Assembly: GCA_009789175.1 (NCBI GenBank)
Contig: CP046866.1
Coordinates: forward strand, 3,224,001 to 3,288,000
Origin: Salinibaculum litoreum
Lineage (GTDB): Archaea; Halobacteriota; Halobacteria; Halobacteriales; Haloarculaceae
DNA length: 64,000 nucleotides
Reading direction: 5' to 3'
Numbering within the stretch: the first letter of the stretch is position 1; every line of letters starts with the position of its first letter. Position numbers and translations under genes: made by a program. A model generated the notes under the pieces. The model was not told where the DNA came from and searched no databases. It was given only the letters and a program-made list of their open reading frames with translations. Positions 1 through 64,000 of this stretch are shown here, one piece after another.

Positions 1-180
1 GGTGGCGAGTTATCCCCGACAGTCAGCGGACTGACCGTAAGCATTGTTGTTGGCATCTTCACATTTGTCTTCGGTGTGGCGACGGGCAGCGGTATGCTCT
101 ATGGGGTTACCGATGGGCTGCTCACTGGTGCGGTCATCGGTGTCTGTTTTTATCTCGGGGCGCGGGCGCGAAGCGAGTGA
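1..180 (+). CDS. C-terminal end of a membrane protein (partial)
   Basis: The reading frame is open from the first base and stops at TGA 178-180, so this is the last 59 residues of a gene that begins outside the window. It has two hydrophobic stretches (about residues 13-29 and 36-53) separated by a short turn containing Gly and Asp, and ends in a basic tail (ARARSE). That pattern fits two membrane helices with a cytoplasmic C-terminus. The family cannot be recognised from this fragment. Confidence 0.6.
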   Translation, partial: GGELSPTVSGLTVSIVVGIFTFVFGVATGSGMLYGVTDGLLTGAVIGVCFYLGARARSE

Positions 181-276
181 AGGGTGCTGGAGAAGGCTGG
201 GGTGGACGAGGTACTGTCCGTGTCTGGGACCATCGACAAACGGAAGCAGTCTCCGACATCACCACGCCAGTCGTCT

Positions 277-1578
277 CTAGTACGGCCAGTCGCCGATGAC
301 TCGCATCCCCTCCGCGAGGTCTTCCGCGACGAGCTGGTCGGCAATCTCCTCGCGGGAACGGTGGGGAACCGCGGTGTCCTCGCGAGCGAGGTCGACGACC
401 AGTTCGGTCAGGAGAATCGCCTGTTCGCGGAGAGTGCGCACTTCGAGTTTGTCGAGCGTGTCCGCGTGCGTGTGCCCCCACCCGCGACCCCGGTCGCCGG
501 TGTCCGCGCGGACGTGATAGCCGGGCACGCCCTCGATGACGTAGGGCCAGTGGTCGCTGTGGGGGTTCAGTTCGGGGTCTACATCGACCGGGTGCTCAAA
601 GCGCTCACCGACCCGCGTTGCGGCGTCGACAAGCTCGTCGAAACCGTGGGTGTGACAGAGCAGCGTCCGGTTGCGGACCACCCCGTCGTTGTTGACTATC
701 GCCTTCACCTCCGACAGGTCACGGCGCTCGGCGTCGTAGTGTGAGCCGACGAGGCCGACCTCCTCGGCACCGTAGACGACGCAGTGAACCCGAGTGTCGA
801 GTTCGTCTTCGCGGGCCGCGAGTGCGCGTGCGACCTCGACGACCATCGCCGTCCCCGCACCGTTGTCCGCAGCACCCTCGGCGATGTCGTGGGCGTCGAC
901 GTGACTGGTCAACAGCACGTGTTCGTCGGTGTCGGGTCCCAGGTCAGCGTGGATGTTCTGGCTGGTCGCGTCGTGGCTGTCGGCGTCGACGCTGACGGTC
1001 ACCTCCTCGCTCTCGAAACGACGGCCGAGTCGAGCGCCGACCTCCTTCGAGACGCCGACGGCCGGAATCTCACCGATTGGAGCTTCCTCGGTCCCGACGC
1101 TGCCAGTCGGCGGGAGACAGCCCGGAACGTGGTTGACATAAACAAAGGCCTCGGCACCGGCCTCGACGGCGTGGTAATATTTCTCGCGGCGGTGGACGTA
1201 GCGGTCGTACCAGTCGGGCATGTCACTCGCGGCGAGGACCACAGCCCCGGAGAGGTCGCGGTCGAAGTCGTCGGGAAGGCCATACCTCAGGTCGACCAGG
1301 TCGCCGGAGACCTCGCCGGCGGGGCTCCGCGGGAGGGCGATACAGTCCTGGGTCGTCCCGCCGGCGTGGATGGCTGCGTCGCCGCGGGTCCACCCCTGGA
1401 TGTCGAACTCCGTCATGGCGACGTTGCGAGCGCCGGCATCGGCGAGTGCGTCCCGGGTCAGTTCCGCACTGCGACGCTCGCCCTCGCTGCCGGCCATCCG
1501 GTTGCCGACATCGACCAGCGATTCGAGATGGTCCCAGCCGGCGTCGCTGGTGAAGGTCTCGCCAATCCAGTCTGTCAT
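277..1578 (-). CDS. M28 family zinc aminopeptidase
   Basis: Predicted metallopeptidase of 433 residues that would remove N-terminal residues from peptides using two zinc ions. Residues 100-180 look like a protease-associated insertion, and the catalytic domain follows. The expected ligands are visible: SHVDAHD near residue 225-231, AADNGAG with the bridging Asp near 238, the catalytic AEE near 271-273, NND near 296-298 and GHTHADTLDK near 368-377. An upstream in-frame ATG exists at 1650, but an AT-rich box (TTTATTTT, about 1599-1606) lies 21-28 bases before the ATG at 1578, so leaderless expression from 1578 is preferred. No signal peptide is seen, so it is probably cytoplasmic. Its promoter abuts the inverted-repeat element at 1619-1727. 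The substrate is unknown. Confidence 0.88.
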   Translation of the reverse strand: MTDWIGETFTSDAGWDHLESLVDVGNRMAGSEGERRSAELTRDALADAGARNVAMTEFDIQGWTRGDAAIHAGGTTQDCIALPRSPAGEVSGDLVDLRYGLPDDFDRDLSGAVVLAASDMPDWYDRYVHRREKYYHAVEAGAEAFVYVNHVPGCLPPTGSVGTEEAPIGEIPAVGVSKEVGARLGRRFESEEVTVSVDADSHDATSQNIHADLGPDTDEHVLLTSHVDAHDIAEGAADNGAGTAMVVEVARALAAREDELDTRVHCVVYGAEEVGLVGSHYDAERRDLSEVKAIVNNDGVVRNRTLLCHTHGFDELVDAATRVGERFEHPVDVDPELNPHSDHWPYVIEGVPGYHVRADTGDRGRGWGHTHADTLDKLEVRTLREQAILLTELVVDLAREDTAVPHRSREEIADQLVAEDLAEGMRVIGDWPY

Positions 1579-1618
1579 ACCGGAGCGAGGGCCGTCGAGA
1601 AAATAAATGCCGGGAGTC

Positions 1619-1727
1619 ATACTGTCGGCTGCAAATCTCTCAACTTGCACCTACGCATTGCCGGTGTCTGGCGGCTTGCAGGACGGCTTCTTCGTCACGT
1701 TCTTTAGCTACTTACAGCCGACAGTAT
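1619..1727. repeat. 109-bp inverted-repeat element, copy A
   Basis: The left end reads ATACTGTCGGCTGCAA (1619-1634). The right end is its reverse complement with one mismatch (TTACAGCCGACAGTAT, 1712-1727). The interior has no open reading frame. Copy B at 51261-51370 has nearly the same length and aligns along its whole length (roughly 80 percent by eye), sharing the blocks CTCATTG/GCATTG, GGCTTGC, GGACGGCTTC and CTCTTTA/TTCTTTA. The right end overlaps the TGA stop of the phosphodiesterase gene by one base, exactly as copy B does with its own neighbour. It may be a MITE or a structured 3' UTR. Confidence 0.75.
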
Positions 1728-2224
1728 CAGTCGATGTCGTGGAAGGTCACGTCGTCGGTCTCGGTGTCCCACAGCACCGCGGCGGGCGGTTCGCCACCCG
1801 CTGGCTCGGTCGGGATGCCGCCCGGGTTGATGTGGATGGTCCCGTCGTAGTCCTCGTGGACCTGCTCGTGTGTGTGCCCGCGGAGGACGACATCGTAGTT
1901 CCCCGACTCCAGCAAGGCGCCGACGATGGCTTCGCTGGTCCCGTGATAGATAGCGACCTCGTGGTCGTCGAGGACGAGTTCGCCCACCTCCCCGAGATAC
2001 ATGCCGAAGTTGTCGACGAGTTCCTTCAGCGCCCACTCGCCGTCGTTGTTGCCCCGGACCGCGTAGAAGTCGAAGTCGTCGTGGTCGAAGACCCGGGCGG
2101 TAAACGGCGAGACGATGTCGCCACAGTGGACCACGATATCCACGTCTTCCTCGGCGAAACGGTCGACGGCGGCCTGTGCGATGTCCAGATTGTCGTGCGT
2201 ATCGGAGACGATACCGACGAGCAT
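1727..2224 (-). CDS. MJ0936/YfcE family metallophosphodiesterase
   Basis: A 165-residue calcineurin-like phosphoesterase of the archaeal MJ0936 type, which hydrolyses phosphodiesters with two metal ions. The diagnostic motifs are present in order: SDTHDN near residues 7-12, HCGDIV near 33-38, GNND near 58-61, a histidine in the AIYHGTS segment, and GHTHEQ near 114-119. The ORF extends 35 codons upstream, but ATG 2224 begins the family N-terminus ([12 protein letters not shown]) and is preceded by a Shine-Dalgarno-like GGGAGGT, so it is the chosen start. The TGA stop overlaps the inverted repeat at 1619-1727. The gene is divergent from GAPDH, with about 100 bases between them. The physiological substrate is not predictable. 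Confidence 0.88.
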
Positions 2225-2328
2225 ACCTCCCGTTCGGGTGGGGGTCGTATCACCGTTTGGAACGCGATGTGGTGGCGTCGTGGGTGGTATCACAACGCCT
2301 AAGCGGGCGAGTAGCGAACTCCCGGACA

Positions 2329-3387
2329 ATGATTCAGGTAGGTATCAACGGGTACGGTACCATCGGAAAACGCGTGGCCGACGCCGTCGTCCAGCAACCG
2401 GATATGGAAGTCGTCGGAGTGGCCAAGACCCGTCCGAACTTCGAGGCACAGAGTGCAATCGAGAAGGGTTTCGACCTCTATGCGGCCCGCGAGGACCGCA
2501 AACACCTCTTTGGCGAGGCCGGTATCGACATCGCCGGTGACGTGGAAGACCTCGTCGAGCAGAGTGATATCGTGGTCGACGCCTGTCCGTCCGGCATCGG
2601 CGAGGCAAACGCCGAGATGTACGCCGAGTACGACACGCCCGCACTCCTGCAGGGCGGCGAGGACAAAGACGCCGTCGACGCGAGCTTCAACGCTCGCTCG
2701 AACTACGACACCGTTGAGGGCGAAGACCTCGTCCGCGTCGTCTCCTGTAACACGACCGGTCTCTCCCGGCTCATCGCCCCGCTCGCCGAGGAGTACGGCA
2801 TCGAGAAAGTGCGCGCGACGCTGGTCCGTCGTGGCGGCGACCCCGCCCAGTCCGGTCGCGGCCCCATCAATGACATCCTCCCGAACCCGGTGAGCCTGCC
2901 CAGCCACCACGGCCCCGACGTGAACACCATCTTCCCCGAGTTGTCCATCGACACGCTCGGCCTGAAAGTGCCCGCGACGCTGATGCACATGCACAGCGTC
3001 AACGTCACGCTCGAATCCGAACCTGGCGCCGACGAGGTGCGCGAGTTGCTCGACGCCCAGGACCGCACCTTCGTCATCCCCGACTGGCTCGGGCTGGACG
3101 GTGCCGGTGCCATCAAGGAACTCGCACAGGACGCCGGCCGCCCGCGGGCGGACATCTGGGAGAACTGCATCTGGGGCGAATCGGTGTCGATGGAGGGCTC
3201 GGACCTCTATCTCTTCCAGGCCATCCACCAGGAGTCAGACGTGGTCCCCGAGAACGTCGACGCCATCCGTGCCGTGCTGGGCGAGGCCGACCAGGCCGAG
3301 AGCATCCAGCGCACTAACGAGGCGATGGGGCTGGCCGACGGGCTCGCACCGACCCGCGTCGCACCCGAAGCGACGGCCGACGACTGA
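2329..3387 (+). CDS. gap: Archaeal type II glyceraldehyde-3-phosphate dehydrogenase
   Basis: A 352-residue phosphorylating GAPDH of the archaeal class II type, interconverting glyceraldehyde 3-phosphate and 1,3-bisphosphoglycerate with NAD(P). The Rossmann motif GINGYGTIG is at residues 5-13, the catalytic cysteine is in SCNTTGL (Cys140), and the PSHHGPD segment near 191-197 supplies the family histidine. The ORF is open upstream to 2176, but only ATG 2329 gives the normal family N-terminus. Phosphoglycerate kinase, the next pathway enzyme, lies 3 kb away on the other strand (5122-6357). In haloarchaea that carry both types, class II GAPDH is usually linked to gluconeogenesis; whether this organism has a second GAPDH cannot be seen here. 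The stop is followed at once by an inverted-repeat element. Confidence 0.95.
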
Positions 3388-3490
3388 ACTGTCGGCTGTC
3401 ATTACGTGGAATCGCTGTCGATGTGTCGCTCAGCACACCCCAGAAGCGTCTACATCCGATGCAACTGATAAACGGAGTCACAGCCGACAG
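3388..3490. repeat. Inverted-repeat element between convergent genes, copy C
   Basis: The ends are ACTGTCGGCTGT (3388-3399) and ACAGCCGACAG (3480-3490), so the element is about 103 bp. It starts on the base after the GAPDH TGA and ends five bases before the stop of the convergent gene at 3496. The interior differs from copies A and B. Placed between convergent genes it could fold in either transcript and end transcription or protect 3' ends; that role is inferred. Confidence 0.65.
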
Positions 3491-3495
3491 GTAGC

Positions 3496-3906
3496 TTACC
3501 CGTCGGTCGCCTCGTAGACCGGCAGGTCCTCGTTTTCGATGATTTCCAGACACTTCGCGGCCTCGGACAGTGCGAGGTCCTCGTAGTAGATGTGGGGCCA
3601 CAGTTCCTCGCCCTCCGAGAGGTCGTGATTCTCAGCCGAGACCTCGCCGTCGGCGGGCGTGGTCGCCTCCATCTCACCGAGGGTCTCCAGCACGGCCGCC
3701 TTGGGGGCCGTCGTCGCCACGAACCGCACTTTCATCTCGTCGACGACGCTGCCGGTACAGGACAGTGAGGTCGGGCGCATCGAGTTGTCGATACGTGGGT
3801 CGAGTTTGACCTTCGCCCAGGTGCCGCCGACCCCCCGGTACGTGCCGGCTTCGACCGGCGAATCGACGTGTTCGGAAAGCACCTGCCGGACCGTCTCCTC
3901 GTTCAT
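3496..3906 (-). CDS. Conserved haloarchaeal protein of unknown function
   Basis: An acidic 136-residue protein with no recognised domain, no membrane segment and one cysteine pair (SLSC near 50 and KCLE near 118). The start is supported by a TATA box (TATAAA read on the plus strand at 3931-3936) about 25 bases upstream of ATG 3906, giving a leaderless transcript. The C-terminal part is rich in Glu and Asp, typical of haloarchaeal cytoplasmic proteins. It sits between the inverted-repeat element and the membrane protein gene at 3955, whose transcript runs in the same direction. Function is not inferable from the context. Confidence 0.7.
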   Translation of the reverse strand: MNEETVRQVLSEHVDSPVEAGTYRGVGGTWAKVKLDPRIDNSMRPTSLSCTGSVVDEMKVRFVATTAPKAAVLETLGEMEATTPADGEVSAENHDLSEGEELWPHIYYEDLALSEAAKCLEIIENEDLPVYEATDG

Positions 3907-3954
3907 AGGAGAGGTCAGAGGCTACGAGAATATAAACGACAAGCTCGACAGCCG

Positions 3955-5052
3955 TCAGTTCGTCCGATTGTCCCTGTCCGAATCGAGCTGTGGGTCCTGC
4001 TGCGTACTCGGGTCAGACTGCTTTTGTTGCGTGTTCACATCGGGGTTGAGCTGGGGCTCCTCGTTTGGCGAGGAGTCCGTCACGTTGCTGGTGTGCTGGA
4101 GTCCCTCGCGTTCGACGTAGACATCGATATCCTCGGCGAGTTCTTCGAGTTCCGCCTTGAGGTCTCCCCGGTGGCTGTCGAGTCTGTCCTGCATCTCCGG
4201 TCCGAGTTGCTGTTCGAGGAGCTTGGTGTACTGAATCCGGTAGTGGAACGGCGCTTGCCGGACGAGTTTCGTCTGGAAGCCCTCGATAGTGCCACGGTGT
4301 GACTGGACGCCGCGGTTGAACCAGCCTTTGAGTTGCCACATGAACCCGTCTTCGACGGGGACTTTCTCCTCGGCGGAGGCGACGACATCGTTGTTCCACC
4401 GCCGGACCTGATTGGTCAACGCACGACGGAACGTCCAGTCAAGCGTTTCGAGTTCGCCAGTGTCGACGGCGACGAAGGAGTCACCGGCGAAGACCACACT
4501 CATGTTCGCGAAGATGTCGGTCCGTGTCTGGTTCCCGGCCTCGGTCGTCCGCTCGCTCACCTCGCCGGTCATCAGTGTGCGAATCATGTCCTGGCGGATT
4601 ATCGGGAACGTATCCCGGTCTTTCTGGGAGTAGCCATACACCCCAGCGAGGGCGAGAATGACGCCGAGGCCGGACAGCGCCATCTGCTCGCCGCTGAACC
4701 CGAGTACCACCAGAATAATCCCGAGGACGACAGCCAGTGCGCCGTGTGGTCCGTAGGGACGGTACTCCAGTGCGCCGTTCCCGATTTTGGCCCAGTCCGA
4801 CGTGGCGCGCATCCGCCCCTTGACGACGCCAGTCTTCTGTCCGACCTCTTCGCTTGCGATGTCGAGGTCCTGCTCCTGGTTCCCCTCGACCTGATACTTG
4901 AACCCGTAGTCGTTTTGAATCTCTTCGATGCCCCGTTTGAGTTTCCGGTAAAACGACCGGGGGTTGATACCGTTGTAATCCCCTTCGACGAACTTTGTCG
5001 CCTTCCGAAGGTCCTGCCTGTTGAACGGCGGCAAACCAGAGCCCTGACTCAT
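3955..5052 (-). CDS. Membrane protein with central TM hairpin, unknown function
   Basis: A 365-residue protein with a soluble N-terminal domain (about 1-100), two adjacent hydrophobic helices (about 103-120 and 124-140) and a long soluble C-terminal part (about 145-365) ending in a Gln/Asp/Asn-rich low-complexity tail after residue 315. The topology suggests both soluble parts are on the cytoplasmic face. No known domain is recognised. The C-terminal region (about 265-310) is helical and charged and could form a coiled coil. An AT-rich box lies 10-19 bases upstream of ATG 5052, too close for a standard leaderless TATA box, so the start is somewhat uncertain. It follows pgk on the same strand with a 69-base gap. 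Confidence 0.65.
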   Translation of the reverse strand: MSQGSGLPPFNRQDLRKATKFVEGDYNGINPRSFYRKLKRGIEEIQNDYGFKYQVEGNQEQDLDIASEEVGQKTGVVKGRMRATSDWAKIGNGALEYRPYGPHGALAVVLGIILVVLGFSGEQMALSGLGVILALAGVYGYSQKDRDTFPIIRQDMIRTLMTGEVSERTTEAGNQTRTDIFANMSVVFAGDSFVAVDTGELETLDWTFRRALTNQVRRWNNDVVASAEEKVPVEDGFMWQLKGWFNRGVQSHRGTIEGFQTKLVRQAPFHYRIQYTKLLEQQLGPEMQDRLDSHRGDLKAELEELAEDIDVYVEREGLQHTSNVTDSSPNEEPQLNPDVNTQQKQSDPSTQQDPQLDSDRDNRTN

Positions 5053-5121
5053 TCTGGACAGTATTTAATCAGTAACCGACAAGACACTGGACACTGCGGC
5101 AATTATTGAGGGTTTGGCGGG

Positions 5122-6357
5122 CTACTCGACGGCTTCCGCTTCGGCTTCGGTCGCGTGTTTTAGGACCTCGACACCGGGGAGTGACTTCCCGGTCAGCGCG
5201 CGGATGTACGCGCCGCCGGCGATGGAGACGTGTGAGAAGTCCCGTTCGCGCATCCCGTACATCTCGATGGCGCGCGAGGTGTCGCCGCCGCCGACCACCG
5301 AAAAGCAGTCACAGGCCGCGATGGCCTCCAGAACGTTCGTCGTCCCGTGGGAGAACCGCTCGTCCTCGAACAGACCGAGTGCGCCTTTCACGAACACCGC
5401 CGAGGAGTTGGCCGCGATATCGGCGTAGCGTTCGGTGGTGTCCGCGCCAACGTCGAGATAGTCGTGGTCTTTGTTTTTCACGTCGGCGACGGTCACCTCG
5501 ATGCGTTCGCCCTCGTCGTTCTCGTAGGCCAAATCCGTCGGGTAGACGAGTTCGCTCGGGTGGGCCTCTATCATGTGCTGAATCTTCTCGCGGTTTGCCT
5601 CGAACTGCTCGTCGTAGAGGTCCATCTCGCCGAGGTCCCTGCCCACGTCGTAGCCGACGGCACGCAAGAAGAGTTCTCCCGCGATACCACCGAGCAGGAA
5701 GTTGTCGACCTTGTCCTCCAGTGCGGTCATCACGTCGATGACATCGGTCGCCTTCTTGCCACCGGCGACCATCGTTACCTCGCCGTCGAACTCCTTGTTG
5801 GCAATCGAGGAGTTGGCCTCGTACTCGCTTTCCATCACGCGGCCGGCGTAGGCGTCCATTTCGAGCGGGAACCCGACGATGGAGGCGTGGCTGCGGTGCG
5901 CGACGGAGTAGCCATCGCCGATGTAGGCGTCGAATTCGGGTGCCAGTGTCTGGACGAGGTCGCTCTGTGCGTGTTCCTCGGGGTCTTTCTCGGGGAGTTC
6001 GTCGTCGGTCATCCGGACGTTCTCAAGCATGAGCACCTCGCCCGAATCGAGTTCGTCGATTGCCTGTAAGGCGTCGTCGCCGTAGGTGTCCTCGACGAAG
6101 TGGATGGGCTGGTCGACGTGTTCGGCGAGGATATCGGCATGCTGGACGAGCGAGACGAACGTATCCCGGCCGGGCCGTCCCTGGTGGGCCAGTAGGGCGA
6201 CCGCGTGGCCGCGGTCGACGAGTTCTCTGACGGTCCCGGCGTGTCGTGAGAACCTGCGATTGTCCTGGACGCGGCCGTCCTCGACGGGGGAGTTGAGGTC
6301 CACGCGCATGAGGACCCGTTGCCCGTCGTCGAGGTCGTCGAGCGTCGCGTAGCTCAT
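5122..6357 (-). CDS. pgk: Phosphoglycerate kinase
   Basis: A 411-residue kinase that transfers phosphate between 1,3-bisphosphoglycerate and ADP in glycolysis and gluconeogenesis. Family signatures include RVDLNSP near residue 18, the substrate-binding HQGRPGRD segment near 57-64, LENVRM near 108, GYSVAHRSHASIVG near 145-158, AGGKKATD near 187 and the nucleotide-binding VVGGGDTSRA near the C-terminus. The ORF is open for 23 more codons, but ATG 6357 begins the family N-terminus and has GGTGGAG a few bases upstream. Its clustering with GAPDH (2329-3387) brings two consecutive pathway steps together, though on opposite strands and not in one operon. Confidence 0.95.
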   Translation of the reverse strand: MSYATLDDLDDGQRVLMRVDLNSPVEDGRVQDNRRFSRHAGTVRELVDRGHAVALLAHQGRPGRDTFVSLVQHADILAEHVDQPIHFVEDTYGDDALQAIDELDSGEVLMLENVRMTDDELPEKDPEEHAQSDLVQTLAPEFDAYIGDGYSVAHRSHASIVGFPLEMDAYAGRVMESEYEANSSIANKEFDGEVTMVAGGKKATDVIDVMTALEDKVDNFLLGGIAGELFLRAVGYDVGRDLGEMDLYDEQFEANREKIQHMIEAHPSELVYPTDLAYENDEGERIEVTVADVKNKDHDYLDVGADTTERYADIAANSSAVFVKGALGLFEDERFSHGTTNVLEAIAACDCFSVVGGGDTSRAIEMYGMRERDFSHVSIAGGAYIRALTGKSLPGVEVLKHATEAEAEAVE

Positions 6358-6520
6358 TGGCTCCACCTGCGTCGACCAACTATTAGTACCCCGCGATGTT
6401 CGACGGTTTTCGGCCAGGTCAGGCACTGCCTACTGCATTGCCGGCTCCCCCGGGTCAGTGAGGTGGACACGAATCGAGCCGAGCCGAAGGCTTTTGAGTC
6501 GCTTCGCCCTATCCCATTGC

Positions 6521-6919
6521 ATGAGACGCGACGACCGCGACGACCCGTTCGACGAGTTCTTCGAGGAGATAGAACGGATGATGAACGAGATGATGGGCAG
6601 CAACGCCCAGTTCCACTTCGAGCACAACAGCGGTGGCGACACCTCCCAGCAGGGAAGTTCCGTTCACTTCGATGTCCACGAGGAAGAGGACACCGTCCGC
6701 ATCGTCGCCGACCTCCCCGGCGTCACCAAAGAGGACATCGACCTCAAATGCGACGGCACGACCCTCCATCTCGACGCCAACGGACAACAGCGAACCTACC
6801 GCGAGCGCATCGACCTGCCCGTGGCCGTCGACGAACATTCCGCCAGCGCCACCTACAACAACGGCATCCTCGAGGTCACCTTCGAAAGCGCCGACGACTC
6901 CACGAGCATCGACCTGTAA
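6521..6919 (+). CDS. Hsp20/alpha-crystallin small heat-shock protein
   Basis: A 132-residue holdase chaperone that should bind unfolding proteins without ATP. The N-terminal 45 residues are Met/Phe-rich (DPFDEFFEEIERMMNEMMG), as in other archaeal Hsp20 proteins, and the rest is an alpha-crystallin domain with the typical DLPGV turn near residue 65 and the NNGILEV strand near 115-121. The start at ATG 6521 is preferred over the upstream ATG at 6458 because a TATA-like CTTTTGAG lies about 30 bases before it and the protein then begins MRRDDRDDPF. A short Ser-Ile-Asp-Leu tail replaces a clear IxI motif, which might limit oligomerisation. Confidence 0.9.
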   Translation: MRRDDRDDPFDEFFEEIERMMNEMMGSNAQFHFEHNSGGDTSQQGSSVHFDVHEEEDTVRIVADLPGVTKEDIDLKCDGTTLHLDANGQQRTYRERIDLPVAVDEHSASATYNNGILEVTFESADDSTSIDL

Positions 6920-6956
6920 CTAGTCGATACGGCATCCCTCCCGCCGCCCCCGACCG

Positions 6957-7808
6957 ATGACCCTCCCCACAGACCGCTCGGAGCCGCTGTCCTGGGATCT
7001 CTCGCCAGTTGATTTTAGGACCACCTCGTTGCTTCGATACCTCCCGTTTGTCTTCCTCGGTGGCTACGCCGGTGTTGTCCTCGTCGCGGGTGGGCTGGCG
7101 CTGCCCGGACTGCTCGCGAACCCGAAACTGCTCGCAGTGGCCGTGTTACTCGCACTCGTCGGCGGCCCGGCCTCACTGCTTTATCTGTGGCCGATGATTC
7201 GGGACCCCGACCAGCGGACCGGCCTCGACCCGCGTGGCTGGTACGAGGGAATGCGCCCCGCCGGCGTCATTGCTGCGGCCGTCACCGGAACGATTCTGCT
7301 CCTTGCCGGCAGCGCCGTGACAGCCAATGCAACCTATCTCCTCGGAATCGTCCTCTTGTTTATGTGTCCGTTGTTCGTGCTCAGCATCGTCGACGGTCAG
7401 GGGCGTCTCGACCCCGAGTCGGGGACACTCACCTATCAGGAGTCGTCGGCCGATGTGACCAGTATCGACCGCGTGCGGTGCTTTCGGGTCGGGTCAGTGA
7501 CGCTCGTCTGGCTCGGGTACGCCGCCGGCACGAGCGGTCCCCGGCCCCGCCTACTCACCGTCCCCGAGGACGCGGCCGACGACGTCCTTGCTGTGTTGCG
7601 GGCCGGCGCAAACGCACCGGCAACTGTCGAGCCTCGCGACCCCGACCGCGTCGCACAGGCAGTGCTTGTCGTGTTCGGCTTCCTCTTTTTTGTCGCAGCG
7701 ATAGGCGTCCACCTGTTCGACCCCGCCGAAGACGCCGGCATCTACGTTACGGTCATCGCCGGAGGTGTCGGTCTCGCGTGTCTGTTGGCCGCGCGGTACG
7801 TGGCCTGA
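6957..7808 (+). CDS. Multi-pass membrane protein, unknown function
   Basis: A 283-residue protein with about six hydrophobic helices (roughly 28-48, 57-80, 101-120, 124-143, 228-247 and 255-275). Helices 4 and 5 are separated by a soluble stretch of about 80 residues that contains a PH-like run of beta-strand sequence (SIDRVRCFRVGSVTLVWLGY). No family is recognised with confidence. It starts 37 bases after the hsp20 stop on the same strand and could be read from the same transcript; no separate TATA box is obvious. Confidence 0.65.
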   Translation: MTLPTDRSEPLSWDLSPVDFRTTSLLRYLPFVFLGGYAGVVLVAGGLALPGLLANPKLLAVAVLLALVGGPASLLYLWPMIRDPDQRTGLDPRGWYEGMRPAGVIAAAVTGTILLLAGSAVTANATYLLGIVLLFMCPLFVLSIVDGQGRLDPESGTLTYQESSADVTSIDRVRCFRVGSVTLVWLGYAAGTSGPRPRLLTVPEDAADDVLAVLRAGANAPATVEPRDPDRVAQAVLVVFGFLFFVAAIGVHLFDPAEDAGIYVTVIAGGVGLACLLAARYVA

Positions 7809-7901
7809 GCAGCCTGGCGGTCACTCTGCAACCACCTGCAGAACGAACGTGTTGAGCGCGTGAATAGATTTATTAGATTGCATTAGTTACTATAGTTACT
7901 T

Positions 7902-8294
7902 ATGAACGAGCAGGATGGGGATGGGAGAGCGGCCGAGACCACGGAGCGTCCGCTGGTTTCGGGGCCTGCGCATCTGGCTGACGACGAGTTCTATCGTGCG
8001 CTCGCCGACCGGACACGCCGCCGCCTCGCCTACTACCTCACGATGCAGTCGGAGACGACAGTCGAGGACAGCACCACCGCACTCGTCGGCTGGGACGTAT
8101 CGGGACAGGGCTCGATGGCGTCGCCATCGGACCACAAAGAGATGCGAACGGCACTCGAACACGTCCACCTCCCGATGCTGGCCGACGCCGGCCTCATCGA
8201 GTACGACCCCGACAGCGGGACCGTCGCAGCCGAGGACCTGCACGAGGATGTCGAGTGGCTGCTCGAACGGAGCATCACGACCGACCCCGAATGA
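7902..8294 (+). CDS. DUF7344-type winged-helix protein
   Basis: A 130-residue acidic protein resembling haloarchaeal DUF7344 domains, which are predicted winged-helix DNA- or protein-binding modules. The segment ADDEFYRALADRTRRRLAYYL (residues 26-46) and the later HLPMLADAGLIEYD (residues 88-101) match the helix and wing pattern of ArsR-like folds. A TATA box (TTTATTAG, 7869-7876) sits 26-33 bases before the ATG, supporting a leaderless start. The TGA stop is the first part of the repeat motif TGATACTGTCGGCTGTA. The DICT-domain gene begins 32 bases downstream and is probably functionally linked. Confidence 0.75.
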   Translation: MNEQDGDGRAAETTERPLVSGPAHLADDEFYRALADRTRRRLAYYLTMQSETTVEDSTTALVGWDVSGQGSMASPSDHKEMRTALEHVHLPMLADAGLIEYDPDSGTVAAEDLHEDVEWLLERSITTDPE

Positions 8295-8308
8295 TACTGT
8301 CGGCTGTA
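8292..8308 (+). repeat. Stop-codon repeat motif, single end (E)
   Basis: The TGA stop of the DUF7344 gene runs directly into ATACTGTCGGCTGTA, the end sequence of the inverted-repeat family seen at 1619-1727, 3388-3490, 25781-25859 and 51261-51370. No matching right end is found before the next gene starts at 8326, so this is a solo end. It lies in the 31-bp promoter region of the DICT gene. Confidence 0.6.
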
Positions 8309-8325
8309 CGTGCGTGACTAGAGCA

Positions 8326-9030
8326 ATGTTCGATGACCTCATCGAGGAGGCCCGAAAGCGACGAAAGCGCCTGGCCGTGTACACACAGACTCCGGAACAG
8401 AGACGCGAGGACCGGCTACGACTGTACGATGTCGATATCGAGTATCGACAGTTGCCGCCGGCAGGTCCAGCGCCGTTCGTCGCGATATACGACGGCGGGG
8501 ACTTCGCCGGTGCCATCGACCGCGAGGGGGTTGAGCAGTTACTCGCGCCGCCGGTCGTCAGACCGGGGTCGACGGAGGGCGTTTCGGAGGGCTACCGGGC
8601 GCTGTTCGATGTGCTTGCGCACACGCTCGTCACGACCCGCGACCGGAACCAGTTGCTCGCCGCCAGTCGGGAACTCGAAGACCGTGCTTTCCGTGTGGGA
8701 GCAGGGACGTTTCGAGCTAGCTTCCAGCGACTCTCCGCGTTCGAGACACAGGTCGACGCGTACAGACACCTCGCAAGCGGGACCGGCCTGGATATCCACA
8801 TCTACGGCGCTGGGGACTGGACACCTCCCGATATCGAGGGCATCACCTACCACCTCACGGACGACCCGGCCGTCACGCGCCACTGGGCGATTGCGTTCGA
8901 CGGCGGGGGCAACGACCAGCAGGCCTGTGGGCTGGCCGCTCGTGAGACCGATGGGGAGTACACCGGTTTCTGGACGTACGACCCCGACACTGTCGAGGAG
9001 ATTGCGACGACGCTGGACGCCGTGGATTAG
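8326..9030 (+). CDS. DICT-domain sensory protein
   Basis: A 234-residue soluble protein that resembles the DICT sensory domain found with diguanylate cyclases and two-component proteins. In haloarchaea such proteins stand alone and are presumed to sense a small ligand or light. The N-terminus FDDLIEEARKRRKRLAVYT is typical, followed by a central helical block and a C-terminal WTYDPDTVEEI segment. The frame is open to 7915 but overlaps the DUF7344 gene, so ATG 8326 is chosen. It overlaps the convergent ATP-grasp gene by four bases with mutually overlapping stops (TTAG, 9027-9030). The neighbour DUF7344 protein is a plausible output partner. Confidence 0.72.
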   Translation: MFDDLIEEARKRRKRLAVYTQTPEQRREDRLRLYDVDIEYRQLPPAGPAPFVAIYDGGDFAGAIDREGVEQLLAPPVVRPGSTEGVSEGYRALFDVLAHTLVTTRDRNQLLAASRELEDRAFRVGAGTFRASFQRLSAFETQVDAYRHLASGTGLDIHIYGAGDWTPPDIEGITYHLTDDPAVTRHWAIAFDGGGNDQQACGLAARETDGEYTGFWTYDPDTVEEIATTLDAVD

Positions 9031-9890
9031 TCGCGGTCCGCGGTCGCCCGAATCAGCGCTGCCAGGTCGTCGTAGAAACCGTCTTCGTACTTCGTCGCCT
9101 CGTCGATGGTCGGCCGGGCGTTCGTCTCGTTGAGCACTGCACGGTCGTCTGTCACCAGCAAGTCGACGCCCAGAAACGGGATGTCCATCGCCGCCGCGGC
9201 CGACTCGACGAGGTCCCGGAGTTCGACAGGGAGGTCGACGCCTTCGGCCTGTGCCCCGCGGTGGACGTTGTGTTTCCACTGGCCCGCTTCGAGCGCGTCG
9301 TCGGGCAGGCGGCGCTCGACGGCTCCGACGTACTCGCCGTCGATACACATCGCCCGATAGTCCCGCGCGCCGGGCAGATACTCCTGGACGAGAAACGAGG
9401 CGTCGCCGACCGCGCGGTAGTCGTGGACCAAATCCAGATAGTCACAGATGCCCAGGAAGGAATCGAGGTCGCCGGCCTTGGCGACGCCGACGCCACGCGT
9501 GACGGCGTTTGGCTTGACGACGACCGGTGGGTCGAACTGCTCGAAGGCGGCCACGAGGTCGGACTCGTCGACGGGGTCGGAGACGACCACCGTTTCGGGC
9601 GTGGGCAGGCCGGCCCGTGAGAGACGGGCCAGCGTCTCGCCCTTGTGTCGGGAGCGCAGTATCGTTTCACGACCGTTGACCCAGGGAACGTCGAGGAGTT
9701 CGGAGGCGACGCCACCCTCCGCGAGTCGTGGCGGGAAGACGAAGCCAGCGTCGAACTCGCCGAGGTCGGCATCCAGTGGGATGGTCCGCTCGGCGGTGGG
9801 GACGTACTCGGCCTCGATACCTCGCTGTGCGAGGGGCGCTTGCATCCGCTCGTAGGTCTGCTTGTTTGTCGCCACTGCCAGCCGAAGCAT
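9027..9890 (-). CDS. RimK-family ATP-grasp ligase
   Basis: A 287-residue ATP-grasp enzyme of the RimK type, which would form an amide or peptide bond through an acyl-phosphate. Visible features are the N-terminal Rossmann-like part (LRLAVATNKQ), the ATP-binding PPVVVKPNAVTRGVGV (about residues 125-140), LVQEYLPGARDYR (about 167-179), and the metal-binding NETNARPTID near the C-terminus. The WKHNVHRGAQAEGV segment is the usual RimK-family loop. A TATA-like CTTTTGTAAC lies about 25 bases upstream. It is monocistronic and convergent with the DICT gene. Its substrate cannot be told; known relatives modify ribosomal protein S6, the lysine carrier LysW, or coenzyme F420. Confidence 0.85.
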   Translation of the reverse strand: MLRLAVATNKQTYERMQAPLAQRGIEAEYVPTAERTIPLDADLGEFDAGFVFPPRLAEGGVASELLDVPWVNGRETILRSRHKGETLARLSRAGLPTPETVVVSDPVDESDLVAAFEQFDPPVVVKPNAVTRGVGVAKAGDLDSFLGICDYLDLVHDYRAVGDASFLVQEYLPGARDYRAMCIDGEYVGAVERRLPDDALEAGQWKHNVHRGAQAEGVDLPVELRDLVESAAAAMDIPFLGVDLLVTDDRAVLNETNARPTIDEATKYEDGFYDDLAALIRATADRD

Positions 9891-10171
9891 TACCGCCTCA
9901 TTCGGCTACAGCGTTACAAAAGCCGCGGTCAGTACGTGTCACGGGGCAGTCTGCGGAGCCGACTCTACAGTCGCGTGGCCGTACCCGCCTGACTCGTTAT
10001 CTCCACCCGGGCGCAGCGAGGCCAGTCGCTTCGTGGTCTGTTGTCCGGTACGCCTCTGCAGTGTGTCACACGGGTTTGGGCGTGTGTGGCACTCGCGGTG
10101 GGTCGAAAGAGCGGGGGTGTGGTTTCGTCGTGTCGAGACGGCTCGGCCGTCTCGTAGCCCCGAAAAAGCAG
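9891..10171. other. Intergenic stretch upstream of ATP-grasp gene and downstream of L10e
   Basis: This 281-base stretch holds the promoter of the ATP-grasp gene at its left end (TATA-like element near 9914-9922) and the 3' side of the L10e gene at its right end. Reading frames across it are basic shadows with no start signals. No repeat or RNA gene is seen. Confidence 0.5.
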
Positions 10172-10702
10172 TTACGCGATGAGCTCTTCTTCGCCGCGCT
10201 CGATCTTGATGCGGCAGGACGGCGTAATCTTGTTGTAGGCGCGGCGGTAGGCCTCTTTGACTGCCTCGGCCTGGTCGACATCGCAGTAGGCGGTAAAGAG
10301 ACGCTCGCCAGCCTGGATTCGGGCGGCGGTGCCGACGATTTTCCCGAACGCCTGGCGCATCCCGTCGGAGACACGGTCGGCCCCGGCACCGGTCGCCTGC
10401 TTGTTCTCACGCAGGACCTGGTGTGGGAACTTCCGGAGAATCATCTTGTAGTTGTTCTCGCCGAGTTCCTGGATGAGATAGCGGTTCGCGGAAAGGCGGG
10501 ATGCCTCCAGGGAGCCGTGGCGAAGCTGGACCGTCTCCTCGACGACCAGCGAAATCTGGACAGGGTAGTCCTCGGGCTCTTTGTGCTTGTCGCCCATCTT
10601 GTGCTGTGCAATCTTCGAGCCGGGAATGCCCGTGATGTACTCGCGTCGCGTGTACGCGGGCTTGTCGATGTCCCGGTACATCGAGGCAGGCTTGTCGGAC
10701 AT
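10172..10702 (-). CDS. rpl10e: 50S ribosomal protein L10e (uL16)
   Basis: A 176-residue archaeal large-subunit protein equivalent to bacterial L16, located near the peptidyl-transferase centre and the 5S rRNA. The N-terminal [25 protein letters not shown] and the [27 protein letters not shown] block are characteristic. Basic residues cluster in the N-terminal half, unlike most proteins in this window, as expected for rRNA binding. A TATA box (read on the minus strand, about 10730-10738) lies about 30 bases before ATG 10702. No other ribosomal protein genes are adjacent, so it is a single-gene unit. Confidence 0.95.
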
Positions 10703-10850
10703 GGTCTTGGCAAATTCGAAGCCGACAGCGTAGATAAAGCCTTTGAAGCGTTCCCGGTGCAGTGTGGGAATAACTCACGCAACGTGATGGCGTTTCTGAC
10801 TCGGAAACTAGACCTCACCGTATTTAGTCGTATCACGCAAAGGTGGCAGT

Positions 10851-11672
10851 ATGCAACGCCGTGCTCTCCTCACTGGTATCGGGGCGACGCTTGCTGCCGG
10901 TTCGGCCGGCTGTCTCAGCGCCGTCCTCGGGACGACTGTCACAGAGTCCTTCGAGAACAGCTACGACATCGCCGAGGGAACGCCGCTGGTCATCACCAAC
11001 CGGAACGGACCGGTGACTGTCGAGGACACGGACGGGGAGCAACTCGTCGTCTCCGGCGAGAAGGAAGCGAGTTCTGACTCTGCGCTCGACGATATCAGCG
11101 TCGACCTGACCAAAGGCGAGCAATCCACCGTCGACGTGACTTTCTCGACGGATTCGGAGTTCGAGAGTCAGCGAGTCGACCTCGCGGTCGAAGTGCCCGA
11201 CGGTGTCCCCGTTCAGCGAGCCGAGACGGCAAACGGCGACACGACGGTCCGAGATGTTCGCGGTGACATCGAGGCGACGACGAGCAACGGCGACGTCACG
11301 GTCACCGATGTCGACGGTGTGGTTCGCTGTGAGACCTCAAACGGTGACGTTCAGGTCCGGGGGGCGACGGGCGTGACTGAGGCGCGCACCTCCAACGGCC
11401 TCGTGGATGCGGAGTTGCTGTCGATTGATGACGACGTGACCTGTGCGTCCTCGAACGGGACGGTGACGGTCCGGGCCGGCCCAGATGTGGCCTGTGCGTA
11501 CGTCCTCACGACGAGCAATGGGTCGGCGAGTGTCGAGGACCTCCAACACACGACCGTCGAGTCCGACCGCGGGTCCCTGGAGGGGCGGCTCCGGGGCGGC
11601 ACGGAACCGACCCTGCGACTGGAGTCCACCAACGGCGACGTGACACTGCGGGCCGTTGAGAGCGAGGAGTGA
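10851..11672 (+). CDS. Tat-exported lipoprotein with DUF4097 beta-helix
   Basis: A 273-residue surface lipoprotein of unknown function. It has twin arginines at residues 3-4, a hydrophobic stretch and a lipobox GSAGC with the lipidated Cys21, so it should be exported folded by Tat and anchored in the membrane. From about residue 45 the chain is built of short repeats of the type SNGDVTV, typical of DUF4097 putative adhesin domains that fold as a right-handed beta-helix. A TATA box (TATTTAG, about 10821-10827) supports ATG 10851. It is divergent from L10e and is not part of an obvious operon. Confidence 0.85.
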   Translation: MQRRALLTGIGATLAAGSAGCLSAVLGTTVTESFENSYDIAEGTPLVITNRNGPVTVEDTDGEQLVVSGEKEASSDSALDDISVDLTKGEQSTVDVTFSTDSEFESQRVDLAVEVPDGVPVQRAETANGDTTVRDVRGDIEATTSNGDVTVTDVDGVVRCETSNGDVQVRGATGVTEARTSNGLVDAELLSIDDDVTCASSNGTVTVRAGPDVACAYVLTTSNGSASVEDLQHTTVESDRGSLEGRLRGGTEPTLRLESTNGDVTLRAVESEE

Positions 11673-11779
11673 GGGCCACGAGCGTCGCGTCTCGGGTCGG
11701 CTCATTCCGCTTCCGTCCCCCGGTTACACCGACGTAATCGCACGCCGGGTTTATCTTGGTGGCGACCCTGTCTACGGTC

Positions 11780-12778
11780 ATGAACATGCTCGTCGACGGC
11801 GAGTGGCGGACAGACGCCTACGAATCAACGAACGAGGACGGGGAATTCGACCGACAGGAGACGGCGTTTCGGGACTCGATTCGTGACGACCCGGAAGCGC
11901 GCTTCCAGCCCGAAGCCGGCCGCTATCACCTCTATGTCTGCCGGGCCTGTCCGTGGGCACACCGGACGCTGCTCGTGCGGTCGTTGAAGGGACTGGAGGA
12001 TGCCATCACGGTCGATTACGTCGACCCCTACCGCGGCGAGGACGGCTGGCAGTTCACCCCCGAGAAGGAAGGCTGTACGCCGGACACCGTCAACGACAGC
12101 GACTACCTCCGGGAAGTGTACCAGGCCGCCGACCCCGACATGACCGGCCGCGTGACCGTTCCCGTCCTCTGGGACAAACAGGAGGAGACCATCGTCAACA
12201 ACGAGTCCGAGGAAATCATCCGGATGCTCGACACCGAATGCGACAGCATCGCAACCCGCGACGTGGACCTCTATCCCGAGGGCTACCAGGAGGACATCGA
12301 CCGCATCATCGACGAGATATACGACCCCATCAACAACGGCGTCTATCGGGCGGGCTTCGCCAAGAGCCAGGGCGCCTACGACGACGCTATCGACGACCTG
12401 TTTGGGGCACTCGACCACTGGGACGAGGTGCTGGCCGACCAGCGATATCTCGCCGGCGACCGGCTGACCGAGGCGGACATCTGTCTGTTCACCACGCTCG
12501 TCCGCTTCGACCAGGTCTATCACACCCACTTCATGTGCAACGTCCAGCACATCCACGAATACGACAACCTCTGGCCGTACCTGCGTGACCTGTATCAGAC
12601 GCCCGGCGTCGGGAAGACGGTGAACATGGACCACATCAAGGAACACTACTACACGACCCACCCCGACGTGACGCCCTCGCGTATCGTCGCCCGCGGCCCG
12701 GACCTCGACTTCGAGGCTGACCACGACCGCGATGACCTTCCGGGAAAACCACCCGAGGCACTGCTCGCGACGCAGTAA
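11780..12778 (+). CDS. Glutathionyl-hydroquinone reductase-like (YqjG/ECM4) transferase
   Basis: A 332-residue omega-type glutathione S-transferase relative. Bacterial homologues reduce glutathionyl-hydroquinones using a cysteine; here the motif CRACPWAHR (residues 54-62) carries the catalytic Cys57. The N-terminal thioredoxin-like part reaches about residue 170, including VPVLWD near 136 and NNESEEIIRML near 147, and a helical C-terminal domain follows. Start choice: a TATA box (GGTTTATCTT, about 11746-11755) lies 25-30 bases before ATG 11780, so the upstream ATG 11756, inside the promoter, is rejected. Haloarchaea lack glutathione and use gamma-glutamylcysteine, so the true thiol substrate is uncertain. 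Confidence 0.88.
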   Translation: MNMLVDGEWRTDAYESTNEDGEFDRQETAFRDSIRDDPEARFQPEAGRYHLYVCRACPWAHRTLLVRSLKGLEDAITVDYVDPYRGEDGWQFTPEKEGCTPDTVNDSDYLREVYQAADPDMTGRVTVPVLWDKQEETIVNNESEEIIRMLDTECDSIATRDVDLYPEGYQEDIDRIIDEIYDPINNGVYRAGFAKSQGAYDDAIDDLFGALDHWDEVLADQRYLAGDRLTEADICLFTTLVRFDQVYHTHFMCNVQHIHEYDNLWPYLRDLYQTPGVGKTVNMDHIKEHYYTTHPDVTPSRIVARGPDLDFEADHDRDDLPGKPPEALLATQ

Positions 12779-12842
12779 CGCCGCTGCATGTCGACACGGA
12801 GAGCGGTCCGTTTTCGCGATTGAAGACTGTACTCTCAGGGAC

Positions 12843-13547
12843 CTACTCAAGATGGGCCGCGACGCGCTCGCGGTCCGCTGGCGTGTTGACGTTACAGCAC
12901 CAGCCCTCGAATCGAACCGTCTCGACGTGTCGCCCGGCCTGTATCAGGAGGTCGATAGCGTCGGTGAGTTCGTACTCCCCGGTGTGGGCCGGCGTGACGA
13001 GTCGACAGGCCGGGAAGAGAGCCTCCGAGAAGACATGGAACCCACGCGGGACGAGCCGGGAGGGCGGCTCCGACGGTTTCTCGACCATCCCGACGATGTC
13101 GCCGTCCTCAACGGCAAAGACGCCGGCCTCCGCCGCGCGCTCCCGGGAGACCTCGTCGACGAGCGTCGTCGCGTCGGCGTCCGTCTCGCGGTGGCGTGTG
13201 ACGACTGGCCCCAGGTCCGCGTCGAAGACGTTGTCCCCGTTCAACACGACCACGTCATCCGAGACCAGCCCCTCGGCCTGCAATATCGCATCCGCCAGCC
13301 CTCGCCGTTCCGGCTGCTCGACGTATCGTAAATCGATACCTTCGAAGGAATCACCATAGTGATTCCGTATCTGGTCGCCGCGGTAGCCGACGACGACCAC
13401 GGCCTCATCGACGGGGAGGTCTGTGAGCGTCCCGAAGACGTGTGAGAGCAGGGGCTTGCCGGCAACCTCGACGAGTCCTTTCGGCTGCTCGTCGGTCAGA
13501 GGGCGGAGTCGCGTGCCCTCGCCCGCCGCGGGGACGATAGCGTGCAC
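12843..13547 (-). CDS. Sugar-1-phosphate nucleotidyltransferase
   Basis: A 234-residue enzyme that should join a sugar-1-phosphate to a nucleoside triphosphate, giving an activated sugar for glycan synthesis. The signature GEGTRLRPLT with PKGL follows the start, and the active-site Asp lies in VVLNGDNVFDADL. EKPSEPPS near residue 150 and GEYELTD near 190 are family positions. The length matches glucose-1-phosphate uridylyl- or thymidylyltransferases without the left-handed beta-helix. The start is GTG 13547 (VHAIVPAAGEGTR), supported by a TTTTTG box 23-30 bases upstream; the longer ORF to 13685 overlaps the next gene. Haloarchaeal AglF-like enzymes in protein N-glycosylation are the closest idea. 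Confidence 0.85.
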   Translation of the reverse strand: MHAIVPAAGEGTRLRPLTDEQPKGLVEVAGKPLLSHVFGTLTDLPVDEAVVVVGYRGDQIRNHYGDSFEGIDLRYVEQPERRGLADAILQAEGLVSDDVVVLNGDNVFDADLGPVVTRHRETDADATTLVDEVSRERAAEAGVFAVEDGDIVGMVEKPSEPPSRLVPRGFHVFSEALFPACRLVTPAHTGEYELTDAIDLLIQAGRHVETVRFEGWCCNVNTPADRERVAAHLE

Positions 13548-13638
13548 GGATGGCCGTTGGGATGGTGCAGGCAAAAACGCGACGACGAAACGCCGCCGCG
13601 CACGAGAATTATACGCCCTGGAGCCGTATGCCCCGGCG

Positions 13639-13806
13639 ATGAGCGAGGACGACCTGTACTGTGAGACCTGCGAGCGGGCAGTCACGCGGACAGGCGCGAC
13701 CCGGACGGCGACCTACGGGGACCTCGATACGGACACCTGGCAGACGCTTTGCTGTCCGGACTGCGGGTCGCGGCTGAAGACGGTCTTCGTCGGCGATGAG
13801 CCGTGA
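13639..13806 (+). CDS. Small zinc-ribbon protein (55 aa)
   Basis: A 55-residue protein with two CxxC knuckles, CETC at residues 8-11 and CPDC at 39-42 (preceded by another Cys), giving a four-cysteine zinc ribbon. A TATA box (AATTATAC, about 13608-13615) lies 25-30 bases before ATG 13639, which supports a leaderless start and rejects the longer frame from 13423. It is divergent from the nucleotidyltransferase gene. Such mini zinc-finger proteins are common in haloarchaea, and a few are regulators; this one has no known role. Confidence 0.72.
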   Translation: MSEDDLYCETCERAVTRTGATRTATYGDLDTDTWQTLCCPDCGSRLKTVFVGDEP

Positions 13807-13945
13807 CGGCCGTCTCAGGTCAGCCGAAATCACACAGCACCGGGTGCAGCCATCGGCCCACAGACCCTCTACACATGACTGAGGATGGTGTCGACCCGGG
13901 TGTGTCTGACGGGGGATATTTATCGGGCCAGCCGTAGGCCTAGTC

Positions 13946-14683
13946 ATGGCCGATGAGCTGTCCCTCGGGGTCGACTGGAGTTCGGGGTCGTGGTTCTGTG
14001 TTGCCTTCGACGACTCCGGATTCGACCACGCCGGCGTCTTCGAGGAAATCGGCGCGCTCTGGGCCCGCTACGAAGACGTCGCCGAGCGTGTCTTCGTGGA
14101 TATGCCCATCGGACTCAAGGAGGAAGGCGAGGAAGGCCGGACGTGTGATGACCTCGCCAGGGATGTGCTTGGCCGACTGAGCGCATCGGTGTTCACGCCG
14201 CCGGTCCGAGAGGCAACGCGCAAGCGCCGGTATCCGGCGGCAAGCCGGGTCAACGAACGCAAAAGCGGCCGGGGGCTCTCCAAGCAAGCGTTCGCCATCA
14301 GCGACGGTATCGCCGCTGTCGATGACCTGCTCCGGAACGTCCCCGAGGCCCGGGCTGCCTTCGTCGAATCCCACCCGGAGGTTTGCTTTCGGGCACTGGC
14401 TGGCCAACCACTGGAACACTCCAAGCGGAAAGCCGGTGGCTACGCCGAGCGGATGCGCGCGTTAGCGACCTTCGACCCCGACGCCCCGGCCGCAGTCCAG
14501 TCTGCCGCCGAGGCCGCCGGCGATGCCGAGGTTGCCGTCGACGACGTCCTGGATGCGACGGTGCTGGCGTATGCTGCCCGACCTGGGCCCGGCGAGATAT
14601 ACTCGCTGCCGGCGGACCCGCCGACTGATGCCAAGGGACTCCCGATGCAGATCGTCTACCGAGCCGACGAGCCGCTGGTCTGA
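13946..14683 (+). CDS. DUF429 family protein
   Basis: A 245-residue DUF429 protein, predicted to have an RNase H-like nuclease fold. The first strand carries the conserved Asp in LGVDWS (residue 9), and the FVDMPIGL segment near 49-56 gives a second acidic position. ESHPEVCFRALAG near 140 and DVLDATVLAYAAR near 199-211 are conserved family blocks, the latter with the last acidic residues. A TATA box (ATATTTATC, about 13917-13924) sits about 25 bases before ATG 13946. The biochemical function of DUF429 is not established. Confidence 0.85.
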   Translation: MADELSLGVDWSSGSWFCVAFDDSGFDHAGVFEEIGALWARYEDVAERVFVDMPIGLKEEGEEGRTCDDLARDVLGRLSASVFTPPVREATRKRRYPAASRVNERKSGRGLSKQAFAISDGIAAVDDLLRNVPEARAAFVESHPEVCFRALAGQPLEHSKRKAGGYAERMRALATFDPDAPAAVQSAAEAAGDAEVAVDDVLDATVLAYAARPGPGEIYSLPADPPTDAKGLPMQIVYRADEPLV

Positions 14684-14769
14684 GACCGCCAGCAGAGCAG
14701 GGGTCGGTTATTCTCACAACAAAAGAACACGAACGGATATTAATACCCGGCCGCACACACAGTGGAAGT

Positions 14770-17292
14770 ATGACGGGGGACATGATAACGGGGTTTTTCG
14801 ATACGTATCCGGACGGGGTGGCCCTCCTCGATGTCGAAACGGGGACCGTGTTGCGGGCCAACGAGCGTTGCGGTGAACTTGCTGGATGTCCGACGAGTCA
14901 ACTGGCGGGAGAATCTCTGACAGCGCTTTCGCCGGACGACTGGACGCCGAGGAGTCCGGTCGGCGTATTACTCTCGCGGGCGCGCGATGGACGGGTGACG
15001 TTCGACTGGCGCATCGAGCGGCCTGACGGGACGTGTCTCGACTTGGAGTGTGCCATGCGGACGGTGGGGGACGGACAGGCAGTGGTCACGGTCCGGAAGC
15101 GACACTCCGGTGTCGTGTCCGAGGCTGACAACGACCGACAGGAACTGCTCAACGGCATGAACGATGCCGTGTTCGTCGTCGACTGGGAGGGCAATTACAT
15201 CGACGCCAACCGGGTCGCGACGGAGCGACTCGGCTACACGCGGGCGGAGTTACTCTCGATGGGGCCGGCAGACATCAGCCCGGCCGACCACGCCAGGCGC
15301 GTCGACGAACGACTCCAGGAACTCGAAGACAGCGAGACACTGGTGTTCGAGACGGTCCACGTGGCTGCCGACGGCACATCTCTCCCGGTCGAAATCAACG
15401 CCCGTCGCATCACGTACGGCGGAGAGCCGGCCGTCCTGAGTGTCGCCCGCGATATCACCGAGCGCAAGGAACGCGAGCGGCGACTGCGGACGTTCGAGCA
15501 GGCCGTCGAACACGCCGGTCACGCCATCTACATCACTGACACCGACGGAACCATCGAATACGTCAACCCCGCCTTCGAAGAGATGACGGGGTACGACAGC
15601 GACCAGGCACTCGGGCAGACGCCCTCGATTCTCAGCACCGGCGAAAACGACGAGACCTACTACGCCGCCCTCTGGGAGACGGTACTCGACGGTGAGGTCT
15701 GGCAGGAACGCATCGAGAACGAACGCGCTGATGGAACGCGGTACGTCGCGGACCAGACCATCGCACCCATCCAGGTCGACAGCAACAGCCCGGCCCGGCC
15801 GGACAGTCGGACGGGGGCGGGTGCCGACAGCGTCGTCAAGTTTGTCGCCATCCAGCAGGATGTTACCGAACAGTGCGAGCGCGAACTCGAACTCGAACGG
15901 TACCACCAGCTCATGGAGAACGTCCCTGTCGGCGTGTTCCGAAACACGCCGGGCATCGCCGGGACGTTCGAGGAGGTCAACCCCGCCATGGTCGAGATGT
16001 TCGATGCCGACGGGATGGAAGACCTGGTTGGTCGCCCTGTCGCGGAACTGTACCGGACGCCCTCCCAGCGGGAACTGTTCAGTCGCAAACTGGAACGTGA
16101 GGGGGTCGTCGTCGACGAGGAACTCAGACTGGAGACACTCGACGGGGAGACCTTCTGGGGAGCCGTGACGGCAGTCAAGTACGAAGTCGACGGCGACATC
16201 TACTACGACGGCATCATCCAGGACGTAACCGAGCGCCGGGAGAGCGAGCGTGAACTCCGCTTGCGGGAACAGCGGTTCCGGCGTCTCTTCGAGGACCACA
16301 ACGCGGCGATGTTGCTCATCGACCCCGAAACCGGGACAATCGAGCGGGCCAACGACGCTGCTGCCGACTTCTATGGCTACGACCGTGAGGAGCTGACCGT
16401 GATGAACGTCCACGACATCAATCAGCTCTCAGACGAGGAGGTCGCCGCCCGCAGACGGGAAGCCGACGAGGAGGAACAGAACCGCTTCATCTTCCCGCAC
16501 GAACTCGCTGACGGCGAAATCAGGCAAGTCGAAGTGGACACGACGCCGATACACACTGGGGATGGACGCCTCCTGTTTTCGATTATCCACGACGTGACCG
16601 AGCGCGAGCAGACCCGCGAACGGCTCGAACACCAGAACGAGCAGCTGGAGTTGCTAAATCGCGTCGTCCGACACGACATCCGCAACGACATGTCGGTCGT
16701 CCTCGGTCATGCGGAGATACTGGACGAGTACGTCGTCGACGACGGACAACAGTATCTCGATGCAGTACAGGAACACAGCGAGCACATCGTCGAGTTGACC
16801 AGGACTGCCAGGGAGTTGATGGAGACGCTCCTCGGTGAGGACGGTGCCGACCCCGGTGCAGTCGAACTCGAAGACGTGCTCCGTACGGAACTGAACGACG
16901 CTCGCGCCGCCTACGATGATGCGACGTTCACCGGTGGGGAGTCGTTGCCAGACGTCGACGTCTGTGGGAACGAACTCCTCTCGTCGGTGTTCCGGAATCT
17001 GTTGAACAATGCCATCCAGCACAACGACACGGACCACCCACAGGTATCAGTCGGGGTCGAGGACCGCGGGACAACCGTCGAGGTCACGGTTGCTGACAAC
17101 GGCCCGGGCGTCCCGGACGGACAGAAGGAGGCGATATTCGGCAAAGGGGAACACGGTATCAGGAGTTCGGGGACCGGGCTGGGGCTGTATCTCGTCTACA
17201 CGTTCGTCGACCAGTTCGGCGGTGACGTGTGGGTCACGGACAACGACCCCACGGGAGCGGTCTTCCACGTCGAACTCCCGAAAGCGAACTAG
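14770..17292 (+). CDS. Soluble histidine kinase with five PAS domains
   Basis: An 840-residue cytoplasmic sensor kinase. PAS-type domains lie at about 5-115, 125-235, 242-370, 377-495 and 503-620, each ending in the usual DVTER/DITER linker. The phospho-acceptor histidine is in RVVRHDIRND (about 631-640), the haloarchaeal HisKA form, followed by an HATPase domain with the N-box LLNNAIQHND (about 740), DNGPGVP and GTGLGLYLV. There is no transmembrane helix, so it senses an internal signal such as redox state, oxygen or a ligand. A TATA box (ATATTAATACC, about 14738-14747) precedes ATG 14770. No response regulator is adjacent, so its output is unknown. Confidence 0.92.
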   Translation: MTGDMITGFFDTYPDGVALLDVETGTVLRANERCGELAGCPTSQLAGESLTALSPDDWTPRSPVGVLLSRARDGRVTFDWRIERPDGTCLDLECAMRTVGDGQAVVTVRKRHSGVVSEADNDRQELLNGMNDAVFVVDWEGNYIDANRVATERLGYTRAELLSMGPADISPADHARRVDERLQELEDSETLVFETVHVAADGTSLPVEINARRITYGGEPAVLSVARDITERKERERRLRTFEQAVEHAGHAIYITDTDGTIEYVNPAFEEMTGYDSDQALGQTPSILSTGENDETYYAALWETVLDGEVWQERIENERADGTRYVADQTIAPIQVDSNSPARPDSRTGAGADSVVKFVAIQQDVTEQCERELELERYHQLMENVPVGVFRNTPGIAGTFEEVNPAMVEMFDADGMEDLVGRPVAELYRTPSQRELFSRKLEREGVVVDEELRLETLDGETFWGAVTAVKYEVDGDIYYDGIIQDVTERRESERELRLREQRFRRLFEDHNAAMLLIDPETGTIERANDAAADFYGYDREELTVMNVHDINQLSDEEVAARRREADEEEQNRFIFPHELADGEIRQVEVDTTPIHTGDGRLLFSIIHDVTEREQTRERLEHQNEQLELLNRVVRHDIRNDMSVVLGHAEILDEYVVDDGQQYLDAVQEHSEHIVELTRTARELMETLLGEDGADPGAVELEDVLRTELNDARAAYDDATFTGGESLPDVDVCGNELLSSVFRNLLNNAIQHNDTDHPQVSVGVEDRGTTVEVTVADNGPGVPDGQKEAIFGKGEHGIRSSGTGLGLYLVYTFVDQFGGDVWVTDNDPTGAVFHVELPKAN

Positions 17293-17356
17293 CGTTAGGC
17301 TGACCGGTGCTGTTGCTGGCCGGTAGCGTCGAAAGAATGGAAGACGTTGCTACGCC

Positions 17357-17551
17357 TTACAGGCGGGTGACGTTCGTCGCCCGCGGGCCCTTGGGGGCCT
17401 GTTCGATGTCGAATTCAATTTCCTGTCCTTCCTCGAGGTCCGGGCCGCCAACGTCTTCCATGTGGAAGAAAACGTCCTCGTCCGCATCCTCAGTGTCAAT
17501 GAAACCGTAACCGCCGGTGTCGTTGAAGAAATCAACCTTACCTTTCGCCAT
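17357..17551 (-). CDS. cspA: Cold-shock domain protein
   Basis: A 64-residue single cold-shock domain (OB fold) that binds single-stranded RNA or DNA. The RNP1-like GGYGFID (residues 13-19) and RNP2-like DVFFHM (26-31) motifs are intact, and the C-terminus PKGPRATNV is canonical. The start at ATG 17551 gives the family N-terminus MAKGKVDFFN; the upstream in-frame ATG at 17611 would add an unrelated basic leader. A TATA-like GGTTATGTG lies about 25-33 bases upstream. The protein is very acidic, as usual for haloarchaeal CspA. Confidence 0.93.
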   Translation of the reverse strand: MAKGKVDFFNDTGGYGFIDTEDADEDVFFHMEDVGGPDLEEGQEIEFDIEQAPKGPRATNVTRL

Positions 17552-17855
17552 TGCCTGTCGAGAGAAGCGGGGACGACACATAACCCTTGCGAAGCTCCAT
17601 GTATCGGGCATCCGACTGCTCGCTTGCGGTTTGCCGGCTAACGGGGGCTTATCGCGGCCTGTTCAGGCGGGCACAACGAGGGTGCTACGGATGCGGACAG
17701 TGGACAACCCCCTCCCCTGTCGAGTACAGGAATGACCGCACCCGTTCTGTCGATACCCATCTGCACCCACCAGGTGAGAGCGTCCCAGGCCCTGTACGGC
17801 AGGAACAGGAGGGCAAAGCATCGGAGTTTTATTCCGGGAAACCGTCGGGCAGTGC

Positions 17856-18212
17856 ATGGCAGAGGACATCGAGACGCTGTCACTCTCCGGTCAGGTCGTG
17901 TTGCTCACCGTCACCCACCTCTCCAGACACGGTGAGACTCCTGCTCACACCGGAGAGGTCATCCGCACAAGCGGTGCCCTGCTCGAAGATGTCGACCTGG
18001 ACGCACTCGGGACGGTCTCGGAGGCAGAGGTCAGCAAAGCCTTGAACCGACTCGAAGCGGCCGGGTTCGTCGAGATGGCCGACCACGACGACAGTTCGCC
18101 AGTGGGGAAGGGGCGGCCCGCCTACAGACTCGCAGTCGAAACCGAGACCGTACTGGAGACGCTGGACGAGAACGACGCTGTCGCACCAGTCGTCGACGAA
18201 GTTACTGACTGA
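17856..18212 (+). CDS. Winged-helix protein resembling Orc1/Cdc6 C-terminal domain
   Basis: A 118-residue protein made almost entirely of one winged-helix domain. The pattern LSGQVVLLTVTHLSRHGETP, then SEAEVSKALNRLEAAGFVEM, then KGRPAYRLAV resembles the DNA-binding domain at the end of archaeal Orc1/Cdc6 initiators, but there is no AAA+ part. It may be a transcription regulator derived from that fold. A TATA box (TTTTATTCC, about 17826-17834) lies about 25 bases before the ATG. No replication origin repeats were noticed beside it. Confidence 0.65.
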   Translation: MAEDIETLSLSGQVVLLTVTHLSRHGETPAHTGEVIRTSGALLEDVDLDALGTVSEAEVSKALNRLEAAGFVEMADHDDSSPVGKGRPAYRLAVETETVLETLDENDAVAPVVDEVTD

Positions 18213-18365
18213 CCGGACGCTGGTGACTTCTCGCCGGCGTTTCGGCCGGGTCGTGTGAGCAGAGACGGTACACAGAGCCGACTGGGCAGGTCACAGCCAG
18301 CATCGACTACCGGTCAACGCCGACAAGTAGACTGCGCGACGCGACGGGAACCTCGGTGACGCGGG

Positions 18366-19109
18366 TTAGTCGGTCCGTGTGGCCGGGACCTGCTGGAGGT
18401 CGCTCCCGCAGGCGTCGCCGGAAAAGACGCGTTCGAGTTGCTCGGCCAGTTGTCGGTAGGCGTCGGCGGCCTCGCTGTCCGGCGCAGTCACGACCAGTGG
18501 CTCGTCGCCGACCACGTCGAGGTCGGCCGGAACCCCGCCAAGGACGGGAAATTCGAAGGCGTCGCGAATCTCGGACATATCGCTCTCTTCCGTGACGCGG
18601 ACGATGAGCGCGCCGATAATCTCGCTATCGACGCGGGTCGCCAGTTCACCAGTCTTGGTGGTATCAGTCAGGGAGACGTAATCCGGCGTCGTCAACAGCA
18701 AGACGCCGTCGGCCAACTCCAGCGGGACGGTGTTCTCCGTCCGCAGCCCCGCCGCGGTGTCGACCAGCACGACATCGTAGGCGCGTCTGAGCGTCTTGAT
18801 GACAGTTCGGAGCTTCTGTGGCTCGGCCTCCGCGTAGGCTTCCAGTGCCGGCTCGCCGGGGATGAGCGTCATCCCTGCTGGCGCTTCCGTCAGCGTCTCG
18901 CTGACCGTCGCGCGCCCGGCGAGGATGTCGTGGAGGCTCTGCTCGTGGTCGACGCCGAGCATCTCGCTGACGTTGGGCATCCCGAGGTCCGCGTCCACGA
19001 GCGCAACGTCGTAGCCGTTCGCTTCAAGCGCGGCAGCGAGGTTGACAGCCGTCGTGGTCTTGCCGACCCCGCCGTTGCCGCCTGCGACCGTACACACGTA
19101 GCCAGCCAT
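18366..19109 (-). CDS. MinD/ParA-like ATPase lacking the signature lysine
   Basis: A 247-residue deviant-Walker-type ATPase of the MinD/ParA family, which normally dimerises on ATP and positions cell components. The P-loop is GGNGGVGKTTT (about residues 9-19): the catalytic-site lysine of GVGKT is kept, but the signature lysine of the usual GKGGVGKT is Asn. The switch region VDADLGMPN and the Walker B VVLVDTAAG are intact. There is no recognisable C-terminal amphipathic membrane helix; the tail is acidic with QLERVFSGDA. ATG 19109 is chosen because a TATA box (ATTAATGAG read on the minus strand, about 19135-19143) lies about 28 bases upstream. The gene is monocistronic. Confidence 0.85.
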   Translation of the reverse strand: MAGYVCTVAGGNGGVGKTTTAVNLAAALEANGYDVALVDADLGMPNVSEMLGVDHEQSLHDILAGRATVSETLTEAPAGMTLIPGEPALEAYAEAEPQKLRTVIKTLRRAYDVVLVDTAAGLRTENTVPLELADGVLLLTTPDYVSLTDTTKTGELATRVDSEIIGALIVRVTEESDMSEIRDAFEFPVLGGVPADLDVVGDEPLVVTAPDSEAADAYRQLAEQLERVFSGDACGSDLQQVPATRTD

Positions 19110-19304
19110 TCGTCTCCGTAGTAGCAGTGGGGTCTCATTAATCGTTCCCTGTGGGCTAACAGTCACCGACGGCAGGCTGACACGCGGGGACAGCGACAGT
19201 TTCGCCGGCGGGCCGACAGAACGGGAGTGTCGGGGCAACTGGGCAAACGCAGTGAGAACGAACGCACTCGCGGTGACACGAGTTCGACGAAACGGTCGGG
19301 CGCA

Positions 19305-19436
19305 TCACGTCAGCGCGATGTAGATGTACACCAACGCTGGCGCGAGCATCAGAGACACCGCAATCAGGAGCTTGTAGATGTCTCCACGGTCTGTACCACT
19401 GTCGGTGTCGCGTTCAAGCCGTGCTTTCGCTGGCAT
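19305..19436 (-). CDS. Small single-TM protein (43 aa)
   Basis: A 43-residue protein with a charged N-terminus (about 1-19, KARLERDTDSGTDRGD) and one hydrophobic helix (about 20-42). An in-frame ATG at 19505 would add 23 residues, but the TATA-like GTATATTT (about 19476-19484 on the minus strand) lies inside that extension, so ATG 19436 is preferred. The function is unknown; many haloarchaea encode such tail-anchored microproteins. Confidence 0.5.
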   Translation of the reverse strand: MPAKARLERDTDSGTDRGDIYKLLIAVSLMLAPALVYIYIALT

Positions 19437-19696
19437 ACCGACCCACCCACGACCATGTACGGGGGCTGTGGGGAAATATACACCGGAAGATTTCGTTTTC
19501 GACAATGATACTCGTGGGTTGTCTCCGCGCAGTCAGAATGATACCCTGGGTCGTGACCCCGGAGTACCCCCGTCCCTCGACCCCCGAGAGGGGTGGCAGT
19601 GTCCACGCTGTGTGCAGAAATAGCCCGTCGGTGCGGACCGAGTAGTGGACAGGCTGGCTTGCTGGCGGTGGGACTCGAAGACGGAAGCGTGTCGTC

Positions 19697-20293
19697 TCAG
19701 ACGCCCAGCCAGTCGTTGTTGCTGACCTCGTAGCCGTGGCCCCGGCAAAACTGTGCGGCCTCCCGTCGGACCGCCCGCGACCCTGGGAGCGACCCCTTCT
19801 CCTGTGTGCGCTCGACGATCCAGTCGGTAATCACTGTGACACCCTCGTCGTCGTCGTCCGCGTCGATAGCTGCGAGCGCCCGGAGCGTCTTCTCGTAGGC
19901 CGTGCGCTGCGAACCGGTCGGCCCCTCGCGGGTGTGTTCCCGTCCGGCCTCGACGATGCGTTTCATCGACGCTGCGATGGTCGGACGCTGGACTCGCAGT
20001 CGAACGGCGGCCGGTTCCTCGAAGGTGTCCTCGGTCTCGGGAACGAGGTCGGCGACCGAGTAGGCACCCTCGTCGGTCTCGACGGTGTGGTCGCCGACGG
20101 CCTCGACGACTGCCGTGCCGGTCGCCGGAAACGACACCGTCGACAGACCCTCCTCAACGGTCGACAGCGCCGACTCGTCGGCCGGTGGCTCCGTCTCTTC
20201 GCTCCGTTCCAGTTCCTCCAGCAGTTCCCGCTCGCGCTGGCGGCGCTCCGCGTTATGGGCTTGCTTCTCTCGACCCTCTTTGTCGTCTGGCAT
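19697..20293 (-). CDS. Conserved acidic haloarchaeal protein, unknown function
   Basis: A 198-residue protein. Residues 1-35 are a highly charged helical segment (KEGREKQAHNAERRQRERELLEELE), residues 45-100 look beta-rich, and residues 105-198 look helical, ending in FCRGHGYEVSNNDWLGV. The whole pattern recurs in haloarchaeal genomes as an uncharacterised protein, but no domain name is given with confidence. It has no membrane segment. The start ATG 20293 is followed directly by the charged helix. Its neighbour across the upstream gap, the PH-domain gene at 20463, is divergent. Confidence 0.7.
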   Translation of the reverse strand: MPDDKEGREKQAHNAERRQRERELLEELERSEETEPPADESALSTVEEGLSTVSFPATGTAVVEAVGDHTVETDEGAYSVADLVPETEDTFEEPAAVRLRVQRPTIAASMKRIVEAGREHTREGPTGSQRTAYEKTLRALAAIDADDDDEGVTVITDWIVERTQEKGSLPGSRAVRREAAQFCRGHGYEVSNNDWLGV

Positions 20294-20462
20294 CGCTCTG
20301 GGTCGGCGGTCAAAACTGATAACCCTGTCGACAGTTCCAACGGTTTGGAGTGGCCTACTGCCGGTGGACGACCCGGATACCGACTGCCCGGCCGGAGTAA
20401 CGTAGCCGACTGGTAACCGTCTGGCCTGTACTGCCTACTTGCAGGAGGACAGACACTCTACT

Positions 20463-21026
20463 ATGGTGGGACTGCCCTCACTCTGGGAAAACGTCGTCGA
20501 CGCGGAGTGGATTCACCTCACGGACGAGGAAGTCGTCCGCTGGACCGGCCGCCCCTCTCAGGTCACTATCGCTCCACACGTCCTCGGTGGCCTCTTGCTT
20601 GCTATCGCAGGCATCGTGTTCTGGACCGACGCGGGACCGACAGTCGGCACCGGCGGACTCCCGGCGTGGGTCGGCCATCTGCCGCTTTTACTGACGGTGG
20701 TCGGACTGGCGTGGTTCGGAGTCGTCTATCTGGACTGGCTGCGCCTGCTGTATGTCATCACCGACGAGGAGGTGTACGTCAAACACGGGCTGGTCTCGCG
20801 GGACGTGACACAGGTCCGCCTCGACCGGGTCCAGAACACCGCCTTCGAGCAGTCGGTCCGCCAGCGTGTGCTGGGGTACGGGGACGTGCGCCTGTACACT
20901 GCGGGAACCAACACCGAGGACATCACCTTCGAGCGCGTCCCCAAGCCGGAGCGGGTCAGCCAACTCGTGACCGAACTGCTGAGCGAGCGCGCCGGGATGA
21001 CCGACGAGCCTCGGTCCACCCCGTGA
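20463..21026 (+). CDS. Bacterial-type PH domain membrane protein (DUF304)
   Basis: A 187-residue protein with a short N-terminal region, two hydrophobic helices (about 37-54 and 66-90) and a C-terminal PH domain with the typical LRLLYVITDEEVYVKHGLVSRDVTQVRLDRVQN sequence, followed by YGDVRLYTAG. Proteins of this DUF304/YdbS type are membrane-associated and of unclear function. The start was set at ATG 20463; the ATG at 20439 would overlap a GGAGGA-like ribosome binding site (about 20444). It is followed by the small membrane gene at 21094. Confidence 0.82.
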   Translation: MVGLPSLWENVVDAEWIHLTDEEVVRWTGRPSQVTIAPHVLGGLLLAIAGIVFWTDAGPTVGTGGLPAWVGHLPLLLTVVGLAWFGVVYLDWLRLLYVITDEEVYVKHGLVSRDVTQVRLDRVQNTAFEQSVRQRVLGYGDVRLYTAGTNTEDITFERVPKPERVSQLVTELLSERAGMTDEPRSTP

Positions 21027-21093
21027 CCGACAGCATTTCTGACCCAGAAACACTCCGGCCCGCTTTATGAGTCTCACCCCCGATATTGTGAGT

Positions 21094-21216
21094 ATGAGAG
21101 TCAGCAAACGACTCGTGGGTAGTATTGCCCTCCTCCTTACAGCCGCAGTCGTCCTGTACCGACGGCGGTCAGACGAGGCCGAGACAGCCGTCCGTTCCGA
21201 CGAACTGTCCGCATAG
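21094..21216 (+). CDS. Small single-TM protein (40 aa)
   Basis: A 40-residue protein, MRVSKRLVGSIALLLTAAVV followed by a positive stop-transfer LYRRRSDEAET and an acidic tail. A TATA box (CTTTATGAG, about 21062-21070) lies about 25-30 bases before ATG 21094, and the stop is at 21214-21216, 19 bases before the AIM24 start. The compact TATA-ATG spacing and the membrane-protein composition argue for a real microprotein, and it may be cotranscribed with AIM24. No function is known. Confidence 0.55.
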   Translation: MRVSKRLVGSIALLLTAAVVLYRRRSDEAETAVRSDELSA

Positions 21217-21235
21217 TAATCTCCCGAGCCCTCCA

Positions 21236-21883
21236 ATGAACCTCGACAACTTTGCGCAGTCCAACGCGCCCGAGACAGGTGGTACTGGCTTCCAGAAAGA
21301 GAACAACCGACTCCTCGACATCCCGGTCGACGGGACAGTGATGGTCAAAGCCGGGGCGATGGTGGCCTACACGGGCGAGATGACATTCACCGGGAAGTCC
21401 TCGGCCGAAGGCGGCGTCACCGGCTTTCTCAAAGAGGCGGTGAGCAGCGAAGGGACGCCGGTGATGCAAGTCGAGGGACAGGGCCACCTCTACGTCGCCG
21501 AAGACGGGAAGAAAGTCCAGTTGCTCGACCTCGACGAAGGCGAGACTATCTCGGTCAACGGGGACGACATCCTGGCCTTCGAGGAGAGCGTCGACTACGA
21601 AATCGATACCATCGGCAACATCTCCGAAGTCGCAGCCGGCGGACTGACGAACGTCTATCTCACCGGACCGGGCGAGATTGCACTGACGACCTACGGCGAC
21701 CCGCTGGTGTTGACACCGCCGGTCATCACCGACCCGGACGCGACAGTCGCCTGGAGCGGTGCCCTCTCGCCGTCGTTCTCGCTGAACAAGAAACTCGAAA
21801 TCGGCCAGACCTCCGGGGAGACAATCCAGATGGAGTTCGAAGGCCCCGACGGGTTCGTCGTCATCCAGCCCCGCGAAGAGTAA
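21236..21883 (+). CDS. AIM24 family protein
   Basis: A 215-residue protein of the AIM24/DUF124 family. The family forms a TRAP-like beta-fold and is named after a yeast mitochondrial inner-membrane protein; its role in archaea is unknown. Characteristic segments are VMVKAGAMVAYTGEM near 34-48, GHLYVAEDGKKVQLLDLDEGETISVNGDDILAFE near 81-115 and GLTNVYLTGPGEIALTTYGDP near 137-157. ATG 21236 is chosen because upstream codons overlap the microprotein gene in another frame and are basic. It is the second gene of a likely two-gene unit. Confidence 0.88.
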   Translation: MNLDNFAQSNAPETGGTGFQKENNRLLDIPVDGTVMVKAGAMVAYTGEMTFTGKSSAEGGVTGFLKEAVSSEGTPVMQVEGQGHLYVAEDGKKVQLLDLDEGETISVNGDDILAFEESVDYEIDTIGNISEVAAGGLTNVYLTGPGEIALTTYGDPLVLTPPVITDPDATVAWSGALSPSFSLNKKLEIGQTSGETIQMEFEGPDGFVVIQPREE

Positions 21884-22139
21884 CAGCGAGACGGCACAGT
21901 ATCGCCACCGCCAGTCCCCCGCGTCAATAGACCACAGGCGGATTCACACACCGGTCACACGACCGCTACCGTAACGCTCCTGCTCTCAGCGTGGCTAGGG
22001 TTCGGAGACGATACTGCAGCCAGTCCGACACGTCGAGGACATCACCGCGTTCATTACGGTCGGCTGGCAAGAGGCACGCAGGTGGCGAACGATTGCCCTC
22101 CACGAGACGCTTGCCGCCATCGGACTGGCTGCCCTGGCG

Positions 22140-23747
22140 GTGACGGTCCTCGGCTGGACGACCTGGACTGCCTATCAGTCCCGTGAACAGCCCGTCGCAC
22201 GGTCGTATATCGCCCTCCTTGGGTCGCTGACGCTGTGGGCCCTGTTTGCTCTGGTCGGAGAACTACCCGTACTGTCGAGCGGACACTACATCTCGTCGGT
22301 ATGGCCGGTCGGCCAGTTTGCCGTTGCCCTGTTCGTTCCCGCGCTGTGGACACTCTACACCCTCGGTTATACCGGCCGGGGGTCGGGGCTGACGGCCTGG
22401 CGGTCCCTCATGCTGGCGGCTATCGCTGTCCCACTGCTGGGGTCCGGCGTTGTCATCGGCATCGGACCGCCGGAGGGAGTTGCGGAGCCGATTCTCGCCT
22501 GGCTTCTCGGTACGGCCATCCTCACTGCGTTCGGTCTGTTCGTGTACGGGACGTACCTCCTCGTCGGCCTCAGCAGGCAACACGTCCGTGTCTCGGCGGG
22601 ACAGGTGTCGGTCCTGACTGGCGGCATTGCAGTCCCGTATCTCGTCGGTCTGTCCGTCGACAGCAGCACCGTCAGCGGGTCCGCGCTCGGCTTGCTCGTC
22701 TCCGGGGTGCTCTTTACGGTCGCACTCCGGCGCTATCCGGTGATGACCGGCTTCCCGAAGTCCGATTACGTCGCTCGCTCGCGCGTCGTCGAGGCGCTCC
22801 AGGAGGCGGTCATCGTCCTCGACTGGGAAGACCACGTCCTCGACGCCAACGAGACGACTGCGAGGCTGTTCGACATACCTAGCTCGACACTCATCGGCGA
22901 GCCACTCGAATCGGTCGCCGAGGGATTCCGGGGCGTCGGTCTCACCACCGGGACGACCGGAACGGTCACGCTCCAGACGACGAAGGGGCGTCGCCGCTTC
23001 CAGTACAGCGTCTCCGCGGTCGACGGCGCAGGGCCAGCCAGTGAGAACGACAGGTCGCCGGTCGCCAGGGCGCTCCTGTTACGTGACGTGACCGACCAGC
23101 AGACCCGCGACCAGCGGCTGACGGTCCTCAACCGGGTCCTCCGGCACAACGTCCGCAACAAACTGGACGTGGTACTCGCCCACGCCGAACTCGTCGACGA
23201 CGACGAACTACAGCGGGGCATTCAGGAGAACGCGAGTGACCTGCTCGACCGCAGCAACAAGGCCAGGGAAGCCGAGCAGCTCATGACCGACAGCCTGGAG
23301 TCACCGGAGCCCGTCGATATCGCAGGGGTCACACGGGAAGTCGTCGACAAGTTCACGAGCGAACACCCAGAGAGCACCATCACACTCGCCGCGCCCGACC
23401 GCCTGACGATTTCCTCGCATCGAACCGTTGTCAGAGAGGTACTCGCCGAACTCATCGATAACGCGCTTGCCCACACGGAGACGGCCGAACCGACTGTCAG
23501 AGTTACCGTCAGCGAAGGCACGGAGGCGGCGGCAAGAATCAGCGTCGCGGACGAGGGTCCCGGGATTCCGGAGCGCGAACGACGGATTCTGCACAACGGC
23601 ACCGAGACGCAACTCGAACACGGGCAGGGTATCGGGCTCTGGTTCGTCAACTGGGCGGTCACTCAGTTGGGCGGGGACCTCTCGTTCGCCGAGAACGACC
23701 CGAAGGGCAGTGTCGTCACCGTGCGACTTTACGATACGGAGTATTGA
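22140..23747 (+). CDS. Membrane histidine kinase with N-terminal multi-TM sensor; 5' end unclear
   Basis: A sensor kinase of at least 535 residues. It has an N-terminal block of about seven membrane helices (to about residue 205) like the histidine-kinase N-terminal 7TM region, a PAS domain (about 213-320), a HisKA with phospho-acceptor RVLRHNVRNKLD (about 330) and an HATPase with IDNALAHTE, DEGPGIPERE and GQGIGLWFVNW. Oddity: GTG 22140 lies in the middle of the first helix. The frame stays open upstream to TAG 21996-21998 and continues the helix (ETLAAIGLAALAV), but no ATG, GTG or TTG is present there. Either a non-standard start or a frameshift or truncation has occurred. No response regulator is adjacent. 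Confidence 0.78.
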   Translation: MTVLGWTTWTAYQSREQPVARSYIALLGSLTLWALFALVGELPVLSSGHYISSVWPVGQFAVALFVPALWTLYTLGYTGRGSGLTAWRSLMLAAIAVPLLGSGVVIGIGPPEGVAEPILAWLLGTAILTAFGLFVYGTYLLVGLSRQHVRVSAGQVSVLTGGIAVPYLVGLSVDSSTVSGSALGLLVSGVLFTVALRRYPVMTGFPKSDYVARSRVVEALQEAVIVLDWEDHVLDANETTARLFDIPSSTLIGEPLESVAEGFRGVGLTTGTTGTVTLQTTKGRRRFQYSVSAVDGAGPASENDRSPVARALLLRDVTDQQTRDQRLTVLNRVLRHNVRNKLDVVLAHAELVDDDELQRGIQENASDLLDRSNKAREAEQLMTDSLESPEPVDIAGVTREVVDKFTSEHPESTITLAAPDRLTISSHRTVVREVLAELIDNALAHTETAEPTVRVTVSEGTEAAARISVADEGPGIPERERRILHNGTETQLEHGQGIGLWFVNWAVTQLGGDLSFAENDPKGSVVTVRLYDTEY

Positions 23748-23781
23748 CGGCCAAGCCGCTGACTACGGCGGCTCATCCGTT

Positions 23782-24003
23782 CTACTTGGCGTCACTGAGT
23801 ATTTTGTAGACGTGTACCGGGACGATGATGATGCCCAACAGCAGATAGTTGAGCGTAATGAGGTTGAGGACGGCGAGTTTCGTCCGACCGACGTAGTAGT
23901 AGGCGACCGGTGCGAGGAAAACGGCCAGTAACATGGCCGTGACTGTTGATTTGTTCGCGAGGGCCTGTGCGTGGTCATCAGGGAGGGATTGCTCTGTCGA
24001 CAT
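23782..24003 (-). CDS. Small two-TM membrane protein (73 aa)
   Basis: A 73-residue protein with a polar N-terminus (about 1-18) and two hydrophobic segments (about 19-36 and 43-66) separated by the short positively charged turn YVGRTKLAV. This resembles haloarchaeal small membrane proteins of the TM2-like kind with a helix hairpin, but the family is not certain. It is convergent with the histidine kinase gene, ending 35 bases past it. Confidence 0.65.
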   Translation of the reverse strand: MSTEQSLPDDHAQALANKSTVTAMLLAVFLAPVAYYYVGRTKLAVLNLITLNYLLLGIIIVPVHVYKILSDAK

Positions 24004-24228
24004 GCGTCTGGTGTCAGCGGGGTGTGTTCAAGGCGGGCTCTGCGCCTGTCATCGTCTGCTGGAGTCCGTGAGACGTGGGTCCGTACCTCCGTGGGCGGTT
24101 CGAGTGGCGGTATCGGGATAAGGACTCTCGCAGTGTTTCACAGCCAGAAACGCTGCTGTCAGGGGTTGCCGTCTCCAACTCAGCGGAACTGTCCCAGCAG
24201 GTTCCTTCGGCACGCTGGCGTCGAGGCT

Positions 24229-24921
24229 TCACGCTGGAGTGGCCCTGATGGCGGTGATGATGCCCAGAAGCGAGGTGGAGGAGTCGACGACCGAAAGCGG
24301 AGACTCGGCGATGATGTCGAGGGGTTCCTGGTTCCATCGGCAACTGTGTTTCTGGAAGTGGGCATCGGCCCGCCAGTCCTGGAAGCGGGCAATCGGCCCG
24401 ACGCTGCTGCGGCCGTGTTCCAGCAGCAGGATGTCACCATCGGGGGCACAGACCCGGCTCATCTCCGACAGTGCCGCGACGGGGTCGGGGAAGGTACACG
24501 TCGACAGCGACGAGATGATGGTATCGAAACTGTCGTCGGGAAAATCGAGGTCCTGCGCGTCCATCTCGCGGAGTCCGCCGCCGAGTCTGAGACTGTCGGA
24601 GTGTTGCTCTGCCCGTTTGAGCATGTCGACGCTGACATCGATGCCGACGTACTCGGTATCGTCGGGGACATATCGGGCGTTCGTGGCGAGGCCACAGGCC
24701 ACGTCGAGGACGCGCCCGCGCGCCTGCTGAAAATGTGACCGGCGATGTCGGCCGAAGAAGAGATGGTCGAGCCACTGGACGCGGCCGAAGGTAGCGGCCT
24801 GCTCGCGGTAGGTTTCCCGAACGTCCGCGACGGTGTGTGGCGCGTGGCCAGCCAGGGCCGAGTCCCGGGCCTCGTTCGCGGTGCTCTGGTCACCTGCGGT
24901 GTCGGTGGTCGTGTCTGCCAT
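24229..24921 (-). CDS. Class I SAM-dependent methyltransferase
   Basis: A 230-residue methyltransferase with the Rossmann fold. Motif I is VLDVACGLATNARYVPDD (about 70-87), motif II is YVGIDVSVDMLKRAE (about 89-103), then MDAQDLDFPDDSFDTIISSLSTCTFPDP (about 121-148) and LLLEHGRSSVGPIARFQDWRADAHFQKHSCRWNQEPLDII. The last segment resembles UbiE- and METTL7-like lipid or small-molecule methyltransferases. ATG 24921 is chosen over 25065 because the longer frame overlaps the divergent regulator promoter. The substrate is unknown. Confidence 0.85.
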   Translation of the reverse strand: MADTTTDTAGDQSTANEARDSALAGHAPHTVADVRETYREQAATFGRVQWLDHLFFGRHRRSHFQQARGRVLDVACGLATNARYVPDDTEYVGIDVSVDMLKRAEQHSDSLRLGGGLREMDAQDLDFPDDSFDTIISSLSTCTFPDPVAALSEMSRVCAPDGDILLLEHGRSSVGPIARFQDWRADAHFQKHSCRWNQEPLDIIAESPLSVVDSSTSLLGIITAIRATPA

Positions 24922-25094
24922 GGTTGTCGGTTCGAGTCCCACGGCCGAAGGTCTACTGCCCGTGACGAGATAATCTGTGTTCGCGCGCGCGAACCCCTCA
25001 GTTCCAGTGGCGCTGATAGGATGACCACCGACCGGCTGGGCCTCGATGGATGTCGAACAGTACATCTTTCGGTCCTACCTGTCATCGGATACCC

Positions 25095-25781
25095 ATGGCT
25101 CTCGTCGCCGAGTTCGACGCCCGCTGTGAGCATTTGCCCTTCGTCGATGTCGCCAGGGCGCTCCCGGAGGCGACAGTCGTGCTGGACCCGCATTTCAACC
25201 ACGACGCACTCCCGCTGTTCGTCCTCTCTGTCACTGACGGGGACCAGGCAGTGGTCGAGGATGTCCTCGCCGAGGCCGGCGAAGCCGGTGAGTACACTGT
25301 CCTCGGGGAAGCAGGCGACACCCGCCGCTACCAGATTGAACCCGAGGAGAGTCTGGAGGAGAATCTCGGCCCACACATCGACGACCTGTCGGGACTGAAA
25401 TCGCTTGCCAGCACCGACGCAATCATCGAACGCACCGAGGTGCTGCCGACGGGCTGGCGTCACACCGGCTGGTTCGCCGACCGCGACGCCTTCGACGCTT
25501 TTCGGGACTTCTGGCAGCGAAACGGCGGCTTCCGGCTCCACCGCCTCACCCGCGAGGGTGACACCGAACCGCCCGGTGACGGCCTGACCGACCGCCAGCG
25601 TGAGGCCCTGCGGACCGCCTACGAGCTTGGGTATTTCGCCATCCCGCGGCGGGCCTCGCTTGAAGACGTTGCGAGGGAACTGGACATCTCCGCGTCGTCG
25701 GTCTCCGAGCGACTCCGCCGTGCTCAGACCCAGCTCATCGAGGAGACGGTCGCGACGACGTGGCCATCGCTGCCCGACTGA
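25095..25781 (+). CDS. Bacterio-opsin activator (Bat)-type HTH regulator
   Basis: A 228-residue regulator of the haloarchaeal Bat family. Residues 1-155 are an N-terminal sensory-like domain of unknown ligand, and residues 165-225 are the HTH_10 domain, starting LTDRQREALRTAYELGYFAIPRRASLEDVARELDISASSVSERLRRAQ. ATG 25095 begins MALVAEFDARC; the ATG at 25050 would extend into the promoter shared with the divergent methyltransferase. The stop TGA 25779-25781 overlaps the left end of the inverted-repeat element D. The ABC exporter operon starts 160 bases downstream on the same strand, so it is a candidate target. Confidence 0.85.
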   Translation: MALVAEFDARCEHLPFVDVARALPEATVVLDPHFNHDALPLFVLSVTDGDQAVVEDVLAEAGEAGEYTVLGEAGDTRRYQIEPEESLEENLGPHIDDLSGLKSLASTDAIIERTEVLPTGWRHTGWFADRDAFDAFRDFWQRNGGFRLHRLTREGDTEPPGDGLTDRQREALRTAYELGYFAIPRRASLEDVARELDISASSVSERLRRAQTQLIEETVATTWPSLPD

Positions 25782-25859
25782 TACTGTCGGACGTAAGCCC
25801 CTCAAGAACTTCGCCGCCCCGGGTGGCGAATATCTTTCCGCAGTTACGTCCAACAGTAT
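25781..25859. repeat. 79-bp inverted-repeat element, copy D
   Basis: The ends are ATACTGTCGGACGTAA (25781-25796) and TTACGTCCAACAGTAT (25844-25859), matching at 15 of 16 positions as inverted repeats. An inner palindrome TTCGCC...GGCGAA surrounds a GC-rich loop near 25810-25830. The left end is fused to the TGA stop of the Bat-type regulator by one base, as in the other family members, but the interior is unrelated to copies A and B. In RNA it would form a long stem. Confidence 0.7.
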
Positions 25860-25943
25860 GAGTGCAGAGTCGCGAGGGGACTTAAACGGCCTCACCAATT
25901 CGAGAACGGCCTACGGGGGAGCTACCGTGACGATTGAAGGCGT

Positions 25944-27005
25944 ATGGTCTCTCCCGAGTCACAGCCCCAATCCGACAGTACAGCCCGCCCACAGGACACA
26001 CCGCTTGCTATCGAGGCGAGAGATATCCACGTCACCTATGATGACGGCACCGAGGCTGTTCGGGGGGTCGACCTCCGGATTGCCGAAGGGGAGTTTTTCG
26101 GCTTCCTCGGACCGAACGGGGCCGGCAAGACGACCACCATCAGGACGCTGGTCACGCTGTTGCACCCCACCGAAGGCGAGGTCCGTATCAACGGCTACGA
26201 CACCACGACCGAGTCCCAGCGCGTCCGCGAATCCATCGGCTACATGGCACAGGAGACAAGCATCGACCTCGAACTCACACCCAGGGAAAACCTTCAGGTC
26301 GCCTGCCGGATGTACGGTGTCCCCCGTGAGGAGCGTGACGAGCGCATCGCGGAACTGCTCGACCTCGTGGAGTTGGGAGACGTGGCCGACAAGCGTGCGG
26401 AGACGTTTTCCGGGGGGATGCAAAAACGGCTGGACACCGCAACCGTACTCGTCCACCAGCCGCCCGTCGTCTTCTTGGACGAGCCAACGACCGGCCTCGA
26501 CCCGGAGGCACGGCTTCGGGTCTGGGACTACTTCGAGCGCATCAACGACCGCGGGACGACGGTCTTTCTGACCACCCAGTATCTCGAAGAAGCCGACCAA
26601 CTCTGTGACCGCCTCGCCGTGCTCGAAGACGGACAGATAATCGCCGACGGAACGCCGGACTCGCTCAAGGCTGCCGTCGGCACCGACACGCTACGGGTGG
26701 AACTGGCACAGCCGACTGCGACCCGGAAACGTCGCGCAATCGAGACCCTCCAGTCGGACGGTGCACTCGACGGTGCGAGTATCGAAGCCACGAGCAACGG
26801 GTTCGCTATCCACGCCGCTGACGCGCGGGCAGCCGCGACAACCGTGTTCCGGACACTCGTTGACGCCGACATCGCCGTCGCCGGATTCGATGTCGACTCA
26901 CCGACGCTCGACGACGTGTTCCTCTCACTGACTGGCGAGGCGGACGACGATGGCAGCGAAACGCCAGACGTTACGGCCCTCTCCCCAGCGGAGGTGGCTC
27001 GATGA
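25944..27005 (+). CDS. ABC-2 exporter ATP-binding protein
   Basis: A 353-residue ATPase of a drug-resistance (DrrA-like) ABC exporter. Walker A is GPNGAGKTT (about 55-63), the signature is FSGGMQKRLD (about 154-163), Walker B is VVFLDEPTTGLDP (about 174-186) and the switch is VFLTTQYLEEAD. The C-terminal 100 residues form the DrrA-type extension. The following permease gene overlaps by four bases (ATGA, 27002-27005), so the two are translationally coupled. The transported substrate is unknown. The start ATG 25944 follows the inverted-repeat element D and may be controlled by the upstream Bat-type regulator. Confidence 0.93.
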   Translation: MVSPESQPQSDSTARPQDTPLAIEARDIHVTYDDGTEAVRGVDLRIAEGEFFGFLGPNGAGKTTTIRTLVTLLHPTEGEVRINGYDTTTESQRVRESIGYMAQETSIDLELTPRENLQVACRMYGVPREERDERIAELLDLVELGDVADKRAETFSGGMQKRLDTATVLVHQPPVVFLDEPTTGLDPEARLRVWDYFERINDRGTTVFLTTQYLEEADQLCDRLAVLEDGQIIADGTPDSLKAAVGTDTLRVELAQPTATRKRRAIETLQSDGALDGASIEATSNGFAIHAADARAAATTVFRTLVDADIAVAGFDVDSPTLDDVFLSLTGEADDDGSETPDVTALSPAEVAR

Positions 27006-27916
27006 GCAACGCGGCTGGGAGCGATGAGCCCAGCGACACTCCCACACGAAAAGCATCGGGAAACAGCGCCCTGACGGATATGCGTATCAGCTTCAGACGC
27101 TGGCTGGTCAAAACCTCGCGGAACCCCTACGTCACCTTCACGTCGCTGGTCCAGCCCGTCATCTTCTTCGTCCTGATGGCGGAGGTACTGGGTGCGATTG
27201 CCGGCGGCGCACTCGCCGGGACAGTGGGTGGTGACATCCACTACGTGACGTATCTCACGCCGGCAATCGTCGTCCAGTCCGCACTCTCCGCGGCCGCAGT
27301 CTCGGGCATCGGACTGGTCGACGACATGGAGACCGGGATGTTCGACAAGACACTCATCTCGCCGATGGGCCGCAGCGCGATGTTCGTCGGCAAGGTCCTC
27401 TCGGAACTGGTCCGTATCGTCGTCCAGACGCTCATCATTCTCGGGCTGGGGTACCTCATGCTCGTTCTCAAGCCCGAAGCGACGGCCACGGGGTATCTCC
27501 AGACCGGACTTCCGGGGCTGGTCGGTATCCTCGTCATTACGACCCTGTTTGGCGGTGTCTTCATGGCGTACTCGAACATCGTCGCGCTCGTGACCCGGGA
27601 CCGAGAGGCGACCATCATGATTGCGAACCTGCTAACCTTTCCCCTCCTGTTTGTCTCCAGTGCCTTCCTCCCACTCGCGGTCCTGCCGGAATGGATTCAG
27701 ACCGTCGCCATCGCAAACCCCATCACCTACGGCGTCGACGGCATCCGCGCGCTCATGCTCGGTCAGGACGTCCTTTCGGTGTTCGAGGTGACAGCCTTCG
27801 ACGGACTCTGGAACACCGTCGTGCCCACGTTCGGTGTGCTGGCCGCGTTCACGCTCGTACTCGGTGTCATCGCCGTTTCACTGCTGAACCGCGCTGCGAG
27901 GGCTGAAGTGCAGTAA
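27002..27916 (+). CDS. ABC-2 exporter permease
   Basis: A 304-residue membrane subunit with six predicted helices (about 50-70, 95-120, 145-170, 178-200, 208-230 and 270-296), typical of the ABC-2 family. Residues 1-35 are a polar cytoplasmic tail. The segment VDDMETGMFDKTLISPMGRSAMFVGK is the coupling region, and the PEWIQTVAIANPITYGVDGIRALMLG block near the end is the family signature. It forms an operon with the ATP-binding gene through a four-base overlap. The pair should export a hydrophobic compound or a polymer; the substrate cannot be read from sequence. Confidence 0.92.
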   Translation: MSNAAGSDEPSDTPTRKASGNSALTDMRISFRRWLVKTSRNPYVTFTSLVQPVIFFVLMAEVLGAIAGGALAGTVGGDIHYVTYLTPAIVVQSALSAAAVSGIGLVDDMETGMFDKTLISPMGRSAMFVGKVLSELVRIVVQTLIILGLGYLMLVLKPEATATGYLQTGLPGLVGILVITTLFGGVFMAYSNIVALVTRDREATIMIANLLTFPLLFVSSAFLPLAVLPEWIQTVAIANPITYGVDGIRALMLGQDVLSVFEVTAFDGLWNTVVPTFGVLAAFTLVLGVIAVSLLNRAARAEVQ

Positions 27917-28255
27917 ACACCAGGGAGAGCGACACTGCGTCTGCCCGTCACGACGCTATGAGTACACCGGACGCCCTACGAATCGAATCCGAACAGCCTG
28001 TGGTCGAGCGGTAACTGGCGACAGTTCGGGCAGCAAAGCCCCATACTGAACGGTCGACACAGGGGAACCGGGCGCTGAGCGGGGGTTGCTCCAATCAGAG
28101 ACTTCACATGGCTTCTCGTACCAATGGAAGGGACCAACCGAGTCATTCAAAAGGGTTGGCTCTCCTATGACGATATCCGCATGATTGTGGCGGTGGGGCG
28201 TGTCCCGCCCGCCACGTCACATACGCCCTAGACGAAAACTTTTCGTTGATGATGG
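27917..28255. other. Spacer between ABC exporter and rRNA operon
   Basis: A 339-base region with no credible gene. The strongest structure is a GC-rich hairpin (GTGGCGG...CCGCCAC, about 28187-28217), possibly the end of the exporter transcript. It is followed by an AACTTTTCG element near 28237 that could be the first rRNA promoter. The GC content falls towards the rRNA leader. ORFs here are basic shadows. Confidence 0.5.
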
Positions 28256-28330
28256 GGTCGGATGATGAGGAGTCTACCCCTGCGGTCCGCCGTCAAGATG
28301 GACTCTGATGTGAGCCCTGACAGTTTGGTG
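28256..28330 (+). repeat. rRNA leader repeat, copy 1
   Basis: First of three near-identical blocks of about 75 bp. It contains GATGATGAGGAGTCTACCCC and ends in the 16S processing half-stem. One base differs in the half-stem (TTTGGTG versus TTCGGTG). Upstream sequence is unrelated to copies 2 and 3. Confidence 0.85.
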
Positions 28331-28466
28331 ATGCCATCGATTGGCGCTCAACCCGGAGGTCAGAGATTCGGGCTCATAGGATACCGAAACGCTGGTGTAA
28401 CTCTCTGTGGCGGTTGTTTCCCACGTTCGTGTGGAGACAAGCTACTGAGAATGAGCATTCGTCTCA

Positions 28467-28474
28467 CATATAAA
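28467..28474 (+). promoter_or_regulatory. rRNA leader TATA box P1
   Basis: CACATATAAAAC, an AT-rich box in GC-rich sequence. It is matched by the equivalent box at 28830-28836 in the next repeat unit. Confidence 0.6.
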
Positions 28475-28550
28475 ACGAAAGTGTGTGAGAGTAGCGACCC
28501 TTCGCAGTCACGTGGTTTAGAGTGGCAGACAACTCCAAAATCGAAGCCAT

Positions 28551-28556
28551 TATATA
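28551..28556 (+). promoter_or_regulatory. rRNA promoter TATA box P2
   Basis: TATATA inside CCATTATATACCC, preceded by TCGAAG. This fits the strong haloarchaeal rRNA promoter pattern. The identical box sits in the following unit at 28913-28918. Confidence 0.75.
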
Positions 28557-28655
28557 CCCACGTCTAATACGAATATAGCACGCAGAAGGTGGCCGATGAC
28601 GGGGTTACCCGTCGTGTCACCTACGACCCAGGCGAGAACGACTCGCCAACGTTGT

Positions 28656-28730
28656 GGTCGGATGATGAGGAGTCTACCCCTGCGGTCCGCCGTCAAGATG
28701 GACTCTGATGTGAGCCCTGACAGTTCGGTG
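28656..28730 (+). repeat. rRNA leader repeat, copy 2
   Basis: Second copy of the 75-bp block, 400 bases after copy 1. It ends in a perfect processing half-stem (28710-28730), followed by a local hairpin GCGCCA-TCGAC-TGGCGC (28731-28747) that is absent from copy 3. Confidence 0.85.
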
Positions 28731-28829
28731 GCGCCATCGACTGGCGCTCAATCCGGATGTCGGAACTGTGCCGGCCGTTCGACCCAGTTCGTGGGAGAAC
28801 GGGCCAGCGAGAATGTGACTTCAGCTCAC

Positions 28830-28836
28830 ATATAAA
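28830..28836 (+). promoter_or_regulatory. rRNA leader TATA box P3
   Basis: CACATATAAAAT, the counterpart of P1 in the second unit. Confidence 0.6.
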
Positions 28837-28912
28837 ATGAAAATCAGTGGGATATGCACCCCCGTACAGTCACGTGGTTTGGAATGGCAGACGATTCCAA
28901 AATCGAAGCCAT

Positions 28913-28918
28913 TATATA
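28913..28918 (+). promoter_or_regulatory. rRNA promoter TATA box P4
   Basis: TATATA inside CCATTATATACCC. Position and sequence match P2. It is the closest strong promoter to 16S, giving a leader of roughly 240 bases. Confidence 0.75.
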
Positions 28919-29017
28919 CCCACGTCTAATACGAATATAGCACGCAGAAGGTGGCCGATGACGGGGTTACCCGTCGTGTCACCTACGACCCAGACGAGAA
29001 CGACTCGTCGACGTTGT

Positions 29018-29092
29018 GGTCGGATGATGAGGAGTCTACCCCTGCGGTCCGCCGTCAAGATGGACTCTGATGTGAGCCCTGACAGTTCGGTG
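29018..29092 (+). repeat. rRNA leader repeat, copy 3
   Basis: Third copy of the 75-bp block, 362 bases after copy 2. It ends in the functional 16S processing half-stem (29072-29092). Confidence 0.85.
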
Positions 29093-29101
29093 ACATCCGA
29101 T
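29072..29101 (+). other. 16S pre-rRNA processing stem, 5' strand
   Basis: The 21 bases 29072-29092 are perfectly complementary to 30743-30763 downstream of 16S. After a three-base bulge (ACA), TCCGAT 29096-29101 pairs with ATCGGA 30737-30742. This is compatible with the archaeal bulge-helix-bulge cleaved by the splicing endonuclease. Confidence 0.85.
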
Positions 29102-29180
29102 TGATGCAGCCGATGTGGTGTCACCAACTGACGATAGAGACATTGTGTCTCCGCCAGTCCCCGGCTCTGCCGGGGAACCC

Positions 29181-30653
<1,473 letters not shown>

Positions 30654-30736
30654 AACGACCGGGACTGGGGTTTTACCCCAGCCCACAGACACTGTCTGCC
30701 CGTGTGGCAGACACCGGTGACACGACGGCCGTGTCG

Positions 30737-30763
30737 ATCGGACACCGAACTGTCAGGGCTCAC
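30737..30763 (+). other. 16S pre-rRNA processing stem, 3' strand
   Basis: Complements the 5' strand at 29072-29101 and encloses the whole 16S. The same strand could also pair with the half-stem copies at 28310-28330 and 28710-28730. Confidence 0.85.
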
Positions 30764-30768
30764 GCCCT

Positions 30769-30834
30769 CGACCGATAGCTCAGTGGAAGAGCATCCGTTT
30801 CGCGAAGGCCCCGGTTCGATTCCGGGTCGGTCAC
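30769..30834 (+). pseudogene. tRNA-like sequence in 16S-23S spacer, anticodon arm incomplete
   Basis: Sits where haloarchaea normally carry tRNA-Ala. The acceptor strands CGACCGA and TCGGTCA pair except at the first position. The D arm (GCTC...GAGC) and the T arm (CCCGG-TTCGATT-CCGGG) are canonical. The anticodon region has a 5' strand TCCGT and a loop TTCGCGA (anticodon would be CGC, Ala), but the next bases AGGC lead straight into the T stem, so the 3' strand of the anticodon stem, about five bases, is missing. This makes it a likely inactive relic, or an element kept for RNA processing. Confidence 0.6.
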
Positions 30835-30936
30835 TCTCGCGGACATCCAGTCCGCAAACCGATGCACCATCCCGTGCAAGCGCGGATGGGAAGGGTTGAT
30901 ACACGTACCGTTCACCACGGGCGTGTGGATGACACC

Positions 30937-30954
30937 GTGTGTACGTGCGATCCA
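30937..30954 (+). other. 23S pre-rRNA processing stem, 5' strand
   Basis: Eighteen bases that pair at 16 positions with 34007-34024 beyond 23S. The adjacent GGACTCGTTCA near 30965 also pairs with TGAACGAGTCC near 33985, extending the stem that encloses pre-23S. Confidence 0.75.
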
Positions 30955-30993
30955 GGCGTCCACTGGACTCGTTCATCGAGTTCAATCGACGTC

Positions 30994-31044
30994 GTGAGTT
31001 CCATCTGGAACTCACACATTCCGTGAGTCCCCACCGGGACTCAC
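30994..31044 (+). other. Two tandem hairpins in pre-23S leader
   Basis: Hairpin 1 is GTGAGTTCC-ATCT-GGAACTCAC (30994-31015). Hairpin 2 is GTGAGTCCC-CACC-GGGACTCAC (31023-31044). Each has a perfect nine-base-pair stem and a four-base loop, and they end about eight bases before mature 23S. Confidence 0.8.
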
Positions 31045-31051
31045 AACCACA

Positions 31052-33963
<2,912 letters not shown>

Positions 33964-34006
33964 ATTCATACCGCATTGGACTCGTTGAACGAGTCCAGGC
34001 GCAATC

Positions 34007-34024
34007 TGGATCGCACGTGTACAC
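34007..34024 (+). other. 23S pre-rRNA processing stem, 3' strand
   Basis: Pairs with 30937-30954 and closes the pre-23S stem. Confidence 0.75.
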
Positions 34025-34029
34025 GGAGT

Positions 34030-34077
34030 AGACCGACCGACAATGGTCAGATCGCGGTTCGATTCCGCGAGTCGGCG
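34030..34077 (+). other. tRNA T-arm-like sequence in 23S-5S spacer
   Basis: Contains CGCGG-TTCGATT-CCGCG, a perfect T stem and loop, followed by AGTCGGC, but no D or anticodon arm. A similar linker occurs in other haloarchaeal operons as I recall. It may be a mimic recognised by RNase Z or P to free the 5S 5' end. The function is inferred. Confidence 0.5.
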
Positions 34078-34199
34078 TTAAGACGGCCATAGCGGCGGGG
34101 TAACACCCGTACCCATCCCGAACACGGAAGTTAAGCCCGCCAGCGTTCCGGTGAGTACTGGAGTGCGCGAGCCTCTGGGAAACTCGGTTCGCCGTCTCC
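34078..34199 (+). rRNA. rrf: 5S ribosomal RNA
   Basis: About 122 bases, starting TTAAGACGGCCATAGCGG and ending CGCCGTCTCC. Core segments CCCGTACCCATCCCGAACAC and TGGGAAACTCGG are typical. It is the last rRNA of the operon. No tRNA-Cys follows, unlike many haloarchaeal operons. Confidence 0.95.
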
Positions 34200-34209
34200 C
34201 ATTCATACC

Positions 34210-34229
34210 GCGGTGGATTTCTCCACCGC
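34210..34229 (+). terminator. Hairpin after 5S rRNA
   Basis: GCGGTGGA-TTTC-TCCACCGC, a perfect eight-base-pair stem and four-base loop starting 10 bases after 5S. No long T tract follows. It may end the rRNA transcript or trim it. The bases before it (CCATTCATACCGC) repeat those after 23S. Confidence 0.6.
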
Positions 34230-34333
34230 ACTCATCACCCTCGCATAGTGACAACGCTCGGATAGCAGGAAGGAGAGACTCCATCCCGCCCGGCGGTGTC
34301 CTGCGAGATTTTCATACACCATTACGTGACGGA

Positions 34334-34990
34334 CTAGTCCTGCAAGGAGAGTGTCTCTTGCATCACTGCGGATTCAGCCTTTCTGAGATGTGCGGAGACT
34401 GTCGAGTCGGTAATATCGAGTTCAGCAGCCACGTCGGAGATCGTCACGGTTCGTGGAACGTCGTAGTAGCCGAGTTCGGCGGCGGTGGCAACGACTTCGC
34501 GCTGCCGGTCGGTCAGTACTGTCTCGGGACTCCGACGCCGGTCGTACTCCCCCAGCCGTTCGACAGTGCTCTCTACGCTCTCGGGGAGTGCGGCAAGTAG
34601 CGCCCGCAAGTCCTCGGGGTCGCCAAGAGCCTCGAACACCGCAGTCCCGGTGTCCGTGTAGATGACCGGCGGGACGACGACGATGGACTCCTGTGCGAAG
34701 GCCAGAATCCATTCCCACTCTTCGCTCGTCGGGGTCGCACGGACAAACGCGTAAAACGAGTCTTCGGTGACCGGTAGCAACGTGTACTCCGAGATGGTCT
34801 CGACGTCCGCGATTCGTTCCCGGTAGGGTTCAATCGGGCCGACGACACGGAACAACACTGCGGGACGGTCCCCGAGGAACCGCCACGTCCAGAGTTCCTC
34901 CCGGTCCATCTCCGGGTGTGAGACGAGAAACTCATGCATCGGATGACGGACCTGCTCGGCGAATGCAAGTCGCACACGAAGGAACCGCAT
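34334..34990 (-). CDS. Bacterio-opsin activator (Bat)-type HTH regulator, divergent from P450
   Basis: A 218-residue regulator. Residues 1-150 form a sensory region, and the C-terminal HTH_10 domain begins LTDRQREVVATAAELGYYDVPRTVTISDVAAELDITDSTVSAHLRKAE (about 160-205). ATG 34990 is chosen over 35014 because a TATA box (GTTTAAGTG on the minus strand, about 35014-35022) sits about 25 bases upstream. The 82-base gap to the divergent P450 gene holds both promoters, so the protein probably controls it or both genes. Confidence 0.85.
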   Translation of the reverse strand: MRFLRVRLAFAEQVRHPMHEFLVSHPEMDREELWTWRFLGDRPAVLFRVVGPIEPYRERIADVETISEYTLLPVTEDSFYAFVRATPTSEEWEWILAFAQESIVVVPPVIYTDTGTAVFEALGDPEDLRALLAALPESVESTVERLGEYDRRRSPETVLTDRQREVVATAAELGYYDVPRTVTISDVAAELDITDSTVSAHLRKAESAVMQETLSLQD

Positions 34991-35072
34991 GCTTTCGCAT
35001 ACGACCGCGAGCACTTAAACGGGCACGCATGGCCGCGTCAAGGCTGACTGCTCCGGGCCGACAACAACAGAT

Positions 35073-36416
35073 ATGAGCAAACACGACAACAAGCAGCCGC
35101 TCCCTCCAAAGCGGAGCGGGCTCCCGGTCCTCGGGAGCGCAGTCTCCTTTGGGAGAGACCCATACGCGTTCTACGAGGACGTGGCGAGTCACGGCGATGT
35201 CGTCCGCTTTTCGATGGGCAGCTACGACATGGTCGGCGTCCTGCATCCCGACGCAATCGAGGACGTTCTCGTCGAGAACTTCGACTGCTTCCGAAAGCCG
35301 GACGCGGCCGGCGGTGTGGACGTGCTTGCAGACGGATTGTTACTGGCCGACGGCGAGCAGTGGCAGTCCCAGCGGACGCGTCTCCAGCCGATGTTCTACC
35401 GGGAGCGCATCGAGACGTACGCGGAGACGATGGCAACGTATGCGGCCGCGACTGCCGACGAGTGGGTAGCAGCTGACGGCACTATCGACCTGACCGAGGC
35501 GACATCGACGTACACACTGCAAGTCCTCGGAAAGACGCTGTTTGGCGTCGACACCGACGAGCACCGCCGTGCGATCCGAGCCGGTGCTGAAGCGATTCTC
35601 GAACGGAGCAGCCAGAACCCTGTTTCGGTGGACCTCCCCAGCTGGCTGCCCACACCTAGCAACCGCCGCTACCGCCGCGGCATCGACCAACTGGAAGGCG
35701 TCGTCGACGACCTCATCGAACAAGCAGACGAGGATGGCGACGACAAGGACATCCTGTCGCTGCTTGTCACTGCCAGCGCCCAGGAGGAAGACGGGCCAAC
35801 GGAGAGCGAGATTCGGAGCCAACTCATGACGTTCCTGTTTGCCGGCCACGAGACGAGCGCGACGGCACTGACCTGGGCACTCTACGAACTCGGCCGAAAA
35901 CCGAGTGTCGCTGACCGACTGCACAGCGAGGTCGACGACGTACTGGATGGCACGACCGCCACGCTGACCGACCTGCCGGACCTGACGTACACCGAGCAGG
36001 TGCTCAGAGAGACGCTTCGCCGGTATCCACCAGCGGCTGCCATCTTCCGGGAAGCCGACGAGGACGTCACCATCGGCGGATTCCGTGTCCCGGAGGATAC
36101 CTTCGTCGTCCTCCCGCAGTTTCACGTCCACACCGACGGACGCTGGTGGGATAACCCCGACCAGTTCGACCCCTCACGGTGGGACGATATCTCCGAGCCA
36201 CCGGGTGATAGGCCGGAATACTCGTATTTCCCGTTCGGTGGCGGCCCTCGCCACTGCATCGGGATGCGCTTTGCACGGATGGAACTCAAACTCGCCCTGG
36301 CGACAATCGCACGGCGCTGTCGAATCACCCACGACCACGATACCGTCCCTATCGAGGTCGGCTCGACGGTCCACCCCGGCAATGCGGTTCGGGCGACGGT
36401 ACAGCGCCGAGACTGA
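35073..36416 (+). CDS. Cytochrome P450 monooxygenase
   Basis: A 447-residue soluble P450 that would oxidise an organic substrate with O2 and electrons from a redox partner. The I-helix motif is AGHETSATAL (about 257-266), the K-helix motif is ETLRR (about 313-317), and the heme loop FPFGGGPRHCIGMR (about 386-399) has the ligand Cys near 395. No membrane anchor is present. No ferredoxin or reductase gene is nearby, so electrons must come from elsewhere. The divergent Bat-type regulator is a likely controller. The substrate is unknown; carotenoid, retinoid or terpenoid chemistry is possible but unsupported. Confidence 0.94.
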   Translation: MSKHDNKQPLPPKRSGLPVLGSAVSFGRDPYAFYEDVASHGDVVRFSMGSYDMVGVLHPDAIEDVLVENFDCFRKPDAAGGVDVLADGLLLADGEQWQSQRTRLQPMFYRERIETYAETMATYAAATADEWVAADGTIDLTEATSTYTLQVLGKTLFGVDTDEHRRAIRAGAEAILERSSQNPVSVDLPSWLPTPSNRRYRRGIDQLEGVVDDLIEQADEDGDDKDILSLLVTASAQEEDGPTESEIRSQLMTFLFAGHETSATALTWALYELGRKPSVADRLHSEVDDVLDGTTATLTDLPDLTYTEQVLRETLRRYPPAAAIFREADEDVTIGGFRVPEDTFVVLPQFHVHTDGRWWDNPDQFDPSRWDDISEPPGDRPEYSYFPFGGGPRHCIGMRFARMELKLALATIARRCRITHDHDTVPIEVGSTVHPGNAVRATVQRRD

Positions 36417-37216
36417 GTGCCTATTACCGCACTACGAGTCGGTCTCTGTTCGAGTCGGACATTCGATGAGTCCTCGGAAACGCGACTCGTCTCCGAGATA
36501 CCACGATGTCTTCACTTTCTTTTCACACAGCGAAAAGAGGTGACACCCCCGAATTTTCCGGAGAAGGGTGAAACAAGTCGCGACGAGCGCACACGACTTT
36601 CGCTCGGGCTACGCTGAACTCGTGTCGTGCACAGAAGTCGTCGAGATGACAGACCGGGACGAAGACGCCGAGTAAAGACGACTGGACGGGAAAGTTCACA
36701 CCACAGACCGTAGACCAGTTCCACTCGCTCGGCCCGCACGGACAGGACCGTTTCGTCTCGACACTCGGCGAAGTTGGCGAGTCAGAATGGCGTGAATCTG
36801 ACGAGTTCCTCGAGCCGCTCACTGGTGGGCCTCTCTCGAAACGCCGCGTCGGATAGTACCGACTCGCCTGTACGCTTGACTGCGCCGGGGCGGTGCTGGT
36901 AGTCCACCGAATCGAACCTCGGGGCGGGGTCTCCACTGTTGTCGACGATTGATTGAACCTGAGTGTCGAACCACAAGATGGCACCGGGAGTAGTACGATT
37001 CTTTCACGCGGTGCGACGCGAGTCCCTCAACTTCGTTATGGACTTTTTGTCTGGGTGCCTGAGGAAAGGTCCGTTTTCGAGCCGTTCGACTGGGTCTGTT
37101 TTCCCGTCGTCGCCTTCGATTCCCTCCGGTCGACTGGCCCCGGGCGACCGGCGTGTCGAGGACGTCAGCGGGGGAGTCACATAAAACTACAATAGCATTC
37201 GGCCCAAGAATGCACT
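36417..37216. other. 800-base region without a credible gene
   Basis: Both strands were read. The ORFs here are short, basic or Ser/Arg-rich and lack start signals. A few fragments have haloarchaeal-type composition, for example the plus-strand stretch from about 36690 to 36857 and the minus-strand stretch 36782-36976, but they are in different frames and broken. This looks like decayed coding sequence or non-coding DNA. The right end holds the promoter of the next gene (ATAAAAC, about 37181-37187). No tRNA or inverted repeat with a partner was seen. Confidence 0.5.
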
Positions 37217-37912
37217 GTGACACGCGAGGCCGCACGCACGGGGTTCGAGCAGTTCGTCGACGAGGCTATCGCGTACACCCAGCGAGAGTTCGACGTGGCG
37301 CGGGCGCTTCGCAACGGTGCTCGCGGCCCGGGCAAACGACTCGTGGGCAAACTGTTGAACGATTCGGACACGCTTCGTCGGCGCGTGGTCGAACCGGAAC
37401 TCGACGCCTATCGCGACCGGATTCTCCGGCAGTTCGATGTCCTGTTAGAGGCCGTCGAGAGCGGAGAGGGCGTCGATGCCTACCGTGAGCAGTTGCTCTC
37501 GACGGACTCCTACGCCGAGGCGATGCGGTCGGACCTCGGGAGTAGCCGGCGGGAAGCCATTCAGGAGGACCTGCTCGCCCGTCAGCGCAGACTTGCGGAG
37601 GCGGTCACCCCGCTCGTCGAATCCTCGGCCGACCAGTTCTGGCCGGCCGTCGAGGCGGTCTTCGACCGCGAGCAGGCGCGGGCGCTGGTTTCCGACCACT
37701 TCGCGTTTACCGACCCGCTGCAGGAACACCGCAACGCCTTCGAGATGACGACAGCCTTCGACCCCGGTGATGTGCTGGGTGGACTCGGAGGGCTGCTCGG
37801 TGGTGGCCGTTCGGTCGAGGTGGAGTACACCGACGAGGCCGTCCGCTCGCTGCGCCGGGCCGAGCGCCGGGTTATCGCGGACACCAACGAGGAGATAGAC
37901 CGGCGATTCTAG
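37217..37912 (+). CDS. Conserved haloarchaeal helical protein, unknown function
   Basis: A 231-residue protein, mostly alpha-helical and rich in Arg and Glu, with no membrane helices. A Gly-rich stretch GGLGGLLGGG near residue 190 is a flexible linker before a short C-terminal part. The start codon is GTG 37217, supported by a TATA box (CATAAAACTAC, about 37180-37190). The stop TAG overlaps the stop of the convergent SLC13 gene (CTAG, 37909-37912). The family is not recognised. Confidence 0.72.
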   Translation: MTREAARTGFEQFVDEAIAYTQREFDVARALRNGARGPGKRLVGKLLNDSDTLRRRVVEPELDAYRDRILRQFDVLLEAVESGEGVDAYREQLLSTDSYAEAMRSDLGSSRREAIQEDLLARQRRLAEAVTPLVESSADQFWPAVEAVFDREQARALVSDHFAFTDPLQEHRNAFEMTTAFDPGDVLGGLGGLLGGGRSVEVEYTDEAVRSLRRAERRVIADTNEEIDRRF

Positions 37913-39789
37913 ACGCCCCAGAACAGGGCGATACCGAGCGTCGTCACGACGGCCAGCAACGCCTGTAGCGGGCCGCCGACACGCAGATAGTCGGTAAAGC
38001 GGTAGCCGCCGGGCCCGTAGACGAAGAGGTTCGTCTGGTAGCCAACGGGCGTCATAAACGCCGTCGAGGCGGCGAAGGTCACCGCGAGGACGAAAGAGAT
38101 CGGTCGGGCACCCAGTTGGACGGCAGTCTCGTAGGCGACCGGAATCATCAACACGACGCTGGCGTTGTTACTGATGACGTTGGTCAGGAGTGCAGTGACG
38201 ACGTACAGCAGGGCCAGAACCCCGATGGCGGGCAGGACGGTTCCCGACTGGACGACGAGGTCCGCAATCAGGGCCGCGCCGCCGGTGCGTTCGAGCGCGA
38301 TGCCAAGCGGGATGACGCCGGCGAGCAGGAAGACAACGTCCCACTGGACGGCGTCGTAGATTTCGGCGGGCTTGAGACAACCGGAGAGAACCATCCCGAG
38401 TGCGCCCGCGAGCGCGGCCGCGGCGATGTGGACCGGGGTCAGCGCCGCCCCGAGGACGACGGCGGCGACGATGCCGATGGCGACGGGTGTCTTCGACTCC
38501 CGGAAGTCCGGCCGTTCGACCTCCTGTGCGACGATGAAGTTGGGGTTGCTGTTGAGCCGGTCGATGCTCTCGGCGGGGCCCTGGACGAGCAGCGTGTCCC
38601 CGACCCGGAGGGTCACGTCGTCCATGCGCTGGCGGAAGAGTGCGTCGCCGCGACGGATAGCCAGCACTGTCGCGTCGTAGCGCTGCCGGAAGTTCGTGCT
38701 GGCGAGTGATTCACGGACGAGTTCCGACCCCGGTGCGACGACCACTTCGACGAGATTGTGCCGTTCGGACGGGGCCTCCAGTTCTTCGTCGGTGACTGCC
38801 GCCTCGGGGACGGAATCGAGGCCGTCGATGTCCAGCAGTTCGACCAGCGTATCCCGGTCTGTCCGGAGGGCGAATACGTCACCTGCCCGAATCGTCTTCG
38901 AGCCGAACGGCTCCATGAAGGTTCGCTCGCCGCGAATCATCTGGACGATGTCGATGTCGAGGTCGGTCTCTTGGAGCGCGTCAGCCACGGTCTGGCCGAC
39001 GATTGGCGAGTCGTCCCGGACGACCACCTCGGTGAGGTACTCGCTCATCCCGAACTCGTCGGTCAGCCCCGTCTCGGGTCTGATGCGGGCCGGCGTGAGC
39101 CAGCGCCCGACCGTCAGCAGGTAGGCTGCGCCGACGATGGTCACGAGAATCCCCAACTGCGTGAACTCGAACATCGAGAACCCCTCACCAGTGCCCTGGA
39201 GCGTCCCGAAGAGGTCGCTCGCGAGGATGTTCGTCGACGTGCCGATAAGCGTCAGCGTGCCGCCGAACATCGAGGCATAGGAGAGCGCGAGTAGCAGTTT
39301 CGAGGGGGAGTTTTTGCCGCGGTGGGCGAGGTCAGTGACCATCGGCAGGAGGATGGCGACGGCAGCGGTGTTGTTGATGAACCCGGACAGCGGGCTAACG
39401 ATACCGATGGTCGCCCCGAGCTGTCGACCTTCGCTGTCGCCAGTGATGCCGGCGACCCGGCGACCGAGTCGCTGGATGATACCGGTCCGCTGGACGCCAT
39501 CCGAGAGGATGAACATCGCCAGCACGGTGATGGTCGCGGTACTGGCAAAGCCCGAGAGACCGCTCTCTAATGCGTCGGAGAGCGGGCCGCCTTCCCCGCG
39601 GAGGATATACAGGGGTTCAGCGAGCAGACCGGCGTCGGCCAGTCCCTGCGATATGGGGTCGACCAGCACCAGCGTGACGAGGATGGCGATTGCGGTCACA
39701 TCGACCGGGACCGGCTCTGTCGCGAACAGCACCAGTGCCACGAGAATGAGCGCGAAGACGACGGCCATCGCTGGCGTGACTGGTGCCAT
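37909..39789 (-). CDS. SLC13/DASS family permease with two RCK_C domains
   Basis: A 626-residue membrane transporter of the divalent anion:sodium symporter family. An N-terminal set of helices (about 1-215) and a C-terminal set (about 440-626) flank two cytoplasmic TrkA_C (RCK_C) domains at about 245-330 and 345-430, the second including RHNLVEVVVAPGSEL. The hallmark SNNASV motif is present in the C-terminal half (LLTNVISNNASVVLMIP). The family imports sulfate, phosphate or dicarboxylates with Na+. The two RCK_C domains suggest ligand gating. The gene's stop overlaps that of the upstream convergent gene. Confidence 0.9.
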   Translation of the reverse strand: MAPVTPAMAVVFALILVALVLFATEPVPVDVTAIAILVTLVLVDPISQGLADAGLLAEPLYILRGEGGPLSDALESGLSGFASTATITVLAMFILSDGVQRTGIIQRLGRRVAGITGDSEGRQLGATIGIVSPLSGFINNTAAVAILLPMVTDLAHRGKNSPSKLLLALSYASMFGGTLTLIGTSTNILASDLFGTLQGTGEGFSMFEFTQLGILVTIVGAAYLLTVGRWLTPARIRPETGLTDEFGMSEYLTEVVVRDDSPIVGQTVADALQETDLDIDIVQMIRGERTFMEPFGSKTIRAGDVFALRTDRDTLVELLDIDGLDSVPEAAVTDEELEAPSERHNLVEVVVAPGSELVRESLASTNFRQRYDATVLAIRRGDALFRQRMDDVTLRVGDTLLVQGPAESIDRLNSNPNFIVAQEVERPDFRESKTPVAIGIVAAVVLGAALTPVHIAAAALAGALGMVLSGCLKPAEIYDAVQWDVVFLLAGVIPLGIALERTGGAALIADLVVQSGTVLPAIGVLALLYVVTALLTNVISNNASVVLMIPVAYETAVQLGARPISFVLAVTFAASTAFMTPVGYQTNLFVYGPGGYRFTDYLRVGGPLQALLAVVTTLGIALFWGV

Positions 39790-39832
39790 CAGCTACGTCA
39801 ACTCACGGCCGACAGAAAAAGGCTGACAGTCG

Positions 39833-41872
39833 TCACCGCTCGTCGTCGCGTAGCTCCATCCGACCGACGAGGTCGTAGGCGTCCGCGCCTTTCCGGATGC
39901 CATCGAGCAAGGCGAAGGCGTCGCCGGGCGAGAGGAAGTGGGTCGTGACAGCCCGGCCAAGCGGGGTCGGCTCCAGTCCGTCGATGAACTCGTACTCCAG
40001 TAGCTTGCCGAGAGCGTGTTTCGTGGGTACCTCGCCGACCATCGACTCGTTGAGGCGCTTGGCACCGCTGCCGGCGACGGTGACGTTCGCCAGCGTCTCC
40101 GCGACGGCTGCCGCTTCGTCGTAGCGGGTCGTCACCGACTCCATCTCGCCTTTGAGTAGCTTGAAGGCCACCTCGTCCTCGCTCATCTCCTGTGAGTTGT
40201 GGTAGTGGCCATCCGGCTCGACGAGGACGTAGACGGTCCCCTTGTCGTGGTAGTCGGGACGGCCGGCGCGGCCGAGCATCTGGTGGAACTCCTGGACGCT
40301 GAGCCACTCGATACCCATCGCCAGCGAGTCGAAGACTACCTGCGAAGCGGGGAAGTCCACTCCTGCGGCGAGTGCGGCCGTCGTCACCACTGCCGCGAGG
40401 TCCTGGTCGGCGAACTGCCCTTCGACGCGCTTGCGTCGCTTGTGGTCCAGCCCGGCGTGATACGGTGCGGAGTCGTAGGTCAGTTTCCGCGAGATTTCGT
40501 GACAGCGCCGCCGGGAGTTTGTGAAGATGATGGTCTGGCCACGATACCCCTTGCTCGATTTCGTGTCGAAGGCCCGTTTGACGAGCCTGTTCTCGATGTC
40601 TACTTTCTCGCGGCCGTCAGCGAATGTGACGTGGCGTTCGATGGGGACGGGTCGTTCCTCGAACTCGATGAGCGTCGCCTGCAGCGCGGCAGCGAGTTGC
40701 TCGGGGTTCCCGACGGTCGCAGAGAGATACACCCACTGGGTGTCGCCGGTACTCAACTGTCGGCAGTAGTATTTCAGCCGGGCGATGAGCCCGTCGAGCC
40801 GGTGGCCACGCTCGTCCTCACCGAGGGTGTGGACCTCGTCGATGACGACGGTGCCCACGTCGCCGATGTCCCGCCCCACGCGAAGCGCGTGGTCGATACC
40901 CTCGTAGGTGCCGACGACCACGTCGGCGTCGGGGTCGAACCGCTCGCCGTCGTCGTTGATGCGGCTGGCACCGACACGCAGGGTCACGTCCACGATGTCG
41001 CCGTAGCGCTCCTGGAACTCCTCGTATTTCTGGTTTGCCAGGGCCACGAGCGGGACCAGAAAGAGCAACTTTCCTTTTCCGTTGAGCGCGCGGTCGAGGC
41101 CGGCCATCTCGCCGACCAGCGTCTTGCCAGTCGCCGTCGCGCTGACGACGAGTTGGTCTTGCCCGTCGGTCGCACCGTTGGCGACAGCGAGACTCTGGAC
41201 CGGGAGCAGGGTGTCGAAGCGGGATTCGAGTTTCCCCTGAATGCCGGGATGAAGCGAAAGCTCCGATGTCGGGACGGGGTCGACATCCTCGACAGTGGCG
41301 CTGATTTCGTCGAACTTGGTCAGGTCGGGGTCGAGTTCTCCAGCGAGCAGGTTCTCGATGCGGTCGAGGTCCTGTACTTCGAGCAGCAGGTCCTCCAGAC
41401 GTGCGCGAGCATCGCCGGTGATGGCTCCGTGAAAGGCGAGTTCCCGGTCGAGTCGTTCGCGAGCACAGTCCGGACAGATCTGTTCGTCGTCGGCCTGAAT
41501 CGCCGTCTCGGAGGTGATCGGTGAGTACCGGCCAGCGCCGGCACAGGTACGACAGGTGCGGACGACCTTCGCCTCCAGTTGGTAGGCGTCGAGCATCGCC
41601 TGCAGGCGCTGGCGGCCCCCACGGGTCGTCTGCTCGGAGATGCGGATGCGCTTGGCGCGTCGGGCCAGTTCGACGAACTCGTCGGGGCTGCGAAGCTCCT
41701 CGCTCGACCCGTCGATGATGCGGAGCCGCGCTGGCCGCGGCCCAGCGTCGATGTCCTTGAGTTCGAGCCGGCCATGGAACACCCTCTCTCCGTCTCGCTG
41801 GACGACTACGCGGTAGTCGTCGCCGTCCTCGTGGAGAAACAGCGTGTCCACCCGTGTTACCTGCCGTGACAC
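39833..41872 (-). CDS. Ski2-like DEAD/DEAH helicase with N-terminal zinc finger
   Basis: A 679-residue superfamily 2 helicase. After an N-terminal beta-rich region, a CRTC...CPDC zinc finger lies at about 106-137. The core has Walker A ATATGKT (about 245-251), motif II DEVH (about 347-350), motif III SATVGNP, and motif VI QMLGRAGRP. The C-terminal part is a winged-helix and ratchet-like region. The arrangement resembles the archaeal ASH-Ski2 helicases that associate with RNase J and the exosome, and less so Hel308, which lacks the N-terminal finger. A role in RNA decay is inferred from the family. The gene is preceded by the SLC13 gene in the same direction, with a gap of 43 bases. Confidence 0.88.
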   Translation of the reverse strand: MSRQVTRVDTLFLHEDGDDYRVVVQRDGERVFHGRLELKDIDAGPRPARLRIIDGSSEELRSPDEFVELARRAKRIRISEQTTRGGRQRLQAMLDAYQLEAKVVRTCRTCAGAGRYSPITSETAIQADDEQICPDCARERLDRELAFHGAITGDARARLEDLLLEVQDLDRIENLLAGELDPDLTKFDEISATVEDVDPVPTSELSLHPGIQGKLESRFDTLLPVQSLAVANGATDGQDQLVVSATATGKTLVGEMAGLDRALNGKGKLLFLVPLVALANQKYEEFQERYGDIVDVTLRVGASRINDDGERFDPDADVVVGTYEGIDHALRVGRDIGDVGTVVIDEVHTLGEDERGHRLDGLIARLKYYCRQLSTGDTQWVYLSATVGNPEQLAAALQATLIEFEERPVPIERHVTFADGREKVDIENRLVKRAFDTKSSKGYRGQTIIFTNSRRRCHEISRKLTYDSAPYHAGLDHKRRKRVEGQFADQDLAAVVTTAALAAGVDFPASQVVFDSLAMGIEWLSVQEFHQMLGRAGRPDYHDKGTVYVLVEPDGHYHNSQEMSEDEVAFKLLKGEMESVTTRYDEAAAVAETLANVTVAGSGAKRLNESMVGEVPTKHALGKLLEYEFIDGLEPTPLGRAVTTHFLSPGDAFALLDGIRKGADAYDLVGRMELRDDER

Positions 41873-42184
41873 GCGTAGTGATACGGCAGGGGCAGTACTT
41901 CAGTTGCTCGGAGCAGCCCCATCACAAGCGAGAGAGCGATGGATGGAAACATCCAGCCGAAAAGAAATGATGAGACGTTCCCCCTCCACCCGTCGGGCAA
42001 CGGCTAACTACCAGTGCAGAGGCGTTGGAACGAGTGCCACCCCGACTCGACAGACATGCCACTCCTGCATTGTAAGTCGGTCTATAATACCACATCCCAG
42101 TATCTGACACCGCGTTAAGCGGTCTTTACACCTTCTCCCACACTGTTGTGTTGGTACAGCCAAATAGAGTCACAGTCGACGGTA
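41873..42184. other. Intergenic stretch with a repeat end
   Basis: A 312-base region between the helicase start and the cupin stop. No gene is credible on either strand. AT-rich stretches near 42070-42080 (TCTATAATACC) might be a promoter. The right edge carries the solo repeat end fused to the cupin stop (42172-42187). No second end of an inverted repeat was found. Confidence 0.45.
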
Positions 42185-42187
42185 TCA
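42172..42187 (-). repeat. Stop-codon repeat motif, single end (G)
   Basis: On the minus strand the cupin TGA continues as TGATACCGTCGACTGTG, a divergent form of the family end TGATACTGTCGGCTGTA (42187-42172 on the plus strand). No partner end is present within 150 bases. Confidence 0.45.
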
Positions 42188-42610
42188 GTCCTTGACCAGT
42201 TGAATCTCGTCGTCGCCTGTCGGCACCGCACAGAGAAACGCGCCTTCCTCGTCACTGTCGTTGCGGTACCAGTGGACCGCACCCGCTGGGATGTGGATGA
42301 CGTCGCCGGCGCTGACGGCGAACTCGTTGCTCTCGTCGCCAGCGTTGTTGGTCGTTCGACTCGCGTCTGGCGCATCCTCGATGCCGACGACGTACTCTCC
42401 GGAGAGGACGTATTGTTCGTGTTCTACCTCGTTCGTGTGTTCTGGCACGTCGCCGCCGGGCGCGAGCGTGAATCGACGGAGAGCGACGTTTGGTGCACCG
42501 TGGTCCTCGTTCAACAGGATACCTTTCCGCAGTCCCTCGGCAGCGTCGACGGGTTCGTAGGTCACGTCCTCGTGGTGCCGGATGAGCGGACGAGTCTCGG
42601 TGTCACTCAT
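42185..42610 (-). CDS. Single-domain cupin protein
   Basis: A 141-residue cupin. The first cupin motif spans GGDVPEHTNEVEHEQYVLSGE (about 53-73) with metal-ligand candidates His58 and His64, and the second is GDVIHIPAGAVHWYRN (about 105-120) with His115. The family covers oxygenases, isomerases and sensors; the function is unknown. ATG 42610 is preferred to the GTG two codons upstream. The stop carries the repeat motif noted above. The neighbours are unrelated (helicase and tRNA-His). Confidence 0.82.
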   Translation of the reverse strand: MSDTETRPLIRHHEDVTYEPVDAAEGLRKGILLNEDHGAPNVALRRFTLAPGGDVPEHTNEVEHEQYVLSGEYVVGIEDAPDASRTTNNAGDESNEFAVSAGDVIHIPAGAVHWYRNDSDEEGAFLCAVPTGDDEIQLVKD

Positions 42611-42787
42611 ACCCACTCGTTGGCCGTCTCCGGACTAAGGGATGTCGCTGCCCGCTGGCATCCTGCGTGCCTGCCTCTGACAGTTGAGATGTGCTGGAGT
42701 CGCTGCTTTAGTGGACCGCCCCGTCGAATCGGGCTGTGGCCGACGCTGTCGGCTATCAGTGCGTCTGACGCATTCGCCGAAAAGAGG

Positions 42788-42859
42788 TCCGGGCGCGGGA
42801 ATTGAACCCACGTCTCAGCCCCCACAAGGCTGAAGGATACCACTACCCCAGCCCGGACA
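42788..42859 (-). tRNA. trnH: tRNA-His (GTG)
   Basis: A 72-base tRNA with the anticodon loop TTGTGGG (anticodon GTG) closed by CAGCC/GGCTG. The acceptor shows the extra 5' G opposite a 3' C typical of tRNA-His. The T arm GTGGG-TTCAATT-CCCGC is canonical. CCA is not encoded. Confidence 0.93.
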
Positions 42860-42986
42860 CGCTGAGGCGCATCGCAATCTACGATAGTCGGACGTGAAAT
42901 ACGTTACGACTCCCAGACGGCGGCGTCACGCACTCACACACGCTTCCGGGGAGTTTTTGCCGAGGGCCAGCCTAGAGCAGACAAGC

Positions 42987-43442
42987 GTGGCCATCACGGA
43001 CAAGATATACATCAAGAACCACCAGCAGATCGTCTCACAACTGGAGACATCGTTCCCGAAGAGTGCCTTTTCGGGGGCAACGCTCGATATCCTCTTCCAG
43101 GGAGAGGCACTTGCGAAACTCGACGATACGACCCAGGACCGCGTGTTGGACTTCGCCGAGGATTTCCTCGACTGTAGCTGTGAGGCCAACCCTCACTGTG
43201 GCTGTGCCGAAGAGAAGTTCGTCCGCTACTTGCTCGAACTCCGCGAGCAGGGGCTCGGCCCCGACGCCATCGTCGACGTGATGGGCGACGACTACATGCT
43301 GTATGCGTACCCTGGCGACGTGCTCTCCTTTCTGGACAGCAGCGTCCGCACGCTGGAGGCAGCCGAGACGCTGGCGGATGTAGAAGGCCACACTGAGTCT
43401 GCAACACAGGCTCGACAACTCAGAGAAAATCTCGTCAGATAG
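42987..43442 (+). CDS. DUF5814-like protein with cysteine cluster
   Basis: A 151-residue protein. The start is taken as GTG 42987 (reading MAITDKIYIKNHQQ), with a TTTTTG box about 30 bases upstream; the ATG at 42894 would give an unlikely basic leader next to tRNA-His. The central cluster CSCEANPHCGCAEEKF (about 62-77) may bind zinc, and the C-terminal LYAYPGDVLSFLD matches domains called DUF5814. The role is unknown; it may act with nucleic acids. Confidence 0.72.
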   Translation: MAITDKIYIKNHQQIVSQLETSFPKSAFSGATLDILFQGEALAKLDDTTQDRVLDFAEDFLDCSCEANPHCGCAEEKFVRYLLELREQGLGPDAIVDVMGDDYMLYAYPGDVLSFLDSSVRTLEAAETLADVEGHTESATQARQLRENLVR

Positions 43443-43467
43443 CGAGAGGCCACAGGTCGTCGCGGAC

Positions 43468-43914
43468 TCAGAACTGGGATTCGTCGAAGCTGGAGCCGAT
43501 ACGATACGAGGGCTCGCCTTCTTCCTCTTCACCGTCTAAATCTTCGAGTTGGACGACATCTTCCTGGTCGGCCTCGTCGAGTTCCTGCCGGAGTTTCGTG
43601 ACGTAGCGTTTGTGTTCTTCGAGCTGTTCGCGGAGGTGCTCGGCCTCCAGTTCCAGCCGCTCGTGTTCGCGGACGAAACTCTTGGGTACCTCGACTTTCG
43701 GCGGGAAGCTCTCCGTGCTCTCCGTCGAGTTGCTGGACTCGCTGATTTCGTGTTCTGGGACGACCTCGACCTGACCGTCGTGGGCAACGAGCATGTCCAC
43801 GTAGTCCCGGAAGACGGCAGACAGCGAGATGTCACGCTCCTCCGCGATGTCCCGGAGTGTCTCGAATTTCTCCTGGCTCACGCGGAAGGAGATTGTCTTG
43901 TTTTTGTTGCCCAT
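43468..43914 (-). CDS. Ribbon-helix-helix protein with C-terminal coiled coil
   Basis: A 148-residue protein. Residues 1-45 are a CopG/MetJ-like ribbon-helix-helix (KTISFRVSQEKFETLRDIAEERDISLSAVFRDYVDML), a dimeric DNA-binding fold. Residues 80-115 are an amphipathic helix likely to coil (EHERLELEAEHLREQLEEHKRYVTKLRQELDEA), and the tail is Asp/Glu-rich. ATG 43914 is chosen over 43953 because of a TATA-like box (TTAAGTAGG on the minus strand, about 43941-43949). It may be a repressor or a chromosome-associated protein. It lies just downstream of the rpa3-rpap3 pair on the same strand. Confidence 0.78.
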   Translation of the reverse strand: MGNKNKTISFRVSQEKFETLRDIAEERDISLSAVFRDYVDMLVAHDGQVEVVPEHEISESSNSTESTESFPPKVEVPKSFVREHERLELEAEHLREQLEEHKRYVTKLRQELDEADQEDVVQLEDLDGEEEEGEPSYRIGSSFDESQF

Positions 43915-44063
43915 CGCTCTAGCCTTACGTTCGGTTTCGCTCCTACTTAACAATTTGTCAGACGTTCATACGCTTAGCGCTGTGTGGAAAAAAATGTGGT
44001 GGCGACGAGGCTGGTTTCGTGATGCCGCGTCGGCAGGCGACGAGTGGTGTCGTGTGAGTGGCG

Positions 44064-44660
44064 TTAGTCGGCGCTGGCCTCGGCCTGTTCGGCTTCGAGG
44101 CTTTCCAGTGCCTCTTCGACCATGCGCTTGTAGCCGGTGACACCCTCGTCGTACTGCTCGCGGGCCATCTCGACGTACTCGTCGGTGCTGTCCCCTCCCA
44201 CGCGCTGGATGCGCTCGATAGTCCGCTCGGCGGTCTCGACAACCCACCGGTCACGCGTTGCCTCGTCGACGAGGTTGATGGATTCGGGTCGGACGGAGAC
44301 GTTTACCTCGCCCTCTTCGGTCTCGTAGGTGCGTGGCTTGCCCACGACGGCGACGTAGGCAGGCGGTTCGAGTTCCCGCAGCATCGAGGCGGCATCGGGC
44401 TGGTACTGGCCGGCGTAGGTGAAGAAGGTGTCACCGTTGGGGTCGACGACCCGTCCCTGCCAGTATTCGGAGTCCTCGCCGACGTCCTCGGTTTCGGTGA
44501 GCGTGCCGACCAGGAACACCCGGTTGGCACGCTGGCCCGTCGGCAGGAGGACGTAGACGGGGGCGCGCTCGTCGTCGGACTCTTTGAACGTGTAGGTGGC
44601 GTCGTTGAACTCGCGTGCGAAGACGCGGCGGGCGACTTCGCGGGTTGGTGTGGATGACAT
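44064..44660 (-). CDS. rpap3: RPA-associated protein Rpap3
   Basis: A 198-residue partner of replication protein A in haloarchaea. It contains a beta-rich OB-like region (about 1-115, FLVGTLTE, YWQGRVVDPNGDTFFTYAG) and a C-terminal helical part with acidic stretches. In Haloferax the rpa3-rpap3 operon encodes a single-stranded DNA-binding complex needed for replication and repair, which fits this pair. The start ATG 44660 directly abuts the rpa3 stop at 44661-44663, so translation is coupled. Confidence 0.88.
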   Translation of the reverse strand: MSSTPTREVARRVFAREFNDATYTFKESDDERAPVYVLLPTGQRANRVFLVGTLTETEDVGEDSEYWQGRVVDPNGDTFFTYAGQYQPDAASMLRELEPPAYVAVVGKPRTYETEEGEVNVSVRPESINLVDEATRDRWVVETAERTIERIQRVGGDSTDEYVEMAREQYDEGVTGYKRMVEEALESLEAEQAEASAD

Positions 44661-45599
44661 TTATATCGACCTCGCTTTGATGAGGGCACTTTCAGGGTCG
44701 GCCGGGTCGGTCAGCTGTGCCATCTCGTTGACCAGCACGTAGCGGCCAAGCGTCGGGCCGCGCACGCGGTAGTACCGCCCCAGCGTCTTCTCGCGCATCT
44801 CGTCGGCCACGACGGAGGTATCGAGTGCGTCCATGGCCATCTCCTTTGCTTCCTCTAGTTCGATGCCGGTCAGTTCCTCGGTGGCTTCCTGGTCGAAGAT
44901 GACCTCGTGTACATCCTCGCCGTCGTCGATGACGCCCTTGATGCGGAGGTCGAACTCGCCTTCGACTTCGCCGTGTTCGGAACAGCGGCCGTTCTGGAGG
45001 ACGCGGGTACAGTCCTCCTCGGGACAGCGCTTGATGAGCCCGGAGCCCGATTGGATGTCCACCAGCGCGCCCTCGACCTCTACGGAGTCATCGCCGACCT
45101 CGATGTCCTCGTCGACGTCTTCGATTGTGGTCGTCCGGTTGAGTTTCACGGAAAAACGACCCTGGTATTCGTCGGTGACAACGTTTCGAAGGCTGTAGAC
45201 GGCTCCCGCTTCGAGGTCCTGAAGGTCGGATTTCGACCACTTGGTGAACTTGACTGTCCCGGTCTCGTCACCGAGCAGGCCGACCTGTGCGACGGCGTCG
45301 CTCTGGGCATCCCAGAGTTCGACGACTTTCGCCGTGATGTCTATCCACTCTTCGGCGGCGTCGATGTCCGCGACCTGCTTGGTCTCGTTGCCACCGCCAC
45401 CCATCAAGTCGTCGCGGTCCATTCCCGCTTCGTCGAGGTAGGTGTTGGTGACGCTGCGGCGTGCCTCGCTGACGGGGACCTGATACTCGTCGACGAGCGT
45501 CTCTAATCGCTCCTCGATTTCGTCGACGGTCACGTCGAGGCGGTCTGAAAACTGGTCGTGTATCTCTTCGGCGTGGGTACGCAAATCTGTCTCACTCAT
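44661..45599 (-). CDS. rpa3: Single-stranded DNA-binding protein Rpa3
   Basis: A 312-residue RPA subunit that coats single-stranded DNA. The order is a helical N-terminus (about 1-75), an OB fold (about 80-185, EEWIDITAKVVELWD and VGLLGDETGTVKFTKW), and a zinc finger CPEEDC...CSEH (about 194-212) joined to a second OB-like region. Two start codons are possible (ATG 45605 and 45599); the inner one gives MSETDLRTHA. A TATA box (TTTTTATACC on the minus strand, about 45659-45668) lies upstream. The gene is paired with rpap3 and is divergent from the small gene at 45750. Confidence 0.92.
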   Translation of the reverse strand: MSETDLRTHAEEIHDQFSDRLDVTVDEIEERLETLVDEYQVPVSEARRSVTNTYLDEAGMDRDDLMGGGGNETKQVADIDAAEEWIDITAKVVELWDAQSDAVAQVGLLGDETGTVKFTKWSKSDLQDLEAGAVYSLRNVVTDEYQGRFSVKLNRTTTIEDVDEDIEVGDDSVEVEGALVDIQSGSGLIKRCPEEDCTRVLQNGRCSEHGEVEGEFDLRIKGVIDDGEDVHEVIFDQEATEELTGIELEEAKEMAMDALDTSVVADEMREKTLGRYYRVRGPTLGRYVLVNEMAQLTDPADPESALIKARSI

Positions 45600-45749
45600 G
45601 GGCATTCACTGTCTCCGCGTTGTTTTCGATGGGAGACATACGCTGTTTGGTTCCCCCCGGTATAAAAAGTTCCGTAGGCGGGGTGAAAGTGAACGGACCG
45701 GCGGAGGCCTCGGCGACGGGATTTTGAGGCCGCTCGTCCAACGGAACGT

Positions 45750-46037
45750 ATGACCGACCCGGACAGGCTGGCTCGCTTCCTCCGGAGCACGCTCCAGAAC
45801 GCGGGTCGACAGTACGAGGAGGCCCGCCGCGCTTACGGGAGCGCACGCGAGAGCGCGCTCGCGGACCTCCCGACTGACGACGAGGGCCGTGCGAAGCTCG
45901 TCTGTCGCCGCTACGCCGACCGACGTGCAGTGCCCCTCGATGGCGAGGGGCGGCCGGCCTGCTACGACGCCGACCATCCCGACTGTCAGGGCTGTGCCGA
46001 GGATGTCCGCGCCGGCCGGGTCGAGACGTGGGAGTGA
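45750..46037 (+). CDS. Small conserved haloarchaeal protein, unknown function
   Basis: A 95-residue acidic protein with a helical N-terminal part (LARFLRSTLQNAGRQYEEARRAYGSAR) and a C-terminal part with three cysteines (VCRR, ACYDADHPDCQGC), possibly a small metal site. A TATA-like ATTTTGAG (about 45721-45728) lies about 25 bases before the ATG. It is divergent from rpa3 and lies 46 bases before manC, so it could be transcribed with the latter, although manC has its own box. Confidence 0.7.
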   Translation: MTDPDRLARFLRSTLQNAGRQYEEARRAYGSARESALADLPTDDEGRAKLVCRRYADRRAVPLDGEGRPACYDADHPDCQGCAEDVRAGRVETWE

Positions 46038-46083
46038 CACGGACCGGACACGGATTTTAGTGGCCTCTGTCCCTCGTGTGGAT

Positions 46084-47073
46084 ATGGACCGCCCGCTCGT
46101 CGCGCTCGTCCTCGCTGGTGGGACGGGGACGCGACTCTACCCTGCCAGTCGCCCGGACCGGCCCAAACAGCTCTGGGCTGTCGGTGGCGACCGCTCGCTG
46201 CTCGCGGAGACGGTCGACCGTGCGGCCTTCGCTGATGAGACCTACGTCCTCACTCGCCCGGACTACGCTGACGCCGTACGCGAGCACGCGCCCACGGCTG
46301 CCGTCCTGACCGAACCCGGACCCAAAGACACCGGGCCGGCGCTGGTGTACGCAGCCCACCGTATCCGCGAGCAGGTCGGCGACTGTGTCATTCTCGCGTT
46401 GCCCAGCGACCACCACATCGAGGGCGACTTCGCAGACACCGCCGGGAGGGCGGCACGCACAGCCCTCGACGGCGGTCTCGTCACCGTCGGTGTCGAACCA
46501 ACCCGTCCTGCGACGGGATACGGATACATCGACCCCGCAGGCGACCCTTCGGCTGGGGCCGTTCCCGTCGCCGAGTTCGTCGAGAAACCCGACGAGGAGG
46601 CCGCACAGCGCTACGTCGAGGCTGGCTATCTCTGGAACGCCGGCATCTTCGCGTGGACGCCGGATGCGTTGCTGGCGGCCGCCCGCGACTCGCCGCTGGC
46701 CCCGCTCGTGTCGGCGCTGGCTGCTGGTGACCCCGCAGACGGCTTCGCGGCCATCGATGCGGTCAGCATCGATTACGCCGTCCTCGAACGCGCGACGGAT
46801 GTGTCGGTCGTCACGGCGGGATTCGAGTGGGATGACCTCGGTTCGTGGGACGCTGTCGGCCGCCTCCTCGACTCTGACGCGGCGGGCAACGCTGTTCTGG
46901 GCGATGCTGTGACCGTCGACGCGAGCAACTGTGTCCTCGCCTCGGACGGCCACGTCGCCGCGGTTGGTGTCGAGGACCTCGTCGTCGCCAGCTACGGCGG
47001 CCGAACGCTCGTCGTGCCACGCGAGCAGGCCCAGCGCGTTCGCGAAGTGGTCGCTCGTCTCGACGGGGCGTGA
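46084..47073 (+). CDS. manC: Mannose-1-phosphate guanylyltransferase
   Basis: A 329-residue GDP-mannose pyrophosphorylase. The signature LVLAGGTGTRLYPASRPDRPKQL (about 7-29) has the nucleotide-binding Gly-rich loop, and LPSDHHI (about 110) and EFVEKPDEEAA (about 165) mark the sugar site. It lacks the isomerase domain of bifunctional ManC, so it is the guanylyltransferase only. A TATA-like ATTTTAG (about 46054-46060) sits about 25 bases before ATG 46084, and the longer frame from 45889 overlaps the upstream gene. GDP-mannose would feed protein glycosylation. Confidence 0.88.
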   Translation: MDRPLVALVLAGGTGTRLYPASRPDRPKQLWAVGGDRSLLAETVDRAAFADETYVLTRPDYADAVREHAPTAAVLTEPGPKDTGPALVYAAHRIREQVGDCVILALPSDHHIEGDFADTAGRAARTALDGGLVTVGVEPTRPATGYGYIDPAGDPSAGAVPVAEFVEKPDEEAAQRYVEAGYLWNAGIFAWTPDALLAAARDSPLAPLVSALAAGDPADGFAAIDAVSIDYAVLERATDVSVVTAGFEWDDLGSWDAVGRLLDSDAAGNAVLGDAVTVDASNCVLASDGHVAAVGVEDLVVASYGGRTLVVPREQAQRVREVVARLDGA

Positions 47074-47131
47074 GGGGTGTCATTCTCATAATTGAGAAAA
47101 GCCTATATCCCGGCCAGTTCAAACCCCTACG

Positions 47132-47362
47132 ATGCACGCCCTGGTCAGGTTCTGGGTCGTCGTGCTCTCGCTGCTGACAGGCGTTGGGGCACTGGGGTAT
47201 CTCTCGCTGTCGTTCATCTTCCCAGATGTACCGCTCTTTGCGGTCGGAGCGGGGACGAGACTGCTCGTCGTACTTGTCGGCGCCATCGCCATTGGCGTCG
47301 TCGTCTGGAGTTCGACGGCTCATGGGGACGTGGTGCAGGAACGACCCGGCAACCAGTACTGA
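47132..47362 (+). CDS. Small two-TM membrane protein
   Basis: A 76-residue protein with two hydrophobic helices (about 5-30 and 43-60) and a polar tail. TATA-like TATATCC (about 47104-47110) lies about 25 bases before the ATG. The function is unknown. It follows manC by 58 bases. Confidence 0.65.
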   Translation: MHALVRFWVVVLSLLTGVGALGYLSLSFIFPDVPLFAVGAGTRLLVVLVGAIAIGVVVWSSTAHGDVVQERPGNQY

Positions 47363-47531
47363 CTGCCACGTGGTTCGCGTTCGTCGTGGCGGGAGCTGCT
47401 GGTAGTGCGTCCTGAAGGGAAACATCCATTATACCGCGAGCGTCTAACGGTTGATGGACGCACGCGCCGGTGGTAAGCGATTCCGACGGCATCGCGAACT
47501 ACGGGGCGCGAGCGAACGGGATGAGCGACAT

Positions 47532-47602
47532 GCGCCGGTGGTCTAGTGGTAGGACATGAGCTTCCCAAGCTCATAGCCCGGGTTCAATTCCCGGCCGGCG
47601 CA
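47532..47602 (+). tRNA. trnG: tRNA-Gly (CCC)
   Basis: A 71-base tRNA with the anticodon loop TTCCCAA (anticodon CCC) closed by GAGC/GCTC. The acceptor GCGCCGG pairs with CCGGCGC and the T arm CCGGG-TTCAATT-CCCGG is canonical. CCA is not encoded. Its 3' 22 bases are copied 101 bases downstream. Confidence 0.95.
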
Positions 47603-47813
47603 TTTCCTGCGAACGACCGTGAGCAGTGAAATCGCCAACGGGTATTGGGCAAGCGAGTCGCAGCCCCGGAACGTCTCGCCCAGTTCAATTCCCGCCCGGC
47701 GCATGCGAGGCGCAAACGGCAGTGCGCGCCTCGGTTTGCGAACGATGAGCGAAGCGAACCGTGAGCACACTTCTGCGAACGACCGTGAGCAGTGACACCG
47801 CCGACGGGAATTG
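47582..47813. repeat. tRNA-Gly 3'-end duplication and direct repeats
   Basis: The tRNA tail 47582-47603 recurs at 47683-47704 (21 of 22 identical). A 41-base block starting CTGCGAACGACCGTGAGCAG recurs at 47607-47647 and 47773-47813 (37 of 41). A third partial form (GCGAACGA...CCGTGAGCAC) lies between them. No integrase or gene is enclosed, so this is best read as the scar of a decayed or very small insertion at a tRNA, or a local duplication. Confidence 0.65.
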
Positions 47814-48027
47814 CAGGAGAGGAGTCCCGCGCAGCGAAGTGACGCGTTCGTGCGTGATTCGATTCTCGGCTGACGCACTCCTTCTCGTTTCCATTCTGGT
47901 GTGATTCGCACACCGACCGTGGTAACAAACGACTCAAGGTGGGAATTGCCGTGATAGAATCCAACGAACGTTCATTCTTCAGTCCCGGGACGTTCCCTAT
48001 TTGGCAGTCGAGCCCTAACCCGGCGAC

Positions 48028-48870
48028 ATGACAGACGTTGTGGCTGCGGAGCACCCACTGGATGTGACGCTCTCGGAGGCCGAACTCGACGCGTACAGAG
48101 AACACATCACCTCGTTCATCGCCGAGACGGCGGACGCGGCCGGTGCTGAGAAGGCAGTCCTCGGGCTCTCGGGTGGTATCGATAGCACGCTCACGGCACA
48201 CCTCGCGGTGGAGGCGCTTGGGACAGACTCGGTCTACGGGCTGGTCCTCCCGAGCGAGGTCAACCGCGAGGGGAACATGAGCGACGCCGAGCGGGTCGCT
48301 AGCCAACTGCTGGGTATCGAATACGACGTGGTCGAAATCGCGCCGCTAGTCGACGCCGTCCTCGAGGAGGCACCCGATGCGATGCGGACAGAGGACAGCG
48401 ACCGGGCGCGGACGGCCGTCGGCAACATGCGTGCGCGTCTGCGGGCAGTACTCAACTACTTCGCTGCAAATAGCCACGGGGCAATCGTCGTCGGCACCGG
48501 CAACCGCAGCGAGGCACAGGTGGGCTATTTCACGAAGTACGGCGACGGTGCCGTCGACTGTCACCCGATTGCGCCGCTGTACAAACAGCAGGTCCGCCAA
48601 CTGGCCCGCCACGTCGGCGTTCCCGAGGACCTCGCCGCAAAGACGGCAAGCGCCGAGCTATGGGCCGACCAGACCGACGAAGCGGAACTCGGCATCGACT
48701 ACGACACGCTGGATTCGATTCTCGCCTTGCATATCGACGGGCCGCTGTCGCCGGCAGCGACCGCGAGACAGATCGGCGTCGATACCGAAGTCGTCGAGCG
48801 GGTCGCCGACCTCCACGACGCGAGCGCCCACAAACGCGAAGTCCCACCGGGACCGGACCCGCTGTACTGA
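48028..48870 (+). CDS. nadE: NAD+ synthase (ammonia-dependent)
   Basis: A 280-residue enzyme that amidates deamido-NAD to NAD using ATP. The PP-loop SGGIDS (48-53) is intact, and VGTGNRSEAQVGYFTKYGDGAVDCHPIAPLYKQQVR (about 156-190) covers the ammonia and deamido-NAD site. It lacks the N-terminal nitrilase-like glutaminase domain, so free ammonia is expected. The start ATG 48028 has a TATA-like box 22-30 bases upstream. The neighbours are unrelated. Confidence 0.93.
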   Translation: MTDVVAAEHPLDVTLSEAELDAYREHITSFIAETADAAGAEKAVLGLSGGIDSTLTAHLAVEALGTDSVYGLVLPSEVNREGNMSDAERVASQLLGIEYDVVEIAPLVDAVLEEAPDAMRTEDSDRARTAVGNMRARLRAVLNYFAANSHGAIVVGTGNRSEAQVGYFTKYGDGAVDCHPIAPLYKQQVRQLARHVGVPEDLAAKTASAELWADQTDEAELGIDYDTLDSILALHIDGPLSPAATARQIGVDTEVVERVADLHDASAHKREVPPGPDPLY

Positions 48871-48882
48871 GCGGCTGTCGTT

Positions 48883-49545
48883 CTAGCTCTCGGTCGTGAC
48901 GATAATCCGGATGAAGTCACCCTCTCCCGGGGTGTTCTCGCTGGCTCCGTCCAGTTCGTAGCTCGCGGGGTCGACCGCGTTGCCGTTGACGGTCACGTTG
49001 ACCGATGTTCCGGGGTCGCTGTCGCGGTAGGTCGTCCCATCGTACGTGACGCTGTTTTCAGAGACCTCGATTCCCAGCGTGGCCATGCCATACTCCAGCG
49101 TGACGCCGGGGGCGTGTTTGTGCCAGATGCGGCCGTTACCGTTTTCGAAGTGAAATGCGCTGTACTCTCTGGGATTCTGGAACTCCTGTCGGCTGAAGTC
49201 GAGTTCCTGGCCGTCGATGGTGACGTTGATGAGTCCGTGACCGTGTTCGCTCTGGGAGACCTGGCCGGGGGTCTGTGCCACATCGATACCGTTGACAGTG
49301 CTCTCCCCGCCACCGCCGGACCCGTGGACGAAGATGACGTAGCCGACGAGCAAGACGGAGACGGTAAGCACAACTCCGAGTACCAGCGGTCCTACCGGAA
49401 CCCCGCCGTCGTCTTCGGTGTCCAGTTCCTCCTCGACGCGGCGCTGGTCTATCGTCCCCAGTTCCCCCTCGTGTTCCTCTTTGAGGTGTATGAGATGAGA
49501 CTGCTCATCATCGAAAGTGGCCCCACAGTAACTGCACTCCGGCAT
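48883..49545 (-). CDS. Membrane protein with N-terminal C2H2-like zinc finger
   Basis: A 220-residue protein. Residues 1-27 form a C2H2-like finger (PECSYCGATFDDEQSHLIHLKEEH) with Cys4, Cys7, His17 or 20 and His25 as ligands. Residues 50-75 are one membrane helix, followed by a Gly-rich spacer and an outside domain (about 85-220) that is beta-rich with HWHKHAP-like HxKH residues (RIWHKHAPGVTLEYG). The finger would be inside the cell and the rest outside. No family name is known to me. The gene is convergent with nadE, with a 12-base gap. Confidence 0.75.
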   Translation of the reverse strand: MPECSYCGATFDDEQSHLIHLKEEHEGELGTIDQRRVEEELDTEDDGGVPVGPLVLGVVLTVSVLLVGYVIFVHGSGGGGESTVNGIDVAQTPGQVSQSEHGHGLINVTIDGQELDFSRQEFQNPREYSAFHFENGNGRIWHKHAPGVTLEYGMATLGIEVSENSVTYDGTTYRDSDPGTSVNVTVNGNAVDPASYELDGASENTPGEGDFIRIIVTTES

Positions 49546-49571
49546 TGCACACCGTTATACGGTCGAACCAT

Positions 49572-50261
49572 TCAGCCGTTTCGGTCCGACTCGAAGGTCT
49601 CGACCAGCTCCGCGAAGGCCGTTGCTTCCTGGTCTTCCTGGCTGGTGGTGTCCGCGTCGTCGCGGATGCGCTCTTTGAGTACTCGAATCGCGCCGGGGTC
49701 GTTGGCTGCGATTTCCGCTGCGACCGCCAGCGGGTCGTCGACGATGCGACTGACCAGTCCCATTCGGTGTGCCTCCTCGGCGTCGACGGTTCGACCGGAG
49801 AGTGACAGATCGAGTGCCTCCCCATCGCCGACGATGGCCGGCAGCCGTGCGGTGCCACCCCACGCGCCGAAGAGACCGAGCGCGACGCCGGTTTCGGCGA
49901 GTGTGGCCGTCGGCGTGGCGACGCGGATGTCACAGGCCAACGCGAGTTCGACGCCGCCCCCGCGTGCTGCGCCGTCGATACCGGCCACGACTGCACCGTC
50001 GTATTCCGCGAGTGCGGTGGCGACTTCCTGGCCGCGGCGAGCAAAGTCGGCCGCTCCCTCGCTGTCGAGTCCGGCGACCACGTCGAGGTCCGCTCCTGCA
50101 CAGAACGCCTCGCCAGAACCGTGAAGCATGAGTACGGGCTCGGTCGCTTCCTCGATGGCGGCTTCGAGTGCATCCAGGCCCGCGCGTGTGAGAGCGTTGC
50201 GGCGTTCGGGTCTATCGAGAGTGAGTACGCGAACGTTACCCTCGACGGTCGACCGTATCAT
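49572..50261 (-). CDS. Enoyl-CoA hydratase/isomerase family protein
   Basis: A 229-residue crotonase-fold protein. The CoA-binding and oxyanion loop is GSGEAFCAGADL (about 48-59), and GIDGAARGGGVELALACDIRVA (about 95-116) carries the first catalytic Glu. A second Glu is in LAETGVALGLFGAWGGTARLP. So both acidic residues of hydratases are present. ATG 50261 starts MIRSTVEGNVRVLTLDRPERRN, whereas the upstream frame to 51026 is antisense to the next gene. Its partners in a beta-oxidation-like pathway are not nearby. Confidence 0.88.
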   Translation of the reverse strand: MIRSTVEGNVRVLTLDRPERRNALTRAGLDALEAAIEEATEPVLMLHGSGEAFCAGADLDVVAGLDSEGAADFARRGQEVATALAEYDGAVVAGIDGAARGGGVELALACDIRVATPTATLAETGVALGLFGAWGGTARLPAIVGDGEALDLSLSGRTVDAEEAHRMGLVSRIVDDPLAVAAEIAANDPGAIRVLKERIRDDADTTSQEDQEATAFAELVETFESDRNG

Positions 50262-50321
50262 AGCCGGTGGTAGCTCGGCATTTCCAAAGGTCTTTGGCTT
50301 CCCCGCCGCTAGGTAGGGATA

Positions 50322-50996
50322 ATGGAGGAAGCCGCGGCAGTCCGTCGCGCCGCGCTGGATGCCATCGAGGATGTCGACCCCGCCGAACTTCACGACCGCA
50401 TCGAGATGCAACTCGGTGAGGGGTCGATGGCTCCGGGTGTTTTGACGATACTCACCACCCGGGCGCTCGATTCGGGGCCCAGCACCGATGTCGACGACGG
50501 CACGTTGCTCGACCCGGTGGCCAACCGTGCCGCTGGCGTGCAACTCATCTACGACGGACTGCGACTCACACGTGAACTCGCGACTGACGAACCGTGGATA
50601 TCGGGCTCGAAAGACACCGGAGACCTCGCTGTCCTTGCTGCCGACGTGCTGGTCGCCCGTGGGTTTTACCTGCTGGCTCGGACCGAAGCCGCCGACGCCG
50701 CCGTCGAGGTGGTCCGTGCGTTCGGCCAGGACCAGACTGTCGGCCGGATGACCGGTGACGACGCCCTCCGGCGGAATCTGGAGGCGGACGCGCTCGAACT
50801 GGCAGTCGTTGCCGGTGCGACACTCGGGGACACGAGTGCGTCCCCGCGGCTCCGGGAGTTCGCCGCCGAGATGGCAAACGGGAGTCCCTTCCCCGATGCC
50901 GAGGCGTTTTTCCCCGAAACCGTCACAGACGCCCTCGACACACTCGCTACCGAGAATACTGGTGGGCACGGCGTGCGGACTTCGGCGGACCAATGA
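50322..50996 (+). CDS. Haloarchaeal helical protein, unknown function (DUF7114-like)
   Basis: A 224-residue helical acidic protein with a start at ATG 50322, 60 bases from the divergent hydratase. Segment VANRAAGVQLIYDGLRLTRELA (about 67-88) faintly recalls polyprenyl synthetases, but no DDxxD pair is complete, so an enzyme role is not claimed. It is conserved in haloarchaea as I recall. The stop lies 43 bases before tRNA-Thr. Confidence 0.68.
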   Translation: MEEAAAVRRAALDAIEDVDPAELHDRIEMQLGEGSMAPGVLTILTTRALDSGPSTDVDDGTLLDPVANRAAGVQLIYDGLRLTRELATDEPWISGSKDTGDLAVLAADVLVARGFYLLARTEAADAAVEVVRAFGQDQTVGRMTGDDALRRNLEADALELAVVAGATLGDTSASPRLREFAAEMANGSPFPDAEAFFPETVTDALDTLATENTGGHGVRTSADQ

Positions 50997-51039
50997 ATCG
51001 AAACGCCTAAAGACAGTACGGAACAACGATTGAATGCGC

Positions 51040-51111
51040 GCCTGGGTAGCTTAGCGGTAAAGCGCGTCCTTGGTAAGGACGAGACCCCGGATTCAAATTC
51101 CGGCCTAGGCT
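51040..51111 (+). tRNA. trnT: tRNA-Thr (GGT)
   Basis: A 72-base tRNA with the anticodon loop TTGGTAA (anticodon GGT) closed by CGTCC/GGACG. The acceptor is GCCTGGG/CCTAGGC with one G-T pair, and the discriminator base T is as in archaeal tRNA-Thr. The T arm CCCGG-ATTCAAAT-CCGG-like segment is slightly unusual in loop sequence but folds. CCA is not encoded. Confidence 0.93.
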
Positions 51112-51260
51112 CTTTTCCAAGCGATTAACGCGGAGCAGCAGCGACGGGGACGGCGTACGTGTGCAAAGTCGACTGTAGGTTTATATCCCGTCAGTCGCGC
51201 AGCGCGGTGAGTGCGTTTGTACCGACGCGGTCGGTGGGAAAGTGTCCGGTCGGCGTCAGT

Positions 51261-51370
51261 ATATCTGTCGCCTGTAACTCTATCAATCTGCACCGACTCA
51301 TTGCGGGAGTCCGGAGGCTTGCGGGACGGCTTCGCCGGCGCGCTCTTTACGTACGTACAGCCGACAGTAT
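51261..51370. repeat. 110-bp inverted-repeat element, copy B
   Basis: The right end is TACGTACAGCCGACAGTAT (51352-51370), and the left end is degenerate (ATATCTGTCGCCTGTAA, 51261-51277). It aligns with copy A (1619-1727) along its whole length and in the same orientation. The last base overlaps the TGA stop of the LOV kinase gene on the minus strand, as in copy A. It separates tRNA-Thr from the kinase. Confidence 0.75.
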
Positions 51371-53592
51371 CAGTCGGCGTCCGGTTCCGGTGACTCCGGT
51401 GTCGCGTCCCCGGTGGCCCGGGGGAGACTCACCACGACACTGGTGCCCCCGGATGGTGTGTCCTCGAAGGTGACTTCACCGCCAAATAGCGCCACCGTCC
51501 AGTAGACAATCCACAGGCCCAGGCCAGTCCCGTGCTGGAGTGGCGTTTCCTCGCCCGTTTCGAACGGTGCCTGTTCGTGGCGCGGGATGCCGGGACCGTC
51601 ATCCGCGATGACGATCTCTATCCACTCGCCGGCCCGCTCCTCCCTGGCTGGTCTGGCAGTCAGCCTCACTTCCGGTTCGGGCTGGTCGTTGTGTGCGATG
51701 GCGTTGGTGAGCAGTTCCCGCAGCGCTACCTGTAGTCGATTGTCCGCACGGGCGTACAGTCCATCCGGGCCGCTGATACTGAGTGTGGCGCTGGGATGTG
51801 ACTCCGAAAACTCCTCGACGAGTGTCGAGAGCAATTCCTGTACGTCACAGGCAGTCTCGGCCGGTGACTCGTCGTCGAACAGCGAGCGGACCGTTCCGGC
51901 TTCGTCGCTCAGCCGCGCCAGTTCCTCGGTTCGGGCTTCGATTGCCGAGACGTGTGACTCCAGCTCTGTCCCGGCAAGCTCGTCGCGGAGCAATGCGGCG
52001 TGGCCTTCGATGACGGTCATGCCGTTCCGGACGTTGTGTCGTAGCACGCGGTTGAGGACGCCGAGCCGTTGCTCGCGCAGCCGGCGGTTCGTCACGTCGG
52101 CCTCGATAGCGACGAAGTGGCTGATTTCCCCCGCGGCGTTCGTAATCGGCGAAATCGTCTGGTCGACGTGGTATAGCTCCCCGTTTTTGCGCTGATTGAT
52201 GAGGCGGGCATCCCATCTCTCGCCGTCGAGAATCGTCTCCCACAGCTCCCTGTAGAACGCTTCGTTGTGTTTGCCAGATTTGAGAATGCGTGGCGTCTGA
52301 CCCACGGCCTCGGCACTGCTGTAGCCCGTGCGGGCCTCGAACGCGGGGTTCACGTACTCGATGATGCCGCCCCTGTCCGTGATGAACGCGGAGTGAGCCA
52401 TATTCTCGACAGCTTTTTTGAACAACTGCAGGTTCTGGTCGCGCTCCTTGCGCTCGGTGACGTCTTGCTGGAAGCCGATGAAGTGTCGGACGTCCCCGCT
52501 GTCGTCTCTCACCGGGGCGATACTCACACGGTTCCAGAACTGGCTGCCGTCTTTCCGATAGTTCCGGAGCTCCACTGATACCGGCTCGGCAGCAGCAATC
52601 GCTTCCCGCAGTTTCTTCACGGACTCGGCCCGGGTGTCTTCGCCCTGCAGGAACCGACAGTTTCGGCCGAGGGCATCGGCTTCGGTGTAGCCGGTCACCT
52701 CCTCGAACCCGTCGTTTACGTAGATTATCGGGTTATCTTCCCTGGTGGGGTCGCTGATGGTGATGCCGACGGGTGCCTCGTCCATCGCCCGCGATTTCAA
52801 TTCGAGTTCCCGCTCGTAGGCCTTCTGTGCGGTCACGTCCCGTGCCGAGAGGATGACCGGCGACTGGTCGGTGTCATCGAGCGTCGCGGCCGAGACTTCC
52901 AGTTGACGGGTCTCTCCGTCGTTTCGCAGACATGCCAGCTCACCGGTCCACCCGCCCTCGGCCTGCTGGATGTCCTGGAGTATCGACCGGAGTCGCTCGC
53001 GGTACTCTGGTGCGATTATCGCAGACGGTGACACAGAGAGCAACTCCTCGCGTGTGTACCCGACGAGGTCACACGCTGCCGGGTTGCACTCGGTAATCTC
53101 TTTCCCCGTGGGTGTGATGACGATGAGCGCGTCGTTCGTCGCGTTGAACACCCGTTGGAACCGCGTCTGGACGTCCTCGTAACGCCTGGACAACTCCAGG
53201 GACTGCTCGCGGCGGGCGAGCAGGTTCCCCAGCCGACGGTGCAGGGTCGTCCTGGTGACTGGTGCAGCCACGACTTCGTCGATGAGCGGTGGCCCGTCGT
53301 CATTCTGTTCGGACGGCGGCGGGATGGTCCCCCGTGATTGCTCCTGGCGAATCAGCAGCACCGGACAAAACGTCGGGTCGGCGTCCCGCTTGTGCGCCCG
53401 GAGGGCACCGCGGTAGGACGGGACCATCCGGTCACCGATGACATAGCAGTCGGCAGCGACGAGTTCGTCCCCGGTGACGATGTCGTACCGGTCACCGAGT
53501 AACTCCGTGAGGGCTGTTCGGTCACTGTCCCCGTGGACGAGCAACTGCACGGTCTGGCGGTCACCGTCTTCAGGGGTCGGCTGGTCGGTCAT
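51370..53592 (-). CDS. LOV/PAS histidine kinase, putative blue-light sensor
   Basis: A 740-residue cytoplasmic kinase. Residues 1-125 form a receiver-like domain without a clear phospho-Asp, and a PAS domain follows at about 145-265. A LOV domain spans about 268-385: GRNCRFLQGEDT (309-320) holds the flavin-reactive Cys312, and NYRKDGSQFWNRVSIAPV is also LOV-like. A further PAS lies at about 395-510, then HisKA RVLRHNVRNGM (about 520) and an HATPase with TNAIAHND, DDGPGIPRHE and GTGLGLWIVY. It should bind FMN and respond to blue light. It starts six bases after the KaiC-like gene, so both form an operon. Confidence 0.88.
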   Translation of the reverse strand: MTDQPTPEDGDRQTVQLLVHGDSDRTALTELLGDRYDIVTGDELVAADCYVIGDRMVPSYRGALRAHKRDADPTFCPVLLIRQEQSRGTIPPPSEQNDDGPPLIDEVVAAPVTRTTLHRRLGNLLARREQSLELSRRYEDVQTRFQRVFNATNDALIVITPTGKEITECNPAACDLVGYTREELLSVSPSAIIAPEYRERLRSILQDIQQAEGGWTGELACLRNDGETRQLEVSAATLDDTDQSPVILSARDVTAQKAYERELELKSRAMDEAPVGITISDPTREDNPIIYVNDGFEEVTGYTEADALGRNCRFLQGEDTRAESVKKLREAIAAAEPVSVELRNYRKDGSQFWNRVSIAPVRDDSGDVRHFIGFQQDVTERKERDQNLQLFKKAVENMAHSAFITDRGGIIEYVNPAFEARTGYSSAEAVGQTPRILKSGKHNEAFYRELWETILDGERWDARLINQRKNGELYHVDQTISPITNAAGEISHFVAIEADVTNRRLREQRLGVLNRVLRHNVRNGMTVIEGHAALLRDELAGTELESHVSAIEARTEELARLSDEAGTVRSLFDDESPAETACDVQELLSTLVEEFSESHPSATLSISGPDGLYARADNRLQVALRELLTNAIAHNDQPEPEVRLTARPAREERAGEWIEIVIADDGPGIPRHEQAPFETGEETPLQHGTGLGLWIVYWTVALFGGEVTFEDTPSGGTSVVVSLPRATGDATPESPEPDAD

Positions 53593-53598
53593 AGTCGC

Positions 53599-55095
53599 TT
53601 AGTGTTCAGTGTCAGTGCTCCCGTCCCGGGGGGTCGGTGCCCCCTGCATGATACCTCTCACGCTGTCGAAGGGACCCTCGATGACCAGCCCTTCCCCGGA
53701 CACGATGGAAAACTGGTGGAAGCGACTGTCGAAGTCACCGAGTCGCTTTTTCACGACGCCGATTGCCCGGTCCAGCTCGCCGTCGACCTCCACGTAGGAC
53801 AGGAACACGATGTTGTCAGCGATGTAGCTCGTGTCCGTACTCGTGGCTTCGGGGATGCCTGTGAGCCGGTCGGCTTCGTCGGTGACCAGCACTGCGATGC
53901 CCCGGTTTTTCAACACCCGTGTGAGTCCATGGAGGCGTCGGACCAGTCGCTGGTCGTCGCCCTGTAGGGATATCTTGTATCCCGAGAGGCCGTCGATGAA
54001 CACTGCGTCGGGCTCGTACTCGTCGACCTGATTGAGGACGTGCTGGCCGAACTCCTCGGCCGACCGCACCAGTGGCTCCGTCTCTGTCAGGCGTATCTTC
54101 CCCTGTTCGTGCATCTCACGCATCGGGATGCCGAGCGTCTCCAACCGGTGTACGAACTGGTCGATGGACTCCTCGAAGACGTACCCCAGTGCCGTCCCTC
54201 CGTTTTCGACGATGCCGGTGAGTATCTGTGCTCCTGTCGTCGATTTGCCGATTCCCGTCGGCCCACTGATAAACGAGACAGTGCCACGTTCGAGACCGCC
54301 ACCGAGGAGGTCGTCCAGAGCGTCGTGGCCGGTCGCCATGAGCTCCGGGTTGAACGTCCGGTTGTCGTGTTTCGGGATGATTTGTGGGTAGACCTCGATA
54401 CCGCTCGCACGGATTTCGAACCCGTGTGTGCCGTCTTTCTGCCCGAGTCCGCGGTGTTTCGGGACCGAAAGCCGCCGCTCGCTCTCGTCGAGATACAGGT
54501 TGATGATGCCGTCGCTGAGTGACTCGAAATCGTCGTACGTCCCCGACGAAGAGCCGTTTCTGTTGATGGTTCTCGTCACGACTGTCGTCACCTGCCGGCT
54601 CCGGAGAAAGCGAATGAGCGACTGCAGTCGCTTGCGGTACTGGTAGTCGTCCCGCTCGACGTACTGGAGCTGTGTAATCGGGTCGATGAGGAGTCGCTGT
54701 GGGTCGACATCCTCGATGACCTGCTTGATATCCGTGGTGAACCGTTCGGATTCGACTTCGGTGGCATCGACGAGGTTGTAGGATTGGTCCTCCGCGAAGA
54801 AATCCGTCCCCGGTCCGATGTCGAGAAACTCGGCGTCCCGGATGTCGATGCCGAGGCGGGCTGCGTTGACAAGAATGTCCTCGCGAGACTCCTCTCCGTG
54901 GATGTAGACGACCGTCTCGTCGGCATCCAGTCCCGCCCGCAGGAAGTGCTGGCCGAGCAGTGACTTCCCCGTGCCCGAGACTCCCTGGACGAGATACGTT
55001 CTGCCGCCGACGTAGCCGCCGTTGAGTAACTCGTCGAGTTCCGGAATCCCCGATGCCACCAGGTCGATTTCCCTGCTTGCCGTCTCCTCAGACAT
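53599..55095 (-). CDS. KaiC-like protein with two RecA-type ATPase domains
   Basis: A 498-residue protein with two KaiC domains (about 10-240 and 250-480). The first Walker A is GVSGTGKS (38-45) with catalytic Glu pair near 68-69; the second is GPTGIGKS (about 278-285) with FEES nearby. The Walker B segments are LLIDPITQLQ and DAVFIDGLSGYK. Cyanobacterial KaiC is a clock ATPase and autokinase; haloarchaeal relatives act in signalling with kinases. No KaiA or KaiB gene is nearby. Upstream, 295 bases separate it from the VOC gene. It is the first gene of an operon with the LOV kinase. Confidence 0.92.
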   Translation of the reverse strand: MSEETASREIDLVASGIPELDELLNGGYVGGRTYLVQGVSGTGKSLLGQHFLRAGLDADETVVYIHGEESREDILVNAARLGIDIRDAEFLDIGPGTDFFAEDQSYNLVDATEVESERFTTDIKQVIEDVDPQRLLIDPITQLQYVERDDYQYRKRLQSLIRFLRSRQVTTVVTRTINRNGSSSGTYDDFESLSDGIINLYLDESERRLSVPKHRGLGQKDGTHGFEIRASGIEVYPQIIPKHDNRTFNPELMATGHDALDDLLGGGLERGTVSFISGPTGIGKSTTGAQILTGIVENGGTALGYVFEESIDQFVHRLETLGIPMREMHEQGKIRLTETEPLVRSAEEFGQHVLNQVDEYEPDAVFIDGLSGYKISLQGDDQRLVRRLHGLTRVLKNRGIAVLVTDEADRLTGIPEATSTDTSYIADNIVFLSYVEVDGELDRAIGVVKKRLGDFDSRFHQFSIVSGEGLVIEGPFDSVRGIMQGAPTPRDGSTDTEH

Positions 55096-55390
55096 GCTGG
55101 ACTCTCCGATACTGTGAGCAGGTCTGCGACGTACGGGTTCGCAGCCGGTTCAGACGGCGACAGCGAAACGACTTCCAGGGATGCTCCGGCCGGGCTCGCT
55201 GTTCTCCCGCGTGCCCGGACTGGCGGCTCTTGGCTCCCCACGGGTGGCTGGATTTCCACGAGCCCAGAACGCAACGACGTGTGGGCCCTTCCGGTGCAGT
55301 CATACGAGTATCTCAGAAGTCGAGGGTCATAAGTGGCGGTTCTAATTAACGGGGGTTCGACAGCCACGAAGTCGAGGAGCCGGTCCTGGT
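55096..55390. other. Upstream region of KaiC-like/LOV kinase operon
   Basis: A 295-base region with a TATA-like TTCTAATTAACGG (about 55339-55351), about 245 bases before the KaiC-like start. It may mark a long leader. No small ORF with acidic composition is supported. Confidence 0.45.
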
Positions 55391-56005
55391 TCACTCCACG
55401 CCGCCGACGCCGCTCTCGGCTGCAGGCAGGTCGTAGGGTTCGGGGTCGAGCCCGAGTTCTTCGAGTGCAGCCTGCAGGTGTTCGTCTTTCGCGTAGTCGG
55501 CTCCGGCTTCCTCCCGGATGCGCTGGGCGGTCGCCAGCACTTCTGCGGTGCGGTCGTCGGGGTAGTCGTACTTGTCTGCGGTGAGTTCGATGACGAGACC
55601 GTTGTTGTCGGTGGTGTACAGCGAGTGGAAGATACCGCGGTCGAAGACGTTGTACTGCTTGCCGGCCTCCTCGAGTGCAGCCATCACGTCCTCGTAGCGT
55701 TCGGGGTCGACGCTGAAACAGAGGTGGTGGACGCCGCCGACACCGGGCCGCTGGCCGCGGGGGTTCGAGGGACGGTCGTCGCTGACGAAGACGGTGAGGA
55801 TGCGGCCGTCCCCGGTGTCGAAAAAGAGGTGTGTCTGGTCGGGGTCGTCGAGGTTGGGCTGGCGAAGCACGAGTGCCATCCCGAGCAGGTCCCGGTAGAA
55901 GGCAACGGTGTCCGCGGCGTTCGAGCCCCAGATGGTCATGTGGTCGGTTCCCGTCGTGTGGAACGGACTGTCCGGTCGCTCTGCGGTGACTGGTTCCTCT
56001 GTCAT
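55391..56005 (-). CDS. VOC (glyoxalase/dioxygenase-like) protein
   Basis: A 204-residue vicinal-oxygen-chelate protein with two beta-alpha-beta-beta-beta modules (about 20-80 and 90-145). Metal-ligand candidates are His22 in TTGTDHMTIWG, the GVGGVHHLCFSV histidines (near 90) and Glu in NNGLVIELTADK (near 135). The tail (150-204) is helical and unusual. ATG 56005 was set by a TATA-like ATATACTC (about 56030-56037). The family covers lyases, dioxygenases and thiol transferases, so the reaction is unknown. Confidence 0.82.
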   Translation of the reverse strand: MTEEPVTAERPDSPFHTTGTDHMTIWGSNAADTVAFYRDLLGMALVLRQPNLDDPDQTHLFFDTGDGRILTVFVSDDRPSNPRGQRPGVGGVHHLCFSVDPERYEDVMAALEEAGKQYNVFDRGIFHSLYTTDNNGLVIELTADKYDYPDDRTAEVLATAQRIREEAGADYAKDEHLQAALEELGLDPEPYDLPAAESGVGGVE

Positions 56006-56114
56006 GCTCACGATTGGTGCCTGAGCGACATATACTCGGTGGCAGTCAGCACCGCGACGAATCGCGTTCTCATCCGGCCCGGACTGTTTTACTCCCGGAG
56101 CCCCGACTGTCGGT

Positions 56115-56726
56115 ATGCGCCTGCGTGGCCGCCCGACGCTGCAGACTCTCGCCGTGATTCTCGCCGTCTTCGCCTTCCAGCAGGTGGTCGGCGTGCTGGC
56201 CGTCGCGGAGTATTTCCTGTTCGTCATGGACCCGACGGTGACCGCCCGGCCCTGGGTGCTCGCCACCAGCGTCTATGCCCACAGCGGCGTGACCCACCTC
56301 CTCGCGAATGTCATCGTTCTCGCCCTCGTCGGCCCGCTCGTCGCTCGCCGGACGACTGCGGTTAGATATCACGCGTTCTTCCTCACGACCGGCGCTTTCG
56401 CGGGGCTGGCAGAGGTCTCTCTGGGTGGTCTCGTGGGCCCGCCACACGCTGTTCTCGGGGCCAGCGGGGCGATACTCGCGCTCGTGGGCTATCTGCTGAG
56501 CGGGAACGCTGTCTCGACACGGCTGCTCGACCGACTGCAGGTCTCACCCCGCATCCAGCTCGTCGTCCTCGCAGTGGTGGTCGTGGCGGTGACGCTTGCG
56601 ACCAGCAGTCCAGGGACGGCGGTCATCGGACACGCCGCCGGGTTGACCGTCGGACTCGTCGCCGGGCGCGCACGGCTCATCGATGTCTCGCAGTCCCCGA
56701 CGCCGGAACCGGAGTTCCGGGTCTAG
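56115..56726 (+). CDS. Rhomboid-family intramembrane serine protease
   Basis: A 203-residue membrane protein with about six helices. It has HSGVTHLLANVIVLAL (about 55-70) and the catalytic GASGAIL (about 115-121), with the serine in the fourth helix and GHAAGL (about 175-180) bearing the catalytic histidine in the sixth. The dyad is complete, so an active protease is expected. A TATA-like TTTTACTC (about 56087-56094) precedes it. The stop overlaps that of the PAP2 gene (CTAG, 56723-56726). Confidence 0.87.
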   Translation: MRLRGRPTLQTLAVILAVFAFQQVVGVLAVAEYFLFVMDPTVTARPWVLATSVYAHSGVTHLLANVIVLALVGPLVARRTTAVRYHAFFLTTGAFAGLAEVSLGGLVGPPHAVLGASGAILALVGYLLSGNAVSTRLLDRLQVSPRIQLVVLAVVVVAVTLATSSPGTAVIGHAAGLTVGLVAGRARLIDVSQSPTPEPEFRV

Positions 56727-57634
56727 CTGTCCATGCCGGCCCGAATCTCGGAGAGCCACTCCCGGGCGACGTAGAGGGGATACAACAGCGCGGCGACGAT
56801 TCTGGCCGCGGCCCCGTCGATGTACCTGTTTCTACCCTGGTCGTCGGTCAGGTGCTTGGCACCTTCGACGCTTATGACGGCCAGCACAGCACCCGCCACC
56901 ACGTCGACACCCCAGTGAATGCCCAGATACATCGTCGCGATGAGGACACAGATTGCAAGCGGCGTCGAGACGAGCAACCAGAGTGGGTAGGTGTCCCGCG
57001 TCCGGTTCGCGAGTAACATGACCGTGAGCGCGATGGAACTGTGTAGCGACGGAAAGACGTTGGTGTTTGAGTTTATCTCGCCGGTGATGATCTGTGACTG
57101 GGGCCAGTGGATATACATCAGGGACCTGACATCGGGATACAGCCAGTTGCGCGGCCCGTAGGCGATAAAGAGGATATAACAGATGACGCCGATGGTGTAG
57201 TTGAACGTGTACGCGAGCATCAGTTCACGAAACGACTGCATCTCGTCTTTCGCGAGGTATGCGAAGAAGGGAAACACCATCAGGAAGACGTAGCCATAGA
57301 TGTAGATGTAGGTGAAAAACTGGGTCAGTTCATCTGTCGCGTAGGACTGGATGGTCGCGACGAGGTTGCCGTCGATGGAGTAGATGAGACCAGTAATCTG
57401 GATGTCGAGCAGCCACGACAGCCCCTGGCCGTTGTTCCTGATAAACGAGTTGAGTACGAGCGTGATAGCCAGCAACAGGATGTAGGGGTAGACGGCGGCC
57501 AACCGCTCCCGATACTCGTACCGGAGCCGTCGGAGCCGGTCGAACCCGATGATGATGACGAAGCCGAGTACGACCAGGATGCCGACGATGAGAATTATCT
57601 GCCTCAGCAGCGGCCACGGGATGGAGACGATCAT
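56723..57634 (-). CDS. PAP2-family membrane phosphatase
   Basis: A 303-residue membrane protein with about six helices. The PAP2 active site shows the motif HSSIALTVMLL (in FPSLHSSIALT, about 190-200) and the later HWGVDVVAGAVL (about 230-241). The first PAP2 block, KxxxxxxRP, is not clear. Family members remove phosphate from lipids. It overlaps the solute-binding gene upstream by four bases (ATGA, 57631-57634), so it is translated with it. Confidence 0.8.
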   Translation of the reverse strand: MIVSIPWPLLRQIILIVGILVVLGFVIIIGFDRLRRLRYEYRERLAAVYPYILLLAITLVLNSFIRNNGQGLSWLLDIQITGLIYSIDGNLVATIQSYATDELTQFFTYIYIYGYVFLMVFPFFAYLAKDEMQSFRELMLAYTFNYTIGVICYILFIAYGPRNWLYPDVRSLMYIHWPQSQIITGEINSNTNVFPSLHSSIALTVMLLANRTRDTYPLWLLVSTPLAICVLIATMYLGIHWGVDVVAGAVLAVISVEGAKHLTDDQGRNRYIDGAAARIVAALLYPLYVAREWLSEIRAGMDS

Positions 57635-59427
57635 CTGGCAATCATTCTCCCGTTGTCGTCGTACCCGAACCCGGCCTCCCTGAAGAGCTCTTTCGCCCGC
57701 TGCTCGTCGAGTTCGCCGTCCTCGCCGATGAAGGGGACCTGTGGGTCTTCACCGTCCCACGTGAGGTCGGCCGGAACCCAGTCGGTGCCCGAAAGCGGCG
57801 TCACACCGTGGGTCCCGTAGCCATCGAGTGCCTCCTCGACGATCTGGCCCTTGTCGAGCAAGCGCATGATGAGTCGCCGGAAGTGGCCGTTGCCGAGTGG
57901 GACCTGACGGGTGTTGAACCCGACGTGGTAGAACGTCCGGGACTTCTCGGTAAAGAGATTCAGTTCGTCGTGGTTGCCGACGCGGGAGACGCTGTTGGGG
58001 GCGATGCTCATTGCCGTCGCATCGACCTCGTCTGCGGCGACCAACTCGACGGCGGCGGCGTCCGAGGGGACGATGCGGACCGACAGTCGGTTGAACGGAA
58101 TCCCACCGTCAAAGCGCTCTGCGGGGTCCGACGAGCGGTTCCGGTGCATGAAGTGCTCGTCAAAGCGGGTCAACACCAGTGACTCCCCGTCGGTGCTCCC
58201 CTCGAACTGGAGCACGCCGTTTCCGACTGGCGTGCTGTTGTCGGCGACGATGGCTTCGGTGGGGTACGGCGTCATATCGAGGCCGGCCGCGGAGGCCTGT
58301 GCCGTCGTCGATTCCCAGATGTGTGCGGGAAGAATCGGCGTCGTCAGCACCCGCTCGGCCACCGGCCGTGCTGCCGAGCCAAGCTGCAGTTCGACCGTGC
58401 GGGCGTCACGAACGGTGGTCTCCTCGACGATGGAGGCCCGGCCGCGCAGCCGCGGAGCCGGCACCGCCGTTTCGCCGTTGCCAAGCGTCGTGTCGTTCAG
58501 GAACCGGTAGGTGAAAGCCACGTCGCTGGCAGTCAGGGGCTGCCCGTCGTGCCAGCGCAGGCTCGACCGTAGCGTCACCGTGGCTGTCGTCGTCTCCCCG
58601 CTTGTATCTATCTCCCAGGAGCGCGCCAGCCAGGGGTTGACCGTGCCGTCGTAGTACTCACCCAGCGAGTCATAGAGCAGCCCAGTGAACGTTCCGCGGT
58701 ACCGGTGCATCGCGGAGAGGGGGTTCAGGTTCCCCGTGGGCGTCCCGTTGGTCGTCGTCACCCGAAGCCGTTCTCTCCGGTCCGTGGTCTGGCCGCGGGT
58801 CTGGAGGCTCAGATAGCTCAGCGGGTTCACCAGCGGGAACTCGTCCCAGCCGGTGAAGCGGTCGTCGCGTGCCGTCCAGATCTCTTCCGGGTGGGCGATA
58901 ACTCCGATGGGTTGCTCGCGTGCGACCGCGCGCTGGAGGTCGCCGACCGCGAGCTTCCGGTCGCTGCCCGACTGTTCGCGTTGTGCAGTCAGGTGCTCGT
59001 CGACGGTCAGGTCGGAGTACTCGAAAGGATTCTGCCAGCCGGACTCGCCGGCGAACACCGAGTGCAACATCGGGCGCATGAAGTCCGGGTCCCCGTGGGC
59101 TGGAAACTCGCCCACGTAGATATCGTAGTCGTTGTTCATCAGCACGTCCTGCCGGAGCTGCGCCCGCGAGAGCAACTCGAAGCCGGCGTTGACGCCGATG
59201 GCGTTCAGCCGGTTGACCAGCTGACGCGCAATCTGTGTCATGACCGGGTCCGTGTCGGCCGGGACCGTCTTGATGGTCACCGACAGCTGTGCTGGTCCAC
59301 CACCACCCAGGAAGTCAGTGAGCAGGCCCAGACACCCACTCGCCGCGGTCGCACCGACGCCTGCCGCTGTCCCGAGCATCGCACGGCGACTGACGGCGGG
59401 TCCGCTATCGGCTGACTTCTCGGACAT
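57631..59427 (-). CDS. Tat-exported ABC solute-binding lipoprotein (oligopeptide type)
   Basis: A 598-residue SBP_bac_5 (DppA/OppA) protein. The N-terminus SRRAMLGTAAGVGATAASGC is a Tat signal with twin Arg at 14-15 and a lipobox Cys near 32. The body contains typical SWEIDTSGETTTATVTLRSSLRWHDGQPLTASDVAFTYRF (about 270-310) and FDEHFMH...VRIVPSDAAAV blocks. No permease or ATPase gene of an importer is nearby, so it is an orphan receptor. The ATG has a strong TATA box (TATATATGAAC on the minus strand, about 59453-59464). It forms an operon with the PAP2 gene. Confidence 0.87.
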   Translation of the reverse strand: MSEKSADSGPAVSRRAMLGTAAGVGATAASGCLGLLTDFLGGGGPAQLSVTIKTVPADTDPVMTQIARQLVNRLNAIGVNAGFELLSRAQLRQDVLMNNDYDIYVGEFPAHGDPDFMRPMLHSVFAGESGWQNPFEYSDLTVDEHLTAQREQSGSDRKLAVGDLQRAVAREQPIGVIAHPEEIWTARDDRFTGWDEFPLVNPLSYLSLQTRGQTTDRRERLRVTTTNGTPTGNLNPLSAMHRYRGTFTGLLYDSLGEYYDGTVNPWLARSWEIDTSGETTTATVTLRSSLRWHDGQPLTASDVAFTYRFLNDTTLGNGETAVPAPRLRGRASIVEETTVRDARTVELQLGSAARPVAERVLTTPILPAHIWESTTAQASAAGLDMTPYPTEAIVADNSTPVGNGVLQFEGSTDGESLVLTRFDEHFMHRNRSSDPAERFDGGIPFNRLSVRIVPSDAAAVELVAADEVDATAMSIAPNSVSRVGNHDELNLFTEKSRTFYHVGFNTRQVPLGNGHFRRLIMRLLDKGQIVEEALDGYGTHGVTPLSGTDWVPADLTWDGEDPQVPFIGEDGELDEQRAKELFREAGFGYDDNGRMIAR

Positions 59428-59622
59428 CTCTTGTTATGTCGTACAGCAGTTAGTTCATATATAACTCCACTGATTAATCCCGCAACATCGGGTGTGGTAA
59501 GTTGCCGTACGTCGGTTTTCCACACGATTGTTGCAGACCCGGTATGAATATACAGGGTTGGTGATTGATTGTCGACTTGTTGTCGGACCGCGGTAGACTT
59601 GGAGGAGAGGGGCAGCCACTCC

Positions 59623-60618
59623 TTAGCTTCGCTCGGTGAGCTGTGAGGCCACGTGTAACGGGACTGCTCCCTTCGTGTAGCCCGCTGCGGGTGAGTCGGG
59701 GTGCAGGCGGTAGACGACCGCGGGTTCGTGGCCGACATCGGGCTGTTCGGCCGCAACCGCGCGCCACTCGTCGTCGTGGAACGACGAGCAGTCGACGAAG
59801 ACGACGGCCTCGGCGTGGGCGTCGAGTTGGTCGCTCGTCTTGCCGTCGACAGTCTCCCGGAGCGCGGCCGCAGGCGTTCCCGCGCGCCGCCGGGAAGGTG
59901 GTTCGGGGCGGGTCACCTCCACCAGCGTCTCGGGGTCGTGGACGCGGAAATCCAGCGCGTGTCCCGACTCCATCGACACTTCGGGCGTGTAGGTGTGGCC
60001 GGCGTCGGTCAGCAGCCTGGCGGCGTTGAACTCGGCCATCGTCGCCCGCATCCGGACGAGGTCGACCGCCTCGCTGGTCCCGAGCTTTGCGGCCATCGTG
60101 TACCGGTGGTCGTCCAGGTCGACCGTCTTCAGCAGGTCATCGTAGAAGGTAAGTCCCGCTTCGCGGCTGGCATCGGGAAAGCCCGCGGCGTGGTCCCGGA
60201 AGAACTCTCTGGTCGTCTCGCGACCGTCTTTCGAGAACAGCACCGGCAGGAAGAACCACGAGACGTACTCGTGGGCTGCGAGCCACGGGTCCGCCGTTTC
60301 GAGTTCGGCCAGAAGCTCCCGCTGTGCCCACCGTGCGATAGGATACGGCGACTCCCCGAAGGTGTGTTTGTTCGTCCGCCATAGTGCTTTCGGGGTCTCC
60401 GTGTTTCCGAGCCAGTAGGCGTCCTCGCCCCACGCGAACAGCGCGAGGTCGCCGTTGTCCATCCGCAACTGTCGTGCCTCGTACTCCGGCGGCGGCGAGA
60501 AATGGGGATGGCTCAGCGTTGCGCCGAACTTGCCGTCGAGAGGTTGCCGTAGCTCGCTGTCGACTCGCTCCAGTGTCCACGACGTATCGTCCCGTCGGAA
60601 CCGTATCGGCCCTGCCAC
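59623..60618 (-). CDS. DUF5784-like haloarchaeal protein, possible nuclease-like fold
   Basis: A 331-residue soluble protein with the start at GTG 60618 and a TATA box (AGTATAAACC on the minus strand, about 60641-60650) 23-32 bases upstream. The later segment LTDAGHTYTPEVSMESGHALDFRVHDPETLVEVTRP (about 215-250) has the order Glu...Asp-Phe...Glu-Val of PD-(D/E)xK nucleases, but the expected Lys is Thr, so activity is doubtful. As I recall this is close to DUF5784. The gene is monocistronic. Confidence 0.7.
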   Translation of the reverse strand: MAGPIRFRRDDTSWTLERVDSELRQPLDGKFGATLSHPHFSPPPEYEARQLRMDNGDLALFAWGEDAYWLGNTETPKALWRTNKHTFGESPYPIARWAQRELLAELETADPWLAAHEYVSWFFLPVLFSKDGRETTREFFRDHAAGFPDASREAGLTFYDDLLKTVDLDDHRYTMAAKLGTSEAVDLVRMRATMAEFNAARLLTDAGHTYTPEVSMESGHALDFRVHDPETLVEVTRPEPPSRRRAGTPAAALRETVDGKTSDQLDAHAEAVVFVDCSSFHDDEWRAVAAEQPDVGHEPAVVYRLHPDSPAAGYTKGAVPLHVASQLTERS

Positions 60619-60747
60619 TGCCGGCGCTACGGGCCCCGCTGGTTTATACTATCGCCCCGGAGTGTTGTGGCCGTTCACGAGTCCGTATGTCAAACCCCCG
60701 TTTTACTCTACGCCAGCTTATAGGTAGATACAGTTGACGTATCCCTC

Positions 60748-62787
60748 ATGCAACCACAGCGTCTCGGAGCCCTCGTGACAGTCGCGCTGGCCGTCAGCGC
60801 CCTTGCCGGTGCGGGCATCGCGCTCTCGGTGGTTGACACCGGCGGGCCGGAGACGACAACGGACCACCCTGGCAACGGGTCGGACCTGACCGCCGGGTCA
60901 CCGACGGTCGCTGCGCTGTCGGGAGAGACGGGGACAGTCGAGCAGTTCGAGACCAGAGACGCCTTTCAGTCCTACGTCGCTGCCGGCCAGCGCCAGACTC
61001 GGGGTGTTTACACCGGTATGGGCGGCGTCAGTGGGGTGACCACGGATGTCGCCAACGAGCGAGCCGAGTCGGCCGATGTCCCGGCTGATGCCGGTGACGA
61101 CGCAGCCAGTATGCCCTCCCGGGTCGCCGAGACCAACGTGCAGGTCGGCACGCTCGATGAACCCGACCGCGTGAAAACCGACGGCGTCAATTTCTACTAT
61201 GCGCCGGAGTACCGCCGGTATCACGCCAAACCTCGCCCCCAGCCCGATGTCGAGCGCGAGGAATATCGGCGACCACGCGAACCGAACACGCACGTCATCG
61301 ATGCGAGCGACCCCGAAGCTCCCGAGGCAGTCAGCGAGATAAACACCAGCGGGCAACTGCTCCAGACGGGCGACCGGCTGGTCGTCTTCGAGCATGACCG
61401 CATTGCGGGCTATGACATAACAGACCCCGAGAATCCCACCGAGACGTGGACTCACCCGCTGAACGGGTCGATGGTCACTGCCCGCGAGGCCAACGGGACG
61501 GTGTATCTGGTCACCAGGTCTTCGGTCGGACCGGGCACCGACTGCCCGATTCGGCCGATGGGAGCGGAGACCGTCGCGTGTACGGATGTCTATCGTCCGG
61601 GCACCCAGATTGCGGCCGACGCCACCTACACGGCATTCAGTATCGACGCCGCCGAGGGGGTTGTTCGTGACTCCGTGAGTTTCGTCGGCACCGCCGACAA
61701 CTCAGCTATTTACATGTCCCCGAACGCACTCTATGTCACCTACACCGAGCGCGCCGACCGGGCGGCATTGCTCGGGACGTTCATCCGTGAGAAATACGAC
61801 CGGACGCCCGAGCACGTCGACCAGCGTATTGCCGAGATTCAGTCCTACAACATCACGACAGCCTCGAAACTCCGTGAGATGCGGACGACCATCCGACAGT
61901 GGACCGCCTCCCTCCCCGAGGATGAGCGCCGGGAGGTCCGTGAGTCCTTCACCGAGCAACTCGGTGCGTTCCTCCACGACCAGCGCCGGAACCTGACGAC
62001 GACCGGTATCGTCAGAGTCGGTGTCGACAGCGGCTCACTGTCCGTCGAGACGACGGGGACAGTGCCCGGTGAGCCGCTGAACCAGTTCTCGCTGGACGAA
62101 CACGATGGCACGCTGCGGATAACGACGACCATCCCGCGGACCGGCAGTGGCGACAGCACAAACGACCTCTATACGCTCGATGCGACGACGCTCGACCGGA
62201 CTGGGTCGGTCACCGCCATGGGTGACGACCAGCGCGTCTACGCCGTCCGGTACGTCGAGGACACCGCCTACGTCGTCACCTACCGGCAGGTCGACCCGCT
62301 TCACGTCGTCGACCTCTCGGACCCCGCCGAACCCGTGGAGACGGGGACCCTGGAACTCCCGGGGTACTCCTCGTATCTCCACCCTATCGATGCTGACACC
62401 GTCCTCGGCATCGGTGAGGAGGACGGCAAGGTCAAGTCTGTCCTCTTCGATGTCTCGGACCCACGGAACCCAACGAGTGCGGACTCACAGGTCTATGACA
62501 AGCGCTACTCGGAAATCAGCGATACCCACCACGCCTTCCTCATCGACCGCCGTCACGAGGTGTTCGTGTTGCCGGCCGGTGACGCGGCGCTGGCAGTCGA
62601 TTACACCGACGGCGAACTGACCACCCGGGCGACTATCGATACTGACCGCCCCGTCACCCGAACCCGCTACGTCGATGAATCGCTGTATGTCTTCGCCGGC
62701 CACACCGTCACCGTCGTCGACGAGACCGACTGGTCGACCACGACGACTCTCCATCTGGAACTGCTCGACGACGACCGCTCTGACTGA
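60748..62787 (+). CDS. Secreted beta-propeller domain protein
   Basis: A 679-residue exported protein. The N-terminus is MQPQRLGALVTVALAVSALAGAGIA, a Sec-type signal or membrane anchor, followed by a Thr/Gly-rich spacer. From about 140 on it belongs to the beta-propeller family (pfam09826-like), with repeats of the HVIDASDPEAPEAV and HVVDLSDPAEPVETG type. About 350-410 holds a helical insert. A TATA box (CTTATAGG, about 60717-60724) precedes it. Its stop TGA continues as ATACTGTCGACTGT, the repeat family end. Confidence 0.85.
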   Translation: MQPQRLGALVTVALAVSALAGAGIALSVVDTGGPETTTDHPGNGSDLTAGSPTVAALSGETGTVEQFETRDAFQSYVAAGQRQTRGVYTGMGGVSGVTTDVANERAESADVPADAGDDAASMPSRVAETNVQVGTLDEPDRVKTDGVNFYYAPEYRRYHAKPRPQPDVEREEYRRPREPNTHVIDASDPEAPEAVSEINTSGQLLQTGDRLVVFEHDRIAGYDITDPENPTETWTHPLNGSMVTAREANGTVYLVTRSSVGPGTDCPIRPMGAETVACTDVYRPGTQIAADATYTAFSIDAAEGVVRDSVSFVGTADNSAIYMSPNALYVTYTERADRAALLGTFIREKYDRTPEHVDQRIAEIQSYNITTASKLREMRTTIRQWTASLPEDERREVRESFTEQLGAFLHDQRRNLTTTGIVRVGVDSGSLSVETTGTVPGEPLNQFSLDEHDGTLRITTTIPRTGSGDSTNDLYTLDATTLDRTGSVTAMGDDQRVYAVRYVEDTAYVVTYRQVDPLHVVDLSDPAEPVETGTLELPGYSSYLHPIDADTVLGIGEEDGKVKSVLFDVSDPRNPTSADSQVYDKRYSEISDTHHAFLIDRRHEVFVLPAGDAALAVDYTDGELTTRATIDTDRPVTRTRYVDESLYVFAGHTVTVVDETDWSTTTTLHLELLDDDRSD

Positions 62788-62800
62788 TACTGTCGACTGT
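62785..62800 (+). repeat. Stop-codon repeat motif, single end (F)
   Basis: TGATACTGTCGACTGT, the TGA being the propeller gene stop. There is one change from the consensus (GGCTGT to GACTGT). No second end was found in the following 110 bases. Confidence 0.5.
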
Positions 62801-62910
62801 CGACACCTGCCCATCGCGACCTCCTCCTGTCGTCGCTCTCCCGACGAGATGTGGTGTCATTCGGCGTTACATTGATAGGTGCCAACTGACAAGGTTGGGT
62901 GTGGTACACA

Positions 62911-63081
62911 ATGTCGATGGGTGCTTACGACGAAGAGGAGCATGAACGCCGAGAGCGAAAGAACAGTGAAGTCGACGCCAGTTTCGACGACGAGCGGTCG
63001 GAGTACGACGGGACAGTCGAGTACGAGGGTAGCGACTCGGCCGAGGAGCTCCTCGACCAGTTCAAGGAGATGCAGTCCTAG
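62911..63081 (+). CDS. Small acidic protein of DUF5786 type
   Basis: A 56-residue acidic protein, MSMGAYDEEEHERRERKNSEVD, with the C-terminal SAEELLDQFKEMQS. This matches haloarchaeal DUF5786 as I remember it. The frame starts at ATG 62911 (the ATG at 62917 is also possible). The stop overlaps that of the convergent gene (CTAG, 63078-63081). Function is unknown. Confidence 0.75.
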   Translation: MSMGAYDEEEHERRERKNSEVDASFDDERSEYDGTVEYEGSDSAEELLDQFKEMQS

Positions 63082-63782
63082 TTCTCCGAGCGGATTCGTA
63101 GCGCGAGGATAGACGCTCCGGTCACCGCCGAGACGGCGAGTACGTGCCCAGCGACGGCTGCGAACAGCACCGGCTGGGCGGTCAGGAACGGGAGGAAAAT
63201 CAGCTGGAGGATGCCGAACCCGAGCGCCTCCAGGTCGGCACGCTGCAGGGAGCGACTGGCCGAGGCATCGAAGCGAAAGCGCAGCGACCGCCACAGCGCC
63301 ACGACGGCGGCCCACCACCCTGTCCCGATGCGGTAACAGACATCCCACAGCACCAGCAGCGTCAGGTAGACCACGAGCACCGGCGGTTCCTCGCCGAAGA
63401 GCGTCGTTACCAGCGGGTCGGTTGCGGTCCGGGGGTCCCAGACGAACAGGTGAGTGATTAGGGCGACGTAGGCAAGCACCGACAGTACAACCTCGACGTT
63501 CGAGGAAAAGAGCAGGCGACGGTAGGCGTCGGGGACCGACTCGCCGCGGGTGAGCGTCGCGATGCGAAGCATCTCCGCACTGCCGACGGTGGCGACGACC
63601 ACTGCAACCGTCCCGGCGATGGCGGCCGTCCAGAGCCCGTAAAACCACGCCAGCAGGAGGATTGTGGCCTCGAACGCGACGAACTGGATGGCAAGCGCCA
63701 CCCGCGGGCTAATTTCGATGCCCGGGAGCGCGCCGATGATGCTCTCGTAGACCCATGTCTCGCCATACTCCGGCCGCCCCAT
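63078..63782 (-). CDS. Multi-pass membrane protein, unknown function
   Basis: A 234-residue protein with about six hydrophobic helices (about 28-48, 49-70, 97-116, 131-155, 185-200 and 205-228). No motif is recognised. Its start codon overlaps the stop of the next gene by one base (TGATG), so it is coupled to the SDR-like gene. Confidence 0.68.
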   Translation of the reverse strand: MGRPEYGETWVYESIIGALPGIEISPRVALAIQFVAFEATILLLAWFYGLWTAAIAGTVAVVVATVGSAEMLRIATLTRGESVPDAYRRLLFSSNVEVVLSVLAYVALITHLFVWDPRTATDPLVTTLFGEEPPVLVVYLTLLVLWDVCYRIGTGWWAAVVALWRSLRFRFDASASRSLQRADLEALGFGILQLIFLPFLTAQPVLFAAVAGHVLAVSAVTGASILALRIRSEN

Positions 63783-64000
63783 CAGGCCCGTCCCCCCACA
63801 CGCTCGACGGCGACTGTTCCGGGGTCGCGCTCGCCGTGTCGCACGGCCAATGCCCGTTCAACGGCCGTCTTGAAGGGGGTAAGCTCTACATCGATGATTT
63901 CGCGGATGCTGTCGTCGCGGACGATAACAGCGTTTTTCAGCCCGTCGATGAGTGGCCGCGCGACTGCCGGGTCCGCGTCGGTCACCAGTCCGACCCAGTA
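63782..64000 (-). CDS. C-terminal part of an SDR/NAD(P)H-binding protein (partial)
   Basis: The frame is open to the window edge, so only the last 72 residues are seen. The segment VARPLIDGLKNAVIVRDDSIREIIDVELTPFKTAVERALA resembles the end of NAD(P)-binding SDR proteins of the nucleoside-sugar-epimerase-like type. The Rossmann part lies outside. The stop overlaps the start of the membrane gene by one base. The listing of GTG 63985 as a start is not supported, since the frame continues beyond. Confidence 0.5.
   Translation of the reverse strand, partial: YWVGLVTDADPAVARPLIDGLKNAVIVRDDSIREIIDVELTPFKTAVERALAVRHGERDPGTVAVERVGGRA

Follow-up and report, generated by a model that had tools for sequence, protein, structure and literature searches.

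The 3-bp target duplications of insertion sequences of the IS5-family IS1031 type and of PIF/Harbinger-like transposons have the form TNA or TWA, and we take DDE_Tnp_1_2 and DDE_Tnp_4 (PF13586 and PF13359) to be the typical catalytic domains of their transposases. Among haloarchaea, the HqIRS MITEs and the SMR-A element of Haloquadratum walsbyi are short, non-coding sequences with inverted-repeat ends that occur in many copies, often in genomes that lack a functional partner transposase (PMC3119063). SMR-A is about 110 bp long, generates no target duplication and targets the palindromes of IS605-type elements (PMC3119063). Prokaryotic MITEs in general, RUP, BOX and SPRITE of the pneumococcus among them, are small hairpin-forming elements that lie mostly outside genes, and some of them have been discussed as possible terminators; the term "stop codon" does not appear in the main text of a review of these elements, which describes no use of the stop itself as the duplicated target (PMC10969869).

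The window analysed here is a stretch of 64,000 nucleotides from the genome of Salinibaculum litoreum (contig CP046866.1, positions 3,224,001 to 3,288,000), in which an initial annotation had described two related elements, A and B, at the ends of two genes 50 kb apart. Both are real, related, non-coding and alignable from end to end, with B 80% identical to A, and what had been called ITR-like ends are terminal inverted repeats of the form TACTGYYGG...CCRRCAGTA. The boundaries first given, which made each element overlap a TGA stop by one base, were one base off, and the elements abut the stops. Element A, a 107-bp MITE at 1620..1726 with the ends TACTGTCGGCTG and CAGCCGACAGTA, lies between two TCA triplets (1617..1619 and 1727..1729), the second of which, in minus-strand orientation, serves as the TGA stop of a gene for a calcineurin-like phosphoesterase (1727..2224, minus strand; PF12850, E 1.9e-35) whose start codon is uncertain, the longest open reading frame beginning at 2329. 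Element B (51263..51369), also a 107-bp MITE, has a decayed left end, with ATCTGTCG in place of TACTGTCG and no intact duplication. Its right target triplet, TCA at 51370..51372, is the minus-strand TGA stop of a gene for a protein with three PAS domains and a histidine-kinase ATPase domain (51370..53592, minus strand).

The window also holds a third element that the initial annotation had missed, a 77-bp MITE of the 78-bp class at 25782..25858. Its left TGA duplication (25779..25781, plus strand) is the stop of the reading frame 25050-25781, which encodes an HTH_10 regulator, and its right TGA duplication is at 25859-25861. Two solo element ends stand directly after TGA stops, TACTGTCGGCTGTA at 8295..8308 behind the reading frame 7902-8294 (DUF7344) and TACTGTCGACTG at 62788..62799 behind the reading frame 60748-62787 (a beta-propeller protein); a search for partner ends of these two found none. 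None of the elements or solo ends is assigned a strand. A complete rRNA operon (16S, spacer tRNA, 23S and 5S) occupies 29181-34200 of the same window.

A search of the 3.73-Mb S. litoreum genome returned seven full-length copies of the A/B type (E 2e-51 to 4e-19) together with cousins of 77-78 bp, and elements with the same ends were found in related genomes. Four of the seven full-length copies adjoin stops (A, B, L002 and L006) and three do not (L003, L004 and L007), so that the fixed placement at stop codons proposed earlier does not hold. The flanks of the seven are TCA/TCA or TGA/TGA, the exception being B on its left side. The check whether a TGA always begins one end of the element likewise came out negative: the TGA is a duplicated target triplet that lies outside the element, and not every copy is at a stop. 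The placement had further been taken as an argument against a MITE, and this argument falls with the clear TNA target duplications of the copies. The elements are short, contain no transposase gene and occur in several dispersed copies. A and B are very probably non-autonomous DNA transposons (MITEs) that duplicate a TNA target and strongly over-use in-frame stop codons, to an extent that local sequence leaves unexplained.

The terminal inverted repeats of the family read TACTGYYGG[CA][TC][GA]TA, and the ends TACTGYCGGCTGTA are the only part common to elements across haloarchaea, the interiors differing between lineages. The 107-bp interior of A and B was matched only in the S. litoreum genome among those searched; elements of 104-107 bp with the same ends and other interiors are present in other genomes. 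The fetched loci contain 250 elements, compared to 0 in the reversed-sequence control of the same loci, with a full length range of 41-113 bp. Two narrow size classes stand out, with 226 elements of 77-79 bp and 12 of 102-108 bp, and ascertainment contributes to these classes, since queries of 77-107 bp were used to fetch many of the loci. A scan of the Natribaculum plasmid without length limit gave 13 elements of 78 bp and 2 of 108 bp. The two 108-bp elements on the plasmid of Natribaculum breve (L484 2706-2813 and L489 30213-30320) have a different end, TACTRCCGGACAACAGTC, and the same TNA duplication, and constitute a further subfamily. Beside the clusters at ~78 and ~107 bp, a few shorter elements (41 and 47 bp) occur among all loci (in S. 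litoreum at L024 and L064), and the steps of ~30 bp in element length might be a consequence of helical phasing between the two ends. Some elements lie side by side: at L447, L454 and L466 of genome G001 the target, TGA followed by TACTGGTGG, is the junction of another MITE with related ends, and composite pairs of 159 bp were seen among the fetched loci.

The family is widespread. The 14-mer TACTGTCGGCTGTA is found in 54 of the 146 genomes of the host's taxonomic family and is nearly absent from the reversed control, and the 78-bp class occurs in 56 of the same 146 genomes and also in other families of the class, which brings the total to 63 of the 391 genomes sampled. Among the matches with a name are Haloarcula, Halomicrobium katesii, Halapricum, Halostella, Natronomonas, Halorussus amylolyticus and Halostagnicola. 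The 78-bp type was found in 12 plasmid records, with Natribaculum and Haloarcula hispanica among the named hosts, and in several of these records the element falls on a stretch without annotated features; the 107-bp type had no match in plasmid records. A search of phage records with the element gave no match, and 44 single-end matches in viral contigs were judged to be chance, as none had paired ends with TNA duplications.

Exact TNA direct repeats flank 69 of 79 copies from relatives (35 TCA, 22 TGA, 6 TTA and 6 TAA). The duplication recurs in a second set, in a held-out set and at 39 of the 41 copies in the census of G001, and it has a constant length of 3 bp at most copies when the 174 unique sites are pooled, which answers the earlier call for a check of the flanks. 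The two flanks carry the same central base of TNA in direct, not inverted, orientation. On this ground a 2-bp TA or a 5-bp TNATA duplication was considered and rejected, and the triplet belongs to the duplicated target, outside the inverted repeat. Two insertions, L183 and L175, are absent from genome G062, where the sequence runs uninterrupted through a single triplet; such empty sites in relatives confirm the duplication and show a clean insertion of the element plus 3 bp. The same evidence bears on the idea that the elements bring their own stop, a TGA in the element end, and truncate the genes that they enter, so that insertion itself would create the coincidence with stops. A stop does directly adjoin the element at A, at B and at many other sites, but the TNA is repeated directly, not inversely, across the element, and the gene at L002 ends at the same codon in relatives that lack the element, with TGA in G144 and G064 and TAG in G142. 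The element thus entered an existing stop and duplicated it, and an element-supplied stop, contradicted by these empty sites, is extremely improbable.

To quantify the use of stops, the TGA and TAA targets of insertions were compared with a background made up of every remaining TGA and TAA triplet of the loci that contain them, with gene ends taken from a simple codon-usage caller trained on the window and not from curated annotation. Solo ends were left out of the counts where the search pattern contained TGA, which biases such finds towards stops. Of the 84 non-coding TGA targets in the first two sets, 43 are exact stops, compared to 7.3 expected from the counts. The held-out set has 10 of 25 TGA targets at stops. 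Similarity or pattern searches supplied most of the site sets, and the only near-complete census of a single genome, that of G001, has 9 of 33 (27%) at stops compared to a background of 7.9% (p = 8e-4). For the pooled 174 unique sites, 60 of 137 (44%) non-coding TGA targets are at stops versus 9% of the background (p = 5e-27), which bears out the suggestion that insertion is tied to the stop codon beyond chance, and for TAA targets the pooled count is 6 of 23 versus 3.9%. The enrichment ranges from about 3.5-fold in the G001 census to about 6-fold in the pool, the latter relative to TGAs within 60 bp behind stops. The 46 stop sites (TGA and TAA) of the first two sets are spread over 44 gene families, and shared ancestry is therefore no explanation.

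It is possible, though rather doubtful, that we are dealing with an ordinary MITE that inserts at random TNA sites, and that the placement at stops is a matter of survivorship, with insertions in genes being lost and a duplicated stop being harmless. Genes hold most of the TGAs but just 14 of the 151 TGA targets, so that insertions in genes are indeed rare. The target motif of the insertions, KAC-TNA-G with the duplicated triplet in the middle and hence GAC or TAC before TGA and G after it, partly coincides with haloarchaeal gene ends, often GAC-TGA. However, weighting by a motif learned from non-stop insertions lifts the expectation for the 43 observed stop sites only from 7.3 to 9-12.5, and class-matched rates or a regression that includes flank GC give 5-7. 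The motif fits gene ends yet accounts for a minor part of the stop preference. Loss of harmful insertions fares no better when neighboring regions are considered: the 60 bp after stops contain more background TGAs than the stops themselves (356 versus 228) but received 16 insertions compared to 60, and the 60 bp or less upstream of genes is not depleted, with 11 insertions observed versus about 13-15 expected after motif weighting. The most robust comparison is the pooled one that sets stop TGAs against those lying up to 60 bp behind a stop (odds 5.9, p = 3e-11), because missed genes inflate the other intergenic background.

The initial annotation had offered selection as a 3' UTR as one reading, and the elements might accordingly be retained at gene ends for a function, as a terminator or a stabiliser of the 3' UTR. 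Element A folds better than its shuffles on either strand (z about -4.3), and the solo ends persist directly after stops, though the search that found them favours a conserved TGA. These observations have to be set against the fold of B, which is no better than that of shuffled sequences (z -0.2 and -0.6), the lack of conservation of element interiors between lineages, and the result of the Rfam search, which gave no credible match, its one sub-threshold hit lying outside the elements and being put down to chance. Insertions do not favour the 60 bp after stops, though a terminator would serve there equally. Of the recent copies, defined by at least 97% identity to another copy, 25 of 48 are at stops, compared to 8 of 25 divergent ones, so that the enrichment is no weaker in the recent group. 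Selection for such a role is not needed to account for the placement, and we consider it quite improbable.

The stop preference is already complete in recent copies and therefore most likely operates at the insertion itself or very shortly afterwards. We incline slightly towards recognition of some gene-end feature at insertion, which seems somewhat likelier than immediate selection. A more specific version, in which the machinery would recognise in-frame stops as such, for example by being coupled to archaeal translation or transcription termination, appears unlikely. The sequence of events we envisage for the A/B MITEs is that a transposase acting in trans would cut at TNA within KAC-TNA-G and insert the element, whereby the triplet would become duplicated. 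At a stop codon the duplication keeps a complete stop on the side of the gene, and the end of the protein is therefore unchanged. Insertions at stops that spare proteins would help explain how compact archaeal genomes carry tens of copies, and if stop recognition is true, a mobile element would have a harmless landing site built into most genes. A preference of 3.5- to 6-fold that is explained neither by local sequence nor by tolerance of the 3' flank raises the question of how a transposase could find gene ends.

We found no autonomous element or transposase with these ends in the domain loci, the fetched loci, G001 or the plasmid. In all fetched loci no long element with the same ends contains a transposase, and no autonomous element emerged from the whole-genome list of ends and single-ended sites in G001, which has about 40 two-ended copies, or from 626 kb of the Natribaculum breve plasmid. 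PF13586 and PF13359 were detected in 0 of the 146 genomes of the host's family. Several candidates were discarded. Loci with PF01609 (DDE_Tnp_1) were considered as the partner, and the elements inspected there have other ends. An apparent 1,491-bp element in G001 (L213 1008-2498) is an unrelated 1,403-bp insertion sequence inside a 78-bp MITE; this insertion sequence is of the DDE_Tnp_1 type and has a short duplication of its own. The apparent long pairs of ends in L101, L195 and L146 enclose no transposase-like gene.

No description of elements that target stop codons was found in the literature searched, which mostly excluded subscription papers. The A/B family shares with IS1031-type and PIF/Harbinger-like elements the length and the palindromic T-N-A form of the target duplication, whereas the catalytic domains typical of the latter were not detected in the 146 host-family genomes; this comparison is one of duplications and domains. 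Prokaryotic MITEs such as RUP, BOX and SPRITE resemble the A/B family in being small hairpin-forming elements mostly outside genes. The HqIRS elements, compared here by description, and SMR-A are likewise haloarchaeal, short and non-coding and have terminal inverted repeats, SMR-A being also of similar length. Unlike SMR-A, the A/B family makes a TNA duplication and targets stops and other TNA sites. Judged by the descriptions of the MITEs compared, the use of a stop codon as the duplicated target sets the A/B family apart from them.
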